Origin: Streptomyces hoynatensis
GTDB lineage: Bacteria; Actinomycetota; Actinomycetes; Streptomycetales; Streptomycetaceae
Assembly (NCBI RefSeq): GCF_003626535.1
Contig: NZ_RBAL01000005.1
Location: forward strand, 62,001-126,000
Reading direction: 5' to 3'
Length of the DNA stretch: 64,000 bases
Shown: piece after piece, positions 1 to 64,000 of the stretch
How the letters are laid out: each line of letters opens with the position of its first letter
How positions within the stretch are numbered: position 1 is the stretch's first letter
Made by a program: the position numbers and the translations under genes
The notes under the pieces: model-generated
Told to the model about the DNA's origin: nothing
Seen by the model: the letters and a program-made list of their open reading frames with translations, nothing else
Database searches by the model: none

Positions 1-564
1 CGGATCGCGGCCGGCGGCATCCTCAGCCTGACGACCGTCCTCTACACGATCCCCTCGCTGGCGATGTACGCGCTGCTGCTGCCGGTCTTCGGCATCTCGG
101 CATCCATCGTCGTCACCGGCCTCGTCCTCTACTCGCTCACCGTCCTCGTGCGCAACATGCTCGCCGGGCTCCAGGCCGTGCCCGAGGAGGCCCGCGAGGC
201 GGCCAGGGGCCTGGGCTACGGCCCGGCCAGGCTGCTGTTCGCCGTCGAACTGCCCCTCGCCCTGCCCGCCGTGATGGCCGGGGTGCGGATCGCCACCGTC
301 TCCGCCGTCTCGCTCACCACCGTGGGCGCGATCGTCGGCCACGGCGGCCTCGGCAACCTCATCTACAGCAGCCTCGACAGCTACTTCAAGGCCCAGGTCC
401 TCACCGCCTCGGTGCTCTGCGTGGCCCTCGCCGTCGCCGCCGACCTGCTGCTGCTCCTCGTGCAGCGGCTCCTGACCCCGTGGGCCAGAGCCGGTGGCGG
501 CGGGCGGCGCACCAGGCGGCGCCCGGGCCCGGCCCCGGCACCCCGCGCCGAGGAGGTGGCCTGA
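1..564 (+). CDS. Glycine betaine/choline-type ABC importer permease, OpuCB/ProW family (5' end outside window)
   Basis: The reading frame is open from the first base, so the gene starts upstream. The visible 187 residues contain several hydrophobic membrane segments and the permease EAA loop (EAARGLGYGPARLL, then ELPLALPAV), which docks onto the ATPase. The C-terminus is a charged Arg/Pro tail. The next gene begins 2 nt after the stop and encodes a second permease of the same family, followed by a binding protein, which is the OpuC-type order of quaternary-amine importers. The ATPase is presumably upstream, outside the window. The family is clear; the exact substrate (betaine, choline, carnitine or proline) is not readable from the permease. 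Confidence 0.9.
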   Translation, partial: RIAAGGILSLTTVLYTIPSLAMYALLLPVFGISASIVVTGLVLYSLTVLVRNMLAGLQAVPEEAREAARGLGYGPARLLFAVELPLALPAVMAGVRIATVSAVSLTTVGAIVGHGGLGNLIYSSLDSYFKAQVLTASVLCVALAVAADLLLLLVQRLLTPWARAGGGGRRTRRRPGPAPAPRAEEVA

Positions 565-565
565 G

Positions 566-1345
566 ATGAACCTGAGCGTCATCCCCGACGCCTGGTCCTG
601 GCTGACCACCGCGGACAACTGGTCGGGCAGCGGCGGGGCCGCGCACCGGCTCAACGAGCACCTCTACCTGACCGCGGTCTGCCTCGTGCTGTCCTGCGCC
701 ATCGCCCTGCCGCTCGCCCTGTGGCTGGGGCACGGCGGCGGGCGGCGGTTCGGCGGCGCGCTGGCGATCAACATCTCCAACGCCGGGCGCGCGGTGCCCA
801 CCTTCGCCGTGCTGGTGCTGCTCACCCTCGGCCCGCTCGGCACCCACGGCGACCTGCCGACCGTCATCGCCCTCATCCTCTTCGCGGTGCCGCCGCTGCT
901 CACCAACGCCTACGTCGGCATCTCCCAGGCCGACCCGAGCGTCGTCCAGGCCGCAAAGGGCATGGGCATGTCCCACCTGCAGGTCCTCGGCCGGGTCGAG
1001 ATCCCCCTCGCCTTCCCGCTGATCATGACCGGCGTGCGCACGGCGGCCGTGCAGATCGTCGCCACCGCCACGCTGGCCGCCCTGCCGGGCGGCGGCGGCC
1101 TCGGCCGCATCATCACCGCGGGCTTCCGCACCTACCGCACCCCGCAGGTGGTGGCCGGCGCCGTGCTCGTCGCGCTGCTCGCCCTCGCCGTCGAGGGCGT
1201 GCTCGCGCTGGCCCAGCGGCTCCTCGACCCGGGCCGCAGGCACCGGGTCCGCGAGGCCGCGCCCGCGCCGGCCGGCGAGGCGCCCCACGAGCCGCCCACC
1301 GGCCGGCCCCGACCCACCCGACCCCTCACAGGGAGCACCCAGTGA
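566..1345 (+). CDS. Second permease of the betaine/choline-type ABC importer
   Basis: The product is 259 residues with about six hydrophobic segments and an EAA loop (VQAAKGMGMSHLQVL, then EIPLAFPL). The ATG at 566 is preferred to the upstream in-frame ATG at 494 because it follows a GGAGG ribosome site at 552-556 and sits 2 nt after the first permease. The N-terminal stretch (WSWLTTADNWSG) resembles OpuCD-like subunits. The stop overlaps the GTG start of the binding protein by 4 nt (GTGA), so translation is probably coupled. With the first permease it should form the heterodimeric membrane channel. Confidence 0.92.
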   Translation: MNLSVIPDAWSWLTTADNWSGSGGAAHRLNEHLYLTAVCLVLSCAIALPLALWLGHGGGRRFGGALAINISNAGRAVPTFAVLVLLTLGPLGTHGDLPTVIALILFAVPPLLTNAYVGISQADPSVVQAAKGMGMSHLQVLGRVEIPLAFPLIMTGVRTAAVQIVATATLAALPGGGGLGRIITAGFRTYRTPQVVAGAVLVALLALAVEGVLALAQRLLDPGRRHRVREAAPAPAGEAPHEPPTGRPRPTRPLTGSTQ

Positions 1346-2394
1346 CCACCACTGACACGTCCGCCACCGACTCGCCCCGTCCGAGCGGAAGCACCGGAAG
1401 CACCGGAAGGGCGCCCGGTGGCCTCGGCCGCGCCCTCCTCGCCTTCGGCAGCGTCGCCACCCTCGCCCTGACCCTGGCCGCCTGCGGCGGGGACAGCCTG
1501 GAGGAACAGGACAGCGGCGGCTCCAGCGGCGGCGGCAGCGGCTCGGAGGAGCCCGCCGGGGGCTCGCTGACCATCGGCGCCGCCAGCTTCACCGAGTCGA
1601 CGGTGATGGCCGAGCTGTACGCCCAGGTCCTCGACGAGGCCGGCTACGACACGACGGTCACCACCGTGCAGAACCGCGAGCTCTACGAGCCCGACCTGGA
1701 GGACGGCAACATCGACATCGTCCCCGAGTACGCCGCCACCCTGGCCGAGTTCCTCAACGCCCAGGTCAACGGCGCCGACGCGGAGCCGGTCGCCTCCCCC
1801 GACATAGCCGACACCCTCGCCGCCCTGCGGGAGCTCGCCGAGCCGAGGGGCCTGACCGTGCTGGACGCCGGGGACGCCGTGGACCAGAACGCCTTCGCCG
1901 TCACCGAGGACTTCGCGGCGGAGCACGACCTCAGGACGCTCTCCGACCTCGGCGAGGCCGGCGTGCCGGTGCGGCTGGCCGCCGGCGACGAATGCCCGGA
2001 ACGGCCGTTCTGCGAGCCCGGCCTTGAGGACACCTACGGCATCGAGGTCACCGAGATCGACCCCAAGGGCGTGGGCACCGTCCAGGCCAAGCGCGCCGTC
2101 GAGCGCGGCGAGGACGACATGGTCCTGGTGACCACCACCGACGCCACCCTGGAGGACTTCGGCCTGGTGCTCCTCGAGGACGACCGTCACCTGCAGCTCG
2201 CCGACAACCTCGTCCCCGTCCTCAACACCGAGAGCGCGGGCGACGAGGAGATCGCCACCGCGCTCAACGGCCTCACCGAGACCCTCACCACCGAGGACCT
2301 GATCCAGCTCAACCGGCAGGTCGACTCCGAGCGCCTCAAGCCCGAGGACGTGGCCCACGACTACCTGGAGGAGCACGGCCTGATCGGCGGCTGA
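1342..2394 (+). CDS. Quaternary-amine-binding lipoprotein of the ABC importer (OpuAC family)
   Basis: The 350-residue protein begins at GTG, overlapping the upstream permease stop. After a Ser/Thr/Gly-rich N-terminus comes a hydrophobic segment ending in a lipobox, LTLAAC, so the mature protein is lipid-anchored outside the membrane. A Ser/Gly/Glu linker leads into the binding domain, which opens with LTIGAASFTESTVMAELYAQ, characteristic of the OpuAC/ProX fold. Two cysteines (DECPERPFCEPG) may form a disulfide. It delivers betaine- or choline-like osmolytes to the two permeases. Substrate class is inferred from the family; aromatic-cage residues were not resolved. Confidence 0.92.
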   Translation: MTTTDTSATDSPRPSGSTGSTGRAPGGLGRALLAFGSVATLALTLAACGGDSLEEQDSGGSSGGGSGSEEPAGGSLTIGAASFTESTVMAELYAQVLDEAGYDTTVTTVQNRELYEPDLEDGNIDIVPEYAATLAEFLNAQVNGADAEPVASPDIADTLAALRELAEPRGLTVLDAGDAVDQNAFAVTEDFAAEHDLRTLSDLGEAGVPVRLAAGDECPERPFCEPGLEDTYGIEVTEIDPKGVGTVQAKRAVERGEDDMVLVTTTDATLEDFGLVLLEDDRHLQLADNLVPVLNTESAGDEEIATALNGLTETLTTEDLIQLNRQVDSERLKPEDVAHDYLEEHGLIGG

Positions 2395-2423
2395 GCCCGG
2401 CCCGCACCGGTCCCCACCGGCTC

Positions 2424-2441
2424 CCGGCGCCCCCGCGCCGG
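2424..2441 (+). terminator. GC hairpin after the importer operon
   Basis: Perfect inverted repeat CCGGCGC-CCCC-GCGCCGG about 30 nt after the lipoprotein stop. There is no T-tract, as usual for high-GC actinomycete terminators. It could end the importer transcript; this is inference from structure and place. Confidence 0.45.
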
Positions 2442-2525
2442 CACCGTCGGCGCCCCTCACCGACCGGTACATAACCACCAGGGAACAACCGCCGGGTACC
2501 CTCCCGCGCAGCCGCGGCGTCACGG

Positions 2526-2531
2526 TAGGTT
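2526..2531 (+). promoter_or_regulatory. -10 hexamer TAGGTT of a probable leaderless promoter
   Basis: TAGGTT fits the TANNNT -10 pattern and ends 6 nt before the ATG at 2538. There is no ribosome site between them, so the transcript of the coiled-coil membrane protein gene probably starts at or next to its start codon. Confidence 0.45.
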
Positions 2532-2537
2532 TCGCCC

Positions 2538-3317
2538 ATGGCACGTGGACGTCACCGTAACGCGGCACTGCACCGAGTGCTGATCCCGGCCGCCCTCGGC
2601 GGCTCGGCGCTGCTGTGCGCGGCGGGGGCCTGGCTGGTGGGCGGCGAGCCGGGCGACCGGGACGCCCTGGTGCCGCGCGTCCTGGTCGCGGTGGCCGCGT
2701 TCGCCGCGGTGGCCGGCGCGGCCCTGCTGCGGCGCTGGGACCTGGAGGCGGGCCGGCAGGTGGCCCGGGAGCGGGCCGCCAAGGCGGGGATGAGCTGGCA
2801 GGTCGAGGAGAGACAGGCCGAGCTTGAGGAGGCCCAGGAGCTGGTCGCCGCCCTGGAGGAGAAGATAAGGGGCAAGCGCGCCGACCTCGGCCGGCTCCGC
2901 TCCGAGCACGCCGACCTGCTGCGCCGCTACGCCACGGCCGAGAGCGAGCGGGCCAAGGCCCTGGAGGGCCGCCGCCGGCTGGCCATCGAGGCGGCGGAAC
3001 CCGCCAAGGCGCTGCCCGCCAGGGCCACCGACCACCGCGCGGCGAACGGCGCCCCGACCCCCCTCACCTACCTCCAGGCGTACGAGGCGCTCAACCGGCT
3101 CTCGCGCAACGCCGCCAGGCAGCGCGAGGCCGAGGCCGCCTCGGCCTACCGCGAGAGCGAGCCCTACGTCCGCCCGCGGCCCGAGGCGCTGCCCGAGGGG
3201 CAGCGGCCACGCGGGCTGCCCGCCGCGCCGCAACGCACCGGCGGCTTCGACTTCTTCGGCACCGGCAAGGTCGCGGGGCAGCGCAGGGCGCGCGAGGAGA
3301 CTAGCGAGCGAGGATGA
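2538..3317 (+). CDS. Conserved membrane protein with a long cytoplasmic coiled coil
   Basis: 259 residues. Two hydrophobic segments lie near residues 13-33 and 47-65. They are followed by a charged, heptad-like region of about 80 residues rich in Glu, Leu, Lys and Arg (for example [18 protein letters not shown]), predicted to be a coiled coil, and then a disordered Pro/Arg tail. I recognise no enzymatic motif. Similar small membrane proteins lie beside folE in Streptomyces, but the function is unknown to me. The gene is convergent with folE and their ends overlap by 17 bp. The ATG has no ribosome site and follows a TAGGTT hexamer, suggesting a leaderless message. Confidence 0.8.
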
Positions 3318-3918
3318 GGCTCATCGCCTCCGCCCTGGTGGCGGGGTCCCTGAGCTGACCGCGCACGGCGGAGGTCGTGGTCTTGGCGCCCGGCTTCCGC
3401 ACCCCGCGCATCGTCATGCACATGTGCTCGCACTCCACGACGACGATGACCCCGCGAGGCTCCAGGATGCGCATCAGCGAATCGGCGATCTGCGTGGTCA
3501 GCCGCTCCTGCACCTGCGGCCGGCGCGCGAACACGTCGACCAGCCGCGCCAGCTTCGAGAGCCCGGTGATCTTGCCGCTGGTGGAGGGGATGTAGCCGAT
3601 GTGGGCACTGCCGACGAACGGCACCAGGTGGTGCTCGCAGGAGGACATCACCTCGATGTCCTTCACCAGCACCATCTCGTCGTGCCCCAGGTCGAAGGTC
3701 GTGGTCAGCACGTCCTCCGGCTGTTGCCACAGACCGGCGAATATCTCCCGGTACGCCCGCGCCACCCGCGCCGGGGTGTCGCGCAGCCCCTCCCGGTCCG
3801 GGTCCTCGCCCACCGCGAGCAGCAGCTCGCGAACGGCCGCCTCGGCGCGCTTCTCGTCGAACTCGCCGATCGCGCCGCGCAGCGAGTCCCGCTCGCCAAG
3901 CGTCACTGGGTCAGTCAT
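3301..3918 (-). CDS. folE: GTP cyclohydrolase I
   Basis: Converts GTP to 7,8-dihydroneopterin triphosphate, the first step of folate (and pterin) synthesis, in the cytoplasm. The 205-residue protein has the type IA zinc-site motifs: CEHH (in [12 protein letters not shown]) and CEHMCM near the C-terminus, plus the GTP-site stretch [14 protein letters not shown]. The start at 3918 (MTDPVTLG) is chosen over the in-frame codon at 3957 because it has a GAGGTG ribosome site 5 nt upstream and gives the usual family length. It follows ftsH on the same strand after a 99-bp gap holding a strong hairpin. No folP, folB or folK follows it; the next gene is convergent. Confidence 0.97.
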
Positions 3919-3961
3919 GGGCACCTCGCTTCTCGTCCGGCGCGCCCATTCGCACATACGG

Positions 3962-3993
3962 CCGCGCCCCTCACCATAACGTGAGAGGCGCGG
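3962..3993 (-). terminator. Strong hairpin between ftsH and folE
   Basis: Two 13-nt arms, 3962-3974 and 3981-3993, pair with a single mismatch around a 6-nt loop (CATAAC). It lies 25 bp after the ftsH stop and about 45 bp before the folE start, on the strand of both. It could be the ftsH terminator or an attenuator limiting read-through into folE. There is no T-run. Confidence 0.55.
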
Positions 3994-4017
3994 CGGGTGA
4001 TTCCTGAGGCGGGCCGG

Positions 4018-6054
<2,037 letters not shown>

Positions 6055-6130
6055 AGCCCCCGGTCGGGATCTGCTGTGCGCGCGGTGTCCTTGTCATCTC
6101 CAACGGTAGGGGATCGGCCCGTGTTCCCGG

Positions 6131-6694
6131 CTATCCGCTATAGACGTGCGGGGCGAGCGTACCGACGAAGGGCAGATTGCGGTACTTCTCCGCGTAGTCG
6201 AGGCCGTAGCCGACGACGAACTCGTTCGGAATGTCGAAGCCCACCCACTCGACCTCGATGTCCACCTTGGCGGCGTCCGGCTTGCGCAGCAGCGTGCACA
6301 CCCGCAGCGAGGCGGGCTCGCGGGAGCCGAGGTTCGACAGCAGCCAGGAGAGCGTCAGGCCGGAGTCGATGATGTCCTCGACGATCAGGACGTGCCGCCC
6401 CTTGATGTCCGCGTCCAGGTCCTTGAGGATGCGCACCACGCCGGAGGACTGGGTGCCCTCGCCGTAGGAGGACACCGCCATCCAGTCCATCGTCACCCGC
6501 GAGGACAGGGCACGCGCGAGGTCCGCCATGACCATCACCGCGCCCTTGAGCACCCCCACCAGGAGAAGGTCCTTGCCCGCGTACTCCGCGTCGATCTTCA
6601 CGGCAAGCTCGGCGAGCTTGGCGTCGATCTCTTCCTTGGTGATGAGCACCGACTCGAGGTCGGCTCCCAGGTCCTTCTCTCGCACCCGCGCCAC
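6131..6694 (-). CDS. hpt: Hypoxanthine-guanine phosphoribosyltransferase
   Basis: Salvages hypoxanthine and guanine to IMP and GMP using PRPP, in the cytoplasm. The 187-residue protein has the type I phosphoribosyltransferase PRPP loop [14 protein letters not shown], the flexible-loop region around [10 protein letters not shown], and the purine-site stretch [26 protein letters not shown]. The first start, GTG at 6694, has GGAG only 2 nt upstream; the GTG at 6685 ([10 protein letters not shown]) has the same GGAG at a better distance of 11 nt, so the N-terminus may be three residues shorter. It lies 15 bp after tilS, almost certainly in one operon, with ftsH next. The tilS-hpt-ftsH order is conserved across many bacteria. 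Confidence 0.97.
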
Positions 6695-6709
6695 TGCTCC
6701 GTACTGGCC

Positions 6710-8011
6710 TCAACCGTTCGCCTGCTGGAGGAACAGTCTGCCACCCTGCCTGCTGGCCTCCACGCGGCCGGGCAGGTTGAGCGGCCGCTGCCCCCGCCAG
6801 GCGGTGATCAGGCGGTCCGTCTCCTCGATGTGCCGGGCGAACAGCGAGCCCGCCGGGGCGCCCGCGGCGATGGCGGCCCGGCGCAGCACCCGGCGCCGCA
6901 CGGCGGGCGGCAGCCGGTGCAGCGCGGCGATGTCGAGGGTGCCGTCCGGGCGGGTGGCGGCCCGCTGCGCCTCGGTGGCCCAGGCGTCGAGGGCGTCGGC
7001 GTCGTCCCTGGAGAGCTGGGCGGTGCGGGCGAGCGCGTCCACCACGCCCCTGCCGAGCGCCTTCTCCAGCACGGGCAGGGCCTCGTGCCTGACCCGGGAG
7101 CGGGTGTAGGCCGGGTCGGTGTTGTGCGGGTCGTCCCAGACCGGGATCGACTGCACCAGGCAGGCCTTGCGCGTGGTCTGGCGGTCGACGCCGAGGAAGG
7201 GGCGGCGGTAGCGGTGCGCGGCGGCGGGGGTGCCGGACAGGCCGCCGGAGACGGCGGCCATGCCCGAGAGCGAGCGGGTGCCCGAGCCCCTGGCGAGGCC
7301 GAGCAGGACGGTCTCGGCCTGATCGTCCCTGGTGTGGCCGAGCAGCACGGCGACGGCGCGGTGCCGGTCGGCCGCGGCGTCGAGGGCGGCGTAGCGCGCC
7401 GTGCGGGCCGCGGCCTCGGGGCCGCCCTCGCGGCCCACCTCGACGGGGACGACGTCCACGGGGTCGAGGCCCAGCTCGCGCAGCCGCTCGGCGACCTCGC
7501 GGGCGCGGGCGTCCGAGCCCGGCTGGAGGCGGTGGTCGACGGTGACGGCCCCGGCCCTGACCCCGGCCCGCGGGGCCTCGAAGGCGACGGCGGAGGCGAG
7601 CGCCATGGAGTCGGCGCCGCCCGAGCAGGCGACGAGGACCAGCGGGGCGTTCTGCGGGGAGTCCGGCGCGCCGGCGCCCCCGGGGCGGGCGGCCGGGACC
7701 TGGGAGCCCGGCGGGGGCTGGGGGGCGGGCCAGGCGGCGGGGGCCGGGGGCACGGGGGCCGCGGCGGGCGCGGTCCGGCCGGACGAGCCGGGGGAACCGG
7801 GGGAGCCGGAGGGGGCGGGAAGGCCCGGGGGCGGGGAAGCGGGGGCGGCGGGGAGGCCGGGAGCGCCGAATGCCGCGGCGGCCTCGGCGGGCCGGGTGGG
7901 CCCGGTGGGCTCGGGAAGCTCGGAGATCAAGCCGGGGAGATCGCGCAGGACGTCCTGGAGAACGCGGCGAACCGCCAGGCGTATCGCGGCGACCGCGGGG
8001 TGGGGACCCAT
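6710..8011 (-). CDS. tilS: tRNA(Ile)-lysidine synthase with an expanded Pro/Ala linker
   Basis: Modifies C34 of the CAU-anticodon tRNA-Ile to lysidine with ATP, so that it reads AUA. The N-type ATP-pyrophosphatase loop is at residues 126-135 ([11 protein letters not shown]), followed by [27 protein letters not shown] and a shortened C-terminal region. Total length is 433 residues. Residues 1-32 form the usual N-terminal helix, but residues 33-122 are a Pro/Ala/Gly/Ser-rich low-complexity linker that separates it from the PP-loop domain and is much longer than I expect for this family. The ATG at 8011 matches the family start [11 protein letters not shown]. It is first in the tilS-hpt-ftsH run. 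Confidence 0.95.
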
Positions 8012-8174
8012 ATCCGAATCACTTCTTTCTGCGGGGCTCGGGCCGTGCGGGGACGGGGAGCGGAGTCACGCTGAGTGCGTAAATGGTGACAGAGAAGGTC
8101 TGTTACCCGAGCATCGCACGCCAGGCATGCCGCGACGGTCCCTCGTAAGAGTGATTTTGGGTGTGTTTTGGCCG

Positions 8175-9344
8175 CTACGCGGCACCGGGCCGCATTCGTG
8201 CCACCCACCGCTCGGGGTGGGAGATCTCCTCCTTGGTCGGCAGCGTGTTGGGCGAGGTCCACACCCGGTTGAAGCCGTCCATCCCGGCGCTCTCCACCGC
8301 GGCCCGCACGAAGCGCTCGCCGTCCCGGTACTGGCGCAGCTTGGCGTCCATGCCGAGCAGCCGCCGCAGCGCCCGGTCCAGCCGCCCCGCCCCGGTCTGG
8401 CGGCGCCGGGTGAACTTCTCGCGGATCTCGGCGACCGAGCCCACCACCTCGGGCCCGACTCCGTCCATCACGTAGTCGGCGTGCCCCTCGAGCAGGGACA
8501 TCACGGCGGTCAGCCGGTCCAGGATCTCGCGCTGGCGCGGGGTCTGGACGAGGTCGACGATCCCCATGCCGCCGCCCCGCTGCGCCGCCGCCTCCTCGGC
8601 CTCCGCGGCCTGGGCCGCCTCCTCCTGCGGCTGCCCGCGGCCGGTCATCGACTGGACCGCCTGCCGCAGCCGCTCCACCAGCGTGCCCGGGTCGACGTCG
8701 GCCTCGCCGAGGAACGCCTGGATCTCGCTCTCCAGGTGGTCGCGCAGCCAGGGCACCGCGGTGAACTGGGTCCGGTGCGTCTCCTCGTGCAGGCACACCC
8801 ACAGCCGGAAGTCGTGCGGCTGGACGTCGAGTTCGCGTTCCACGTGGACGATGTTGGGCGCCACGAGGAGCAGCCGGCCCGCGCCCTGCGCCTGTCCGCC
8901 GCTCCCGGCGGGGAGCCCGGGCGTGGCCGGGGCGAAGGTCTCGTACTGGCCGAGCACCCGGGAGGAGAGGAACGACAGCAGCATCCCGACCTCGACGCCG
9001 GTGACCTTGCTGCCCATGACCGCGAGCGCGGTGCCGCCGGGCGTCGCGGCCCGCCGCTGCCGCATCCGCGTCATCAGGGGCTGGAGCACCTGCCGGAAGC
9101 CCGCCACGTTGGCGCGCACCCAGCCAGGGCGGTCCACCACGAGCACCGGGGTGTCCGCGTTCGCGGCGCGCAGGCCGGTGAAGGCGCGCACGTGGTGCTC
9201 CGAGGCGATGGCGTGGCGGCGCAGCTCGGCGACGACGGCCCGCGCCTCGTCGCGGCTGACCTCCGGTCCCGGCCGCGCGATGCGGGCCGCGGTGGAGACC
9301 GCCAGATTCCAGTCGACCAGGTCCGTGTCGCCGAGGCTCGTCAT
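8175..9344 (-). CDS. Zinc-dependent metalloprotease-like protein (zincin_2 / DUF2342 family)
   Basis: 389 residues from the ATG at 9344 (MTSLGDTDLVDWNLAVS), the usual family start; the frame is open further upstream but without a supported start. The zincin motif HEETH (in WVCLHEETHRTQF) supplies two candidate zinc histidines and the catalytic Glu, and EGHADYVMDG further on is conserved. A Glu/Ala-rich insert (QEEAAQAAEAEEAAAQ) interrupts the middle. Actinobacterial relatives are often annotated as coenzyme F420 biosynthesis-associated; proteolytic activity is inferred only from the motif. It lies between dacB and tilS on the same strand. Confidence 0.88.
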   Translation of the reverse strand: MTSLGDTDLVDWNLAVSTAARIARPGPEVSRDEARAVVAELRRHAIASEHHVRAFTGLRAANADTPVLVVDRPGWVRANVAGFRQVLQPLMTRMRQRRAATPGGTALAVMGSKVTGVEVGMLLSFLSSRVLGQYETFAPATPGLPAGSGGQAQGAGRLLLVAPNIVHVERELDVQPHDFRLWVCLHEETHRTQFTAVPWLRDHLESEIQAFLGEADVDPGTLVERLRQAVQSMTGRGQPQEEAAQAAEAEEAAAQRGGGMGIVDLVQTPRQREILDRLTAVMSLLEGHADYVMDGVGPEVVGSVAEIREKFTRRRQTGAGRLDRALRRLLGMDAKLRQYRDGERFVRAAVESAGMDGFNRVWTSPNTLPTKEEISHPERWVARMRPGAA

Positions 9345-9514
9345 GCCGTCAACGGTACGGTGCCCGCGCCGCAACCGGATAGGCCGGAGACGGCGGGCCA
9401 CGCGCCGCCCCGCCGCCCGCACCCGGCCCGGGCGGCGCCCTCCGGCGGCCACGCGGCACGGCGGCGGGCGCGGCGCGCGCTGCTGCGGACGGGTGAGGCG
9501 GGCGCCGCCCGCGG

Positions 9515-11014
9515 CTACCCGCAGGCGCAGCCGGCCAGGGTGCCGGCGGCGGCGTCGAGGGCGGCCTCCGCCGCGGCGGCGTCGGCGGTCCCCGAGGCGA
9601 GGAAGGCGAAGGCGAGCACCCGGCCGTCCCGGGTCATGACGGTGCCCGCCAGGGTGTTGACGCCGGTGAGGGTCCCGGTCTTGGCGCGGACCGCGCCCGC
9701 CCCCGCGTCGGCCGGCGCCGCGGCGGCGCCCCCGGCCACCGGGTCCGTGTCCCGCGCCGCCCCCGCGTCCCCGTCGAAGCGGCCGGCGAGCGTGCCGGTG
9801 AACCCGGCGACGGGCAGGCCGGTGAGGACCGGGCGCAGCTCGGGCCGGTCCGGGTCGCCCGCGGCGACCAGGGCGCGGGTGAGCAGGTCGGCGGTGAGGC
9901 GGTCCTCGCGGTCCAGGCCGCTCGCGTCGGCGATCCTGACGCCCTCGTGGGGCAGGCCGAGGGCGTCCAGCTCCTGCGCCACGGCCCGCCCCACGCCGCG
10001 GAAGTCGGCGCGCCTGCCCTGGGCCAGGGCGGTGTGCCTGCCCAGCGCCTCGGCCAGGTCGTTGTCGCTGTTGGTCAGCATGCGCTCGACCAGGGAGCCG
10101 AGGGGCGCGGAGCGGTGGATGGCGAGCTGTTCCGCCTCCTCGGGGTCCTCGGGCGCGGCGTGCCTGGCGGGCCGGCCTTCGACCCGCAGCCCGGCCTCGG
10201 CGAGATCCGCGGCGAAGAGCTCGGCGGCGTCCTGTTCCGGGTGGGTGGCGCGGGGGGTGGGGCCGGAGGTGCTGCCGTCGAGGCGCCCCTCGTTGACCTG
10301 GAGGGGGGTGATGAGGGCGATGTTGTCGTTGACCCCGAGCGGGTGACGCTGGCCGCCCCCCGCGTAGAGGGACACGTCGTAGGCGAGGGAGGCGCCGGTG
10401 ATCCCGCGCTCGGCCAGGGCGGCGGCGGTGCGCCGGGCAAGGCCGGCCAGGTCCGCCTCGGTGAGGGTCGGGTCGCCGCCGCCGACGAGGACGACCCGCT
10501 CCCCGTCGGCGTCCCAGCGGACGGTGGTGGCCAGGCGATGGTCGGGGCCGAGGGCGTCGAGCGCGGCCAGGGCGGTGACGATCTTGATCGTGGAGGCCGG
10601 GACCCGGCCGCCGCCCGGGTCCTCGGCGTAGAGGCGCTCGCCCGTGGTGAGGTCGAGGACGGCGGCGGTGACGTGGTCGCCGAGGGCCGGGTCGCCGAGC
10701 AGCGAGCCGAGCGCGTCCGTCAGCCCGGCGGGGACCCCGGCCCCCTCCGCGCCGCCCTCCCCGGCTTCGAGGGGGACGAGGACGGGCTCGGCGGCCGGTA
10801 GAGTGCTCCCGATCCGTTCCGTGTCCATCCGGTCACCGGTCGCGTCCGCCGCGGCCTGCCTGCGCTCGGCGCTTCGCTGGCCGGCGTCCCAGGGCCCGGC
10901 CAGGGCCACCGCCCCGGCGGCGACGGCCAGCCCCGCGGCCGCCGCGCCCACGGCCAGCCGCCAGGTGGCCCGGTGTTGACGCAGCGCGTCGCGGATCTCT
11001 GCTGCCCTGCGCAC
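9515..11014 (-). CDS. dacB: D-alanyl-D-alanine carboxypeptidase/endopeptidase, PBP4 family
   Basis: Trims or cleaves peptidoglycan stem peptides outside the membrane. The 499-residue protein has a single N-terminal hydrophobic segment at about 20-40 (uncleaved anchor or signal) and the three penicillin-binding motifs: STIK at 141-144, SDN at 316-318 and KTG at 445-447. The large insertion between the first two motifs is typical of PBP4/DacB (class C). Residues 411-443 hold a Gly/Ala/Asp-rich insert before KTG. Start is GTG at 11014 without a convincing ribosome site. It is divergent from ppa across 90 bp. Confidence 0.95.
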   Translation of the reverse strand: MRRAAEIRDALRQHRATWRLAVGAAAAGLAVAAGAVALAGPWDAGQRSAERRQAAADATGDRMDTERIGSTLPAAEPVLVPLEAGEGGAEGAGVPAGLTDALGSLLGDPALGDHVTAAVLDLTTGERLYAEDPGGGRVPASTIKIVTALAALDALGPDHRLATTVRWDADGERVVLVGGGDPTLTEADLAGLARRTAAALAERGITGASLAYDVSLYAGGGQRHPLGVNDNIALITPLQVNEGRLDGSTSGPTPRATHPEQDAAELFAADLAEAGLRVEGRPARHAAPEDPEEAEQLAIHRSAPLGSLVERMLTNSDNDLAEALGRHTALAQGRRADFRGVGRAVAQELDALGLPHEGVRIADASGLDREDRLTADLLTRALVAAGDPDRPELRPVLTGLPVAGFTGTLAGRFDGDAGAARDTDPVAGGAAAAPADAGAGAVRAKTGTLTGVNTLAGTVMTRDGRVLAFAFLASGTADAAAAEAALDAAAGTLAGCACG

Positions 11015-11104
11015 AGTAAGGACCAGCCCCTTTCGCGAGCGGACACCTCCGTGAGGGACACTTAACCACCTGTCGCGTGCATTGATCGGTTAAGGAGTGC
11101 CCTC

Positions 11105-11596
11105 GTGGAGTTCGACGTCACCATCGAGATTCCGAAGGGTTCGCGTAACAAGTACGAGGTGGACCACAAGACGGGCCGCATCCGGCTGGACCGGCACCTG
11201 TTCACCTCGACCGTCTACCCCGCGGACTACGGCTTCGTGGAAGGAACGCTGGGGGAGGACGGGGACCCGCTGGACGCGCTGGTGCTGCTCGAAGAGCCGA
11301 CGTTCCCCGGCTGCCTGATCCAGTGCCGGGCGATCGGCATGTTCCGGATGCGGGACGAGGCCGGCGGCGACGACAAGCTGCTGTGCGTGCCCGCCTCCGA
11401 CCCGCGGGTGGAGCACCTGCGCGACATCCACCACGTCAGCGAGTTCGACCGGCTGGAGATCCAGCACTTCTTCGAGGTCTACAAGGACCTGGAGCCGGGC
11501 AAGTCGGTCGAGGGCGCCAACTGGGTGGGCCGCGCCGAGGCCGAGGCGGAGATCGAGACCTCGTTCAAGCGGGCCGCGGAGTCGGGCGGCCACTGA
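11105..11596 (+). CDS. ppa: Inorganic pyrophosphatase, family I
   Basis: Hydrolyses pyrophosphate to drive biosynthetic reactions, in the cytoplasm. The 163-residue length is normal for a bacterial family I enzyme. The metal-site signature DGDPLDALV is present, as are [17 protein letters not shown] and [18 protein letters not shown] at 11105 follows an AAGGAG site at 11092-11097 with ideal spacing. It is divergent from dacB, so the 90-bp interval holds both promoters. Confidence 0.98.
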
Positions 11597-11739
11597 GCCC
11601 CGCCCTCCCCGCGCCGCGCCCGCCGCACCGGCGTGCCGCGGCGTCCCCGTGGCCCGGCGCCCCCGTGGCCCGGCCGCGGGGGGTCGATTGGCGGGCGGCG
11701 CGCCGCGTGAGAGCCTTGGGGGCAGAGCCCTACCGGCTC

Positions 11740-11782
11740 CTGGACGAGGTGCGCCGTACCCAGCCCCACGACAAGACGGCGC
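11740..11782 (+). promoter_or_regulatory. Guanidine-III riboswitch (ykkC-III class)
   Basis: The segment fits the guanidine-III pseudoknot. CTGG (11740-11743) pairs with CCAG (11760-11763). GCGCCGT (11751-11757) in the enclosed strand pairs perfectly with ACGGCGC (11776-11782). The conserved strings GACGAGGTGCGCCGTACC and GACAAGACGGCGC match what I know of the Thermobifida aptamer almost base for base. The ribosome site GGGGAG begins 1 nt after the second pseudoknot strand, so ligand binding could directly expose or hide it. It precedes a SugE/Gdx-type SMR exporter, the classic target of guanidine riboswitches. Confidence 0.93.
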
Positions 11783-11794
11783 GGGGAGTCCTCC

Positions 11795-12109
11795 ATGGCA
11801 TGGGTTGTTCTCGTGGTCTCCGGCGTGCTCGAGGCGGTGTGGGCCACGGCCCTCGGGAAGTCGGCGGGGCTCAGCCGCCTGGTGCCCGACGTCGTCTTCG
11901 GCGCCGGCCTCGCGCTGAGCATGGCCGGCCTCGCCTTCGCCCTGCGGACCGTGCCGGTCGGCACCGGCTACGCGGTCTGGGTCGGCACGGGCGCGGCCTG
12001 CACCGCCGCCTACGCGATGCTGGTGGGCGACGAGCCGGCCAGTGTGCTGAAGCTCGCTCTCCTGCTGGGGATCGTCGCCTGCGTGATCGGGCTGAAGCTG
12101 GCCGAATGA
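11795..12109 (+). CDS. sugE: Guanidinium exporter, SMR family (Gdx/SugE type)
   Basis: A 104-residue protein with four hydrophobic segments, the normal SMR size. Glu13 in VSGVLEAVWATALGKS is the proton/substrate-coupling glutamate. The sequence around it and the middle segment (GTGYAVWVGTG) fit the SugE/Gdx subtype rather than EmrE. Gdx proteins work as antiparallel dimers exporting guanidinium against protons. The upstream guanidine-III riboswitch independently supports the substrate. The ATG at 11795 follows GGGGAG by 6 nt. Its stop is 10 bp from the end of the convergent ThrE-type gene. Confidence 0.95.
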   Translation: MAWVVLVVSGVLEAVWATALGKSAGLSRLVPDVVFGAGLALSMAGLAFALRTVPVGTGYAVWVGTGAACTAAYAMLVGDEPASVLKLALLLGIVACVIGLKLAE

Positions 12110-12119
12110 CCCCGCCCGG

Positions 12120-13727
12120 TCAGAAGCCGCGGGTGCGCTTGGCGCCACGGCGGCCGAGCGGGGCGGCCTGGCCCGGAATCCGGATGAACAGGCGGGCCAT
12201 CTCGCCGCCCAGGTTCACCCCGATGGCTATGGCCAGGGCCAGGGTGACGGCGGTCAGCAGGTTCTGGATGCCGGCGTCCACGTTGCCCTGCGCGAAGCCG
12301 AGCAGCCCGAGGTAGACCGCGCTGCCCGGCAGCAGCGGGCCGATGGCCGCGGTGACGTAGGGCAGCGACGAGGTGGACCGGTACCTGGCCAGCAGCTGGC
12401 CGAAGAGGCCGACCATCCCGGCGCCGACGGCCGTCGCGGCGAACGGCGAGAGCCGGGCCGTGTCGTGCATCGCGCCGTAGATCAGCCAGGCCACCCCGCC
12501 GTTGAGGGTGGCGGGGATGACGCTGGGCCGCGCCTGCTGGAGCAGCACGCAGAACGTCAGCGAGAGCAGCAGCGCGGCGCCGAGCTGGAGCGTCGGGCGG
12601 GTGGCGCGGTCCAGCACGTCGGGGTCGAGGCTGACCCCCGAGGTCTCGCCGACGTAGAGCACGGCGAGCACGCCGCAGACGATGCCGACGCTGAGGTAGA
12701 CCACCTCCAGGAGGCGGGCCGAGGCGGTCAGGTAGTAGCCCGTCAGGCCGTCCTGTACCCCGGCGACCAGGGCGCGTCCCGGGATCAGCGCGAACAGGCC
12801 GCCGGTGATCATCGCGGCCGCCTGCCGCTCGTCCGCCCCGCTCGGGTGCACGGCGGCCCACAGGACGCCGACCATGGCCGGGGCCATGGCGGCGGCGACG
12901 AACTGGTAGAACTCCGGCACTCCGCGGCCGGCCGCGAGCCAGGCGAGCCGGTCGCCGAGCATGGCGCCGACCGCGGCCAGCAGGAAGACCTGCCAGTGGC
13001 CGCCGACCAGGGTGCTGGCGGCCCCGGCGAGCAGGCCGCTGGCCAGGGTGAGCTGCCACTTGGTGAACGGGTGCCGGTTGCGCCTGATGGTCGCCAGGCG
13101 CCCGTACGCCTCCTCCAGGGTGACCTCGCCCGAGGAGATGTCGTCGACCAGCCGGAAGACGGCCGCCAGCCGGGTGTAGTCGGTGCCGCGGCGGCGGACG
13201 GTGCGGCTGAGCGAGACCGGCGGGTCCACCAGGGAGGGCTGGTGGGTGACCGAGATGAGGGTGAAGGTGACGGTGACCTCGCTGCGGTCGAGGCCGTAGG
13301 CGTGGGCGACGCCGAACATGGCGGCCTCGACGTCCTCGGCGCCCTCCCCGCCGGCGAGGAGCAGTTCGCCGATGCGGAGCGTCAGGTCGAGCACGCGCGG
13401 CACGGATATCGGGGCCTCGTCCTCGCCCTGCGGCACCCGCTCCGGCGCGGGCCGCTCGGCCAGCGGGAGCCGCACCAGGCTGCGCATCCGGTCCTGCCAG
13501 GGGGCGTTCCGCAGCCCTGCGGGCGCGGGTATGCCCTGGGCGGGCGTGAACTCGCTGCGCGGCGCGGGCCGCGGCGCCACGGTCAGCCCCTCGGGCACGG
13601 CGAACTCCGAGGTGGGGTGCTCCTGCTCGGCCGCGGGTGCGGCGAGTCCCTCGGGAATGGCGAAGCCCGAGGTCGTCTCCTGGTCCACCGGCTCTTCGAC
13701 CCCAGGACGCCTGCTCTCCCCGGCCAC
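12120..13727 (-). CDS. ThrE-type threonine/serine exporter family membrane protein with N-terminal repeats
   Basis: 535 residues. The C-terminal 400 have about ten hydrophobic segments in the ThrE arrangement: a cytoplasmic domain (LDLTLRIGELLLAGGEGAEDVEAA) followed by two blocks of five segments. The family exports small amino acids in Corynebacterium; substrate here is not readable. Residues 1-105 form a hydrophilic extension holding three related units: SGFAIPEGLAAP, SEFAVPEGLTVAP and SEFTPAQGIPAP. GTG at 13727 follows GGGAGGAG at about 10 nt. Convergent with the SMR exporter. ThrE-like genes beside ppa are common in Streptomyces as far as I recall. Confidence 0.9.
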   Translation of the reverse strand: MAGESRRPGVEEPVDQETTSGFAIPEGLAAPAAEQEHPTSEFAVPEGLTVAPRPAPRSEFTPAQGIPAPAGLRNAPWQDRMRSLVRLPLAERPAPERVPQGEDEAPISVPRVLDLTLRIGELLLAGGEGAEDVEAAMFGVAHAYGLDRSEVTVTFTLISVTHQPSLVDPPVSLSRTVRRRGTDYTRLAAVFRLVDDISSGEVTLEEAYGRLATIRRNRHPFTKWQLTLASGLLAGAASTLVGGHWQVFLLAAVGAMLGDRLAWLAAGRGVPEFYQFVAAAMAPAMVGVLWAAVHPSGADERQAAAMITGGLFALIPGRALVAGVQDGLTGYYLTASARLLEVVYLSVGIVCGVLAVLYVGETSGVSLDPDVLDRATRPTLQLGAALLLSLTFCVLLQQARPSVIPATLNGGVAWLIYGAMHDTARLSPFAATAVGAGMVGLFGQLLARYRSTSSLPYVTAAIGPLLPGSAVYLGLLGFAQGNVDAGIQNLLTAVTLALAIAIGVNLGGEMARLFIRIPGQAAPLGRRGAKRTRGF

Positions 13728-13976
13728 GCCCGCCGTACTCCTCCCTGTCGTGGCCGGTCCCGCCCCAGCCCCTCACCGCGAGGATAAAACCACCCGGAGT
13801 GCCTCCGGGTACCTCCGCGGCAGGGATCACACACCCTCTTTCCCGCGGGCCCGCGCGGGACTTTCGCCCCCGCCCGGCCTCCCGCCTGGCGCCGGGTGGC
13901 GGAGGCCGGGGTGGGAGACTCGTGATCTCCGCCTCCGGCGTGGGCGGGCGGACGGGCGCAGAAGGGCGGCTGGTCG

Positions 13977-14588
13977 ATGTCGGTCATTCGGCTCCTGGTG
14001 CTGGGGGCGGTGCGGCAGCACGGGCGGGCGCACGGCTACCAGGTCCGCAACGACCTCGAGTTCTGGGGCGCGCACCGCTGGTCGAACGCCAAGCCGGGGT
14101 CGATCTACCACGCGCTGAAGCAGATGGCGAAGGAGGGCCTGCTGCTGGCGCACGAGACGGCCCCGAGCCCGGCGGGCGGCCCGCCGCGCACCGAGTACGA
14201 GCTGACCGCGGCGGGCGAGGAGGCGTACCTGGAGCTGCTGCGCGCCTCGCTGCGGGCCCACGACCAGCGGATCGACGTGCTCACCTGCGGCGTGGGCTTC
14301 CTGGTCGACCTGCCGCGGCGGGAGGCGGTGGCGCTGCTGCGGGAGCGGGTGGCCCGGCTGGAGGCGTGGCGGGAGGAGGTGGGCGCGGAGTGGACGCCGC
14401 AGGACCCGCCCGCCGGGTGGGGGCACATCGGGGAGATCATGCGGCTGTGGGTGCACCACGCGGAGTGCAGCGCGGAGTGGACGCGCGGCCTGATCGAACG
14501 GCTGGAGCAGGGCGCGTACGTGATGGCGGGTGAGGGGGAGCGCAGCGTGGAGGTGCTGCCCGAAGGCGAGCCGAACCCCTTCGGCTGA
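13977..14588 (+). CDS. PadR family transcriptional regulator
   Basis: 203 residues. The N-terminal winged helix is typical of PadR (VIRLLVLGAVRQHGRAHGYQVRNDL, then KPGSIYHALKQMAKEGLL and TEYELTAAGEEA), and a C-terminal alpha-helical dimerisation region follows. PadR proteins repress detoxification or exporter genes and respond to small molecules. The nearest neighbours are a divergent ThrE-type gene 250 bp away and a convergent XRE regulator, so the target is not obvious. ATG at 13977 is preceded by GAAGGGCGG. I see no clear operator. Confidence 0.92.
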   Translation: MSVIRLLVLGAVRQHGRAHGYQVRNDLEFWGAHRWSNAKPGSIYHALKQMAKEGLLLAHETAPSPAGGPPRTEYELTAAGEEAYLELLRASLRAHDQRIDVLTCGVGFLVDLPRREAVALLRERVARLEAWREEVGAEWTPQDPPAGWGHIGEIMRLWVHHAECSAEWTRGLIERLEQGAYVMAGEGERSVEVLPEGEPNPFG

Positions 14589-14629
14589 GGCGCCGGCCGG
14601 CGGGCCTGGCCCGCGGCCCCGGCCGGCGG

Positions 14630-15535
14630 TCAGAGCGCGCGGCGCAGCTCGGTCAGCAGCTGCCGGGTGGCGGCGACGTCGAGGGCCGACTCGGCCAGGC
14701 GGTCGAGCACGTCCTGGTAGGCGGCGACCTCCTCGCCCTTGTCGAGGTACAGGGCGCCGGTGAGCTGCTCCAGGTAGACCAGGTCGGGGATCTCGTGCTC
14801 GGCGAAGCGCAGCAGCGTGAACGCCCCGGACTCGGCGACGTGCCCGCCCTGCGCGAACGGCACCACCTGGAGGGTGACGTTGGGGTACTCGGAGTAGGCG
14901 AGCAGGGCCCGCAGTTGCTCGTCCATCACGGCGTGGCCGCCGTACTGGCGGCGGAGCGCGGCCTCGTCGAGGATGCAGTGCAGGTGCGGGGCGTTCTCCG
15001 AGACCAGGAGCTTCTGGCGGCCGAGCCGGAGGGCGATGCGTTTGTCGACCTCGGAGCGGGGCAGGCGTCCGCGGTGACCGCTGACCATCACGGCGTGGGC
15101 GTAGGCCTCGGTCTGGAGGAGACCGTGCACGAACTGCAGCTCGTAGGTGCCGATGCGCTCGGCCGCGGCCTCCAGGCCGATGTAGGTCTGGAACCAGCTG
15201 GGGAGGACGTCGTTGTAGTTGTGCCACCAGCCGGCCTGTCCCGAGGCGCGGGCGAGGCGTAGCAGGGGCTCGCGTTCGTCGTCGTCGGTGACGCCGTAGA
15301 GGGTGAGCAGATCGGCGACGTCGCGCGGCTTGAAGCTCACCCGGCCGAGCTCCATCCTGCTGATCTTGGACTCGGAGGCGCGGATCGAGTAGCCGGCCTC
15401 CTCCCGGGTGACGCCGCGCTCCTCGCGCAGCCGCCGCAGCTGGGAGCCGAGCAGGATGCGGCGAACCATCGAGCCGCCGGCCGAAGCGGGGACGCTTCGC
15501 ACGCTCGTGCTCCCCACGATCTGTTCGGTACTCAT
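14630..15535 (-). CDS. XRE-family regulator with DUF5753 sensor domain (WhiJ-like)
   Basis: 301 residues. The N-terminal helix-turn-helix (LGSQLRRLREERGVTREEAGYSIRASESKISRMELG) is followed by the long C-terminal domain typical of the many Streptomyces WhiJ-like regulators (WWHNYNDVLPSWFQTYIGLEAAAERIGTYE). ATG at 15535 is preferred to the GTG two codons upstream because GGAGGG lies 9 nt before it. Genes of this family usually sit with a DUF397 protein and an RsbW-like ATPase; both are present here. A TGCACGTGCA palindrome lies 92 bp upstream, and the same motif precedes the DUF397 gene. Confidence 0.93.
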   Translation of the reverse strand: MSTEQIVGSTSVRSVPASAGGSMVRRILLGSQLRRLREERGVTREEAGYSIRASESKISRMELGRVSFKPRDVADLLTLYGVTDDDEREPLLRLARASGQAGWWHNYNDVLPSWFQTYIGLEAAAERIGTYELQFVHGLLQTEAYAHAVMVSGHRGRLPRSEVDKRIALRLGRQKLLVSENAPHLHCILDEAALRRQYGGHAVMDEQLRALLAYSEYPNVTLQVVPFAQGGHVAESGAFTLLRFAEHEIPDLVYLEQLTGALYLDKGEEVAAYQDVLDRLAESALDVAATRQLLTELRRAL

Positions 15536-15626
15536 TCGCACACACCCTCCACTTCCGACGAGACGAAGTCTGCCATCTTCACGTGCCGTTGGGTGCCCAC
15601 GTGATTACAGTCAATCAAAATTTTTC

Positions 15627-15654
15627 ATGCACGTGCATCTGCCCTTGCATTTGC
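15627..15654. promoter_or_regulatory. Palindromic operator candidate upstream of the WhiJ-like gene
   Basis: Contains the perfect 12-bp palindrome ATGCACGTGCAT (15627-15638) followed by CTGCCC and TTGCATTTGC. It sits in an unusually AT-rich patch between the divergent XRE and ATPase genes. A near copy lies upstream of the DUF397 gene at 16773-16802. Likely operator for the WhiJ-like protein; inferred from repetition and place. Confidence 0.6.
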
Positions 15655-15811
15655 CGTGAGCGTTGGGAAGCATGAGCCCTGCGCGCTGGGAACCGGTGCG
15701 TCAGCACGACCCTGCCGCGATCACAGCCGGGGCAGGCACGGGGGATGGCTTCGGGTATGTCAGCCCTCGTACGAGACGAGTGCCGTCGCCGTAAGCCAGG
15801 AGTGCCGCGTC

Positions 15812-16381
15812 ATGGGAACCAAAGGACTGCCCATGCTCGACCAGTTAGGGCAACCGTTCCCACCCGTCGACCCGCGGACGCTGGCCGGCACCGCGACCCT
15901 CGGCCTCTCTCCCCGGCCGGAATCGGTGCGCCGCGCCCGCGACTTCACGCGCAACACCCTGTACGGCTGGCGGCTGCCCGAGCAGTTCGACGCGGTCTCG
16001 CTCGTCGTCTCGGAGCTGGTGACCAACGCGCTGCGCCACGGCCTCGCCACCCGGCAGGTGCCGGCGCAGGGCCCTTCGCCCTCCCGCGCGCCGCAGACCG
16101 CCCCCGCCGCTCCCGCGGTCCCGGCACAGGCGGTGTCTTCCGCATCCCCGGGCGCGCAGACGGCGGCCGTCGAGCTCGAACTCATGCTGTGCGCACGCCG
16201 GTTGATATGCGCGGTGCAGGATCCGAGCGCCTCGGCCCCGCGCGTGGGGGACATGGACGGCGCGGCCGAGTCGGGACGCGGACTCCACCTGGTGGAGTGT
16301 TTCAGCGACGGCTGGGGCTGGCGCCGGCTGACCGGCGAGCGGCGCGGCAAGGTGGTCTGGGCGGTCTTCCAGCTCGGCTGA
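15812..16381 (+). CDS. RsbW-like ATP-binding (HATPase_c) regulatory protein
   Basis: 189 residues. The GHKL fold is recognisable: N-box VVSELVTNALRHG and a G-box region DMDGAAESGRGLHLVECFSDGWGWR. Such small ATPases act as anti-sigma kinases or partners of WhiJ-type regulators. An Ala/Pro/Ser/Gln-rich insert of about 45 residues (roughly 87-130) splits the domain between N- and G-boxes, longer than usual for the family. ATG at 15812 follows AGGAG by 9 nt; the frame is open upstream to 15656 without a supported start. It is divergent from the XRE regulator and convergent with the DUF397 gene. Confidence 0.9.
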   Translation: MGTKGLPMLDQLGQPFPPVDPRTLAGTATLGLSPRPESVRRARDFTRNTLYGWRLPEQFDAVSLVVSELVTNALRHGLATRQVPAQGPSPSRAPQTAPAAPAVPAQAVSSASPGAQTAAVELELMLCARRLICAVQDPSASAPRVGDMDGAAESGRGLHLVECFSDGWGWRRLTGERRGKVVWAVFQLG

Positions 16382-16410
16382 CGCCCCCGATGCGCCCCCT
16401 GGGCGCCCGT

Positions 16411-16459
16411 CAGCCGATGGCGGCCCCTTCAGCCGATGGCGGCCCCTTCAGCCGATGAG
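16411..16459. repeat. 19-bp tandem repeat at the 3' end of the DUF397 gene
   Basis: Unit CAGCCGATGGCGGCCCCTT occurs at 16411-16429 and 16430-16448; a truncated third copy (CAGCCGATGAG) from 16449 is the true end of the DUF397 coding region. The tandem looks like a local duplication of that end into the intergenic space. Confidence 0.85.
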
Positions 16460-16684
16460 ATGGTCGAACTCGCCGTCTTTCACACCCCGCAGCAGTGCTT
16501 CCACCTCTGCCGGGGTGTAGACCAGCGCGGGCCCGTCGGGGAACCGTGAATTGCGAACGGCTACGTCCCCGCTGGGCAGTTTCGCGAACTCCGCACAGGT
16601 GCCCTGTGAGTTGCTGTGGCTGCTCTTGAACCACACCACGTTCCGGAGCTCATGTGCGGCCATGCCGTTGTAAGCGTCGGGCAA
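16448..16684 (-). CDS. DUF397 family small protein (WhiJ-module partner)
   Basis: 78 residues from a TTG start at 16684, chosen because GGGAGAG lies about 5 nt upstream; the alternative ATG at 16663 lacks a site. The DUF397 signature is clear: VVWFKSSHSNSQGTCAEFAKL, then VAVRNSRFPDGPALVYTPAEVEALL and a Lys/Asp/Glu end. These small proteins are encoded beside WhiJ-like XRE regulators and are thought to modulate them; the molecular role is poorly known. A TGCACGTGCA operator candidate lies about 107 bp upstream, matching that of the XRE gene, with a TATGAT hexamer at 16772-16767 as a possible -10. Confidence 0.9.
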   Translation of the reverse strand: MPDAYNGMAAHELRNVVWFKSSHSNSQGTCAEFAKLPSGDVAVRNSRFPDGPALVYTPAEVEALLRGVKDGEFDHLIG

Positions 16685-16772
16685 CGGTCTCTCCCGGGTC
16701 GCGCGAGTGGTGCAACGAGAGCCCCACACGCACGCGTGGGACTCAACTACCGCCGATCATAACGTCGTTCAA

Positions 16773-16802
16773 TTGCATCTGCACGGGATAATGCACGTGC
16801 AC
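16773..16802. promoter_or_regulatory. Second copy of the WhiJ-module operator candidate
   Basis: TTGCATCTGCAC, a short spacer, then ATGCACGTGCAC (16791-16802). It shares the palindrome core TGCACGTGCA and the flanking TGCATCTGC string with the element at 15627-15654, in the same AT-rich setting, and sits near the -35 position of a TATGAT promoter for the DUF397 gene. Confidence 0.6.
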
Positions 16803-16963
16803 GACGCGCTGTCGCCGTTCCGTCACGGCAGCGGCACAACAATGCCCCTCTAGCCCTGCTTGAGACGCGGTGGGCCGCCCGGTGGTTCCCGCGCGAGGCG
16901 GCGCGCCGCCAGGACCGCGGCCCGCGCGCGGGTCGCGCGGGCGCGGCCGGGCGCCCGCGCAGC

Positions 16964-19111
<2,148 letters not shown>

Positions 19112-19202
19112 CAGCTCCGCCGCCCTTTGACCTCTCGCCTCAACCGCCACGGCCACCATAGGCGCCGGGAAGGACACGGCAGGGCCCGTCCGCGGATTCG
19201 GC

Positions 19203-19808
19203 TCAGGACGCCCGGGCGAGCAGGTCCTCCACGTAGGGGAAGCGTGCCACGGCCGGCTCGGTGGCGAAGAAGGTCTCCGCCCTGGCCATCGCCCCCTCGT
19301 CGGCGAGCACGTCGCCCGGCCTGCTGCCGCTGCCGAGCAGCACCCCGCCGAACCGCATGCCGAAGTAGGCCGCCGAATGGTGCAGCGTGCCGATCAGGGG
19401 CGCGGCCACCTCCGGCTCCCGGTGGGCGTGCGCGGTGACCCCCCACAGCGTGCGGCGGGCCATCTCCGCGCGGAAGGAGACGCCGGGCAGCCGCAGCCAG
19501 CCCGACCAGTGGTCCAGCAGGCGCTTGGTGGGCGTGCTGACCGAGTACCAGTACAGCGGCGAGGCGATCACCAGGTCGGTGGCGGCGAGGGTGGCCGCGA
19601 GGAGCATCGCCTCGGCGCCCTCGGGGGCGGGTGGCTCGCCGCCGTGCCGCCGGTCCTCGAAGTCGGGCAGGGGGTGCTCGGCCAGCCGCAGCCACCGCTG
19701 CGCCGTCCCCGCGGGCAGCCGCCCGGCCGCCTCGCGGGCGAGCAGTTCGGTGTTGCCGCCGGGCCGGGTGCTGCCGAGCAGGAAGAGGAAGGAACGGGCG
19801 CCGCTCAT
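19203..19808 (-). CDS. NADPH-dependent FMN reductase / flavodoxin-fold oxidoreductase
   Basis: 201 residues. The N-terminal phosphate-binding loop LGSTRPGGNTELLAREA and the FMN-ring segment ASPLYWYSVSTPTKRLLDHWSGW identify the flavodoxin-like NADPH:FMN reductase superfamily. It probably reduces quinones or supplies reduced flavin in the cytoplasm; the partner is unknown. ATG at 19808 follows GGGGGA, and the long Pro-rich frame upstream is not part of the gene. It lies between recQ and the zinc-related pair, all on the minus strand, with 91 and 240 bp gaps, so probably its own unit. Confidence 0.88.
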   Translation of the reverse strand: MSGARSFLFLLGSTRPGGNTELLAREAAGRLPAGTAQRWLRLAEHPLPDFEDRRHGGEPPAPEGAEAMLLAATLAATDLVIASPLYWYSVSTPTKRLLDHWSGWLRLPGVSFRAEMARRTLWGVTAHAHREPEVAAPLIGTLHHSAAYFGMRFGGVLLGSGSRPGDVLADEGAMARAETFFATEPAVARFPYVEDLLARAS

Positions 19809-20048
19809 GAGATCCCCCGGGGGGTGGGCGCGGGCCGGCCCGCGCGAGGACGTGTGCCTGCGGGGCAACGCGCCGGCCGCCGGGGGCATTCCGCGCCGGC
19901 GCGCGGGTGCGGCGGGCGGCCCCCGCCGGGGCGGCGGGGGCCGCGGAGGCCGCGGAGGCGCCGCGGGCGGCAACTCCCGCGCCGGGCGCGTTCGGTGGGG
20001 CGCCACGCGCCGGGCGCGCCGGGACGGGCGCCCGGGCGCCGGGCGCGT

Positions 20049-21197
20049 TCAGGTGGAGACCGGGTCGAGCAGCTCGTCGAACGCCGAGGGCAGCCGCCGC
20101 CACTCCTCGCGCCCCGCCGCGTACTCGCGGTCGGTCAGCAGGCAGGAGGCCAGCAGGCGGCGCAGCCCGGCCGCGTCGAGACCCGGGGCGGTGAACACCA
20201 GGTGCTGCACCCGGTCGCCGAGCTCCGGGTCCCAGTCCATCGCGGCGGCCACCTGCCGCACCGGCGGCACCAGCTCCCAGGCGCTCTCCGGCAGCGCGGC
20301 GAGCCAGGGACCGGCGTTGTCCACGGAGAGCGCGCCCCCCGCGGCGTCCCAGGCGACCAGCGTGTCGGGCCGGTCGGCGAGCCAGAAGCGGCCCCGGCTG
20401 CGCGGCGCGGCGCAGGTCAGCTGCTCGAGCGCCGCGTACAGCCGTCCCGGGTGGAAGGGCCGCCGGTGGCGCCAGACGAGGGTGCTGACCCCGTGCTCCT
20501 CCGCCTCCTGCGGCAGCAGCGCGCTGGCCGGGTGCTGCCTGGCCGCCGCCGCCTCGACGTCGAAGCCGCCGGTGGCCAGGCGCGGATAGGCCTGGTCGGC
20601 GACGTGCACGCGGGCCGCCGTGGGGTGCAGCTGGGTGAGCAGGGCGCGATCGGCCTCGGCCGCCGTCTCCCGCCCGCCCACGAGCGCGAGCACCGGCGCG
20701 TACTCCAGCTGGCGCGCCCAGGTGTCCGCAACCGTGCGCTGGTCGGTCGCCGAGGCGGCGAGGCCGGCGTCGGTCAGGTCGTCCCCGCAGGCGAGGTACG
20801 GCAGGACGAGCGCCGGGTCCACGGCGGTGACCACCCCGGCCAGCCGCAGCCGTTCCCCGGCGTTGGCGGCGATCACCTCGGCCACCGAGCGCGGCTCGAC
20901 CGAGTCCCACAGCTCGACGACCGCCAGCTCGCACATGCCGTCCTCGGCGATCCGGGTCAGCTCGGGCACCAGGTCGGCGCGCACCGCGCAGCAGGCGCAC
21001 TCCTCGCCCACCGGGGTCTCCGCGCCGCGGACCACGCCGTCGGAGTCGCGGACGGTGCGGACGACACGGCCGCGGGCGGTGGCCTCCGCGAGGTCGTGGT
21101 AGAGGGCGAGGCTGCCGGGCACCGCCCGCAGCAGCCGCCACACCGCGGCCCGGCGGGCGTCGGTGTGCAGCCCGCCGACCAGGACGACGGGAAGCAT
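20049..21197 (-). CDS. COG0523/CobW-like protein without a P-loop, paired with rpmE2
   Basis: 382 residues. It keeps the CxCC metal motif (EECACCAVRADLVPEL), the following VVELWDSVEP and TAVDPALVLPYL strings, and the C-terminal CobW region (RRRPFHPGRLYAAL-like, then SRGRFWLADRPD). The position where true G3E GTPases have GxxGxGKT reads GGLHTDARRAAV, so it probably does not bind nucleotide through a Walker A. The start overlaps the rpmE2 stop by 1 nt (TGATG), so the two are coupled. COG0523 proteins beside zinc-free ribosomal paralogues are generally Zur-regulated zinc-starvation factors; that role is inferred here. Confidence 0.88.
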   Translation of the reverse strand: MLPVVLVGGLHTDARRAAVWRLLRAVPGSLALYHDLAEATARGRVVRTVRDSDGVVRGAETPVGEECACCAVRADLVPELTRIAEDGMCELAVVELWDSVEPRSVAEVIAANAGERLRLAGVVTAVDPALVLPYLACGDDLTDAGLAASATDQRTVADTWARQLEYAPVLALVGGRETAAEADRALLTQLHPTAARVHVADQAYPRLATGGFDVEAAAARQHPASALLPQEAEEHGVSTLVWRHRRPFHPGRLYAALEQLTCAAPRSRGRFWLADRPDTLVAWDAAGGALSVDNAGPWLAALPESAWELVPPVRQVAAAMDWDPELGDRVQHLVFTAPGLDAAGLRRLLASCLLTDREYAAGREEWRRLPSAFDELLDPVST

Positions 21198-21466
21198 CAG
21201 CGGCCCCCGCCCTCGGACCCGCCGCGCCTGCCGTAGCGGCGCTCGAAGCGCTCCACGCGGCCCGCGGTGTCGATCACGCGCTTGGTGCCCGTGTAGAAGG
21301 GGTGGCTGGCCGAGGAGGTCTCGACGTCGACCACGGGGTAGGTGTTCCCGTCCTCCCACTCGATCGTCTGGTCACTGGTGGCGGTCGAGCGGGTGAGGAA
21401 GGCGTAGCCCGCGGCCCGGTCGCGGAAGACGACCGGGTGGTAGGGCGGGTGGGTTCCGGACTTCAT
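21197..21466 (-). CDS. rpmE2: Ribosomal protein L31 type B (zinc-independent paralogue)
   Basis: 89 residues. The L31 fold is clear ([16 protein letters not shown], then [12 protein letters not shown]). It lacks the CxxC zinc pair of the housekeeping L31, so this is the C-minus form that replaces the zinc form under zinc limitation and frees zinc. It ends in an Arg/Gly tail. It is translationally coupled to the COG0523-like gene. A Zur-box-like sequence lies about 190 bp upstream. Confidence 0.96.
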
Positions 21467-21902
21467 GGGACTGTCCTCGCTCTCTGCGCACTGTGCGGCC
21501 TTGCCTCACGCCGTGGCCCGATGCCCGTCCCTGCCTCGAAGGCCCGCGCCCCGGGCACGGCCGGATACGAGTACCCCGTGCTCGCGGTGTTCCCCAGCCG
21601 GCGGCCGCCGCGATGTGGGCCATGCGGGTCATCCGGCCGCAGCCAGCATACAGAAACGGGAACCATTTTCACTCGATTCCGGTCGTCCTCCGGGTGCGCC
21701 CCGGGGCGGCCGAAGCCTCCCGGAAAGCGCCGAGCGCCCGCGCGCACCACCTCCCCCACCGGCGCGCGGGCGGCACGCGCCTCCCGGTCGCCCCGCCCCG
21801 CGCTCACCCGTACACCCGTGCGCTCGGCCGCCGCCCGCCGATCCGGTGAACGGCACGCGGCCCGCCCCCGCGCTCCCGCCGGGCGCGCGGCGCCCCCGGT
21901 AC
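21467..21902. other. 436-bp divergent intergenic region, rpmE2 / DUF3048 lipoprotein
   Basis: No coding frame here has a supported start or a family I recognise; the open frames are GC-bias shadows. The notable content is one AT-richer patch near 21640-21675 carrying the Zur-box-like element and a possible TATGCT -10 on the minus strand. Confidence 0.6.
21657..21671 (-). promoter_or_regulatory. Zur-box-like element upstream of rpmE2
   Basis: On the minus strand the sequence reads TGAAAATGGTTCCCG, matching 11 of 15 positions of the Streptomyces Zur consensus TGAAAATGATTTTCA as I remember it; the left half is perfect. A TATGCT hexamer follows at 21649-21644. The implied leader of about 180 nt before rpmE2 is long, which lowers confidence. 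Confidence 0.45.
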
Positions 21903-22898
21903 ATGGAGACCGTGAAGAACGGACGGCTCCACGGACCGCTTTCCCTCCGGACGCACCCCGGGCTCCCCACACGACGGCACCCACGGCGCGGCCGCAGGCG
22001 GGCCGCCGCGCTGCTCGCCGCAGCGGCGCTCGCCGCCGGCTGCGGGGGCGGTTCCGGGGAGGAGCGGGTGTCCGCCTTCACCGGCGAGCAGGCCGGCCTG
22101 GCCCGGGTGGTCGCCGTCAAGGTCGGCAACGCCCCGAAGGCGCGCCCGCAGACCGGCCTGGACGCGGCCGACCTCGTCTACGTGGAGGAGGTGGACGACG
22201 GCCTGACCGGCTTCGCCGCCCTCTACTCGGGCGAGCTGCCCGACCTCGTCGGCCCGGTGCGCGGCGTGCGGGAGACCGATCTGCGGCTGCTGCGCCAGTT
22301 CGGCAGGCCGGCCCTGGCCTACGCGGGCGTGCAGAGCATGCTCCAGCCGCGGCTCGACAAGGCGCCGCTCTTCGCGGTGCCGGAGAGCGCGGCCTCCGGC
22401 GCCTACGAGCGGCACGACGACCGCCCCGCCCCGAACGACCTCTACGTGCACCCCGCCGCGGTGCTCGACGCCGCGCCCGACGCCTCCCCGCCCCGGGACG
22501 TCGGCCTGCGCTTCGGCAAGGCCCCGCGCGCCGGGGGCGAGGTCACCAAGCACGTCGAGGTCTCCTACCCGCACGCCGGCCTCGCCTTCGACTGGGACCG
22601 CGAGCGGGAGGAGTGGCGGATCTCCCTGGACGGCGAGCCCGCCGACCTGTACGCCACCACCGTCGTCATCCAGTCGGTGACCGTCGCCCAGTCCCGTTTC
22701 CACGACGCCGAGGGCGGCTCCACGCCCTTCAGCGAGACCGTCGGCGCCGGGGAGGCCACCGTGCTGCGCGAGGGAATGCAGTTCCGCGCCAGGTGGTCGC
22801 GCGAAAAGGCGGGCGACGTCACCGAGTTCACGACTCCTGGCGGGGACCCGTTCCGGTTCGCTCCCGGCCGGGTGTGGGTGGTACTCGCCCCGCGCTGA
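21903..22898 (+). CDS. DUF3048 (YerB-like) lipoprotein
   Basis: 331 residues. A basic N-terminus (RRHPRRGRRRAAALLAAAAL) leads to the lipobox AAGC followed by GGGSG, so the protein is predicted to be a surface lipoprotein. DUF3048 strings follow: KARPQTGLDAADLVYVEEVDDGLTGF, GPVRGVRETDLRLL and a C-terminal TPGGDPFRFAPGRVWVVLAP. The function of the family is unknown to me; some members sit near cell-wall genes. ATG at 21903 or GTG at 21912 could be the start; GGAG lies just before the latter. Its 3' end overlaps the convergent MFS gene by 71 bp. Confidence 0.87.
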   Translation: METVKNGRLHGPLSLRTHPGLPTRRHPRRGRRRAAALLAAAALAAGCGGGSGEERVSAFTGEQAGLARVVAVKVGNAPKARPQTGLDAADLVYVEEVDDGLTGFAALYSGELPDLVGPVRGVRETDLRLLRQFGRPALAYAGVQSMLQPRLDKAPLFAVPESAASGAYERHDDRPAPNDLYVHPAAVLDAAPDASPPRDVGLRFGKAPRAGGEVTKHVEVSYPHAGLAFDWDREREEWRISLDGEPADLYATTVVIQSVTVAQSRFHDAEGGSTPFSETVGAGEATVLREGMQFRARWSREKAGDVTEFTTPGGDPFRFAPGRVWVVLAPR

Positions 22899-24048
22899 GC
22901 CCCCGGGTCAGGAGCAGCGAGACCAGCAGCGAGGCGGCCGCCATCGCCGCCATCGCGCCGGCCGGGCCGAGCGGCACCGCGACCGCGCCCGCCAGCGTGG
23001 CGCCCACCGCCTGGAAGAAGAGCAGCCCCGCGCTGTGCAGCCCGAGCGCCTGCCCCCGGTTCTCCTCCGGGGTCAGCGTCACCAGCCGCTCCGTGAGCAG
23101 CAGACTCGCCCCGTAGCCGAGGCAGGCGAGAGTCACCACCGCGACCGCGAGCCCGAGCGGCAGCCTGAAGGGCAGCGCGAACAGCAGGAAGGGCGCGGCC
23201 AGCAGCAGCCGCAGCGGCGTGATCAGCCGGGCCCGCAGGCGCGGGGGCACCAGCCGCCCCACCGAGGCATCCCCCAGCAGCATGCCGAAGGCCGCCGCCG
23301 CGTAGAGCACCGAGGCCGAGCCGGGCGCGTACGGCACGAACAGGGCCTCGCAGCCCACGATCAGGCCGTTGGGCACCCACAGCGCGAGGTAGACGACGCG
23401 GCGCGCGGGCGAGGACCACAGCAGCCGGTCCACGCGCCAGGTCTCCGCCACGCTCGGCCGCCCCGCCGACCACGGCGGCCTCGGCCGCAGCCCGAGGAGG
23501 ACCGCGGGCACCGTCGCCGCGAACAGCGCCGCGGCGAGCAGCAGCGCCCCGCGCGCCGAGAGGGCGGCGATCAGGGCGCCGCCCAGCGCGGCCCCGCCGA
23601 TCTGGGTGAGCCCGCTCGACACGTTGAACACCGCCCGCGCCGGCACGTAGCCGCCCTCGGGCACGATCCGCAGCAGGAGGCCCCAGCGGACCGCGCCCGC
23701 CACCGAGTTGACCAGGCCGAGGGCGAGGACCACGAGCAGCAGGCAGCCAGCCGGCAGGCCGGGGACGGCGAGCAGGCACGCCCCGGCCGCGAACAGCAGG
23801 CCCGAGGCGGCCAGCGCCGCCCGCGGGGGCAGCCGGTCCGCCGCGGACAGCAGCATCGTGGCGCCGATGACCTGCGTGAACGAGGCGCCGAACATGCTGA
23901 CCGCGGACAGCAGCGGCGAGCCGGTTGCCCCGTAGACCAGCGTGGCCAGCGCGAGGCCCTGCACGGTGACCGCGGCCACCTGCGCGGTGGTGGCGAGGAA
24001 GAGCGGGAGGAACTCGGCGAGGCGGAACAGCTCTCGGTAACTGCGCAC
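22828..24048 (-). CDS. Major facilitator superfamily transporter, probable drug exporter
   Basis: 406 residues with about twelve hydrophobic segments and a short charged tail. The N-terminal half has the MFS pattern AEFLPLFLATTAQVAAVTVQGLALATLV and a loop with RLPPRAALA. I would place it with small MFS antibiotic-efflux-like proteins; substrate unknown. Start GTG at 24048. The 59-bp divergent promoter is shared with an ArsR-type regulator, which most likely controls it. The C-terminal coding end overlaps the convergent lipoprotein gene by 71 bp, an unusually long coding overlap. Confidence 0.88.
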   Translation of the reverse strand: MRSYRELFRLAEFLPLFLATTAQVAAVTVQGLALATLVYGATGSPLLSAVSMFGASFTQVIGATMLLSAADRLPPRAALAASGLLFAAGACLLAVPGLPAGCLLLVVLALGLVNSVAGAVRWGLLLRIVPEGGYVPARAVFNVSSGLTQIGGAALGGALIAALSARGALLLAAALFAATVPAVLLGLRPRPPWSAGRPSVAETWRVDRLLWSSPARRVVYLALWVPNGLIVGCEALFVPYAPGSASVLYAAAAFGMLLGDASVGRLVPPRLRARLITPLRLLLAAPFLLFALPFRLPLGLAVAVVTLACLGYGASLLLTERLVTLTPEENRGQALGLHSAGLLFFQAVGATLAGAVAVPLGPAGAMAAMAAASLLVSLLLTRGLSAGRVPPTPGRERTGTGPRQES

Positions 24049-24107
24049 GCCCGTCAGTGTGTTGCGGCGCCCAGCGGAGGGGTTAGCTTTTCGGGCGGAG
24101 GCGAAAC

Positions 24108-25184
24108 GTGGGCGTGTGGGTGATCCCGGCCGACGTGCTGGCGCGGGGCAGGTTCGCGGTGTCCCCGCTGTCCGAGACGGTCGCCGCGCTGCTTGCCCTG
24201 GCGCGCGGCGAGACGCGGCCCGGGCGCGAGGACTGGCTGCGCGCGCACGCCCCCGCGTTCCGCCGGCGGCTCGCCGCCGATCCCTTCGCAGCGGGGTTCG
24301 TGCGGGTGGCGCTGCCGCCGCGCTGGCTGCCCGACCTGCTGGTCACCCCGCCGCTGCCGGGCGACCGCACCTTCCACGACGAGCTGCGGCGGGTGCGCGC
24401 CACCCCGCCCGAGGCCGCCCTGGCGGACCTCGCCGAGGGGCTGAACGGGCCGCCGCCCGCCCGGCTGTGCGTCCCCGACCTGCCCGACCGGGTGGCCGGG
24501 CTGCTCGACTGGGTCTGGACGCACACCGTCCGCCCCGAATGGCCGCGCCTGCGGCGGCTGTTCGAGGCCGACATCGTCTCCCGCGCCCAGGCCCTGGGCT
24601 CCGGCGGCTGGGCCGCCGCCCTGGACGGGCTGCGGCCCGGCATGCGCTGGCTCGGCGACGGCCGGCTGCGGATCAACGCCAACCCCTACCCGCCGCGCGA
24701 ACTGTCCGGCGCGCAGCTCCTGTTCATCCCCACCACCACGCCGCGCGGCTGGGTGGGCTGGGAGGAGCCGCGCCGCTACTCGGTGATCTACCCGGCGACG
24801 GGGCTGCTCGCCGGCCCGGAACCGGCCGGGCCGCCCGGGGCCGCGCTCGGCAGGCTCCTCGGCCCGGCCAGGGCCGCGGTGCTCGGGCAACTCGGCTCGC
24901 CGCTGAGCACCACGCAGCTGGTGGCGCTCACCGGGCTCTCCCTCGGCTCGGTCGGCGGCCACCTGAAGGTGCTGCGGGAGGCCCGGCTGGTGCACCGCCG
25001 CCGCTCGGGCCGCCTGGTGCTCTACTACCGGACGGCCCTGGGCGAGGCCCTGGCCACGGGACGCGAGGCGGGCCCGGCCTGGGACGCGGTCCCCGGGGAG
25101 CCGGGCCCGGGGGACCGCCCGCGCGGGAGGGCGGCGGGGGACCGCCCGCGGGGGGAGGCGGCCCGGCCCGGTCGGGAGACGTAG
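24108..25184 (+). CDS. ArsR-type winged-helix regulator with DUF5937-like N-terminal domain
   Basis: 358 residues. The helix-turn-helix is C-terminal (LGSPLSTTQLVALTGLSLGSVGGHLKVLREARLVHRRRSG, then LVLYYRTALGEAL), preceded by a 230-residue ligand-type domain as found in many Streptomyces ArsR-like proteins. The last 40 residues are Arg/Gly/Pro-rich with a repeated GDRPRG. GTG at 24108 follows GGCGGAGG. It is divergent from the MFS exporter across 59 bp, so local control of that exporter is likely. Confidence 0.85.
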   Translation: MGVWVIPADVLARGRFAVSPLSETVAALLALARGETRPGREDWLRAHAPAFRRRLAADPFAAGFVRVALPPRWLPDLLVTPPLPGDRTFHDELRRVRATPPEAALADLAEGLNGPPPARLCVPDLPDRVAGLLDWVWTHTVRPEWPRLRRLFEADIVSRAQALGSGGWAAALDGLRPGMRWLGDGRLRINANPYPPRELSGAQLLFIPTTTPRGWVGWEEPRRYSVIYPATGLLAGPEPAGPPGAALGRLLGPARAAVLGQLGSPLSTTQLVALTGLSLGSVGGHLKVLREARLVHRRRSGRLVLYYRTALGEALATGREAGPAWDAVPGEPGPGDRPRGRAAGDRPRGEAARPGRET

Positions 25185-25208
25185 GACGATGGTCCGGGAG
25201 AGGGGCCG

Positions 25209-25649
25209 ATGCGGCGGGCGGGCCCTGCCGGGTGGGATGGGGGCGTGAGGGCCGAACAGGACACGCCGCCGCCCGAGGTGCTCGCCCGCCTGACGCAGGA
25301 GCCACGGGCCTGGCTGTGCACCGTGCGCGCGGACGGCTCCCCCCACGTGACGCCCGTCTGGTTCGTCTTCCGGGACGGCCGCTGGTGGATCGGGACCGAC
25401 GGCCGCGCGGTGAAGGTGCGCAACATCGACCGGGACCCGCGGGTCTCGCTGAGCCTGGAGGACGGCCGGCTGCCCGTGGTGGCCGAGGGCGTGGCGCGCG
25501 TGCACCGGGGCCCGTTCCCGCCCGAAATCGTCCGGGCCTTCCAGGCCAAGTACGCGTGGGACGTCACCGCCGTACGGGACCCGCGGGGCGGGCGGGTGCT
25601 CCTCGAGGTTCCCGTACGGCGCTGGCTGCTCGCCGGAGTGGCGCAGTGA
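25209..25649 (+). CDS. PPOX-class (pyridoxamine-phosphate-oxidase-like) F420- or FMN-dependent enzyme
   Basis: 146 residues forming a split-barrel flavin-binding domain: PRAWLCTVRADGSPHVTPVWFVFRDGRWWIGT, then VRNIDRDPRVSLSLEDGRLPVVAEG. The TVRADGSPHVTPVWF type is common in actinobacterial F420-dependent reductases. Cofactor and substrate cannot be told apart from sequence alone. The start may be ATG at 25209 (GAGAGGGG upstream) or GTG at 25245. It follows the ArsR-type gene by 24 bp and may be cotranscribed with it. Confidence 0.87.
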   Translation: MRRAGPAGWDGGVRAEQDTPPPEVLARLTQEPRAWLCTVRADGSPHVTPVWFVFRDGRWWIGTDGRAVKVRNIDRDPRVSLSLEDGRLPVVAEGVARVHRGPFPPEIVRAFQAKYAWDVTAVRDPRGGRVLLEVPVRRWLLAGVAQ

Positions 25650-25654
25650 AGGCC

Positions 25655-25699
25655 GGGGCGCGGCGCGTTCTGCGGGGCGGGGCGCGGCGCGTTCTGCGG
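25655..25699. repeat. Two tandem copies of a 21-bp repeat on a 24-bp period
   Basis: GGGGCGCGGCGCGTTCTGCGG occurs at 25655-25675 and again at 25679-25699 just after the PPOX gene stop. No coding role is visible. Confidence 0.8.
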
Positions 25700-25731
25700 T
25701 AACGGCCCGCCGCCGTCGGCAACCCGCCGGG

Positions 25732-26679
25732 TCAGGCCAGCAATTGGCCGCCGTCCATGGTGAGGACGGTGCCGGTGATGTAGGTGTTGGCCATCAGGGT
25801 CAGCGCGGCGGCCGCCGCCTCCTCGGCCGTGCCGAAGCGGCCGAGCGGGGTGCTCGCGCCCGCCGCGGCGAGCCGCGCCTCCGCCTCGGGGCCCTCCGCC
25901 GGACCCCCGTTCAGCAGCAGCCTGCGCAGCAGGGGCGTGTCCACCGAGCCGGACCGGACCGCGTTCACCCTGATCCGGTCGGGGGCGAGTTCGACGGCGA
26001 GGGCCCTGGTCATCGCCTCGACCGCGCCGACGCTGCCGATGGCCGCGGCGGCGCCGGGAATGGGGCGGATCAGGTAGGTGCCGGAGAAGAAGGTGAGCGA
26101 GCCGCCCGGCGGGAGCCGGCGGGCCGCGACCCTGGCCACCGCGTAGCTGCCCCACAGCCGGCTGTCCACGGTCTCCTCGACGGCCTTGCGGCCGGCCTCC
26201 CGGATCGGCCCGCCCCCGATGCCGCCCGCGGTGACCAGCACGTGGTCGATCGCGCCCGCCTCGTCCCAGCCGGCGGCGAGCGCCTCCTCGTCCTGCACGT
26301 CGGCGGTGAAGGTGCGCACGCCCGCGGCATCCGGGCCGCCCGGGCCCGCGGCGGGACCGCCGGCCTCGCCGGCCGTCGCCGCCGCCCCGTCCGTCGCGAG
26401 CGCCTCGCGGGCGGCGTCGAGCCTGGCCCGGTCGCGGCCGGCGAGCACCACCCGGGCGCCGAGTTCACGCAGCAGGCGGGCGGCGGCCAGGCCGATGCCG
26501 GAGCTGCCGCCGACGATCAGCACGGACTGCCCGGCCAGGGCCGTCGGCAGCGGCGAGCGCACTGGGAGGGCGGGCGGTGCTTCGGGCACGGCGCCGGGGG
26601 CGCCGGGGAGGTCGGAACCGGCCTCGGACGTGGGCTCGGACACGGCATCGGACATGGCATCGGACATGGCATCGGACAT
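25732..26679 (-). CDS. Short-chain dehydrogenase/reductase under TetR control
   Basis: 315 residues. The Rossmann motif GGSSGIG is present, as are the structural VTAGGI and a C-terminal TGTVLTMDGG typical of classical SDRs. The catalytic YxxxK is replaced: the region reads FFSGTYLIRPIPGAAAAIGSVGAVEAMTRALAVEL, with Gly where Tyr is expected, so it belongs to the SDR group lacking the standard tyrosine. Start at 26679 is set by AGGAG 8 nt upstream. Three in-frame ATGs follow one another every 12 bp (MSDAMSDAMSDAV). Divergent tetR and two operator boxes lie upstream. Confidence 0.9.
   Translation of the reverse strand: MSDAMSDAMSDAVSEPTSEAGSDLPGAPGAVPEAPPALPVRSPLPTALAGQSVLIVGGSSGIGLAAARLLRELGARVVLAGRDRARLDAAREALATDGAAATAGEAGGPAAGPGGPDAAGVRTFTADVQDEEALAAGWDEAGAIDHVLVTAGGIGGGPIREAGRKAVEETVDSRLWGSYAVARVAARRLPPGGSLTFFSGTYLIRPIPGAAAAIGSVGAVEAMTRALAVELAPDRIRVNAVRSGSVDTPLLRRLLLNGGPAEGPEAEARLAAAGASTPLGRFGTAEEAAAAALTLMANTYITGTVLTMDGGQLLA
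26643..26679 (-). repeat. 12-bp tandem repeat spanning the SDR start codon
   Basis: ATGTCCGATGCC is repeated three times in frame, with a fourth degenerate copy, so each unit supplies a possible ATG. Slippage would add or remove MSDA units without breaking the gene. Confidence 0.85.
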
Positions 26680-26692
26680 GGCGGACACTCCT

Positions 26693-26710
26693 AAATCAAC
26701 CAGTTGGTTT
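26693..26710. promoter_or_regulatory. TetR operator O1 (SDR side)
   Basis: AAATCAACCAGTTGGTTT just upstream of the SDR ribosome site. It shares TCAACCRGTTGGTTT with O2. Its core, CAACCAGTTG, is a 10-bp palindrome with one central mismatch. Binding here would block SDR transcription. Confidence 0.75.
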
Positions 26711-26751
26711 AGAACAGATGAGCAGAGCCTCACACGCGGGGGGCAATAAAG

Positions 26752-26767
26752 TCAACCGGTTGGTTTA
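26752..26767. promoter_or_regulatory. TetR operator O2 (tetR side)
   Basis: TCAACCGGTTGGTTTA, 12 bp before the tetR start, with the perfect palindrome CAACCGGTTG. Together with O1 it implies TetR represses both its own gene and the divergent SDR. Confidence 0.75.
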
Positions 26768-26779
26768 AAGTGGGGCGGC

Positions 26780-27379
26780 ATGAGCACTACGCGTTCCCCC
26801 TACGACGCGGAGGCGACCCGGAGGCGCATCTTCGAGGCCGCCGCAGCCGAGTTCGCCGCCCACGGCCTCGCCGGCGCCAGAATCGACCGCATCGCGGCCA
26901 GGGCCGAGGCCAACAAGCAGGCGATCTACCTCTACTACGGCGGCAAGGAGAAGCTCTTCGCCGCCGTGGTGCAGGTCAGGATCGAGGAGCTGTGCCGGGC
27001 CGCCAGGATCGACCCGGAGGACCCCGCCGCCTCCGCGGAGCGCCTGTTCGACGCGTACGCCGAGCGGCCCGAGGTCGTCCGGCTCGTGCTATGGGAGGCC
27101 CTGGAGACGCGGGACGGGCCGGCCGCGGGCGAGGAGGCCCGGCGGGCCGAGTACCGGGAGCTGATCCGCTCGCTGTGCCGCGACCCCGGCCGGGAGCGGG
27201 AGGCACAGGACTGGCTCCAGACGCTGCTGAGCCTCGTCGCGTGGAACTTCGCCGCCCCCCAGGTGACCCGGATGCTGCTCGACGAGCCGACCGACGAGGC
27301 CGCCCTGCGCCGGCGCCGCGCCACGGTCACCGCCCTCGCCGCCGCGCTCCCCCGCCCCCGGCGCGGCCACACCCCCTGA
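26780..27379 (+). CDS. TetR/AcrR family repressor
   Basis: 199 residues. The helix-turn-helix is typical: TRRRIFEAAAAEFAAHGLAGARIDRIAARAEANKQAIYLYYGGKEKLFAAVV. The C-terminal all-helical ligand domain is followed by an Arg/Pro tail. It is divergent from the SDR with two matching operators in the 100-bp gap, so it most likely represses both. ATG at 26780 has GGGGCGGC upstream. Confidence 0.94.
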   Translation: MSTTRSPYDAEATRRRIFEAAAAEFAAHGLAGARIDRIAARAEANKQAIYLYYGGKEKLFAAVVQVRIEELCRAARIDPEDPAASAERLFDAYAERPEVVRLVLWEALETRDGPAAGEEARRAEYRELIRSLCRDPGREREAQDWLQTLLSLVAWNFAAPQVTRMLLDEPTDEAALRRRRATVTALAAALPRPRRGHTP

Positions 27380-27517
27380 ACCGGCGCGCCCCCGCGCGCC
27401 CGCCCGCACCCGTCACGCCCCGGGCGCACGCCGCACCCCGGGCGCACGCCTCGGCGCGGGGACACCCGGCCGGGACCGCCGCGGGGGCCGGACGCGCCGC
27501 CGCGGGCCCGCGAGCCC

Positions 27518-27548
27518 TTGACTTCAAGTTAAGTTGAGGCCATAGAGT
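27518..27548 (+). promoter_or_regulatory. SoxR-type promoter with 19-bp spacer
   Basis: -35 TTGACT (27518-27523) and -10 TAGAGT (27543-27548) are separated by 19 bp, the over-long spacing of MerR/SoxR-activated promoters. The spacer contains CTTCAAGTTAAGTTGAGG (27522-27539), matching 16 of 18 positions of the SoxR box CCTCAAGTTAACTTGAGG. It drives the ABC exporter at 27557. SoxR-controlled ABC exporters are known in Streptomyces coelicolor. Confidence 0.88.
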
Positions 27549-27556
27549 CTGGCGGC

Positions 27557-29509
27557 GTGAGTATGGAAATGGCCGCCTGGCATCAGCTCTACAGCCAGCG
27601 GCACGCCAAGGACGACCAGCGTCCGTTCGACCGGAAGACCCTGCGGCGGATCGGCGCCTTCGCGCGCCCGCACCGCGGCGAGCTGCTGTGGTACCTCGTG
27701 CTCAGCGTCGGCTCCGCGCTGCTGGCCGTGGCCACGCCGGTGCTGGCCGGGCGGGTGGTGAACGCGATCTCCGAGGGCCGGTCGCAGCACACCGTCGTGA
27801 CCCTCGCCGTGCTGATCGCGGCGATCGCGGTGGCCGAGGCCGCGGTGGGGCTCACCGGGCGGTGGCTGTCCGCGCGCATCGGCGAGGGCCTGATCCTCGA
27901 CCTGCGCACCACCGTCTACGACCACGTGCAGCGGATGCCGATCGCCTTCTTCACCAGGACGCGGACGGGCGCCCTGGTCAGCCGCCTGAACTCGGACGTG
28001 CTCGGCGCCCAGCGCGCCTTCAGCAGCACCCTCTCCGGCGTGCTGAGCAACATCGTCATGCTGCTGCTTGCGCTGGCCGTCATGCTGCGGATCTCCTGGC
28101 AGATCACCCTGCTCGCGCTGCTGCTGCTTCCGGTGTTCGTGCTGCCGGCGCGGCGGATGGGCACCAGGCTGGCGCGCCTGTCGCGCGAGGCGGCGCACCA
28201 CAACGCGGTGATGTCCGCGCAGATGACCGAGCGGTTCTCCGCGCCCGGCGCGACGCTGGTCAAGCTGTACGGGCGCCCGGAGGAGGAGTCGCGGGAGTTC
28301 GCCGTGCGGGCCGGGCGCGTCCGGGACATCGGCATCAGGACCGCGATGCTGCAGATGCTCTTCGTCACCGCCCTCACCCTCGTCTCCGCCCTCGCCCTCG
28401 CCCTCGTCTACGGCCTCGGCGGCTTCTACGCCCTGCGCGGAAGCCTCGACTCGGGCGCCGTCGTCTCGCTCGCCCTCCTGCTCACCCGGCTGTACACGCC
28501 CCTCACCTCGCTGGCCAGCGCCAGGGTCGAGGTGATGAGCGCGCTGGTGAGCTTCCAGCGGGTGTTCGAGGTGCTCGACCTGGAGCCGCTGATCGCCGAG
28601 CGCCCGCGGGCCGAGGCGGTGCCCGAGGGGCCGGTGTCGGTGGAGTTCGAGTCGGTGGACTTCGCCTACCCGGCCGCGGACCGGGTCTCGCTGGCCTCGC
28701 TCGAAGAGGTCGCCACCCTGGACACGCGGGGCGGCGAGCAGGTGCTGCACGGGGTCTCCTTCCGCGCGGAGCCCGGGCAGCTGGTGGCGCTCGTCGGCTC
28801 CTCGGGGGCGGGCAAGTCCACCATCGCCCAGCTCGTGCCGCGGCTCTACGACGTGGACGCGGGCGCCGTGCGGGTCGGCGGGCGGGACGTACGCGACCTG
28901 ACGGCGGCCTCGCTGCGCCGGACGCTGGGCATGGTCACCCAGGACGGGCACCTGTTCCACGACACCATCGCCGCCAACCTCAGGCTCGCCCGGCCCGAGG
29001 CCACCGAGGAGGAGCTGTGGGACGCGCTCGGCCGCGCCAGGCTCACCGAACTCGTGGCCGCCCTTCCCGACGGACTGGAGACGGTGGTGGGGGAACGCGG
29101 CTACCGCCTCTCCGGCGGCGAGCGGCAGCGGCTGACCATCGCGCGGCTGCTGCTGGCCAGGCCGCGGGTGGTGATCCTCGACGAGGCCACGGCCCACCTG
29201 GACGCGACCTCGGAGGCGGCGGTCCAGGAGGCGCTGGGCGAGGCCCTGGCGGGGCGCACCTCGCTGGTCATCGCGCACCGGCTCTCGACCGTGCGCGCCG
29301 CCGACCAGATCCTCGTCGTCGAGGGCGGCCGGATCGTGGAACGCGGCACCCACGAGACGCTGCTCGCGGCCGGCGGGCGGTACGAGGAGCTGTACCGGAC
29401 CCAGTTCGAGCCGGGAGAACGCCCGGCGGACGCCCGCGGACCGGCCGGGGCCGAGGCGGCCGAGGCGGGGGCGGCGGCGGACGAGACGGCCGATGCGGCC
29501 ACCATCTGA
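27557..29509 (+). CDS. ABC exporter, fused permease-ATPase, predicted SoxR target
   Basis: 650 residues. The transmembrane domain spans about 40-320. Walker A GSSGAGKS is at 414-421, the signature LSGGE at 518-522 and Walker B with LDEATAHLD at 541-549. A 20-residue insert (PAADRVSLASLEEVATLDTRGGEQV) lies before the first nucleotide-domain strand, and an Ala/Glu tail ends the protein. It is a half-transporter working as a homodimer. The SoxR-type promoter suggests export of a redox-cycling metabolite such as a quinone; this is inference. GTG at 27557 lies 9 nt after the -10 with no ribosome site, so the message is probably leaderless. Confidence 0.93.
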   Translation: MSMEMAAWHQLYSQRHAKDDQRPFDRKTLRRIGAFARPHRGELLWYLVLSVGSALLAVATPVLAGRVVNAISEGRSQHTVVTLAVLIAAIAVAEAAVGLTGRWLSARIGEGLILDLRTTVYDHVQRMPIAFFTRTRTGALVSRLNSDVLGAQRAFSSTLSGVLSNIVMLLLALAVMLRISWQITLLALLLLPVFVLPARRMGTRLARLSREAAHHNAVMSAQMTERFSAPGATLVKLYGRPEEESREFAVRAGRVRDIGIRTAMLQMLFVTALTLVSALALALVYGLGGFYALRGSLDSGAVVSLALLLTRLYTPLTSLASARVEVMSALVSFQRVFEVLDLEPLIAERPRAEAVPEGPVSVEFESVDFAYPAADRVSLASLEEVATLDTRGGEQVLHGVSFRAEPGQLVALVGSSGAGKSTIAQLVPRLYDVDAGAVRVGGRDVRDLTAASLRRTLGMVTQDGHLFHDTIAANLRLARPEATEEELWDALGRARLTELVAALPDGLETVVGERGYRLSGGERQRLTIARLLLARPRVVILDEATAHLDATSEAAVQEALGEALAGRTSLVIAHRLSTVRAADQILVVEGGRIVERGTHETLLAAGGRYEELYRTQFEPGERPADARGPAGAEAAEAGAAADETADAATI

Positions 29510-29586
29510 AGGAACCTGACGCATCGTCTCCGCCGGTCGGCGTACTCCAGCGGGCGAGGCATCGATCCGGCATTCAGCCTGATCGT

Positions 29587-30711
29587 ATGACCCTCACCTT
29601 TGATCACCTCCGCCGCTGCACCGTGGCCGCGGACCTCGGCGCCGCCCGCACCCGCGTCTACCTCAAGAACAACGGCCTCGTCGTCGACGAGCCCTCGGTC
29701 GTCGCCGTCAACACCAAGACCGGCGCGCTGATCGCCGTCGGCACCCCGGCCGAGCGGATGGCGGGCAGGACCCCGGCGAACATCCGCGTGATCAAGCCGG
29801 TAACGGGCGGCACGGTCGTGGACATCGACATGGCCCAGCGCATGCTCCGCGCGCTGGTCGGCACGAAGCTGCGGCGCGCCTGGCGGCGCAGGCCGCTGTT
29901 GCGCGCCGCGGTGTGCGTCCCCCACGACGCCGACCCGCTGGCCAGGCGCGCGGCCCTGGAGACGATGGTCGGGCTCGGGGCCCGGCGGGTGGAGCTGGTG
30001 GACAGCCTGGTGACGGCCGCGGTCGGCTGCGGACTTCCGGTCGAGGAGCCGGAGGCCACCATGATCGTGCAGTGCGGCGCCGCGCACACCGAGGTCGCCG
30101 TGCTCTCGCTCGGTTCGATCGTGGCCGCCGAGAAGGTCCCGATGGGTGGCGAGACGATCGACCGGGCGCTGGTGCAGCACCTGCGCAACGAGCACGAACT
30201 GATGCTGCCCACCCAGGCGATGCACCCCCTGCACGAGGCCCTGGCCGGCACGGCCGACCCGCTCGCCGAGGTGTCGGGCCGGGACGTGGCCACCGGCCTG
30301 GCCAGGACGGTCCGCGTGAACGCGAGCAGCCTGCGGGCGGCCGTGCTGCCGCCGATGACGTCGCTGATCGACACGATCCGCGCGGTGCTGCACCGCTGCC
30401 CGCCCGACCTGGTCGCCGACCTGGCCGACCGTGGGGTCATGCTCACCGGCGGCGCGGCGGGCATGCCGCTGCTGGACACGGTCATCAGGGAGCACACCGG
30501 GATGCCGGTGAACGTCGCCGAGGAGCCGGGGCTGTGCGCGGTACGCGGGCTCGGCGCCATGCTGGAGGGCAGGGTCAGGCCGCGCGTGCTGATCGAACCC
30601 GAACTCCAGGTCGCCGTCTCCGCCCCGGCCGGCTCCCGCTCCCACCGGGAGGAGGCCGACGAGCCGGGTCGCGGCGAGCAGGCGAGCGCCGAGCCCGCCG
30701 GCGGCGCCTGA
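29587..30711 (+). CDS. mbl: MreB/Mbl-like actin-family protein
   Basis: 374 residues. The actin-fold phosphate loop AADLGAARTRVYLKNNGLVVDEPSVVAVN and the MreB-type strings IRVIKPVTGGTVVDIDMAQRML and GGETIDRALVQHLRNEHELML are present. It diverges from canonical MreB in the ATP-binding second phosphate loop (TMIVQCGAAHTEVAVLSLGS) and ends in a 40-residue hydrophilic tail. Streptomyces have MreB plus Mbl-like paralogues acting in spore-wall synthesis; I assign it to that group. It stands alone, not beside mreCD. ATG at 29587 lacks a clear ribosome site. Confidence 0.85.
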   Translation: MTLTFDHLRRCTVAADLGAARTRVYLKNNGLVVDEPSVVAVNTKTGALIAVGTPAERMAGRTPANIRVIKPVTGGTVVDIDMAQRMLRALVGTKLRRAWRRRPLLRAAVCVPHDADPLARRAALETMVGLGARRVELVDSLVTAAVGCGLPVEEPEATMIVQCGAAHTEVAVLSLGSIVAAEKVPMGGETIDRALVQHLRNEHELMLPTQAMHPLHEALAGTADPLAEVSGRDVATGLARTVRVNASSLRAAVLPPMTSLIDTIRAVLHRCPPDLVADLADRGVMLTGGAAGMPLLDTVIREHTGMPVNVAEEPGLCAVRGLGAMLEGRVRPRVLIEPELQVAVSAPAGSRSHREEADEPGRGEQASAEPAGGA

Positions 30712-31048
30712 CCGACCGCGCGGCCGCCCCCGCCACGCGGCCCCCGCGCCTCGCCCGGTCCCCCTCCGCCCCGTCCGCGCGCCCGCGTTCCCCGCGCCGC
30801 CCATGCGCCGTCTCGCGCGCCGTCTCCGGGCGCCCCGGGGCGGCCCCCGCGCCCCCTCTCGCGCCGGACGCGGGGAAGGGGGCGTTCCCCTGCCCGCCCG
30901 CGTACCCGGCAGGCGCCGCGGACCCGGCACCTGCCGGAGGCCCGCCATGGCGAGACGGCGCGGGGGCGGAGGCGGGTCAGGCCCGTGGCGGAAGCGGGGC
31001 AGGCGCGGCGGAGGCGCGGCAGCGGTGGGGCGGTGGTGCGGGGGCGCG
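30712..31048. other. 337-bp convergent intergenic region
   Basis: C-rich sequence between mbl and the convergent DHA2 exporter. I see no coding frame with family similarity and no strong repeat or clear terminator hairpin. Confidence 0.5.
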
Positions 31049-32479
31049 CTACGCGGCCGGCTCCGGCACGGGGGCCTCGACCGGTCCCGGCGCCGCCTCG
31101 GCGGCACGCGGCCTGCCGAGCAGGACGACGAGAGCCGCGGTGAGGACGGCCGCCACGCCCGCGGTCACGTACACCAGGTCGAGCCCGGCCGCGAAGTCGG
31201 CCGGAGTGCCCGAGGTGCCGCCGCTGACGCGGGTGGCGAAGAGCGTGCCGAGCACCGCGACGCCGAGCGCGTAGCCGAGCTGCCGGAAGGTGTTGACCGC
31301 GCCGCTCGCCATGCCGGCCCGCTCCGGCGGCGCCGCCTGGAGCGCGGCCGAGACCAGCACGGGCACGGCCATCCCGACTCCCACCCCGCTGACGATCAGG
31401 CCGGGCAGCAGCACCGACCGGCCGGAACCGGCCGATATCGCCGTCAGCGCCAGCGTCCCGGCGCCGATCAGGAAGAGCCCGCCGCCGACCGCGGCCCACG
31501 CGGGCACCCGCTGCCACAGCCGCCCGCCCGCACCGGCCGTCACGAACGCCGAGGCCGCCATCGGCACCACCGCCAGCCCCGCCCGGATCGGGCTGAGGCC
31601 CAGGACGTTCTGCAGCCACAGCATGGTGAAGGTGTAGTGGGCGAAGGCCGAGGCGGTCAGCACCAGGGCCGCCGCCATCAGCGCGGCGAACGAGGGCCTG
31701 CGCATCAGGGCGAGGTCGAGCAGCGGGGCGGGCGAACGCAGTTCGACCGCGACGAAGGCGGCCAGGGCGAGCGCCGCGGCCGCGAGCGCCCCCACGGTGC
31801 CCGCGTCGCCCCAGCTCTCCTCGCCGCCCCTGATCAGGCCGTAGGTGAGGGCCCCGGCGCAGGCCGTGAACGTCACGGTGCCCGGCCAGTCGATGCCGGC
31901 GCCCTCCCGCGGGCCGTGCGACTCGGCGACCGTGCGCCAGGTGATCAGCAGCGCGAGGGCGCTGACCGGCAAATTCACCAGGAAGATCGCCCGCCAGTCC
32001 ACGTACTCGGTCAGCACCCCGCCCAGCAGCACGCCCACGGCACTCGCCGCGCCGCTCACCGCGCCCCAGACGCCGAACGCGACCCCGCGGTCGCGGCCCC
32101 CGTAGGCGGCGGCGAGCAGCGGCGCATTGGTGGCCAGGGTGGCCGCGGCGGCGAGGCCCTGCACCGCGCGGGCGGCGATCAGCACGCCCGCGTTCGGGGC
32201 GAGGCCGCACACCAGCGAGGCCAGCGCGAAGCCGGACAGGCCCAGGACGTACACCCTGCGGCGGCCGAACCGGTCGCCCGCCGCGCCCGCCGCCATCAGC
32301 AGCGCCGCGAGGGCGAGGGCGTAGGCGTCCATCACCCACTGCAGGTCGGAGAAGCCGGCGTCCAGGTCGCCGGCCATCTGCGGCAGCGAGGCCACCACGA
32401 TGGTCACGTCGATGAGCAGCATGAAGTTGCCGAGGCAGACCGCGAACAGCGGCCACCACTTACCGTTCCCTCTGGTCAT
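31049..32479 (-). CDS. DHA2-family (EmrB/QacA-type) MFS exporter
   Basis: 476 residues with 14 predicted membrane segments. Motif A (GDRFGRRRVYVLG), motif D1 (LIDVTIVVASLPQMAGDL) and motif C (GGVLTEYVDWRAIFLVNLP) place it in the 14-segment drug:H+ antiporter family. The last segments carry the FRQLGYALGVAVLGTLF string. ATG at 32479 is divergent, across 84 bp, from a double Lrp/AsnC regulator that probably controls it. Substrate unknown. Confidence 0.93.
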   Translation of the reverse strand: MTRGNGKWWPLFAVCLGNFMLLIDVTIVVASLPQMAGDLDAGFSDLQWVMDAYALALAALLMAAGAAGDRFGRRRVYVLGLSGFALASLVCGLAPNAGVLIAARAVQGLAAAATLATNAPLLAAAYGGRDRGVAFGVWGAVSGAASAVGVLLGGVLTEYVDWRAIFLVNLPVSALALLITWRTVAESHGPREGAGIDWPGTVTFTACAGALTYGLIRGGEESWGDAGTVGALAAAALALAAFVAVELRSPAPLLDLALMRRPSFAALMAAALVLTASAFAHYTFTMLWLQNVLGLSPIRAGLAVVPMAASAFVTAGAGGRLWQRVPAWAAVGGGLFLIGAGTLALTAISAGSGRSVLLPGLIVSGVGVGMAVPVLVSAALQAAPPERAGMASGAVNTFRQLGYALGVAVLGTLFATRVSGGTSGTPADFAAGLDLVYVTAGVAAVLTAALVVLLGRPRAAEAAPGPVEAPVPEPAA

Positions 32480-32550
32480 GGGCCCAGCCTCCGAGGGCGA
32501 GGGGGATCTCTCCAGCCAACGGCCCCTCCATGGCGCTATCCGACATCCCC

Positions 32551-32563
32551 TAGCCTTGACGGC
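32551..32563 (+). promoter_or_regulatory. -10 hexamer TAGCCT of a probable leaderless promoter
   Basis: TAGCCT (32551-32556) lies 7 nt before the ATG at 32564 and no ribosome site is present, so the Lrp-type gene is probably leaderless. Confidence 0.45.
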
Positions 32564-33535
32564 ATGCTTTTCGACATGATCGACCGGCAGCTCATCCACG
32601 CGCTCCAGCTCGACGGCCGGGCGCCGTTCTCGCGGATCGCGCAGGCGCTGGGCGTCTCGGACCAGACGGTCGCGCGCCGCTACGCGCGGCTGCGCTCGGC
32701 CGACGCGGTGCGGGTGGTGGGGCTGACCAGCGCGGTGGCGCTGGGGCAGGTCATGTCGGCGGTGCGGCTGCGCTGCGTGCCCAGCGCAGCCGAGGACCTG
32801 GGCATGGCGCTGGCCAGGCGGGACGACACCATGTGGGTCTGCCTCCTCTCGGGCGGCACGGAGATCACCCTCTCGGTGAAGGCCAAGCCGGGCGCCACGC
32901 TCCTCTCCCGGCTGCCGCGGGCCAAGGGCGTGGTGCAGGTGACCGCGCAGACCGCCCTGCACCTGTTCTTCGGCGAGGCCCTGAGCCAGGTGAACAAGTC
33001 CGGCGTGCTGACGCCCGGCCAGATCGCCATGCTCCGGCCGCCGCCGGTGACCGGCAGGCCGCTGGCCGACATGACCGAGCAGGACCGGCTGCTGGTGGCC
33101 GCGCTGAAGGACGACGGCAGGGCGCCGGTCGCCGACCTCGCCGCCGTCACCGGCTGGTCGCCGACCACGGTGCGGCGCCGCATCGCCGAACTGCGCGCCG
33201 ACGGCACGCTGTACTTCGACGTGGACTACGACTGGGCCATCTACGGCCTCGGCGCCAGGGTCGCCATGTGGCTCTCGGTGCCGCCGTCCAGGCTCGCGGA
33301 GACCGGTGAGGCCCTGGCGGGGCATCCGGAGGTCGGCTACTGCGTGGCCACCACCGGGCCGACGAACCTCATGGCCTCCGTGATCTGCCGCGACATCGAG
33401 TCCCTGTACACCTACCTGACCACGCGCGTCGCGGCGCTGCCGGCCGTGGAACGCATGGAGACCGCGCCGGTGGCCAGGGTGCTCAAGGGCGCGGCGCTCC
33501 GGGGCCTTCGGCCCCAGCCGGCCGTCTCCCGCTGA
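32564..33535 (+). CDS. Lrp/AsnC-type regulator with two fused units
   Basis: 323 residues. Two AsnC-type helix-turn-helix units are present, one at the N-terminus (MIDRQLIHALQLDGRAPFSRIAQALGVSDQTVARRYARL) and one near residue 175 (TEQDRLLVAALKDDGRAPVADLAAVTGWSPTTVRRRI). Each is followed by a RAM-like ligand domain, so one chain is the equivalent of a dimer. Such double Lrp proteins are common in Streptomyces. Divergent from the DHA2 exporter, its likely target. Confidence 0.9.
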   Translation: MLFDMIDRQLIHALQLDGRAPFSRIAQALGVSDQTVARRYARLRSADAVRVVGLTSAVALGQVMSAVRLRCVPSAAEDLGMALARRDDTMWVCLLSGGTEITLSVKAKPGATLLSRLPRAKGVVQVTAQTALHLFFGEALSQVNKSGVLTPGQIAMLRPPPVTGRPLADMTEQDRLLVAALKDDGRAPVADLAAVTGWSPTTVRRRIAELRADGTLYFDVDYDWAIYGLGARVAMWLSVPPSRLAETGEALAGHPEVGYCVATTGPTNLMASVICRDIESLYTYLTTRVAALPAVERMETAPVARVLKGAALRGLRPQPAVSR

Positions 33536-33719
33536 ACGCCGGCCGCCGCCGAAGCCCGCACCGGCCACCGGCCGCGCCCGGCCCTTCGGGCGCACGCCGG
33601 GCCTGCGGGGCGGGTGGGCCGGGGGCGGCGGTGCCGCAAGGGCGCGGCGTGGCTTGCTCGCGCCGCCACGCCGGGCCGCGCTCCCCGGCCGGCGCCGGGC
33701 GGCTGGCGACGATGCAGGC

Positions 33720-33989
33720 ATGAGAGCAGCTTCGGAGAACGCGGCACGCATGCCGGAACACCCCTTCCTCGGCTATCTGGTCTGGGCGGCCCTGCTCGGG
33801 GCGCTCTTCGTATGGGAGGCCATCGGCCTGGCGCGGGCGGGCGACTCCTTCCCCACGTTCAGCCAGGCCCTCGACGCGCTGATGCGGTACCAGCTCGGGC
33901 GCTGGGTGCTCTTCGCCGCCTGGCTGTGGCTCGGCTGGCACGCCTTCGTGCGGGGCTGGCACTTCCTGCTCAGGGGCCCGGTGGAGTGA
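33720..33989 (+). CDS. Small conserved membrane protein of unknown function
   Basis: 89 residues (ATG 33720; ATG 33750 also possible) with two hydrophobic segments, about FLGYLVWAALLGALFVWEAIGL and WVLFAAWLWLGWHAFV, both rich in Trp. The stop is immediately followed by the ATG of a second small membrane protein, so they are coupled and may form a complex. I do not recognise the family with certainty. No enzymatic motif. Confidence 0.7.
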   Translation: MRAASENAARMPEHPFLGYLVWAALLGALFVWEAIGLARAGDSFPTFSQALDALMRYQLGRWVLFAAWLWLGWHAFVRGWHFLLRGPVE

Positions 33990-34337
33990 ATGACCGCCGC
34001 GGTCACTGCGGCCGGGTACCTGCTGGTGATGGCCCTGCTCGCCACCGGGCTCAGGCTCATGCCAGGCCGCGCCCGGCCCCCGCGGCGCACCGGAACCGGC
34101 CTCGGCCGGCCAGCGCTGCTGCGCCAGGCCCTGGCCACCGCGTGCGGCGGCTGGCTGCTCCTGACCGCCGTGGCCGCGGTATTCGCCCTCGTTCCGGGGG
34201 GCTTGGGGGGCGGATTTCTGTGGGCGGCGGCCAACGGCACGGCGCTGCTGACCGGCCTCGCGCTGCCGCTGTTCCTCGCCGCCAGCCTGGCCGAGACGCG
34301 GCTGCGCGAGAGGCGTGCGCGGCGGCTGAGGCGCTGA
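33990..34337 (+). CDS. Small conserved membrane protein of unknown function, coupled to the preceding one
   Basis: 115 residues with three hydrophobic segments ([34 protein letters not shown] and [17 protein letters not shown]) and an Arg-rich C-terminus. The ATG abuts the stop codon of the preceding gene. I cannot name a function; topology and coupling suggest a two-protein membrane unit. Confidence 0.7.
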
Positions 34338-34431
34338 CATGCCGCGCGGCCGGGCGTGGTGTCATGGGGACGGGCAGGAACAATTCCAGATCACCGTGAA
34401 CGTTGAGCGCGAGAGAAGGCGTGAAGGTTTC

Positions 34432-35841
34432 ATGAGCACGCACTACGACGTCGTCGTCCTGGGCGCGGGGCCCGGGGGTTACACCGCGGCGGTCCGGGCC
34501 AGCCAGCTCGGGCTGCGGACGGCCGTCATCGAGGAGAAGTACTGGGGCGGGGTGTGCCTGAACGTCGGCTGCATCCCCTCGAAAGCCCTGCTGCGCAACG
34601 CGGAGCTCGCCCACATCTTCCACCAGGAGCGGCAGCTCTTCGGCATCCGCGTCGAGGGCCAGGTGACCTTCGACTACGGCGAGGCGTTCCGGCGCAGCCG
34701 CAAGGTCGCCGAGGGCCGCGTCAACGGCGTGCACTACCTGATGAAGAAGAACAACATCACCGAGTACGACGGCCGCGGGACCTTCACCGACCCGCACACG
34801 CTGCAGGTGGCGCTGAGCGCCGGCGGCACCGAGACGATCACCTTCGACAACTGCATCATCGCGGCGGGCGCCACGACGCGGCTGCTGCCGGGCACTTCCC
34901 TCAGCGACCGCGTCGTGACCTACGAGGAGCAGATCCTCAGCGAGGAGCTGCCGGGCAGCATCGTCATCGCGGGCGCGGGCGCGATCGGCGTCGAGTTCGC
35001 GTACGTGCTGCACAACTACGGCGTGAAGGTGACCATCGTCGAGTTCCTCGACCGGATGGTGCCGCTGGAGGACGCCGAGGTCTCCAAGGAACTGGCCAGG
35101 CAGTACCGCAAGCTGGGGATCGAGGTGCTCACCTCCACCCGGGTGGACGCCATCGACGACTCGGACGCGTCCCGCCCCGTCCGCGTCACGGTCACCAAGG
35201 GCAACGGCGAACAGCAGGTGCTCGAGGCCGACAAGGTGCTCCAGGCCATCGGCTTCGTTCCCAGGGTCGACGGGTACGGGCTCGAGAACACCGGGGTGCA
35301 GCTGACCGAGCGCAGGGCGATCGCGGTGGACGGCCGCCTGCGCACCAACGTGCCGCACATCTACGCCATCGGCGACGTGACGGCCAAGCTGATGCTCGCG
35401 CACGCCGCGGAGTCGATGGGCATCATCGCGGCCGAGACGATCGCGGGCGCGGAGACCATGGAGCTCGACTACCCGATGATCCCGCGGGCGACGTACTGCC
35501 AGCCGCAGGTCGCCAGCTTCGGCTACACCGAGGAGCAGGCGCGGGAGCGCGGCTTCGACGTGAAGGTCGTGAAGTTCCCCTTCACCGCCAACGGCAAGTC
35601 GCACGGCCTCGGCCAGGCGAACGGCTTCGTGAAGGTGATCAGCGACAACACCCACGGGGAGCTGCTCGGCGCCCACCTCATCGGCCCCGAGGTGACCGAG
35701 CTGCTGCCGGAGCTGACGCTGGCGCAGCAGTGGGACCTGACCGTGCACGAGGTGGCCCGCAACGTGCACGCCCACCCCACGCTCGGCGAGGCGGTCAAGG
35801 AGGCCATCCACGGCCTCGCGGGCCACATGATCAACATGTGA
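34432..35841 (+). CDS. lpdA: Dihydrolipoamide dehydrogenase
   Basis: FAD-dependent E3 subunit that reoxidises dihydrolipoamide in 2-oxo-acid dehydrogenase complexes, passing electrons to NAD. 469 residues. FAD motif [10 protein letters not shown] at 11-20; redox disulfide Cys42/Cys47 in [15 protein letters not shown] motif [14 protein letters not shown]-terminal motif [14 protein letters not shown]; catalytic His-Glu near the C-terminus in [16 protein letters not shown] at 34432 follows GAAGG. It is monocistronic here, away from E1/E2 genes, which is usual in Streptomyces. Confidence 0.97.
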
Positions 35842-35991
35842 GAGCCGCCACCGCCCGGCCGCCGTCGGAACGTTCGCGCCGGCGGCGGCCGGCGGCGCGC
35901 CGGGGCCCGGAGGGCGGCCGGACGCCCGAAGCACGCCACACGGGGCGCCACACGGGGCGCCGGGCGGGCCGGCCGGCGAAGCCGCCGGGAC

Positions 35992-36025
35992 TTGCGCCCT
36001 TAATCCTGGACGTCTAACATCCAGG
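35992..36025 (+). promoter_or_regulatory. Autoregulatory promoter/operator of the Rrf2 gene
   Basis: -35 TTGCGC (35992-35997), 17-bp spacer, -10 TAACAT (36015-36020), then 7 nt to the ATG, so the transcript is probably leaderless. The dyad CCTGGA (36005-36010) N9 TCCAGG (36020-36025) overlaps the -10. The same CTGGA-N9-TCCA occurs before the next gene. Confidence 0.7.
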
Positions 36026-36027
36026 TT

Positions 36028-36513
36028 ATGCGGATGAACGAGGGCGTCGAATGGGCCCTGCACAGCTGCCTGAACCTCTCCTGGCTCGAGCCGGGCGAGG
36101 CGATGACCGCTGCCAGGCTCGCGGCGTTCTACGACCTGCCGGCCGCCTACCTCAACAAGCAACTCCAGGCGCTGGCCAGGGCGGGCATCCTCACCTCGAC
36201 CCCGGGGCCGCGCGGCGGCTTCCGGCTGGCCCGCGCCCCCGAGCGGATCACCCTGCTGGACGTGGTGACGGCGATCGAGGGAGCGACCCCCGCCTTCCGC
36301 TGCGAGGGCGTGCTGCGCAACGGCCCCGGCGGCCGGGACGACGTGGACTACGCGAAGCTCTGCGTCGTCTCCCAGTCCATGCACCGGGCCGAACTGGCCT
36401 GGCGCAAGGAACTGGCCGGGCAGACGCTCGCCGACGTCAAGGCCACCGTCGAGCGCAGGTACCCGGAGACGCCCGCCCGCACCCGGAGCTGGTTCACCTC
36501 CCCCCGCGCCTGA
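36028..36513 (+). CDS. Rrf2-family transcriptional regulator
   Basis: 161 residues. The winged-helix DNA-binding region is typical of Rrf2: MNEGVEWALHSCLNLSWL, TAARLAAFYDLPAAYLNKQLQALARAGILTSTPGPRGGFRLAR. The iron-sulfur cysteine cluster of IscR/NsrR is not intact: only Cys92 (FRCEGVL) and Cys112 (KLCVVS) remain in that region, so sensing is probably thiol-based or clusterless. A dyad over its own -10 recurs before the AhpD-like gene 90 bp downstream, so it likely controls both. Confidence 0.92.
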   Translation: MRMNEGVEWALHSCLNLSWLEPGEAMTAARLAAFYDLPAAYLNKQLQALARAGILTSTPGPRGGFRLARAPERITLLDVVTAIEGATPAFRCEGVLRNGPGGRDDVDYAKLCVVSQSMHRAELAWRKELAGQTLADVKATVERRYPETPARTRSWFTSPRA

Positions 36514-36552
36514 CCACGGCCCCGGCGCCGGGGCCTCACTCGTACCCGAATT

Positions 36553-36570
36553 CTGGATATCTCTCATCCA
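36553..36570 (+). promoter_or_regulatory. Rrf2 operator upstream of the AhpD-like gene
   Basis: CTGGA (36553-36557) N9 TCCA (36567-36570), with the inner TCT and CA positions also matching the operator at 36006-36023. It precedes the AhpD-like start at 36602 and has the same spacing as the autoregulatory copy. Confidence 0.7.
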
Positions 36571-36601
36571 ACTAGTCCTTGAAACTCAGAGGAGTCCGAC
36601 C

Positions 36602-37045
36602 ATGGCACGCATCAGCCTCCGCAAGCCCGCCGCCAAGGGCATCCAGGCGCTGCTCGATCTCGAGGCGTATCTCAAGAACAGCCCGGTCCCCCAGGAGACC
36701 CTCGACCTGATCCGGCTGCGGGTCAGCCAGATCAACGGCTGCGGCTACTGCGTGACGATGCACGCCCGCGAGGCCAAGGAGAGCGGCCAGCGGGACGAGC
36801 GGATCTTCGGCGTCGCCGCCTGGCGCGAAACCCCGTTCTTCACCGACGCGGAGCGGGCCGCCCTGGCCCTCGCCGAGTCCGCCACCCGCCTCGCGGACAA
36901 CGCGGAGGGCGTGCCGCAGGACGTCTGGGACGAGGCCGCCGCGCACTACGACGAGGAGTCCCTGGCCGCCCTCGTCATGGCCATCGCCTCCATCAACGCC
37001 TGGAACCGCCTCAACGTGAGCGTCCGCAACCTCGCCACCGACTGA
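36602..37045 (+). CDS. Carboxymuconolactone decarboxylase (AhpD-like) family protein
   Basis: 147 residues. The thioredoxin-like active-site motif CGYCVTMHAREA has the two redox cysteines and the His seen in AhpD-type alkylhydroperoxidases; IRLRVSQING precedes it, and the C-terminus has SIINAWNRL-like sequence (IASINAWNRLNV). Probably a peroxide or organic-hydroperoxide reductase, in the cytoplasm. It is the likely target of the Rrf2 regulator just upstream, with which it shares an operator. ATG at 36602 follows GAGGAG. Confidence 0.93.
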   Translation: MARISLRKPAAKGIQALLDLEAYLKNSPVPQETLDLIRLRVSQINGCGYCVTMHAREAKESGQRDERIFGVAAWRETPFFTDAERAALALAESATRLADNAEGVPQDVWDEAAAHYDEESLAALVMAIASINAWNRLNVSVRNLATD

Positions 37046-37204
37046 TCGGCCCACCCGGCGGCACCGCCCGGCGGAAGCCACCCCCCCGGGCCCCACTCGG
37101 CCCCACCCCCGGCCCGCGCCCGCCCCGGACGCGGGCCGGGGTTCAGGACCGCCGGAGACCGGCCCGGCCCCCGGGTGGCGTGACGGGCACGCCGACGCGC
37201 AGAC

Positions 37205-37687
37205 TCAGCGGGCTCCCTCTCTCTCCTCGTGGAGGCGGGCACAGGTGCGGCTGAGCAGGCGCGAGACCTGCATCTGGGATATCCCCAGGTGCTCGGCGAT
37301 CCTGCTTTGCGTCATCTCACGGAAGAAGCGCAGGCAGAGCAGCCGCCGCTCGCGCTCGGGTCCGGCCGGCACCTCGGCCAGGCGCGCGAACTGCCTGCTG
37401 GTGTCGGGCGCATCGTCGTGCCGTCGGCGCCGGGTGCGGCCACCCGGGTGCGACGTCGCCGGGGTGGTCGGCGCAGGCGACGTGGATCGTGCCGTCCCCC
37501 TCACAGTGCCCCTCGCATTCGTCGGAATCGTCGTGGTCACGCGGTCTTCGAAACCGCCGGCGAGGCCGTAGCGGTCTTCGGGGACTCGGAGGGCAGAGGC
37601 CCCGAGGATCGCGGCACCTCTCCGGCGACGAAGCACGGTCGCTTTACACCGTTTTGCTCTGGTTCGCCCGGGGATGCCCTTGCCCAT
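37205..37687 (-). CDS. Orphan sigma-factor region 4 protein (SigB/SigF type, regions 2 and 3 absent)
   Basis: 160 residues from an ATG with GGAG 8 nt upstream. Only the last 60 residues are recognisable: PERERRLLCLRFFREMTQSRIAEHLGISQMQVSRLLSRTCARL is a sigma region 4 of the Streptomyces SigB/SigF/SigG group. The preceding 100 residues are Arg/Thr/Pro-rich and show no region 2 or 3, which a true sigma factor needs for core and -10 binding. Either a remnant of a deleted sigma gene or a free-standing region-4 DNA-binding protein. Full family members are about 260-300 residues. No anti-sigma partner is adjacent. Confidence 0.7.
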   Translation of the reverse strand: MGKGIPGRTRAKRCKATVLRRRRGAAILGASALRVPEDRYGLAGGFEDRVTTTIPTNARGTVRGTARSTSPAPTTPATSHPGGRTRRRRHDDAPDTSRQFARLAEVPAGPERERRLLCLRFFREMTQSRIAEHLGISQMQVSRLLSRTCARLHEEREGAR

Positions 37688-37818
37688 GACCGACACTCCG
37701 CGTGATAAACGCTCCGGTTGCCGGTGGCGGCCGGCGACAGCAAGGTGAAGGAGAGCCGGCACAGGAAAGCCGGGCTCGGCAGGGGTAAGGAAGCCGGAAG
37801 GCCGGGTACCCTGACCTT

Positions 37819-37840
37819 GATAGTTATAAATTCAACTATC
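37819..37840 (+). promoter_or_regulatory. AT-rich inverted-repeat operator upstream of doxX-like gene
   Basis: GATAGTT (37819-37825) and AACTATC (37834-37840) are perfect inverted repeats around an 8-bp AT-rich centre, 20 bp before the DoxX gene. The TAGTT/AACTA arms resemble operators of MarR/HxlR-type repressors. No such regulator gene is in the window next to it. Confidence 0.65.
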
Positions 37841-37860
37841 TTCCGTCTCTGGGAGTCACC

Positions 37861-38274
37861 ATGGACGTCCTGGTACTCATCGGCCGGATCGTTTTCGCCA
37901 GCCTCTTCTTCCTCTCGGCGATCAACCATCTGACCAAGGCGCGGGCCATGGGGGCCTACGCGCGCTCGAAGGGCATTCCCGCCCCGGAGGCCGCCGTCTT
38001 CGGCTCCGGCCTCCTCATGCTGCTCGGCTCCCTCAGCGTCGCCTTCGGCATCTGGCCCGACCTGGGAGCCCTCCTGCTGCTGATCTTCCTGCTCCCCACC
38101 GCCTTCCTCATGCACAACTTCTGGGCGGTGGCCGATCCGGCGGCCCGGCAGAACGACATGCTCCACTTCCACAAGGACCTCGCCCTCGCGGGCGCCGCCC
38201 TCGTCATGCTCGGCACCTTCGCCGACCTGGGAGGGGATCTGGGCCTCACCCTGACGAAACCGCTCTTCGGATAG
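37861..38274 (+). CDS. DoxX family membrane protein
   Basis: 137 residues with four hydrophobic segments and the DoxX pattern: RIVFASLFFLSAINHLTKARAMGAYARSKGIPAPEAAVFGSGLLMLLGSLSV, then LLPTAFLMHNFWAV. DoxX proteins interact with redox enzymes at the membrane and are linked to thiol/oxidative stress. It has its own promoter region with an inverted repeat; ATG at 37861 follows GGGAG. Standing alone but near the Rrf2/AhpD-like pair, consistent with a redox-stress neighbourhood. Confidence 0.9.
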   Translation: MDVLVLIGRIVFASLFFLSAINHLTKARAMGAYARSKGIPAPEAAVFGSGLLMLLGSLSVAFGIWPDLGALLLLIFLLPTAFLMHNFWAVADPAARQNDMLHFHKDLALAGAALVMLGTFADLGGDLGLTLTKPLFG

Positions 38275-38495
38275 CACCGCGGCTCACCACCTGAATCTCG
38301 TCTTCGCCCGGCGCGCCGGGCGGCCTCCGAAACGCCCGCGTCCATCGGGCCTCACCCTCCACGACCACCCCGGCCCGCCCGCCCGTTGCCCGCTCGGGCC
38401 AACCCCACTCGAACGAGTGAACGGAGACGGGTTGGGGAACACCGGGCAGGGGCCTCCCGTTCCATTTCCGAACGAACGGGACGAAGGGGGGACCG

Positions 38496-39638
38496 GTGAA
38501 TCTGCTCGACCTGCTGCTGCTCGTGGCCGTGGTGCTGTCCGCCGTGCCCGGCTACCAGCGAGGGCTGCTCGCGGGGGTGGTGGCCCTGGCCGGCTTCGTC
38601 GGCGGGGCCGCGCTCGGCGTGTGGCTGCTGCCGTACCTCGTGAAGCCCACGGACCCAGGCTCGGCTCCGGCCACCCTGCTCGCCCTGCTCGTCGTACTGG
38701 TCCCGGCCGCCGCAGGACAGGCCCTGGCCTGGCCGCTCGCGCTGCGGCTGCGGCGGGCCGCCAGATGGACGCCGGTGCGCTGGGCGGACGGCGCGGGCGG
38801 CGCCGCCTTCAACGCCGTGGGCGTGCTGCTCGTCGCCTGGATACTCGCCAGCGCCCTGATGCCCACCCCGGCCCCCGGCCTGAACCGGGAGGTCCAGGAC
38901 TCCTGGGTGCTTGGCCGGGTGCAGGAGGGGATGCCGGACCAGGCGCCGACCTGGTTCAGCCGGGCCACGAGCGCCCTGACCGACGCCGGCTTCCCGCAGG
39001 TCTTCGACCCCTTCGCGAACACGCCGACGGCGGATGTGCCCGCCCCCTCGGGCGACAACGTCACCCCGGCCGCGGTCGAGGCGGCCCAGCGGAGCACCGT
39101 GAAGGTCACCACGACCACGGGGCTGTCGGGGCAGGAGGGCAGCGGCTTCGTCATAGCCGACGACCGGGTGATGACCAACGCGCACGTGGTGGACGACGCC
39201 AGCGCGGTGGCCGTCCGGGTCGGCGGCACCGGCCGGCTGCTCAACGCGACGGTCGTCCTCTTCGATCCGGAGACGGACGTCGCCGTGCTGAACGTCCCCG
39301 AGCTGGACGCGCCCACGCTGCGACTCGCCGGCGACGCGGAGCGCGGCACGCCGGCCGTGGTCGCCGGCTACCCGGAGAACGGCGGCCTCGACCTGCGCGC
39401 GGCGACCGTCGCCCACCGCACGGACGCACGCGGCCAGGACATCCACGGCGACACGATGGTCACCCGGGACATCTACGCGATCCGCGCCCTGGTCCGCCCG
39501 GGGAACTCCGGCGGGCCCCTGCTGACCACCGAAGGGGAGGTGTACGGAATGGTCTTCGCCCGCTCGGTGACCGACTCGGAGACCGGTTACGCCCTGACGG
39601 CCGACCAGATACGCGGCTACATATCCCAGGCCGGCTAG
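38496..39638 (+). CDS. MarP-like periplasmic serine protease with CvpA-type membrane domain
   Basis: 380 residues. Four hydrophobic segments (about 3-18, 24-48, 58-82 and 104-121) form a CvpA/colicin V production-like domain. The rest is a trypsin-fold protease facing outside: His230 (VMTNAHVV), Asp261 (ETDVAVL) and Ser338 (RPGNSGGPLL) complete the triad. The mycobacterial relative MarP is needed for acid and oxidative stress survival through cell-wall hydrolase processing; that role is inferred here. GTG at 38496 follows GGGGGGACCG. Confidence 0.93.
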   Translation: MNLLDLLLLVAVVLSAVPGYQRGLLAGVVALAGFVGGAALGVWLLPYLVKPTDPGSAPATLLALLVVLVPAAAGQALAWPLALRLRRAARWTPVRWADGAGGAAFNAVGVLLVAWILASALMPTPAPGLNREVQDSWVLGRVQEGMPDQAPTWFSRATSALTDAGFPQVFDPFANTPTADVPAPSGDNVTPAAVEAAQRSTVKVTTTTGLSGQEGSGFVIADDRVMTNAHVVDDASAVAVRVGGTGRLLNATVVLFDPETDVAVLNVPELDAPTLRLAGDAERGTPAVVAGYPENGGLDLRAATVAHRTDARGQDIHGDTMVTRDIYAIRALVRPGNSGGPLLTTEGEVYGMVFARSVTDSETGYALTADQIRGYISQAG

Positions 39639-39812
39639 ACGCGTGGTCCGGGGGCGCCGCGGTCGGGCTCACCGCGGCCGGGCGAGCCGGGGCGGCGGGG
39701 GGAGCCGGAGCGCGGGCGGTTTCGCCGGTTGCCGCGGCGCGGCGCCGCGGGAGGAGTGGCTGCCAGGTGCCCGCCGCCGGGCCGCCCGTCCGCCGCGCGG
39801 CCCGGACGTCCT

Positions 39813-40271
39813 TCAGGCGGCCGTGGTCTCGGGGGCGAAGGCCTGGGCGACGGCCAGGCTGTCCTCGTAGACGTGGTGCCGGGTGATCAGCCCGTTCTCG
39901 ACGGTCAGCCGCAGGGCGAACCGGGAGCGGTAGGCCCGGCCGGTCGACGCGGCGGTCTGCCGGATCTCCCCGAACAAGATCGCGTCGGTGCCCGTGACCA
40001 GCACCTCGTCCACCGTGGTGGCCGCGCCTTCCGGCAGGTGGTGGGCGGCGAGGCTGCGGTAGTGGTCGGCCGCGTCGCCGCGGCTGGAGCGGTGGCGAAT
40101 CCACGGGGTGGCCGCGCGCCCGTGTTCGGCCTCCGGCCAGTCGAGCTGCCAGTCGGCGCCGTCGGCGTACAGCTCCGCGATGTGCTCGGGGTCGCCCGCG
40201 CCGATACGGCGCAGCAGTTCCTCGGCTACGGAACGGGTCTCCACGGTCGTGGTGTCGTCGGGGGTGGTCAT
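39813..40271 (-). CDS. SnoaL-like (NTF2-fold) protein
   Basis: 152 residues with the SnoaL pattern: VAEELLRRIGAGDPEHIAELYADGADWQLDWP and a C-terminal YRSRFALRLTVENGLITRHHVYEDSLAVAQAF. The fold hosts polyketide cyclases, isomerases and many unknowns; here nothing nearby suggests a polyketide pathway, so catalytic role is open. ATG at 40271 follows AGGAGAAAGG. Flanked by MarP-like (convergent) and the YGSN-type gene. Confidence 0.85.
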   Translation of the reverse strand: MTTPDDTTTVETRSVAEELLRRIGAGDPEHIAELYADGADWQLDWPEAEHGRAATPWIRHRSSRGDAADHYRSLAAHHLPEGAATTVDEVLVTGTDAILFGEIRQTAASTGRAYRSRFALRLTVENGLITRHHVYEDSLAVAQAFAPETTAA

Positions 40272-40510
40272 CGCGTGGCCTTTCTCCTGCGCGGCTTTCG
40301 TGCGCGCCTCGCCGTGGGCGTGGCTTCCGTGCCGCCTCGCCGTGGGCGCGGCTCGGCCAGTCTCGCGAGCATCGGCGGCGGTGGCGATGACCTCCGGGGT
40401 AATGGTGCTCAGCCGCGGTTGCCGCCGGCGCCGACGGGAGACGAGGGCCCGACGGCGGCCTTGGGCCGGCGCGGAAGACGGCCGGCGCGGAAGGCGGCCG
40501 GCTTCGGGGG

Positions 40511-41188
40511 CTACCGGGGAATGGCCGCCGCCAGCAGCGTCTCGATCCGGTCGTGTGTCCAGTGGCCACGGGCGCCGGGCCGGGTGGCCAGGTAGGCGGC
40601 GGCGCGGGCGGGGGTCCAGCCGTGGGCGGCGATCAGGCCGGTGCCGAGATGGCGCAGGTAGGCGGCCGCCGGGGCGACGAGGCCGACCTGGTCACTGCGC
40701 CAGGGCGCAGTGAAGGTGAACACCGGGTGGCCTTCGCGTTCGCCCAGGCACACCAGCGTCTCGTACCGGCCCCGGCCGAGGGCCGCGCGCCCGGCCCGCA
40801 GCGCCTCGGTGAGGTCGAGGTCCCTGCCCGGGGCACGGCCCATCTCCTGCGCCGCGATGTCGGAGAACTGGCCGAGGGTGAGCAGGTGCGCGTGGGCGGG
40901 CACCGTGCCGCCCGGGACGTCCGGGTCGTAGAAGGCGCGGCCGCCGCCCCACACCGGTGACTCGGTGGCGAAGTACAGCACGCCGGGCAGCGTCACCGGC
41001 ACCGAGCGGGAGGGCGGGCGGGGGTCGCGGCAGCCGGGGTGGCGGCGCGCCCCGCCCGGCGGGGTGCCGCCGCGCAGGTAACAGTCCAGCCGATCCAGAT
41101 GCATATTCGACCCATACGCCGCATACCACACCCGCCGCGGGGAAAGCGATGGTGATCTCTGAGGGAACTCTTTGCCGCCGAAGGCCAA
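40511..41188 (-). CDS. Gamma-glutamylcyclotransferase-like (YGSN motif) protein
   Basis: 225 residues. The N-terminal YAAYGSNMHLDRLDCYL motif is that of gamma-glutamylcyclotransferase-fold proteins, and a conserved acidic stretch follows; Streptomyces homologues are often mislabelled histone deacetylase. The catalytic Glu position is not certain to me. TTG at 41188 has AGGAAGGA about 8 nt upstream; GTG at 41131 (VWYAAYGSN) would be a shorter option without a site. It is divergent from a secreted phosphodiesterase-like gene. Confidence 0.75.
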   Translation of the reverse strand: MAFGGKEFPQRSPSLSPRRVWYAAYGSNMHLDRLDCYLRGGTPPGGARRHPGCRDPRPPSRSVPVTLPGVLYFATESPVWGGGRAFYDPDVPGGTVPAHAHLLTLGQFSDIAAQEMGRAPGRDLDLTEALRAGRAALGRGRYETLVCLGEREGHPVFTFTAPWRSDQVGLVAPAAAYLRHLGTGLIAAHGWTPARAAAYLATRPGARGHWTHDRIETLLAAAIPR

Positions 41189-41263
41189 TTGACGGTTCCT
41201 TCCTCAATACTCACTCGGGTCGGCCACCCGGCCACCGCCTCAACAGCCGTCCCGGGAGGAATC

Positions 41264-42136
41264 GTGGCGCACCTCAGCCGCCGTCACACCATGTCCGCCG
41301 TCGGTGTCGCGGCAGCCGCCCTGGTCGGCGGCCTCGCGACCCCGGCCGTCGCCCATCGGCGCGGCCCGCTCAAGCGGGCCCACGCCCACAACGACTACGA
41401 GCACGAGCACCCGCTGTTCGACGCCCTCTCGCACGGCTTCGCCAGCGTGGAGGCGGACATCTGGCTGGTGGACGGGCACCTGCTCGTCGCCCACGACGAG
41501 GTGGACCTGGACCCGAGCCGCACTCTCGAGTCGCTCTACCTCGACCCGCTGTTCGAGCTGGTGCGCCGCAACCACGGTTCGGTGTTCCGCGGCGGCCGGC
41601 TGCCGCTTCAGCTGCTCATCGACATCAAGAGCGCGGGCGACCCGACCTACCGGGAGCTGGCCCGGCACCTGCGCCGCTACCGGCCGATGCTGACCGAGGC
41701 CACCCGCGGCCGGGTGAGCACCGGCGCGGTCACCGCGGTGATATCCGGGGACCGGGCGGCGCGGGTGCCGATGGAGGAGGAGATCGCCTCCGGCGCCGTC
41801 AGCCTGGCCTTCTACGACGGCCGCCTCGCCGATCTCGGTTCCGGCGCGCCCGCCTCGTTCATTCCCCTGATCAGCGACAACTGGACCTCCTCCTTCACCT
41901 GGCGCGGCGAGGGGGAGTTCCCGGCCGAGGAACGGGAGTTGCTGCGCGACCTCGTCGGCCGGGCACATGCGGCCGGGCAGCGGGTCAGGTTCTGGGAGAC
42001 GGTGGACGTGGCCGGCCCGGCCAGGGACGCCGTGTGGGGCGAGCTCCTCGCCGCCGGGGTCGACCACCTCAACACCGACGACCTCGCCGGCCTGGAGGAC
42101 TTCCTGCGCGCCCACGACCGGGGCCGCGGGCGCTGA
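41264..42136 (+). CDS. Secreted PI-PLC/glycerophosphodiesterase-like protein (Tat signal)
   Basis: 290 residues from GTG at 41264, which has GGGAGGA just upstream; an upstream in-frame start at 41189 lacks support. The N-terminus HLSRRHTMSAVGVAAAALVG with ATPAVA-H is a Tat-type signal. The TIM-barrel phosphodiesterase strings are AHAHNDYEHEHPLFDALSHG, SVEADIWLVDGHLLVAHDE and, late, RVRFWETVD with DHLNTDDL. The paired His (residues near HAHNDY and AHDE) would be catalytic. It probably cleaves phosphodiesters outside the cell; substrate unknown. Confidence 0.83.
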   Translation: MAHLSRRHTMSAVGVAAAALVGGLATPAVAHRRGPLKRAHAHNDYEHEHPLFDALSHGFASVEADIWLVDGHLLVAHDEVDLDPSRTLESLYLDPLFELVRRNHGSVFRGGRLPLQLLIDIKSAGDPTYRELARHLRRYRPMLTEATRGRVSTGAVTAVISGDRAARVPMEEEIASGAVSLAFYDGRLADLGSGAPASFIPLISDNWTSSFTWRGEGEFPAEERELLRDLVGRAHAAGQRVRFWETVDVAGPARDAVWGELLAAGVDHLNTDDLAGLEDFLRAHDRGRGR

Positions 42137-42228
42137 CCGCCGTTCCCTCACGTTCCCCGGCCGGGCCGCGACGGCCGGCAGGCATCATGGACGGCGAACG
42201 GCAGGCCGGGGACGGGAGGGCGCAGAGC

Positions 42229-42894
42229 ATGGCGGAACAACCGCGGGCGGATCAACCGCAGGCGGAGGAGCCACGGGCGGATCAACCGCGGACGGGGGAG
42301 CCGCGGACGGGGGGCGTGGAGCTGAGGACCGAGCGGCTGGTGCTGCGGGGCTGGCGGGACGAGGACCTCGACCCGCTGGCCGCCATGGACGCCGACCCCG
42401 AGGTGATGCGTTACATCGCCGACGGTTCCGTGCGCAGCCGGGAGCAGACCGCGGCCACGCTGGAGCGGATGCGGCAGGGCTGGGAGGAGGCGGGCTACGG
42501 GCTGTTCGCGCTGCAACTGCGCGAGACGGGCGAGTTCGCGGGCTGGACGGGGCTGGCCGTGCCGCGGTTCCTGCCGGAGGTTCTGCCCGCTGTGGAAATC
42601 GGCTGGCGGCTGCCGCGTGCCCTGTGGGGCCGGGGGCTCGCCACCGAGGCCGCGCGGGCCGTCCTGGAGTTCGGCTTCGCACGGGTGGGTCTGGAGGGCG
42701 TCGTGAGCATCTGCCGGGTGGAGAACCGGGCCTCCGCCCGCGTGATGGAAAAGCTCGGCATGCGCCTCGACCGCGAGACCGAGTTGCCCGTGCTCGGGCT
42801 GCGGGTCCGGGTGTGTGCCCTCTCGCGCGCGGAGTACGAGGCGAACGGCGGGGTCCCGGCCTCCGGTGAGCCCCGCTCCGCGCGGGGCGCGTGA
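42229..42894 (+). CDS. GNAT N-acetyltransferase (RimJ/RimL type)
   Basis: 221 residues. Acetyl-CoA-binding motif region PRALWGRGLATEAARAVLEFGF and the C-terminal VENRASARVMEKLGMRLDRE are typical of the RimJ/RimL branch acetylating protein N-termini or small amines. ATG at 42229 follows GGGAGGG by 8 nt; the ATG at 42187 is in frame but without a site. Residues 2-28 are a pentapeptide-like repeat (QPRAD, QPQAE, EPRAD, QPRTG, EPRTG), absent from ordinary family members as far as I know. Confidence 0.88.
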   Translation: MAEQPRADQPQAEEPRADQPRTGEPRTGGVELRTERLVLRGWRDEDLDPLAAMDADPEVMRYIADGSVRSREQTAATLERMRQGWEEAGYGLFALQLRETGEFAGWTGLAVPRFLPEVLPAVEIGWRLPRALWGRGLATEAARAVLEFGFARVGLEGVVSICRVENRASARVMEKLGMRLDRETELPVLGLRVRVCALSRAEYEANGGVPASGEPRSARGA

Positions 42895-43002
42895 GCCGCG
42901 CGCGGTCGGCGCCGGCGCGGTTCGGTCGGCGGGGGCGGGCGTGTTCAAGCCCCCGGCGAGGGGCGGCTCTCGGGCGGAGCGGCCCTCGTCGGCGGGCGGC
43001 AG

Positions 43003-43085
43003 GGAGCGGTCGGGCGGCAGGAGCCGTTCGGGGCAGGAGCCGTTGGGCGGCAGGAGCCGTTGGGCGGCAGGGAGCGGTCGGGCGG
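43003..43085. repeat. Imperfect 14-18 bp tandem repeats
   Basis: Units of the form GGGCGGCAGGAGCCGTT, with length variants, repeat about five times between the GNAT gene and the small hypothetical gene. No coding frame with a supported start covers them. Confidence 0.75.
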
Positions 43086-43126
43086 TGCGCCGGGCGGGGG
43101 CGCCCGGCGGGCCGGGCGGGCGCCGG

Positions 43127-43357
43127 TCAGGCGCGCAGGGGCAGGTCGTCGATCCAGGTGTAGCGGGTGCCGCCGCCCTGGGTCGACTGAAGTTCGTACA
43201 GGCCGTCTCGGCTGTGCCCGCCCTCCTGTCCCAGACCTTCCTGGCGGGCGGCCAGCATCAAGGGCAGTGGTGCCCGGTCGGTGATGACGAGGTCGATCGT
43301 GCGGCCGTGGCGGGGGCCGCCCTCGAAGCGGACGTTGATCACGTGGGGCTTCGCCAT
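43127..43357 (-). CDS. Small conserved hypothetical protein
   Basis: 76 residues starting ATG at 43357. The sequence begins AKPHVINVRFEGGPRHGRTIDLVITDRAP and ends YELQSTQGGGTRYTWIDDLPLRA. The opening GGPRHGRTI followed by a beta-rich C-terminus resembles small actinobacterial and phage-like proteins of unknown role. No membrane segment or metal motif. It is alone between the GNAT and FAH genes. Confidence 0.6.
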   Translation of the reverse strand: MAKPHVINVRFEGGPRHGRTIDLVITDRAPLPLMLAARQEGLGQEGGHSRDGLYELQSTQGGGTRYTWIDDLPLRA

Positions 43358-43490
43358 ACCGCAAGTGTGACGGCACGCCGCGCCCGAAACGTCCGGCCCG
43401 TCGCGGCGGACCCCCGCTGCTCAGGCAGCTTGCCGGGGCCGCCGCCCAAAACTCACCCGAACGAGCTAAGGCCCCGCGCCCGGAAGCGCC

Positions 43491-44339
43491 TCAGGGCGCC
43501 GGGCGCAGCACCGAGCGCTGGCGGCCGAGCCCGGTGATCTCCAGTTCCACCACGTCGCCGGCGCTCAGATACGGGAAGCGGCCGGAGAGCGCGACGCCCT
43601 GCGGGGTACCGGTGTTGACGACGTCCCCCGGCTCAAGCACCAGGTACTGCGACAGGTCGTATATCAACTCGGCCACGCCGAAAATCATGTCGGCGGTCGT
43701 CGAGTCCTGCCTGGGCTCGCCGTTCACCCAGGAACGCAGCCGCAGCCCGGTCGGCTCGCCGGCCTCGTCCGGGGTCACCAGCACCGGGCCGAGCGGGTTG
43801 AAGGTCTCGCAGCTCTTGCCCTTGGACCACTGCCCGCCGGACTCCTCCAGCTGGAAGGCGCGTTCCGAGACGTCGTTGCTCAGCGCGTAGCCGGCGACGT
43901 GCGCGAGGGCGGCGGCCGGCGACTCCAGGTAGCGGGCGCGGCGGCCGATGACGACGGCGAGTTCCACCTCCCAGTCGGTCTTCTGTGAGCCGCGCGGGAT
44001 CAGCACGTCGTCGTACGGGCCGACGACCGTGTTGGGGGACTTGTAGAAGAGGATGGGCCGCTCCGGCGGTTCCGCGCCTGACTCGCGCGCGTGCGCCGCG
44101 TAGTTCTGCCCGATGCACAGCACCGCGGAGGGCCTGGCGACGGGTGGGCCGACGCGCTCGCCGCCGATGTCGGTCTCCGGCAGCGCGGACGCCGGCGGGA
44201 CGATCCCGGGGTCCTCGGCCAGGGCGGCCAGGAAGCGCCCGTCGATGTCCTCCGTGACGGGACGCAGGTCGTAGTGCCGGTCGGACGAGACGAGGACGGG
44301 CCGCTCCCGGCCCGCCTCGCCCACACGCATCAGCCGCAT
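43491..44339 (-). CDS. Fumarylacetoacetate hydrolase family protein
   Basis: 282 residues from ATG at 44339 (AGGGAG upstream). FAH fold strings: AVLCIGQNYAAHARESG, ILFYKSPNTVVGPYDDVLIP, the metal-binding DWEVELAVVIGRRARY, and DVVNTGTPQGVALS near the C-terminus. Family members cleave or decarboxylate 2-oxo acids in aromatic catabolism (for example 2-oxohept-3-ene-dioate type). No catabolic neighbours, so the exact reaction is open. Confidence 0.92.
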   Translation of the reverse strand: MRLMRVGEAGRERPVLVSSDRHYDLRPVTEDIDGRFLAALAEDPGIVPPASALPETDIGGERVGPPVARPSAVLCIGQNYAAHARESGAEPPERPILFYKSPNTVVGPYDDVLIPRGSQKTDWEVELAVVIGRRARYLESPAAALAHVAGYALSNDVSERAFQLEESGGQWSKGKSCETFNPLGPVLVTPDEAGEPTGLRLRSWVNGEPRQDSTTADMIFGVAELIYDLSQYLVLEPGDVVNTGTPQGVALSGRFPYLSAGDVVELEITGLGRQRSVLRPAP

Positions 44340-44636
44340 GGCGGGGTGGCTCCCTGTGATCTCGTGGTGGCGTTGAGGTGGGGTGTGGTTTCTGGATCGG
44401 GGTCTCGGCGGTCCCGGCGGTCCGCGGGGCCCGCCGTTCGCACAGGTGCACCAGGCACTCTCCCCCACACGGGCGCCCCGCTCAACCTCCGGCCCCTCGA
44501 TGGCTGCCCCCACCACCGCGGGCGCAGAGGGCGCGCGGAACGGCGCAAAGTGCCTCGTCGGGGGCTGCCGGGCACCGGTGCCGCGCCCTTACGATCGGGC
44601 CTGTCCCCCCGAGACCGGCGAAAGAAGGAGTCACGT

Positions 44637-46211
44637 GTGCTTGTTTTCCCCGGACTTGTGGCGACAGCCGCGGCCCTCTCCACGGCACTCTCCCCCGCGT
44701 CCCCCGCGCTGACCGCCTCCTCGGCCCCGGCCGTCGGCGCTCCCTCCAGCGCCTCGTCGGCCTCCGGCACACCGGCCACCGCCCGGCCGGCCGGCGGCTT
44801 ATCGGCCACCGCCGCGCCGACCAGCGCCGCACCGACCACCGCCGCGCCAACCAGCGCCGCCTCCGCCGCGGGCGCGGCGTACGCCGACTTCAACGGCGAC
44901 GGCTACCCCGACCTCGCGGTCTCCCATGCCCTCGCCAGCGTGAACGACCGGCCGGGCGCCGGGGCGGTCGTGGTCTTCTACGGCTCGGCCGGCGGGCTGA
45001 GCGCGGCCGGGAGCGCGGTCCTCTCCCAGGCGAGCCCGGGCGTGCCGGGTGCGGCCGAGGCCGGGGACCGGTTCGGCGGCGCCACCGCGAGCGCCGACCT
45101 GGACGGGGACGGTTACGCGGACCTGCTGGTCGGCTCGCCCGGCGAGGCGGTGGGCGGCGTCGTGCTGACCGGCGGAGTCACCGTCCTCTGGGGCGGCCGG
45201 AGCGGGCTCAGCGGCGGCGCGGTACTCGCCGCCTCGGGCCCGGACCTCCCCGAAGGCGCCGAGGAGGGCTGCCGGTTCGGGGCCGCCCTCTTCACGGGCG
45301 ACGTGAACGGCGACGGCTCCCCCGATCTGACCGCGGGCAGCGACTGCGGAGCCGGCCACTTCACGGGCCCGTTCACCCGGACGGGTGAGCCGGCGGGCGA
45401 GAGCCGGGACGCGCTGACGGGGCCGGTACTCGGGGGCGTCGCGGGCAGTCTCGACGGCGACGCCGCCGCGGAACGGGTGCTGCTGCCCGGGCCCGACGCG
45501 GGCGACCCGGGCGGCCGGGTCTACGTGGACGACTGGCGGCAGGGCGCGTTCGTGCGCACGGAGCTGACCGGCGCCGACGGGCTGACCGGCGCGATCGCGG
45601 ACGTCGACGGCGACTCCTACGGCGACCTGGTGCTCGGCGACCCGGTGGACCGGGTGGGGCGCGGCACCGGCGGCGAACTGACCGTCTGGTACGGCGGGCC
45701 GCGCGGGATCGACCCGGCGCAGACCCCGACCAGGTTGCGGCAGGACGTGGGCGGGGTGCCGGGCTCGGGCGAGCCGGAGGACGCGTTCGGCGCGGCGCTC
45801 GGCGTGGGCGACACCGACGGCGACGGCTATGCCGACGTGGTGGTGGGGATTCCGGGCGAGGACGTGGGCGACACGCAGGATGCGGGCGCCGTGGTGGTGC
45901 TGCGCGGTTCCGCCGCCGGCCTGACCGGCGAGGGCGCGCTCGCCCTGCACCAGAATGCGGCCGGGGTGAGCGGCGCGGCCGAGTACCTCGATCTCTTCGG
46001 GCGGCAGACGCGCCTGGCCGACTTCGACGGCGACGGCGCGGCCGACCTCGCGGTGGGTGCGCCGGGGGAGAACGAGGAGGGTTGTGCGTGGTTCGCCGAG
46101 GGGCGCGCCGGTTCCGGGATCACCACGGCGGGTTCCTTCGGCGTGTGCGCCTCGGCCGTCGGCGGGCTCACGCCGTACGGGGCGGGGTTCGGTGAGGTGA
46201 TCGCGCCGTAG
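44637..46211 (+). CDS. Secreted FG-GAP (integrin-like beta-propeller) repeat protein
   Basis: 524 residues from GTG at 44637, with AAGAAGGAG 6 nt upstream. A signal-like N-terminus and a 60-residue Ser/Thr/Ala/Pro linker precede seven calcium-type DxNGDGxxDL units: DFNGDGYPDL, DLDGDGYADL, DVNGDGSPDL, a degenerate SLDGDAAAER, DVDGDSYGDL, DTDGDGYADV and DFDGDGAADL. Seven units fit one complete seven-bladed propeller. Probably extracellular or wall-associated, binding calcium; partner unknown. The fourth blade has lost its metal ligands. The 297-bp upstream gap holds no other gene. Confidence 0.9.
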   Translation: MLVFPGLVATAAALSTALSPASPALTASSAPAVGAPSSASSASGTPATARPAGGLSATAAPTSAAPTTAAPTSAASAAGAAYADFNGDGYPDLAVSHALASVNDRPGAGAVVVFYGSAGGLSAAGSAVLSQASPGVPGAAEAGDRFGGATASADLDGDGYADLLVGSPGEAVGGVVLTGGVTVLWGGRSGLSGGAVLAASGPDLPEGAEEGCRFGAALFTGDVNGDGSPDLTAGSDCGAGHFTGPFTRTGEPAGESRDALTGPVLGGVAGSLDGDAAAERVLLPGPDAGDPGGRVYVDDWRQGAFVRTELTGADGLTGAIADVDGDSYGDLVLGDPVDRVGRGTGGELTVWYGGPRGIDPAQTPTRLRQDVGGVPGSGEPEDAFGAALGVGDTDGDGYADVVVGIPGEDVGDTQDAGAVVVLRGSAAGLTGEGALALHQNAAGVSGAAEYLDLFGRQTRLADFDGDGAADLAVGAPGENEEGCAWFAEGRAGSGITTAGSFGVCASAVGGLTPYGAGFGEVIAP

Positions 46212-46333
46212 CGGGCAGTGGGGGCCCTGCGGCGTCGCGAGGTTGACGGCGCGCGAGGCGTGTGCGGCGCGCGAGGCGTTGCGGAGTCGCGGGGTCCCCG
46301 TGCGTCGGTGGGGCGGGCGCCCGCGTGCGCCCG

Positions 46334-47131
46334 CTACCGCAGTTCGGGCTGCTGTCCCGTGGTGGTGGACGTGTCGATGAGCGCGAACCCGGCGCCCATC
46401 GGGTCGGCCACGGTGGCCAGCCTGCCGTACGGGCTGTCGATGGGGCCGTCGATCAGCCGCCCGCCGAGCCGCTGCACCTCGGCCACCTTCGCGTCGCAGT
46501 CGGAGACGGCGTAGTACACCTGGGCGTGCGGCCGGGCCTCCGCCGGGGCGTCGGCCGGGATCGCGAACCGGCCCGCCACCGGCGTTCCCCCGACGCTCCA
46601 CACCTTGAAGTCGAGGCCGGAGGGGTCGGCGAGACCCCTCGCGTCGATCGGGAAGACCGCGGGGTAGAAGGCGTCGGCCGCGCCGGGGTCCCTGGTGTGC
46701 ACCTCCGCCCAGCAGAACGAGCCGGGCTCGCCCTGCCTGCCGAACCCGTGGTGGGCGCCCTCCTGCCAGACGCCGAAGAGCACGCCGCCGGGATCGCGCG
46801 CGATGAGGACCCGGCCGAAGTCGCCGACCTCCATGGGCTCCATCAGCAGCTCGCCGCCGTTGTCCCGGATCCTGGCCGCGGTCTCCCTGACGTCGGGGGA
46901 GGCGAAGTACAGGGTCCAGGCCGGCGGCACGGTGTCCACCTGCCCCGGCATCTGCGGGGCGAGCGCGGCCACCGGCTCGCCCTCGGAGTACGCCTGGGTG
47001 TAGCCGCCGTACTTGTCGGAGGCCGATTCGAACGTCCAGCCGAACAGCTCGCCGTAGAAGCGCTTTCCGGCCTCCAGATCGGGCAGCGTGACGTCGGCCC
47101 AGCAGGGCGCCCCCTCGGGAAAGTCGGGCAT
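46334..47131 (-). CDS. Two-domain VOC (glyoxalase-like) protein
   Basis: 265 residues made of two VOC units, opening GAPCWADVTLPDLEAGKRFYGELFGWTFE and GSFCWAEVHTRDPGAADAFYPAVFP. The second half ends GRLATVADPMGAGFALIDTS. Such duplicated VOC proteins in Streptomyces are often called 27 kDa antigen-like/hydroxylase. Metal ligands are not complete in the usual places, so dioxygenase or lyase activity cannot be assigned. ATG at 47131 follows GGAGAA. Confidence 0.87.
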   Translation of the reverse strand: MPDFPEGAPCWADVTLPDLEAGKRFYGELFGWTFESASDKYGGYTQAYSEGEPVAALAPQMPGQVDTVPPAWTLYFASPDVRETAARIRDNGGELLMEPMEVGDFGRVLIARDPGGVLFGVWQEGAHHGFGRQGEPGSFCWAEVHTRDPGAADAFYPAVFPIDARGLADPSGLDFKVWSVGGTPVAGRFAIPADAPAEARPHAQVYYAVSDCDAKVAEVQRLGGRLIDGPIDSPYGRLATVADPMGAGFALIDTSTTTGQQPELR

Positions 47132-47448
47132 GGGTTCTCCTCGGGGTCTCCAGGGACTCCTGGCCGTGTGGACGGCGCGCCGCGCTCGCGCCGGCGTACG
47201 CCGGGCGGCCGCGCACCGCGGTTCCACGCTAGCCACCCGGGCCTCATCCCGCAGGGCGAGGCGGGGCGGCGAGGCCGCGCGGTGACGAGCCGCGCGGTAA
47301 CGAGCCGCGCGGTGACGAGCCGCGCGGTGACGAGGCAGGGAGACGAGGCAGGGAGACGAGGCGGGAGGCCGACAGGCGGGCGAGGCCGGGTGGCGCCCAA
47401 GGGCGTACGGCCGGCGCCCGCGTGCCCGGCGGCCTCGCGCGCGCCCCC
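47132..47448. other. 317-bp gap with tandem repeats, upstream of the VOC gene
   Basis: No supported gene. It holds the 15-bp repeat array described separately and further GACGAGGCAGGGA-type units up to about 47372. Confidence 0.6.
47275..47339. repeat. 15-bp tandem repeat array
   Basis: GGTGACGAGCCGCGC repeats about four times from 47281 (second copy GGTAACGAGCCGCGC), preceded by a partial unit at 47275; it then passes into GACGAGGCAGGGA-like units. Confidence 0.85.
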
Positions 47449-47679
47449 TCAGCGCCGGTGGAAGAAGGTGGTGCCGACGGGGCAGTGCGGGGCGCAGGCC
47501 CACAGGATGAAGACGTGCCCCCAGCGGTCCCTGACCAGGCCCAGCCTGAGCCCGGAGGCCCCTAATCGGCGCCCGCACCGCACGCAGGCGATTCCCATCT
47601 GCTGGGCCGGCGTGAGCCGGTCGAGGTCGGGTAAGTCCCCCGCGGGTCTCCCGACGGGGATCATCGCGACACCACCCAC
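47449..47679 (-). CDS. Small zinc-ribbon-like hypothetical protein
   Basis: 76 residues from GTG at 47679 (GAGGGGA upstream; ATG at 47664 also possible). CVRCGRRLG and, 25 residues on, CAPHC give four Cys plus His, a possible zinc ribbon. The rest, LGLVRDRWGHVFILWACAPHCPVGTTFFHRR, is compact. I know similar short proteins from Streptomyces but no function. Confidence 0.65.
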   Translation of the reverse strand: MGGVAMIPVGRPAGDLPDLDRLTPAQQMGIACVRCGRRLGASGLRLGLVRDRWGHVFILWACAPHCPVGTTFFHRR

Positions 47680-47745
47680 ATGGCGTCCCCTCTCCCCTTG
47701 CCGATGCCCCCTTACTGGCCGAAGGCGGCGTGGGAGAGATACCCG

Positions 47746-48663
47746 CTAACGGGCGCTCGCATCGCGTTGAGACATCACCCAGTCCGCAAACGTTGCCGAT
47801 CCGCGATAATCCGGTCGTTCGTCGGTCAATGCGCCGGCGCGCAGGGCCCGGCCCGCGCGCCCCGGAACGCGCACCGGAAGCAGGAGCGCGCGCCGTCCGG
47901 TCAGGGAGCGCCAGGTTCGCGCGAGCGCCCGCGCGTTCACCACCTCGGGCCCGGCGACGGTGACCCGACCGCGCGCCTCAGGCCCCTCGGCGACCTCCGC
48001 GACGACCGCGGCCACCTCGGCCGCGGCGACCGGCTGGAGCAGCGCCCCCGGCACCGGCAGCACCCGCCGGCGCCCGGCGGTGGTGAACATCCTGCCGACC
48101 AGTTCGTGGAACTGGGCCGCCCTGACGATGCTCCAGGGCAGCGGCCCCTCGGTGACCAGCCGTTCCTGTTCCTCCTTCACGCGGTTGTAGCCGACCGGCA
48201 CCCGTTCGCAGCCGAGCAGCGACACGCAGACGTGGTGCCGCACGCCCGCCGGCGCCCCGGCCGCCAGCAGGTGGCGGGTGCCCTCGACGAGGGTCAGCCG
48301 GGCACCCTTCGCCGAAGAGGGGTTGTTGGCCGCGTCCACCACCACGTCGCAACCGGCCAGGGCGTCCGCGAGCCCCTCGCCCGTGGCGAGGTCCACCCGG
48401 TACTCGGCCGAGCGGCGGCTGAGGACCCGCACCTCGTGGCCGTGCCTGCGCAGTTCCCCCGCCACCTCGCGCCCGAGCGTGCCGGTGCCCCCGGCGACGG
48501 CCACGGTGAGGCGTGCGCCCCGGCGCGCACCCGGGCGGTCGGCCGGGGCGTCGGCCGCGCGGTCGGCCGCCTCGCGCGGTCCGGCCACCGGTTCGGCTCG
48601 TTTCGGGTCGCTTTCCATCCGCCCGGTTTCGCGATCGGTCGTCTTACGGTCGTCACTCGTCAT
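47746..48663 (-). CDS. NmrA/atypical SDR NAD(P)-binding protein
   Basis: 305 residues. After a 50-residue charged N-terminus the Rossmann motif VAVAGGTGTLGREVAGELRRHGHEVRVLSRR appears, followed by VVVDAANNPSSAK and, later, YNRVKEEQERLV and FHELV. The family includes quinone reductases and redox sensors. Start is uncertain: ATG at 48663 has no ribosome site; ATG at 48618 (MESDPKRAEP) follows CGGGCGG. It lies 37 bp downstream of the PAP2 gene on the same strand, so cotranscription is possible. Confidence 0.87.
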   Translation of the reverse strand: MTSDDRKTTDRETGRMESDPKRAEPVAGPREAADRAADAPADRPGARRGARLTVAVAGGTGTLGREVAGELRRHGHEVRVLSRRSAEYRVDLATGEGLADALAGCDVVVDAANNPSSAKGARLTLVEGTRHLLAAGAPAGVRHHVCVSLLGCERVPVGYNRVKEEQERLVTEGPLPWSIVRAAQFHELVGRMFTTAGRRRVLPVPGALLQPVAAAEVAAVVAEVAEGPEARGRVTVAGPEVVNARALARTWRSLTGRRALLLPVRVPGRAGRALRAGALTDERPDYRGSATFADWVMSQRDASAR

Positions 48664-48700
48664 GCGAACCAGACGGGAGGCGGCCCCCCGGCGTGACAGT

Positions 48701-49693
48701 TCACTCCGATGCGGTGGCGTCTCGCTCCGATGCGGTGGCGTCCGGCGCCTGTTCCTGGGCTCTCGGGCCGGGCAGTTCCGTCCCGCCCGGCCGCTCCGGC
48801 TGCCGCGCGCGCCGGTGTCTCGCGCCCGCCGGAAGTTGCGCGGTCGCCGGAAGTTGCGCGGTCGCCGGAAGTTGCGCGGTCGACTGCGACGCGCCCCCGG
48901 CTCCCGGTCCACCCGGTCCCCGGGCCCCGTCGGCCCCCGGCCCACCCGGCCGGCCCGCCGCACCGGTCGGGGCCGTACCGGTCGGGGCCGAACGGGAGCG
49001 GCCCGTGCGGAAGGGGGGCGCCGCGCCGAGAAGGCGGCCGGCCGGCGGGAGGAGGGCGAGCAGCAGGGCGGAGGTGAGCGCCGCCCCGAGGACGGCGCCG
49101 GCCAGGACGTCGTGCGGGTAGTGCACGCCCACGGCGACCCGCAGGGCCGCGGTGGCGAGCGCCAGCGGCGCGGCCAGGGCGGCGCCGAGCCGCGGCGCGG
49201 CCCACAGCAGTCCGGTGGCCATTGCCGCGGCGAGGGCCGCGTGGTTGCTGGGGAAGGAGAGGTCGTCCGCGGGCGGGCAGGCGGCGAGCGATTCGGCGTC
49301 CGGCAGCGCGCGGCAGGGCCGGTCCTCGTCCACGACGAGCTTCAGCGCCTCGCTCGCGGCGTACGCCCCCGCGGTGCCGACGGCGGCGAGGGCGGCGAGC
49401 GGTCGCGGCTCCCTGCCGCGCAGCGCGGGCAGGGCGGTCCATGCCGCCAGCAGCGCGAGGGCCACCAGGAGACCGTCGGAGGCCAGGTCGAGTGGGCGGC
49501 CGAGCCCGTGCGGCAGGCCCCGGAGGGCGTCGGTGACCTGGCGGTAGACGGTCGCCGAGGCGCCGTCGGTGACCTCGATCCGCCCCGGGTCGCCGAGGCC
49601 GCCGGGGGCGAGCCAGGCGACGAGTGCGCAGCCCGCCGCGAGCACCGCAGACGCCGCCGCCCAGCGCGCCACGGCGGGGTGTGTGTCGTTCAT
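48701..49693 (-). CDS. PAP2-family membrane phosphatase with repetitive C-terminal tail
   Basis: 330 residues. The first 215 hold about five or six membrane segments and the PAP2 signature: KLVVDEDRP, SFPSNHAALAA and RVAVGVHYPHDVLAG, giving the active-site Arg and His residues facing outside. It probably dephosphorylates undecaprenyl pyrophosphate or phosphatidic acid. Residues about 225-330 are a Pro/Gly/Ala/Arg low-complexity tail with ATAQLP repeated three times and DATASE twice, produced by tandem DNA repeats. ATG at 49693. Confidence 0.88.
   Translation of the reverse strand: MNDTHPAVARWAAASAVLAAGCALVAWLAPGGLGDPGRIEVTDGASATVYRQVTDALRGLPHGLGRPLDLASDGLLVALALLAAWTALPALRGREPRPLAALAAVGTAGAYAASEALKLVVDEDRPCRALPDAESLAACPPADDLSFPSNHAALAAAMATGLLWAAPRLGAALAAPLALATAALRVAVGVHYPHDVLAGAVLGAALTSALLLALLPPAGRLLGAAPPFRTGRSRSAPTGTAPTGAAGRPGGPGADGARGPGGPGAGGASQSTAQLPATAQLPATAQLPAGARHRRARQPERPGGTELPGPRAQEQAPDATASERDATASE
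48829..48882. repeat. Three perfect 18-bp tandem repeats inside the PAP2 tail
   Basis: CCGGAAGTTGCGCGGTCG at 48829-48846, 48847-48864 and 48865-48882. In the PAP2 reading frame each unit encodes six residues (ATAQLP). Confidence 0.92.
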
Positions 49694-49803
49694 GGGCCAG
49701 GGAGCCTAGGCGTGCGGCGGGCCCGGGGCTTCGGCCGAAAGGGAGAGAGACGCCCTGACGAAAGTGGGAATCGGGACGGCCGGCAGGCAGCGAACCACTG
49801 GGG

Positions 49804-49832
49804 TTGACATGCCCTCAACAGCTGCCAGGATG
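49804..49832 (+). promoter_or_regulatory. TTGACA promoter upstream of the GH16 gene
   Basis: A consensus -35 TTGACA (49804-49809) is followed after 16-17 bp by CAGGATG (49826-49832) as a -10. This leaves a leader of about 55 nt to the GH16 start, with its GGAGG site. Confidence 0.6.
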
Positions 49833-49892
49833 AGTGAAGCTGGGAGGTGCTGTTCGATTCTGTTCCGTCAGCCGATCTCTGGAGGTCCCCCC

Positions 49893-50717
49893 ATGGACGG
49901 ACGCACCGATCGCAGAACGTTCCTCACCGGCGCCGCCGCAACCTTCGCCGGAGCCGCGGCGGCAGGCATCGGCCTCGCGGGCGCCGCGCGGGCCGACACG
50001 TTCGAAACCGTGCTGGACACCACCTCGTTCGCCGGCTACCAGGCGTTCGAGGCGCACTGGAACTACCTCTACCCGTGGGGCTCCGACCACAACGGGACCG
50101 CGCGGATGTACGGGAGCACCTCCGACCACAACCACGTCTACCTGGAGCCGGGCGGGGTGCTCACCCTCAAGGCCGCCCGGATCACCTGGGACGAGGGAAC
50201 GAGCAGTTCCTCGCCGCACCTGCCGATCCACTACCACTCGGGCGCGGTGCACCTGAAGCACCAGGTGCTGGTGAACAGCCAGTTCCCCAACTACGAGGTG
50301 AAGGGCGAGTTCCAGGCGCCGAGCGCGCCGGGGACCTGGCCCGCCTTCTGGCTGACCGGGGTCAACAGCTGGCCGCCGGAGAGCGACATCCTGGAGTTCA
50401 AGGGGGACGCGCGCAACTGGTTCAACACCTTCCGCACCTCCTCCGACGTGGACAGCACCATCGTGTCGGTCTCCTCCCCCGGGAGCTGGCACGAGTACCG
50501 GGCGTGGATCACCAAGGTCAACGACGCGGACGTGGACATCCACTACTACCTGGACGGCACCTGGAAGGGGGCGCACCGCGGCGCCGGCTTCGTGGGCAAG
50601 CCTCTGTGGCTGATCTGCAACCTCCAGATGGAGGGCTCGTCCGGCAGCTCCGGCCCCTCGGGCGAGACGCTCTACCACGCGCGCAACGTCTACGTCGGCC
50701 GCTCGCGCGCGAGCTGA
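49893..50717 (+). CDS. Secreted glycoside hydrolase family 16-like protein (Tat signal)
   Basis: 274 residues. A Tat signal (TDRRTFLTGAAATFAGAAAAG) precedes a beta-jelly-roll domain with the GH16 catalytic pattern ExDxxE: Glu163, Asp165 and Glu168 in PPESDILEFKG. Flanking strings TWPAFWLTGVN and a late YLDGTWKG also fit. It probably cleaves an extracellular beta-glucan or galactan; substrate not readable. ATG at 49893 has GGAGG 7 nt upstream and a strong promoter further up. Monocistronic. Confidence 0.88.
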   Translation: MDGRTDRRTFLTGAAATFAGAAAAGIGLAGAARADTFETVLDTTSFAGYQAFEAHWNYLYPWGSDHNGTARMYGSTSDHNHVYLEPGGVLTLKAARITWDEGTSSSSPHLPIHYHSGAVHLKHQVLVNSQFPNYEVKGEFQAPSAPGTWPAFWLTGVNSWPPESDILEFKGDARNWFNTFRTSSDVDSTIVSVSSPGSWHEYRAWITKVNDADVDIHYYLDGTWKGAHRGAGFVGKPLWLICNLQMEGSSGSSGPSGETLYHARNVYVGRSRAS

Positions 50718-50923
50718 GCCGCCCGCCCCGGCGCGCCCCGGGCGCCGGCGCGCGACCGGGCGCACGAGTGGCAGTTGCGCCCCGGTGCGGGCCCGTCCCG
50801 CCGCGCGCGCCGCCGCGGCCGGACACTCGCCGGGACGGGGCGGCGTCCGGCCGCGGGAGCCGGGCGCGCAGCCCGCGCCGGATCGCGCCAGTTCGACGAC
50901 AGCCGTAGTTCGACAATGGCCGT

Positions 50924-50943
50924 AGTTTGACAAGCGTCAAACT
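50924..50943. promoter_or_regulatory. Perfect 8-bp-arm palindrome upstream of the quinone oxidoreductase
   Basis: AGTTTGACAAGCGTCAAACT: arms AGTTTGAC/GTCAAACT, 4-bp centre, overlapping a TTGACA -35 (50927-50932). A related half-site GTAGTTCGACAA lies about 20 bp upstream in the same orientation. Typical of a TetR/MarR-type operator; the regulator is not adjacent. Confidence 0.7.
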
Positions 50944-50998
50944 TTGGCGTTCAGTGGGACTCGCGATCCGGCGCACAGCCGAGTGAAAGGTGCGTGGC

Positions 50999-52003
50999 AT
51001 GGTCAGGGTGGTGCGGTTCCACGAGCACGGCGGGCCAGAGGTGTTGCGGGTGGAGGAGGCCGAGCCCGGGAAGCCGGGCGCGGGCGAGGTGCGCATCCGG
51101 GTGGACGCGCTCGGGCTGAACCGGGCGGAGGCGCTGTTCCGCGCCGGGACCTACGGCCAGCCGGTGCGGACGTTCCCCGCGGGGCTCGGCTACGAGGCCG
51201 CGGGCGTCGTCGAGGCCCTCGGCGAGGGGGTCACCGGCCTCGCCGAGGGACAGCGGGTGAGCACGATCCCGGCCTTCCGGATGAACGACTACCACGTGTA
51301 CGGCGAGGCGGCGATCGTCCCGGCGCACGCGGTCGTCGACCGCCCGGAGAACGTGGACGCGGTGACCGGCTCGGCGGTGTGGATGGCCTACCTCACGGCC
51401 TTCGGCGGCCTGGTCCACACCGGCGGGCTGCGGCCGGCCGAGACGGTGGTGCTGACCGCGGCGTCCAGCAGCGTGGGGCTCGCGGCCATCCAGCTCGCCC
51501 GCCGCCTCGGGGCCAGGCCCGTCGCCACCACCAGGACCGCGGCCAAGCGCGAGCAGTTGCTCGCGGCGGGCGCGGCCGAGGTGATCGTGACGGACGAGGA
51601 GGACGTGGCCACCGGGGTGCTCCGGGTCACCGAGGGCCGCGGCGCCGACCTCGTCTTCGACGCGGTCGCGGGCCCCGGCGTGAGCGAGGTGGCGCGCGCG
51701 ACGGCGCACGGCGGCAGGATCGTGCTCTACGGCACGCTCGGCGGCCAGACCATCGAGGCCCCCGCGCTCAGCTTCCTGCGTTCGGGGGTCCGCCTCAGCG
51801 GCTACAGCATCACCGCGGAGACGACGGCCGACGCGGGCAAGCAGCGGGAGGCCACGGCCTTCGTCACCGCCGGCCTGCGCGACGGGACGTTCCGGCCGGT
51901 CGTCGACCGGGTCTTCGAGGGGCTCGACAGCATCCGGGAAGCCCACCGGCACCTGGAGTCGAACGTGCAGATCGGCAAGATCGTCGTCACCGTCCCGCGC
52001 TGA
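50999..52003 (+). CDS. Zinc-free MDR-family quinone oxidoreductase
   Basis: 334 residues. Medium-chain dehydrogenase fold: N-terminal MVRVVRFHEHGGPEVLRVEEAE, ALGLNRAEALFRAGTYG, and cofactor-binding TAASSSVGLAAIQLARRLGARPVATTRT. The structural- and catalytic-zinc cysteines of alcohol dehydrogenases are absent, so it is of the QOR type that reduces quinones or enals with NADPH. ATG at 50999 follows GAAAGG by 8 nt. A perfect palindrome over the -35 suggests inducible control. Confidence 0.92.
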   Translation: MVRVVRFHEHGGPEVLRVEEAEPGKPGAGEVRIRVDALGLNRAEALFRAGTYGQPVRTFPAGLGYEAAGVVEALGEGVTGLAEGQRVSTIPAFRMNDYHVYGEAAIVPAHAVVDRPENVDAVTGSAVWMAYLTAFGGLVHTGGLRPAETVVLTAASSSVGLAAIQLARRLGARPVATTRTAAKREQLLAAGAAEVIVTDEEDVATGVLRVTEGRGADLVFDAVAGPGVSEVARATAHGGRIVLYGTLGGQTIEAPALSFLRSGVRLSGYSITAETTADAGKQREATAFVTAGLRDGTFRPVVDRVFEGLDSIREAHRHLESNVQIGKIVVTVPR

Positions 52004-52182
52004 CGGGCACCGACCGCGCGCGCCGGGCGCGCCGTCGCACACCCCCGCGCGCCGTCACCGGCCGGCACCTGCCGCCGCGCCCGGTCGCCTGCCGTCGCGC
52101 ACCGCCGCGTGCGTACCGGCCGGGCGCCGGGCGCGAAGCGGCGGAACACCGAACGCCCGGGGAGCGCGAACGTCCTTGCGCG

Positions 52183-52228
52183 CCCCCGGCGTTCAGGCCT
52201 GGCGGCCCCCGGCGTTCAGGCCTGGCGG
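52183..52228. repeat. Two perfect 23-bp tandem repeats
   Basis: CCCCCGGCGTTCAGGCCTGG followed by CGG is the 23-bp unit, at 52183-52205 and 52206-52228, with a degenerate third copy after it, in the gap before the ABC permease gene end. Confidence 0.85.
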
Positions 52229-52261
52229 CTCCCGGCGCTCCGGCGTCGCGCCTTCCGGCGG

Positions 52262-53050
52262 TCAGGCGTCGCGCCTCGCCAGGAGGAGGGTGCCGAGCAG
52301 CAGGGCGGCGGCGCTGTACGCGAGGAGCACGCCGAGCCCAGGCCAGGGGGCGATCGGCAGCCGGTCCAGGCCCCTGGTCGACTGGATCGCCAGCCCGGCC
52401 GGCATCGGGGAGAACTCCTCGATGCGTTCCCGCCACCGCTGGTCGCCCATCAGGGAGGCCAGCACCGGCGCCAGGTACAGCAGGGAGAGCACCAGCGTGA
52501 GGGCCGCCGCCGTGTCGCGGACGACGGCCCCGACGCCGAGCGCGAGCAGCGCCACCAGCACCAGGTAGAGCACGGTGCCCACGGCCGCCCGCAGCGTGGG
52601 CCCGTCGGCGAGCGAGAGCCCGGGATAGCCGTTCGCCGCGGTGAACCCGCCGGCGGGCAGGATGCCCCGGCCCGCGGCGAGCGAGCCGAGCACCGCCACC
52701 GTCCCTGCCACGGCGACCGCCGCCGCGAGCACCCCCGCCTTGGCGAGCAGCACCGGCACCCGCCGCGGGAAGGCGGCCAGCGTGAGCCCCATGAGGCCGG
52801 TGCCGTACTCGCCGGTGATCACCAGGACCGCGAGCACCGCGACCGCGGCCTGCCCGAGCCTGACCCCGTCGAGGCTGAGCCGCGTGGTGTCCTCGAAGCA
52901 CTCGGCGGGCGAGGGGCACTGGGAGACGTCCACGGCGGCCATGGCCGCGGCGCCCGCGCCCACCGTCAGCAGGACCACGGCGGGCAGCAGCCAGCCGGTG
53001 CTCGGCACGGTCCACAGCTTGGTCCACTCCGCGCGCAGCGCCCGCCTCAC
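52262..53050 (-). CDS. ABC-2-type exporter permease (second, small)
   Basis: 262 residues from GTG at 53050, overlapping the upstream permease stop by 4 nt. Six hydrophobic segments. It opens RRALRAEWTKLWTVPSTGW, the AEWTKL motif shared with many Streptomyces ABC-2 permeases, and has a small extracellular loop with two cysteines (SQCPSPAECFED). With the larger permease and the ATPase it forms one exporter operon; the two permeases probably heterodimerise. Substrate unknown. Confidence 0.88.
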   Translation of the reverse strand: MRRALRAEWTKLWTVPSTGWLLPAVVLLTVGAGAAAMAAVDVSQCPSPAECFEDTTRLSLDGVRLGQAAVAVLAVLVITGEYGTGLMGLTLAAFPRRVPVLLAKAGVLAAAVAVAGTVAVLGSLAAGRGILPAGGFTAANGYPGLSLADGPTLRAAVGTVLYLVLVALLALGVGAVVRDTAAALTLVLSLLYLAPVLASLMGDQRWRERIEEFSPMPAGLAIQSTRGLDRLPIAPWPGLGVLLAYSAAALLLGTLLLARRDA

Positions 53051-54597
53051 GCGTCCCGCCTCCGCATCCGCGCGTACGCCGCCGCGAGCACCACCGCCGT
53101 GTAGCCCGCCAGGACCGCCAGGCCCGCCCAGGGGCCGATCGCCGTGTCGTAGCGCCGCACCGTCTGCTGAATCGCGAACCCGGCGGCGGGGGTGAGGCGT
53201 TGCAGCCACTCGGCGGCGTTCAGCGGCAGCCCGCCGGCCAGCAGCCTGGGCACCAGCAGCGGCAGCAGCACCAGGGCGATCGCCGCCGCGCTGTGCCGCA
53301 CCAGCGCCGTCACGCCGAGCGCGAGGACCGCGACCAGCCCGAGCAGCAGCCCGGTGCCGAGCACGGCGCGCAGCACCGGCCCTTCGGTCAGCGAGACGCG
53401 CCCGGCCCCGTCGAGCATCGGCCCCGCCAGGAGCACCGCGGCCGCCGCGGCGACCGCCCCGGCGGCCCCGGCCACCGCGCCGAGCACCGTGGCCTTCGCG
53501 GCGAGGACCCGGCCGCGTCCCGGGGTGGCGGCGAAGGTGAGGCGGATCATGCCGCGCCGGTACTCGGAGCCGAGGAAGAGCACCGCGAGCGCCACCACCG
53601 CGACCAGCCCGGCGAGGGCGCCTTCGAGGAGGTTCCTTGCGCTGTCGTCGGCGAAGCCCGGGTCGAGGCCGATGTCCCCCGCGCCCCGCAGCGTGAACGC
53701 GTCCGGGCCCAGCCGCGTGGCGGAGCCGCCCGCCGCGAGCGAACGGGCCCGGTCCTGCCACTCCCCCGCCGCCGCGCCGCTCTCCGGCCGCAGCGTGACC
53801 CCGTCGAACGTGGCCTCGGCCTCCGTCGGTTCCTGCGAGATGCTCTCCCCGCCGAACTGCCGGTCCACGTGCACCTCGTCGGGCGAGGCCACGAAGAGCC
53901 CGGCCTGTGCCGTGGCGGGCAGCCCGGTGAGGTCGACGCTGCCCACCCTGCTCCAGTTTTCGCCGTCGGCCGACTCGTAGCCGGTGACGGTCCGGCCCTC
54001 GCGGGTCAGCCGCAGCCAGCGCGGCACCGCGGCCTCCGCACGCTCGCCCGCCACCTGCGTGAACCCGGTCTGGAGCCTGACGCCGTGCCCGGGGGTGGCG
54101 ACGAGCGCGGCGTAGGTGCCGCCGGCCTCGTCGCCCGCCCTGATCATCAGGCCCGCCTTGGCCCAGTCCTGGGTGCCGGTCAACTCGGTCACCCTGGCGA
54201 CCAGTTCGCCGTCGCCCGGCAGCGGCTGGTACAGGAAGTGACCGCCGTCCCGAATGCGGAAGTCCGCGGAGGCCCCGGAGTCCGCGGGGTCCTCGCCCCC
54301 TCCGGCGACGGCGCGTTCGCTGCCGTTCGCGGTGATCAGCGCGATCAGCACGGTCAGCACGACCGCGGCGAGGAGGGTGAGCACCCAGCGCGGGACCGAC
54401 CTGAACTTCGTCCACTCCGCGCGCAGCAGGCCGCCGAACCCGGGCGTCCCGTCCGCGAAGTTGCTCCGGTAGGGCACCACCCCGGCGCCCGTTGCCGCAT
54501 CCGCGCCCCTGTCCGCGCCTGCGCCCGCGCTGACGACGGGGGCCGCGCCCCCGTCCGCGCCTGCGCCCGCGCCGGCGCCCGGCCGCTCGCCGCTCAC
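53047..54597 (-). CDS. ABC-2-type permease with embedded DUF1349/lectin-like extracellular domain
   Basis: 516 residues from GTG at 54597, overlapping the ATPase stop by 4 nt. A Gly/Ala/Asp-rich N-terminus leads to LLRAEWTKFRSVPRWVLTLLAAVVLTVL (first membrane segment). Then comes a soluble region of about 220 residues, predicted extracellular, holding a concanavalin-like DUF1349 unit: ELVARVTELTGTQDWAKAGLMIR, ATPGHGVRLQ, WLRLTREGRTVTGYESADGENW. Five further membrane segments follow. The lectin-like insert may bind a glycan or cell-wall ligand and sense or recruit substrate; this is inference. Middle gene of the three-gene ABC operon. Confidence 0.87.
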   Translation of the reverse strand: MSGERPGAGAGAGADGGAAPVVSAGAGADRGADAATGAGVVPYRSNFADGTPGFGGLLRAEWTKFRSVPRWVLTLLAAVVLTVLIALITANGSERAVAGGGEDPADSGASADFRIRDGGHFLYQPLPGDGELVARVTELTGTQDWAKAGLMIRAGDEAGGTYAALVATPGHGVRLQTGFTQVAGERAEAAVPRWLRLTREGRTVTGYESADGENWSRVGSVDLTGLPATAQAGLFVASPDEVHVDRQFGGESISQEPTEAEATFDGVTLRPESGAAAGEWQDRARSLAAGGSATRLGPDAFTLRGAGDIGLDPGFADDSARNLLEGALAGLVAVVALAVLFLGSEYRRGMIRLTFAATPGRGRVLAAKATVLGAVAGAAGAVAAAAAVLLAGPMLDGAGRVSLTEGPVLRAVLGTGLLLGLVAVLALGVTALVRHSAAAIALVLLPLLVPRLLAGGLPLNAAEWLQRLTPAAGFAIQQTVRRYDTAIGPWAGLAVLAGYTAVVLAAAYARMRRRDA

Positions 54598-55535
54598 GAC
54601 CCGTCCTCCGCCCGCTGCCCGGCGGCCCGGTAGTCGGCCGCGTCCCTGGTCAGTTCCATGTACGCCTCCTCCAGCGAGGCCCGGTGACCGGCGAGTTCGG
54701 TGAAGGGCACGCGGTGCTCGCCGAGCAGCTCCACGATGCGCTCGGCCGGGAGGCCGGAGACGGTGAGCGTGTCCGCGTCGAGGGAGGCCACGCGCGCACC
54801 GGCCCGGGCCAGCACGGCCATGGCCCGGCCGCGGTCCCGGGTGCGCAGGCGGGTGTGGCCGCCGGAGGCCGCGTCGAGCAGCTCGCGCACGCCGGTGTCG
54901 GTGAGCAGCCGGCCACGGCCGAGCACGAGCAGGTGGTCGGCGCTGTCCTCCAGCTCGCTCATCAGGTGGCTCGACACCAGCACGGCCCTGCCCTCGGCGG
55001 CGAGCGAACGCAGCAGCCCGCGAATCCAGCGCACGCCCTCCGGGTCGAGGCCGTTGACCGGCTCGTCGAATATCAGCACCGGAGGATCGCCGAGCAACGC
55101 GCCCGCGATGCCGAGCCGTTGCCGCATGCCGAGCGAGAAGCCGCCCACGGCGCGGCGGGCCGCCGAGGCCAGGCCCACCTGGTCGAGCACCTCGGTGACC
55201 CGCCGCGCCGGCAGCCCGCCCGCGTGCGCCAGCCACAGCAGGTGGTGCCGCGCGGACCGCGCCGGGTGCGCGGCGGAGGCGTCGAGCATCGCCCCCACCT
55301 CGCTGAGCGGCTTGCGCAGGTGCCCGTAGGGGCGCCCGCCGATCAGCGCGGCCCCCTCGTCCGGTCTGTCGAGGCCGAGTATCAGCCGCAGCGTGGTGGA
55401 CTTGCCCGCGCCGTTCGGGCCCACGAATCCGGTGACCTGGCCGGGCCGCACCGTGAACGTCAGGCCGTCCACGGCCACGGTCGGGCCGTAACGCTTGCGC
55501 AGGCCGCGCACGTCGATCGTCGCTTCCAAGCTCAT
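54594..55535 (-). CDS. ABC exporter ATPase of the lectin-domain transporter
   Basis: 313 residues. Walker A GPNGAGKST, signature SLGMRQRLGIAGALL and Walker B VLIFDEPVNGLDPEG are intact. The C-terminal 80 residues are a helical extension as in BcrA-type ATPases. It powers the two permeases downstream. ATG at 55535 lies 7 nt after TAGCCT (55548-55543) with no ribosome site, so the operon may begin as a leaderless message. The 166-bp gap to the divergent sensor kinase probably holds both promoters. Confidence 0.94.
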   Translation of the reverse strand: MSLEATIDVRGLRKRYGPTVAVDGLTFTVRPGQVTGFVGPNGAGKSTTLRLILGLDRPDEGAALIGGRPYGHLRKPLSEVGAMLDASAAHPARSARHHLLWLAHAGGLPARRVTEVLDQVGLASAARRAVGGFSLGMRQRLGIAGALLGDPPVLIFDEPVNGLDPEGVRWIRGLLRSLAAEGRAVLVSSHLMSELEDSADHLLVLGRGRLLTDTGVRELLDAASGGHTRLRTRDRGRAMAVLARAGARVASLDADTLTVSGLPAERIVELLGEHRVPFTELAGHRASLEEAYMELTRDAADYRAAGQRAEDGS

Positions 55536-55701
55536 GGCCCGGAGGCTACGGACGCGGCGGGGCCCTTCGCGTCCCACGGGCGTGCCGACTTGGGGGCCAC
55601 GGGGCAGGGGACGGGCGCCCGGTCTGTCCCTCCTGAGAGCTACTCGTGTGCCCCCGGCCAGGGGGATTCGGCGGGAGGGCGGCGCGGCAAGAATGTGAGC
55701 C

Positions 55702-56754
55702 ATGAAGCAGCCGAGTGCCCTTGGAGAGCGCCTGGCCCACGCGGGCCGGGCCGCCGGCCTGGCCCGCGTGGGCCAGGCGGCCGCGGCGGCGCTGTGCCCG
55801 GCGGCCGTGGCGGAGGCCGTGCTGCGCGCGGACGGCGCGGTCGGTGTCCTGCCCTTCGCGGTGATGCTGGCCTTGTGCACGACCGTGCCCGTGGCCTTCT
55901 TCGCCACGTATCCGCTGCCGGCCGCGCTCGCGGTGACCGCGGCGGAGCTGCTGACCCTCCCGCTGGCCACCGGGCCGAGCCTGGTCGGCGCGGTGCCCGC
56001 GCTCGGCCTGTGGCTGCCGCTCGGCCTGCACAGGTGGCGCGCGGCCAAGGCCGCCGCCAGCCGCAGGGCCGAGTCGGCCCGGGCCTTCGAGGGCACCCTG
56101 CTGGAGCTCACGGCCCGCGGCGAACGGGCCCGCATAGCCCGGGAGTTGCACGATGTCGTCGCCCACCACATATCGATGATCTCGGTGCAGGCGGAGACGG
56201 CCAGGCTGACGACGCCCGGCCTGCCGCCCGAGGGTGCCGCCCGGCTGCTGGCCATAGGCGACACGGCGCGGACCGCGCTGACCGAGATGCGCCGGCTGCT
56301 CGGGGTGCTGCGCGAGGACGCCGACGGACCTGAGCCGGGCAGGCGTCCGCAGCCGGGGCGCGGCCGGCTGCTCGACCTGCTGGAGCTCGTCGACGAGAAC
56401 CGCGCCACCGGCGGTGGCCGGGTGCGCCTCATCGTCCACGGCGCGGAGACACCGCTCGACGACGGCGTCGCGCTGACCGCCTACCGGGTGGTGCAGGAGG
56501 CCCTGACCAACGCCCGCAGGCACGCGCCGGGGGCCGCGGTCGACGTCGAGGTGGGTTACGCACCCGGCCAGGTGCGGTTGCGGGTCCGCGACATGGGCCC
56601 GGGTCTCCCGCCGGGCCCGGCGGCGGGCGGCGGGCACGGGCTGCTCGGCATGCGGGAGCGGGTGGCGGCCGTCGGCGGCAGCGTGCGGGCGGGGCCGGCG
56701 CCCGGCGGGGGGTTCGTGGTGGAGGCGGCGCTGCCGGCGGGGGCGGGGCCGTGA
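55702..56754 (+). CDS. NarL-type sensor histidine kinase
   Basis: 350 residues. Three or four membrane segments in residues 30-110 form a small intramembrane-type sensor without an obvious external domain. The HisKA_3 site is His150 in [20 protein letters not shown], and the HATPase has [10 protein letters not shown] and [20 protein letters not shown]. It is translated into the response regulator by a 4-nt overlap. Divergent from the lectin-domain ABC exporter, which it probably controls. Codons 10-26 contain a perfect 17-bp inverted repeat (separate entry). Confidence 0.93.
55731..55777 (+). repeat. Perfect 17-bp inverted repeat inside the kinase coding region
   Basis: CCTGGCCCACGCGGGCC (55731-55747) and GGCCCGCGTGGGCCAGG (55761-55777) are exact reverse complements around a 13-nt loop. 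It lies within codons 10-26, and the encoded peptide is itself near-symmetric ([16 protein letters not shown]). The RNA would form a very stable hairpin 30 nt after the start codon. Confidence 0.95.
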
Positions 56755-57431
56755 GCGCCCCCGGGCCCGGGCAGCCCGTGCGGGTCGTGATCGCCGACGA
56801 TCAGGAGGTGGTGAGGGCCGGGTTCGCCGCCCTCCTCGGCACCCAGCCCGACCTGACGGTGGTGGGCACGGCGGCCGACGGGGCCGAGGCGGTCGAGCTG
56901 TGCCGGGGGCAGCGGCCCGACGTCGTGCTGATGGATGTCCGGATGCCGCGGCTGGACGGCATCGAGGCGACGCGGCTGCTGACGTCGGGGCCGAGGCCGC
57001 CGCGGGTGCTGATGCTGACGACGTTCGACCTGGACGAGCACGTCTACGACGCTCTGGTGGCAGGGGCCAGCGGCTTCCTGGTCAAGGACGTGACGGCCGA
57101 GCGGCTCTTCGACGCGGTTCGCGTGGTGGCGGCGGGCGAGGCGTTGCTCGCGCCGAGCGTCACCAGGCGGCTGATCGGGGAGTTCGCCCGCCTGCGGCCC
57201 CGGCCGGCCTCTCCCGCGCTGGGGGCGCTGACGGTGCGGGAGCGGGAGGTGCTGCGGCTGGTGGCCGAGGGCCTGTCCAACGGGGAGATAGCCGCGCGGC
57301 TGTCGGTCAGTGAGGAGACCGTCAAGACCCATGTCAGCCGGGTGCTGCGCAAGTTGGGCCTGCGGGATCGCGCCCAGGCGGTCGTCGCCGCCTACGAGTC
57401 CGGCCTCGTCGTGCCCCGTTCCCCGGGCTGA
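56751..57431 (+). CDS. NarL/LuxR-type response regulator
   Basis: 226 residues. Receiver domain with acidic pair IADDQE, phospho-acceptor Asp62 ([13 protein letters not shown]), the conserved Thr in LTTF and Lys in FLVKD. C-terminal LuxR helix-turn-helix: [51 protein letters not shown] start overlaps the kinase stop (GTGA). Expected to bind the divergent ABC promoter region. A strong hairpin follows its stop. Confidence 0.96.
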
Positions 57432-57466
57432 GCACCGCGGAAGCCGGGCCCGCCGCCCGGTGCAGA

Positions 57467-57507
57467 GCCCGCCGCCCGGTCCGGGGGTGGCGGACCGGGC
57501 GGCGGGC
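57467..57507. terminator. Perfect 16-bp-stem hairpin between convergent genes
   Basis: GCCCGCCGCCCGGTCC (57467-57482) pairs exactly with GGACCGGGCGGCGGGC (57492-57507) around 9 nt. It lies between the response regulator stop (57431) and the convergent FtsX-type permease stop (57567). No T-run; the symmetry would serve both directions. Confidence 0.7.
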
Positions 57508-57566
57508 CGGGGCGGGCGCCGGGCGCGGCCCCGGCGGCGCGCGCCGGGGCCGGGCGGGCCGGGGGC

Positions 57567-60062
57567 TCAGGACACTGTGGCGCGCCTGAGGGCGATGCGG
57601 CCGGGGATCACCGTGGCGGCCAGGGCGATCACGAGGGCGGTGCCGGCGATCGCCAGATAGGTGAGGGGAGCGAAGGAGGGGGATGCCTCGCCGGTCATGC
57701 CGATGCTGAAGGAGGTGAGAGTCGCCAGCGAGACGACGGTGCCGAGCAGCACCGCGACCAGGCCGACGCCCAGGGCTTCCAGGCGCAGCATCCGCAGCAC
57801 CTGCCGACGCGTGGTGCCCACCAGGCGCAGCAGGCCGAGTTCGCGCGAGCGGTCGGCCGTCGACATGGCCAGGGTGTTGACGGCGGCGATGGTGGTGAAG
57901 GCGAGGATCAGGCCCATGCCGAGGTAGACGACCTGTGCCTGCGACTCCCGCTGCTCCGCGCCGGCCTCGGCCACCCGGGCGGCGCCCCCGGTTTCCAGTC
58001 CGGGGAAGTCGGCGAGCGCCTCGGCGATCCGCTCCTCGGGGAGGTCGGTGGCGAGCAGCACGGTGTCGGCGAGCGGGTTGTCCACGTGGGCGGCGAGCAG
58101 GTCGTGGTCCAGCGTCAGGTCGCCGAAGCCGAGGCTGCGTTCGTAGACCGCGGCGACCTGGAGCGTCACCGGCGTGCCGTCGCCGAGCACGAGCTTCCAC
58201 TCGTCCCCCGGGTGCAGCCCGTGGCTGTCGGCCACCACCTCGCTGACCGCCACGCCGTCCGGGCCGAGCCGGTCGAGGGAGCCCTCGGTGACGCCCAGGT
58301 CCATGGTGTCGGTCAGGCCGGCGCCCGTGGTCACGCCCTGGACCGCGTACTTGTCGAGGCCGGGGGTGCGGACCGTGCTGTGCACGATCTCGGTCACCGC
58401 GGACACGCCTTCCAGCGCGCGCAGGTGGTCGGCGGCGGCGCCGGGCACGCCGGGGCCGTTCGCGGCGGCCACCACGCGGTCGGCCACCACGCCCTGCCTG
58501 GCCTGCCGCTCCGCGGCCTCGCCGAGCGTGGTCTGCGTGAACAGGATGGTGCCGGCCATGGCCACCAGCAGGGTGAGGGGGGTGAGGACGGAGGCCAGGC
58601 GCCTGGCGTTGGCGGCCGAGTTGTGGGCGGCCAGGTGGCCCGTCACGGCGAAGAGCCGCAGGGGCACCCCGAGGAGGGCGAACGCGCCGCGCGCCAGGGC
58701 CGGGCCGAGCAGCGCGACCGCCACGCACAGCAGCAGGACGGTCAGGTAGGTCACCGGCGTGGAGGCCGGCTCGACCCGCAGCAGGGACAGGACCCAGAGC
58801 AGCACGGCGCCGCCCGCGAGGACCAGCAGCCCGGCGACGAGCCGGCCGGGGCCGAGGCGGCGTGGTTCCGCGGCGGCCTCGGTCAGGGCCTGCGCCGGGC
58901 GGAGCGCGGCGGCGCGGCAGGTGGAGACGCGGGCGGCGAGCCAGGCCGCGAGCAGCGTGGCGAGGACGGCGGCGGCCGCCGGGAAGGGGCTGCGGACCTG
59001 GCCGAGCGTCTCGGGGACGGCGCCGAGTTCGACGAAGCGCCGGTAGAGCGGTCCCGAGAGGGCGAAGCCCGCGGCGGCGCCGACCGGGCCGGCGGCCAGG
59101 CCGACGAGCAGCGCCTCGCGCCCGATCAGCCGCCGCACCTGGCGCGGGGTGGCCGCGATGGCGCGCAGCAGGGCGATCTCCCGGTGGCGGGCGCGTGCGG
59201 TGAGGGCGAAGGTGCCGACCACCACCAGGATCGCGACCAGCAGTCCGGTGCCGCCGAGCGCCGCGCCCATGCTGACGAGTTCGACCCGGGCCTGGGCGGC
59301 GTCGAGGAACTCGGCCTCGCCGCGGCCGGAACCGGTGTGGACCTCGGCGGGGGTGCCGTCCAGGGCCTCGGTGAGGCGGTCGGCGAGTTCCTCCGTGGAG
59401 ACGCCTTCCGCGGGGAAGACCCCGAGCACGGCGTCCTGACCGTTGTGGCCGGCCAGCCGCCTGGCCTCGTGGCCGGTGAAGAAGAGGGCGGACTGCTCGG
59501 CGATGTCGCCCTCGGCGATGCCGCTCACCGTGTAGCGGGCGGGGGCGGCGGTGGACTGCACGGTCACCTGGTCGCCCACCTGCGCCCCGGCGTCGCGGGC
59601 CAGTTCCCGGTCCAGGACCACCTCGTCGTCGGCCTCGGGGGCCCGTCCCTCCGCGAGGGTGAAGGGGGTCAGGGCCGCGGAGGACCAGGCGTGGCCGAAG
59701 GAGCGATCGGGGTCCTCGCCCGCCACGACCGCGGGGAAGGACAGGTCGGCGAGCACCTCGCCGACCCCGGGCACGGCCGCGACCTCCCCGGCGGTGCCGC
59801 TGGGCAGCCAGACCCGCTCGTACACCGGCTTGGCCTTGTGCTTGACCTTGCCGTGCTTGTGGGTCTCGTGGTGCACGTTCTGGTCGGCGGCGATCACGAC
59901 GGGGGTGGCCGCGTAGCGCTCGGTGCGGATCTCCCCGCGCAGGCCGGTCTCCAGGAGCGAGCCGCAGGCCGTCACGAGCGCCGCAGCGCAGGCCAGCGCG
60001 AGGAAGGCGCCGGCGAATCCGGCCTTGCGGGCGCGCAGTGTCTCCAGTGCGTACCGGAACAT
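57567..60062 (-). CDS. MacB/FtsX-type ABC exporter permease
   Basis: 831 residues with two FtsX units. An N-terminal membrane segment is followed by an extracellular MacB-PCD-like domain, three membrane segments around residues 260-400, a linker segment pair, a second extracellular domain and three final segments near the C-terminus. The first extracellular domain begins with a His/Lys-rich stretch (residues 64-78, NVHHETHKHGKVKHK). The ATG overlaps the ATPase stop by 1 nt (TGATG). Such transporters export peptides or lipids or act mechanically on the envelope; substrate unknown. Confidence 0.93.
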   Translation of the reverse strand: MFRYALETLRARKAGFAGAFLALACAAALVTACGSLLETGLRGEIRTERYAATPVVIAADQNVHHETHKHGKVKHKAKPVYERVWLPSGTAGEVAAVPGVGEVLADLSFPAVVAGEDPDRSFGHAWSSAALTPFTLAEGRAPEADDEVVLDRELARDAGAQVGDQVTVQSTAAPARYTVSGIAEGDIAEQSALFFTGHEARRLAGHNGQDAVLGVFPAEGVSTEELADRLTEALDGTPAEVHTGSGRGEAEFLDAAQARVELVSMGAALGGTGLLVAILVVVGTFALTARARHREIALLRAIAATPRQVRRLIGREALLVGLAAGPVGAAAGFALSGPLYRRFVELGAVPETLGQVRSPFPAAAAVLATLLAAWLAARVSTCRAAALRPAQALTEAAAEPRRLGPGRLVAGLLVLAGGAVLLWVLSLLRVEPASTPVTYLTVLLLCVAVALLGPALARGAFALLGVPLRLFAVTGHLAAHNSAANARRLASVLTPLTLLVAMAGTILFTQTTLGEAAERQARQGVVADRVVAAANGPGVPGAAADHLRALEGVSAVTEIVHSTVRTPGLDKYAVQGVTTGAGLTDTMDLGVTEGSLDRLGPDGVAVSEVVADSHGLHPGDEWKLVLGDGTPVTLQVAAVYERSLGFGDLTLDHDLLAAHVDNPLADTVLLATDLPEERIAEALADFPGLETGGAARVAEAGAEQRESQAQVVYLGMGLILAFTTIAAVNTLAMSTADRSRELGLLRLVGTTRRQVLRMLRLEALGVGLVAVLLGTVVSLATLTSFSIGMTGEASPSFAPLTYLAIAGTALVIALAATVIPGRIALRRATVS

Positions 60063-60802
60063 CAGGCCCACGCCCCCAGGTGCGTCATGCGCTCGGCGAC
60101 GCCTTCTGCGGTGGGCGCGGACATCTCGTCGACGATTCTGCCGTCGGCGAGGAAGAGGACGGTGTCCGCGTAGGAGGCGGCCACCGGGTCGTGCGTCACC
60201 ATGACCACGGTGCCCTGCCGCTCGTGGACGACGTCCCGCAGCAGGCCGAGGATCTCCCGCGCGGTGACGGTGTCGAGGGCGCCGGTCGGCTCGTCGCCGA
60301 AGACGACGTCGGGGTCGGTGATCAGCGCCCTGGCGATGGCCACCCGCTGCTGCTGGCCGCCGGAGAGTTCGGCCGGCCTGGCCTCGGCCTTCCCGGCCAG
60401 GCCCACGCGTTCCAGGATCTCCGCCACCCGGGCCCGGTTCGGCCGCTGCCCCGCGAGCCGCAGCGGCAGGCCGACGTTGTGCCGGACGGTGAGCGAGGGC
60501 ACGAGGTTGAACGCCTGGAAGACGAAGCCGACGCGGCGGCGGCGCAGCCGGGTGAGGCCGTTCTCGTTCAGCTCGCCGAGGTCGGTGCCGCCGATCCGGA
60601 CGGTGCCCGAGCTGACCCGGTCCAGGCCGGCCGCGCAGTGCAGGAAGGTGCTCTTGCCCGAGCCGGAGGGGCCCATGACGGCGGTGAAGGTGCCGGAGGG
60701 TATGGCCGTGCTGACGCCGTCGAGGGCGCGGACGACGTTGGCGGAACGGCCGTAGATCTTGGTGACGGAGTCGAGGCGGACGGCGGGTGTCATGGCTGTC
60801 AT
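60062..60802 (-). CDS. MacB-type ABC transporter ATPase
   Basis: 246 residues. Walker A GPSGSGKST, Q-loop FVFQAFNLVPSLTVRHNV, signature LSGGQQQRVAIARAL and Walker B VVFGDEPTGALD, all typical of LolD/MacB ATPases. ATG at 60802 follows GAGAG; a second ATG lies three codons on. Coupled to the downstream permease. Upstream, across a 105-bp gap with an A-run on this strand, is an ArsR-type regulator on the same strand. Confidence 0.95.
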   Translation of the reverse strand: MTAMTPAVRLDSVTKIYGRSANVVRALDGVSTAIPSGTFTAVMGPSGSGKSTFLHCAAGLDRVSSGTVRIGGTDLGELNENGLTRLRRRRVGFVFQAFNLVPSLTVRHNVGLPLRLAGQRPNRARVAEILERVGLAGKAEARPAELSGGQQQRVAIARALITDPDVVFGDEPTGALDTVTAREILGLLRDVVHERQGTVVMVTHDPVAASYADTVLFLADGRIVDEMSAPTAEGVAERMTHLGAWA

Positions 60803-60907
60803 GAGGGGTCTCTCGGTTTTCTCGCGGCCGCACACGGCTTACGGGTACGGTTTTGCTGTTTTTTTTCGGGATGTTAGAGGTTTCAGAGGGACAAGAGCGC
60901 TGATGTT

Positions 60908-61558
60908 TCAGAAGTGAGATGCGGGGAAGGCGAGGAAGCGGGTGAGGACGGTGCGGGCGTCCGGCGGGGTCAGGTGGTCGGGGCGCTTGTAGCGGTTGAG
61001 GAGGGCGATGTACTCCTCGAACAGCTCGCGGAGTTCGTCGAGGGTCAGCCGCACGGTTCCCCTGGAGTACGGGAAGCCGTCCTGCCACGGGTCGGCCTCG
61101 CCCTCGGCCGCCGCACGCTGGGCCGCCTCCTGGAGTTCGTCGAAGAGCCTGAGGTCCGAGGCGTAGGCGAGCCGGTTCATCTGCCGGACGACGGCGCTGG
61201 TCTCCGCGTCGCGGCGGCTCGGGGGCGGGAACCGCAGGTCCTGCGCGACGGCCCGCCACCAGCGTTCCCGGCCCTGCCCCCGGCCCTCGACGACCTCGAC
61301 GAAGCCGTGCCTGGCGAGTTCGCGGACGTGATAGCTCGTGGCCCCGGTGTTGAGGCCGAGTTCCCTGGCGAGCATCGCCGAGGTGGCGGGCCCCTTCCTG
61401 GCCAGCCACTCCAGGATCTTCAGGCGCCGCGGCTGGGCGAGCGCCTTCAGTCCGTCGAGCGAGGGCGTCTGCCGCGGGGGCGGGGGAGAAGGCGGGGACG
61501 GGGTGTCCGGCGCCTGGTGGGGGGCGCCGTCGGCCGGGCCCGGGGGGTTCGCTGCCAT
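60908..61558 (-). CDS. ArsR-type (HTH_20) transcriptional regulator
   Basis: 216 residues. A disordered Pro-rich N-terminus (about 35 residues) precedes the winged helix: DGLKALAQPRRLKILEWLARKGPATSAMLARELGLNTGATSYHVRELARHGFVEVV. The C-terminal helical region has no cysteine cluster, so it is not a classical metal sensor. Start ATG 61558 or GTG 61564. Three TGCAC elements at exact 14-bp steps cover its start region. It is upstream of, and in line with, the MacB-like operon, its probable target. Confidence 0.9.
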   Translation of the reverse strand: MAANPPGPADGAPHQAPDTPSPPSPPPPRQTPSLDGLKALAQPRRLKILEWLARKGPATSAMLARELGLNTGATSYHVRELARHGFVEVVEGRGQGRERWWRAVAQDLRFPPPSRRDAETSAVVRQMNRLAYASDLRLFDELQEAAQRAAAEGEADPWQDGFPYSRGTVRLTLDELRELFEEYIALLNRYKRPDHLTPPDARTVLTRFLAFPASHF

Positions 61559-61559
61559 G

Positions 61560-61592
61560 TGCACAGGCTCTTATGCACAGGTACGTGTGCAC
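61560..61592 (-). promoter_or_regulatory. Three TGCAC elements phased at 14 bp over the ArsR-type gene start
   Basis: TGCACAGG at 61560 and 61574 and TGCAC at 61588, all in the same orientation and spaced 14 bp. They overlap the start codon and presumed promoter, a plausible autoregulatory operator. Confidence 0.5.
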
Positions 61593-61717
61593 GATCCGGC
61601 GTCCCACCGGATGAGGGCTGGGGATAACCCCACCTGCCGCCCCGCCTGCCCCCCGCCTCCGCCCGGCCGGCAGGCTCCGCACGAGGGCCCGTGGCGGCGC
61701 GGTGTCAGGATGTACTC

Positions 61718-62827
61718 ATGTCCTCGCCGAGTACCACCGGGCCCAACGGGCCCACCGCGCACCCCACATCCGCCACTCCCCTCCCCTCCCGCCCCGGCGC
61801 GCCCTCGGACGCGCCCGCCCCCGGCAAGCCGGTTGCCGCCCTGGCGATGAGCCGCGGCGGCGCGCGGCAGTTGCTGAACGAAGCGGCGGTGGCGGCCTTT
61901 GCCGAAGCGACGGATTTGCGGTACCCGCCGCTGCTTGACGACTTCGGCACCGAAGAGGCCCGCGCGATCCTGGCCGAGGCCGAGGTCCTGATCACCGGCT
62001 GGGGGTGCCCGCCGGTGGACGCCCCGGTCCTGGCCGCCGCGCCCCGGCTGCGGGCGATCGTGCACGCGGCCGGCACCGTGCGCCTCCACGTCACCGAGGC
62101 CTGCTGGGAGCGGGGCATCCTCGTCTCCTCCGCGGCGGCGGCCAACGCGCTGCCGGTCGCGGAGTACACCCTCGCCATGATCCTGCTCGCCAACAAGCGG
62201 GTGCTCGGCATCTCGGCCGACTACGGCCGCGGGCGGGAGCGCCGCAACTGGGCCGCGGAGGGGGAGGTCCTCGGCAATTACGGCCGCACGGTGGGCATTC
62301 TCGGCGCCTCGCTGATCGGCCGCCGGGTGCTGGAACTGCTGCGGCCCTTCGACCTGCGTCCGCTGCTGCACGACCCGTTCGTCTCGCCGGAGGAGGCGGC
62401 GGCGCTCGGGGCCGAGTCCGTGGGCCTGCGGGAGCTGTTCGAGAGGAGCGACGTGGTCAGCCTGCACGTTCCGCTGCTGCCCTCGACCCGCGGCATGGTG
62501 AACCGGGAGCTGCTGTCGGCGATGCGCGCGGGCGCGACGCTGATCAACACCGCGCGCGGCGCGGTGCTCGACCAGGACGCCCTGGCCGAGTTCGCCGCCG
62601 CCGGGCGTGTCAGCGCCGTGCTCGACGTGACGGAGCCGGAGGTGCTGCCGCCCGGCCACCCGCTGTGGGACTGCGAGAACGTGCTGATCAGCCCGCACAT
62701 CGCCGGCTCGGTGGGCAACGAGGTGCAGCGGCTCGCCGAGTACGCCGCCGCCGAGGCGGCCCGTTACGCGGCGGGCGAGCCGTTCGCTTATCCCGTGCTG
62801 CCCTCCCGCCGGGACCTCACCGCCTGA
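61718..62827 (+). CDS. D-isomer-specific 2-hydroxyacid dehydrogenase family protein
   Basis: 369 residues. A 40-residue Pro/Ser/Thr-rich N-terminus leads into the catalytic domain. The NAD-binding loop reads VGILGASLIGRRVLELLRPF (GxSxxG instead of GxGxxG). Catalytic residues are present: Arg in NTARGAVLDQDALAEF, Glu in VTEPEVLPPGHPLW and His in ISPHIAGS. Hydroxyacid substrate unknown. ATG at 61718 is preceded by CAGGAT 6 nt upstream, which could be a ribosome site or a -10 of a leaderless promoter. Confidence 0.92.
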   Translation: MSSPSTTGPNGPTAHPTSATPLPSRPGAPSDAPAPGKPVAALAMSRGGARQLLNEAAVAAFAEATDLRYPPLLDDFGTEEARAILAEAEVLITGWGCPPVDAPVLAAAPRLRAIVHAAGTVRLHVTEACWERGILVSSAAAANALPVAEYTLAMILLANKRVLGISADYGRGRERRNWAAEGEVLGNYGRTVGILGASLIGRRVLELLRPFDLRPLLHDPFVSPEEAAALGAESVGLRELFERSDVVSLHVPLLPSTRGMVNRELLSAMRAGATLINTARGAVLDQDALAEFAAAGRVSAVLDVTEPEVLPPGHPLWDCENVLISPHIAGSVGNEVQRLAEYAAAEAARYAAGEPFAYPVLPSRRDLTA

Positions 62828-63172
62828 GCGGACCCGCCCACGGGCTCCCCCCGGCCCCGCCGTTCGGGCGGGGGCCGGGGCGAGCCGGCGACAGGGCCGA
62901 CGGGGCCGACGGCACGGGCTGGGCCGACAGGGCCGACGGCACGGGCTGGGCCGACGGGGCCGACGGCACGGGCTGGGCCGACGGGGCCGACGGCACGGGC
63001 TGGGCCGACGGGGCCGACGGGACAGGCAGGGCCGACGGGGCCGACAGGCTGGGGAAATCCCTCGCCGCGGCGCACCTCGCCCGGTACGGTCGCCGGGTGT
63101 TCCCGCTGCCGGGAGCCCCGGCGAGCCGGGAGCGGCCGCCCGGCAGCTCCGACCGAGAGGAGGGGTGCGCCC
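62828..63172. other. 345-bp gap holding a minisatellite
   Basis: No supported gene. It contains the 27-bp repeat array described separately, followed by about 120 bp leading to the VOC gene and its GAGAGGAGGGG ribosome site. Confidence 0.7.
62894..63050. repeat. 27-bp minisatellite, about 5.8 copies
   Basis: Unit GGGCCGACGGGGCCGACGGC followed by ACGGGCT. Copies begin at 62894, 62921, 62948, 62975, 63002 and 63029 (partial); copies 3 and 4 are identical. The length is a multiple of three, so the minus strand reads as a repeated nonapeptide VGPVGPARA, but there is no supported start for such a gene. Confidence 0.95.
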
Positions 63173-63550
63173 ATGGCCTGCCGTATCAGTGCACTCGTGC
63201 TCGGTTGCCGCGACCCGGAGGCGCTGGCGCGGTTCTGGTGCGAGGTCCTGGACTTCGTGGTGCTCGACCGCGAGGAGGGCACCGTCGAGATCGGGGCGCG
63301 CGAGGGCTTCGGGGGCCCCCAGCCGACCATCGTCTTCAGCCGCCGCGACGAGCCGAAGAACGGGACGCTCCGGCTGCACTTCGACGTCAACGCCACCGAC
63401 CGCGATCAGGACGCCGAGCTGGAACGCCTCTTGGCGCTGGGGGCGCGCCCGGCCGACATCGGGCAGAGCGGCGAGGAGCCCTGGCACGTCCTCGTCGATC
63501 CCGAGGGCAACGAGTTCTGCCTGCTCAGGCGCCGCCTCGACCCGCTCTGA
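63173..63550 (+). CDS. VOC-superfamily (glyoxalase-like) protein
   Basis: 125 residues in a single VOC domain: [27 protein letters not shown], then [27 protein letters not shown] and [16 protein letters not shown]. Typical of small Streptomyces glyoxalase/bleomycin-resistance-like proteins; ligand unknown. ATG at 63173 follows GAGAGGAGGGG. Confidence 0.9.
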
Positions 63551-63634
63551 CCACCCTGGCCCACGCCCCCTGCGATGCACGCCCCCGGCGCACGCCCCCG
63601 GCGCAGGTGGCCGGCGCACGTGACCGGCGTGCGC

Positions 63635-64000
63635 TCAGCGGGCTGCCGTCCGCGCGGGGGCGGTCGCCCCGGCGGCCGTCGCCTCGACGGTGGCAGCGCC
63701 GAGGGCGGTCGCGCCGGCCGGGGCCCCGGGCTCGCCCGCCGCCGTGGCCTGTTCGGGCTTCCGGGCCGCGGCGTCCTGTTCTGGGGCCTGGGCCGCGGCG
63801 TCCTGCCGGGCCCGGCGCGGCAGGAGGAAGCCGAGCAGGAAGGCCACGGCCAGCAGCCCGAGCGCGAGCAGCGTCACGTGCCGCCCCGCGGTCACGAACC
63901 CGGCGCCGGGGCCCGGCTTGCCTGCCGCGGAGAAGAACACGGTCCCCAGCACCGCCACGCCCAGGCTCGAACCCAGCTGCTGCACCGACTCCAGCAGGCC
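63635..64000 (-). CDS. DHA2-type MFS transporter, C-terminal part only (5' end outside window)
   Basis: The frame is open to the window edge. The visible 121 residues begin LLESVQQLGSSLGVAVLGTVFF, the penultimate-loop string of 14-segment drug:H+ antiporters, followed by the last membrane segment (VTLLALGLLAVAFLLGFLL) and an Ala/Glu/Gln/Pro low-complexity tail of about 60 residues. Same family as the exporter at 31049-32479, but a different gene. Confidence 0.85.
   Translation of the reverse strand, partial: GLLESVQQLGSSLGVAVLGTVFFSAAGKPGPGAGFVTAGRHVTLLALGLLAVAFLLGFLLPRRARQDAAAQAPEQDAAARKPEQATAAGEPGAPAGATALGAATVEATAAGATAPARTAAR

Follow-up and report, generated by a model that had tools for sequence, protein, structure and literature searches.

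Two near-identical 27-bp sites lie on the apparent core promoters of a WhiJ-type gene trio in the stretch of 64,000 nucleotides analysed here (the window), and the DNA-binding protein encoded in the cluster itself is the probable binder of both. We consider it likely that these sites, A and B, are a dedicated operator pair of the cluster, bound by its XRE protein and controlling the partner genes, and that the cluster is probably the orthologue of SCO3421-SCO3423-SCO3424. The sites, their conservation, their orientation, the fixed -10-like spacing and the restriction to the locus were all computed. The trio itself had been proposed in a sequence-only reading of this DNA, and the domain matches agree with it. 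The XRE protein carries HTH_31 (E 1.6e-17) and DUF5753 (E 7.8e-57) in Pfam, the combination expected of a WhiJ-type protein. Its neighbours are those of a WhiJ-type cluster, namely an antisigma/AbaA-like product (HATPase_c_2, E 2e-10) and a small BldB-like product (DUF397, E 4.9e-19). A sequence search of solved structures gave no match at E 0.01 for either the XRE or the RsbW-like protein; the DUF397 protein had a single match, which was not significant. The genes and elements concerned are as follows.

13977-14588, plus strand: PadR gene
14630-15541, minus strand: XRE regulator gene, WhiJ-type (HTH_31 and DUF5753, Pfam), start GTG 15541 or ATG 15535
15604-15609, minus strand: TGTAAT, putative -10-like hexamer of the XRE gene, 17 nt from the -35-like GTGCAT (15627-15632), which overlaps the palindrome
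15628-15654, plus strand: site A, TGCACGTGCATCTGCCCTTGCATTTGC, candidate operator between the XRE and RsbW-like genes, facing the latter
15645-15650, plus strand: TTGCAT, second box, placed as a putative -35 element of the RsbW-like gene and upstream of its -10-like hexamer by a gap of 17 nt
15668-15673, plus strand: AAGCAT, putative -10-like hexamer of the RsbW-like gene (genus consensus AACCAT), operator positions 41-46
15812-16381, plus strand: RsbW/AbaA-like ATPase gene, 189 aa, HATPase_c_2, TTA at codon 12 (15845-15847)
16448-16684, minus strand: DUF397 (BldB-like) gene, DUF397 match, proposed start TTG 16684, GTG 16729 possible
16756-16761, minus strand: TATGAT, putative -10-like hexamer of the DUF397 gene, operator positions 41-46
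16775-16801, minus strand: site B, TGCACGTGCATTATCCCGTGCAGATGC, candidate operator upstream of and oriented towards the DUF397 gene, with GTGCAG (16779-16784) at the -35 position
16964-19177, minus strand: recQ

The palindrome TGCACGTGCA occurs exactly twice in the window (15628-15637 and 16792-16801), and exact copies of TGCATCTGC stand beside it at 15634-15642 and 16774-16782, just as the sequence-only reading had described. Its estimate that the motif lies about 90-110 bp upstream of the XRE and DUF397 genes also holds. The distance is about 90 bp to the XRE start (GTG 15541 or ATG 15535) and about 108 bp to TTG 16684 of the DUF397 gene, or 63 bp if GTG 16729 is taken; TTG 16684 is the more plausible start because it is preceded by GGGAGA. 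The AT-rich patches in which the sites lie are indeed rare in the window: the lowest 50-bp GC near the sites is 0.38 and 0.46 versus 0.748 overall, and the patches are two of the 8 runs with GC of 46% or less.

Taken singly and with one mismatch allowed, neither string goes beyond chance in the window, where 3 matches to TGCACGTGCA were found versus 2.16 expected, and 15 matches to TGCATCTGC versus 10.88 expected. The 7.26-Mb genome contains 10 copies of TGCACGTGCA and 20 of the reversed pattern. At least five of the eight copies away from the trio lie inside long high-GC3 frames, and the others are close to what may be a gene start or to the end of a contig. Both strings are parts of a 27-bp composite with the consensus TGCACGTGCATCTGCCCTTGCATCTGC, in which TGCA boxes recur at offsets 0, 6 and 18 in both sites. 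Each site is a set of TGCA boxes and not a palindrome with a chance neighbour. In site A, TGCATCTGC-type boxes lie 12 bp apart, and repeated local boxes in an intergenic region are what a WhiJ9-type operator consists of. Sites A and B are mutually inverted on opposite strands. A genome scan with TGCAYNTGC-N9-TGCAYNTGC gave three exact matches, which are the two sites and a low-complexity TGCACC run; genome-wide abundance, which the sequence-only reading would have counted against itself, is thus not seen. Given this rarity and the genus-wide conservation of the 27-mer, the significant unit is the composite and not the single strings, and the bare palindrome, at chance level by itself, was rejected as the conserved unit.

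Conservation at orthologous loci had been set beforehand as the test of the motif, and the motif is kept there. Of 199 Streptomyces genomes, 195 contain TGCACGTGCATCTGCNCTTGCATNTGC with at most two mismatches, and no strand carries more than one copy; the reversed-pattern control was present in 0 of 199. The four genomes with no match at this threshold (G025, G076, G134 and G185) have sites A and B at the same places with 3-4 mismatches each. Among the matches listed, the two sites of a pair are on opposite strands and separated by about 0.95-1.16 kb, with the exceptions of G003 (1.6 kb), G180 (2.2 kb) and G114, where they fall on two contigs. When loci were selected by the XRE protein and the duplicates L087 and L088 were left out, site A was found with at most two mismatches in 34 of 34 loci, compared with a minimum of 8 and a mean of 13 in shuffled regions, a null that covers site A and not site B. 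Site B was found with 0-6 mismatches in all 29 of these loci with sequence available; the window's own copy, at 6 mismatches from the genus consensus, is among the weakest found. A check of 18 genomes at the right locus (20 stretches, with the paralogous locus L167 left out) recovered site A with at most four mismatches in all 18 and site B in 17, and in G145 site B could not be recognised. A slightly looser pattern, applied to a draw at order level, matched 132 of 147 genomes: 131 of 132 inside the genus and one of 15 outside it (G199); the control pattern had 1, 1 and 4 hits in the genomes G208, G243 and G312.

The element also extends beyond the genus. Among 21 related loci, TGCACGTGCA stands at the locus in six Streptomyces, four Embleya-type (one of them labelled Streptomyces sp. 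SID3343) and nine Streptosporangium records, and it is absent from the locus in L054 and L055, relatives of 38% and 31% that were excluded from later ortholog counts. The 27 bp are near-invariant while the flanks change fast. The operator-like element that had been suspected at the trio is thus conserved and locus-restricted, both across Streptomyces (195 of 199 genomes) and at the Embleya and Streptosporangium loci. As a separate observation, the Embleya-type loci L041-L043 and L053 show a second TGCACGTGCA and more TGCA-rich repeats around the RsbW-like promoter.

To describe the promoter geometry, 59 of 71 site A sequences and 54 of 63 site B sequences were aligned after filtering for near-identity and length. 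The alignment includes L124-L153, which were retrieved by the motif, and it is anchored on TGCA[CT]GTGC, so that the anchor itself accounts for part of the conservation at the first nine positions. At positions 41-46 of the site A alignment a hexamer is shared (A 59, A 59, C 45, C 53, A 57 and T 58 of 59), and TATGAT occupies the identical positions of the site B alignment (47-50 of 54 per base). In both promoters the NTGCAT of the second box lies 17 nt upstream of the -10-like hexamer. The hexamer of site B follows the 27-mer at 13 nt in 47 of 54 sequences, at 14 nt in one and at 25-26 nt in six, and by eye these six long-spaced copies have an extra box that ends 13-14 nt before the hexamer. 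Because the hexamer and the NTGCAT spacing are fixed in both alignments, the Streptomyces sites look like parts of the apparent core promoters of the RsbW-like and DUF397 genes, and the palindrome would span about -52 to -43 of each. This geometry corrects the sequence-only reading, which had placed the sites at two minus-strand promoters: site A faces the plus-strand RsbW-like gene at a fixed -10-like spacing.

Other arrangements are found outside Streptomyces. Streptosporangium has only one site, which the divergently transcribed RsbW and DUF397 genes share and which faces RsbW and away from DUF397, and at Embleya-type loci the DUF397 site faces away from the DUF397 gene, so the orientation towards DUF397 is a rule in Streptomyces only. 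The -10 position is occupied by CAAGAT in 7 of the 9 Streptosporangium records (another sequence in L045 and L047), and the four Embleya-type records have CATAAT one base off this position. On the XRE side, 16 loci of the host clade and its allies were chosen for a short site-to-XRE distance, and all 16 have TGTAA or CGTAA 18-19 nt past the palindrome. In the other Streptomyces displayed, the projected XRE start is 119-214 bp from the site and no common XRE hexamer was seen by eye. At Embleya-type loci the RsbW and DUF397 genes have sites and the XRE gene, convergent with DUF397, is without one; in Streptosporangium the XRE gene lies downstream of DUF397, behind the shared site. The notion of an autoregulated trio therefore survives in part: it agrees with the XRE -10-like spacing in the 16 loci of the clade and its allies, but not with the XRE genes elsewhere. 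Since the Embleya-type XRE gene is without a site and the other Streptomyces lack a shared XRE hexamer, the trio is better described as partner genes under the control of the XRE protein, which in the host clade probably regulates its own gene as well.

Regarding the identity of the cluster, a relative at E 1e-60 or better was found in 199 of 199 Streptomyces genomes, and the cluster is also present in Embleya and Streptosporangium. In G001, which is 79% complete, the relative reaches only 4.2e-72 and may be a paralogue. The trio is probably the orthologue of SCO3421-SCO3423-SCO3424, where the S. coelicolor proteins were matched by published description; both clusters combine a WhiJ paralogue, an antisigma-like gene with a TTA codon and a BldB paralogue. 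In the published passages, SCO3421 is a WhiJ paralogue widespread in complex actinomycetes (PMC4255298), and its antisigma-like neighbour nearly always contains TTA in Streptomycineae, with SCO3423 listed as TTA-containing (Chandra and Chater, PMC4255298). Passages elsewhere describe SCO3424 as a BldB paralogue (PMC1934918, PMC6767563), and SCO3423 or SCO3424 is also named in PMC4848846. In our data, codon 12 or 14 of the RsbW-like gene is TTA at 38 of 41 Streptomyces loci, the exceptions being L038, L098 and L113, and in 0 of 13 Embleya/Streptosporangium-type records; the 41 loci, like the 59 used for the helix comparison below, contain a few same-genome duplicates. The assignment draws on this TTA codon, kept in Streptomyces and absent from the records outside. 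The passages on SCO3421 in PMC4255298, and those on SCO3423 or SCO3424 in PMC10771440, PMC6767563 and PMC1934918, contain no operator of the present kind, and a literature search covering main texts did not find TGCACGTGCA together with Streptomyces. As a side observation, passages of two sigma-E studies count SCO3423/SCO3424 among the sigma-E targets (PMC10771440, PMC6767563), a possible link to envelope stress.

Two other identities were rejected. The window XRE protein scores 371 bits against NCBIfam NF058600 ('Sco1979 family', cut-off 350), and three other loci of the host genome score 447, 440 and 422, so the trio is not the genome's best member; on this ground the SCO1979 label was rejected. 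An equivalog cut-off passed by several paralogues of one genome makes the family name misleading here. The loci of this family have CACT/AGTG boxes, whereas the trio locus has TGCA boxes. Scr1/Scr2 (SCO4441/SCO4442) are likewise an XRE and DUF397 pair, reported in the available text as conserved throughout Streptomycineae and wider (PMC6262351). This identity was set aside on gene order and the TTA codon: in Scr1/Scr2 the DUF397 gene is listed as following the XRE gene (PMC10364602), whereas in the trio the TTA-bearing RsbW-like gene stands between them. If an XRE-DUF397 pair were a type II toxin-antitoxin system, its DUF397 protein should be toxic when overexpressed by itself; the passages available report that 14 DUF397 proteins of S. 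coelicolor showed no clear toxicity (PMC10364602), and the same is reported for Scr2 (PMC6262351).

The candidate operator follows the precedent of WhiJ9 in S. venezuelae; its conservation is unusually strong, and its clean geometry at the promoters makes it easy to test. The WhiJ9-BldB9-iosA locus resembles the trio in having a WhiJ-type XRE gene beside a BldB-like DUF397 gene and a repeated-box operator in a divergent intergenic region. According to passages of PMC10294661, WhiJ9 binds direct repeats beside iosA, namely three copies of CGXXCTCAAC located 113 bp upstream of the iosA start; iosA activation in a bldB mutant requires WhiJ9, and loss of WhiJ9 raises whiJ9 transcription 2-fold, which was reported as autorepression. 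By contrast, the trio boxes lie at the -35 position of two partner genes, and the CGXXCTCAAC repeat has 4 chance-level matches in the window, none of them at the trio. As the WhiJ9 site differs in both sequence and position, its mechanism need not transfer to the trio. The WhiJ, BldB and AbaA families are large, poorly understood sets of Streptomyces regulators, and in its passages the 2023 study (PMC10294661) only speculated that the other WhiJ proteins act likewise, each on its neighbouring abaA gene. A near-invariant -35 element at an AbaA-like and a BldB-like gene would turn this speculation into a simple binding test, and a genus-wide cluster offers defined promoters on which the sign of regulation can be measured.

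The mechanism that we infer takes the XRE protein as the binder and the hexamers as promoters, and includes a sign of regulation, a role for the DUF397 protein, bldA dependence and the SCO3421 identity. The XRE protein would bind the 27-bp composite, in which the TGCACGTGCA palindrome is followed at 18 bp by a TGCATCTGC box. The second box would then lie at -35, and the palindrome at about -52 to -43, of the promoters of the RsbW-like gene and the DUF397 gene, and with such positions occupancy would decide whether RNA polymerase starts at both genes. In the host clade the palindrome lies over the divergent XRE -35-like region, and through this overlap the XRE protein probably represses its own gene. 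TTA codons confer dependence on bldA, and the one in the RsbW-like gene would add bldA-dependent timing.

As for the sign, overlap with -35 alone is equally compatible with repression and activation. We lean slightly towards an XRE protein that activates the partner genes and is restrained by the BldB-like DUF397 protein, rather than one that simply represses them, on the analogy of WhiJ9 and BldB9 in S. venezuelae and because the -35 hexamers under the box are poor. Plain repression at the trio promoters, with the XRE protein bound over the -35 box and the DUF397 protein relieving it, is a serious contender at somewhat less than even chances. The second box at the -35 position of both promoters suits it, as do the XRE -35-like hexamer overlapping the palindrome in the window, the 2-fold autorepression by WhiJ9 (PMC10294661, in part) and the model of Ainsa et al. 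2010 as given in a passage of PMC6262351, where WhiJ is a repressor released by its DUF397 partner. However, RTGCAT and TTGCAT are far from TTGACA and the RsbW -10-like AACCAT is weak, which suits a promoter needing help, and in the passages on iosA it is the loss of BldB that gives WhiJ9-dependent activation (PMC10294661).

Activation or repression by the XRE protein both presuppose that it is the binder. Another regulator, such as a paralogous WhiJ, BldD, a DUF397 complex or a global factor, might bind the sites while the XRE protein acts elsewhere, since the XRE protein is tied to them by sequence alone and many WhiJ paralogues are described per Streptomyces genome (PMC4255298, in part). 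We regard this as unlikely: a global factor is expected at many sites, yet no genome has a second copy of the composite on either strand; paralogous clusters bear different elements; and S. venezuelae BldB is reported, in the passages available, not to bind DNA (PMC10294661). The coincidence of the second box with the -35 position might also mean that the composite serves as part of a promoter, an RNA structure or a coding sequence instead of a regulator's operator. This has a very low probability, as the palindrome upstream of -35 is conserved as well, at both sites and across genera, and the six of 54 site B copies that are lengthened upstream keep a box 13-14 nt from the hexamer. Chance or shared ancestry of a short palindrome with no function would explain the chance-level counts of the bare strings in the window and the eight further genome copies of TGCACGTGCA, at least five of them in coding-like high-GC3 frames. 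It is contradicted by the near-invariant 27 bp beside fast-changing flanks, in two copies per locus, by the absence of the reversed control from the 199 genomes and by the shuffled minimum of 8 mismatches, and we consider it extremely improbable. The dedicated, XRE-bound operator pair is the reading that we retain.

This operator type is specific to the cluster among the paralogous loci examined. TGCACGTGCA occurred in 0 of 33 paralogous loci (30 NF058600 loci and three of the host genome), and 25 of the 30 NF058600 loci have ACACTTGGCA in common. Intergenic CACT/AGTG boxes are visible in most NF058600 loci (L056-L085), L065 with its CACTCTGCATTTTTCAGAGTGACACTTGCCAAGTG being one case. The host genome's closest sister cluster, whose XRE protein is 53% identical to that of the trio, has TTGCA every 12 bp between its DUF397 and RsbW-like genes, and at least two TTGCA 12 bp apart were found in 12 of 14 loci of the sister orthologues (not in L212 and L219). 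Elsewhere in the genomes, a shorter pattern with one mismatch gave, by eye and among the matches listed for 121 genomes, off-locus matches similar in number to those of the reversed control; G096 was without a match to this pattern, yet has a site at 2 mismatches to the 27-mer. A recurring off-locus string, CGTGCACGTGCAGCGGC, was rejected as coding, since it lies in a response-regulator-like frame in the host genome.

The segment that we assign as the recognition helix is presumably IRASESKISRMELGRV in the Streptomyces and Embleya XRE proteins (with L043 excluded from the Embleya row), IRASHSKISRMELGRV in Streptosporangium and IRGSHAKISRLELGRV in the sister cluster, and it is close to VapaTvRRMExAEV in the NF058600 group. 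Groups with different presumed helices have different elements, suggesting that the element type follows the helix, in a comparison of few groups. We tentatively propose that operator type covaries with the recognition helix, so that a recognition code for the whole family might be read from genomes, although we put this at less than an even chance. As a minor observation, the sister cluster of the host genome (L123:4815-4950, G000:C6) shows, by eye, tandem 12-bp units resembling TTCTTGCANNTG, up to about eleven of them; a repeat finder resolved the array into two arrays of 2.8 copies, and the number of units varies between species.
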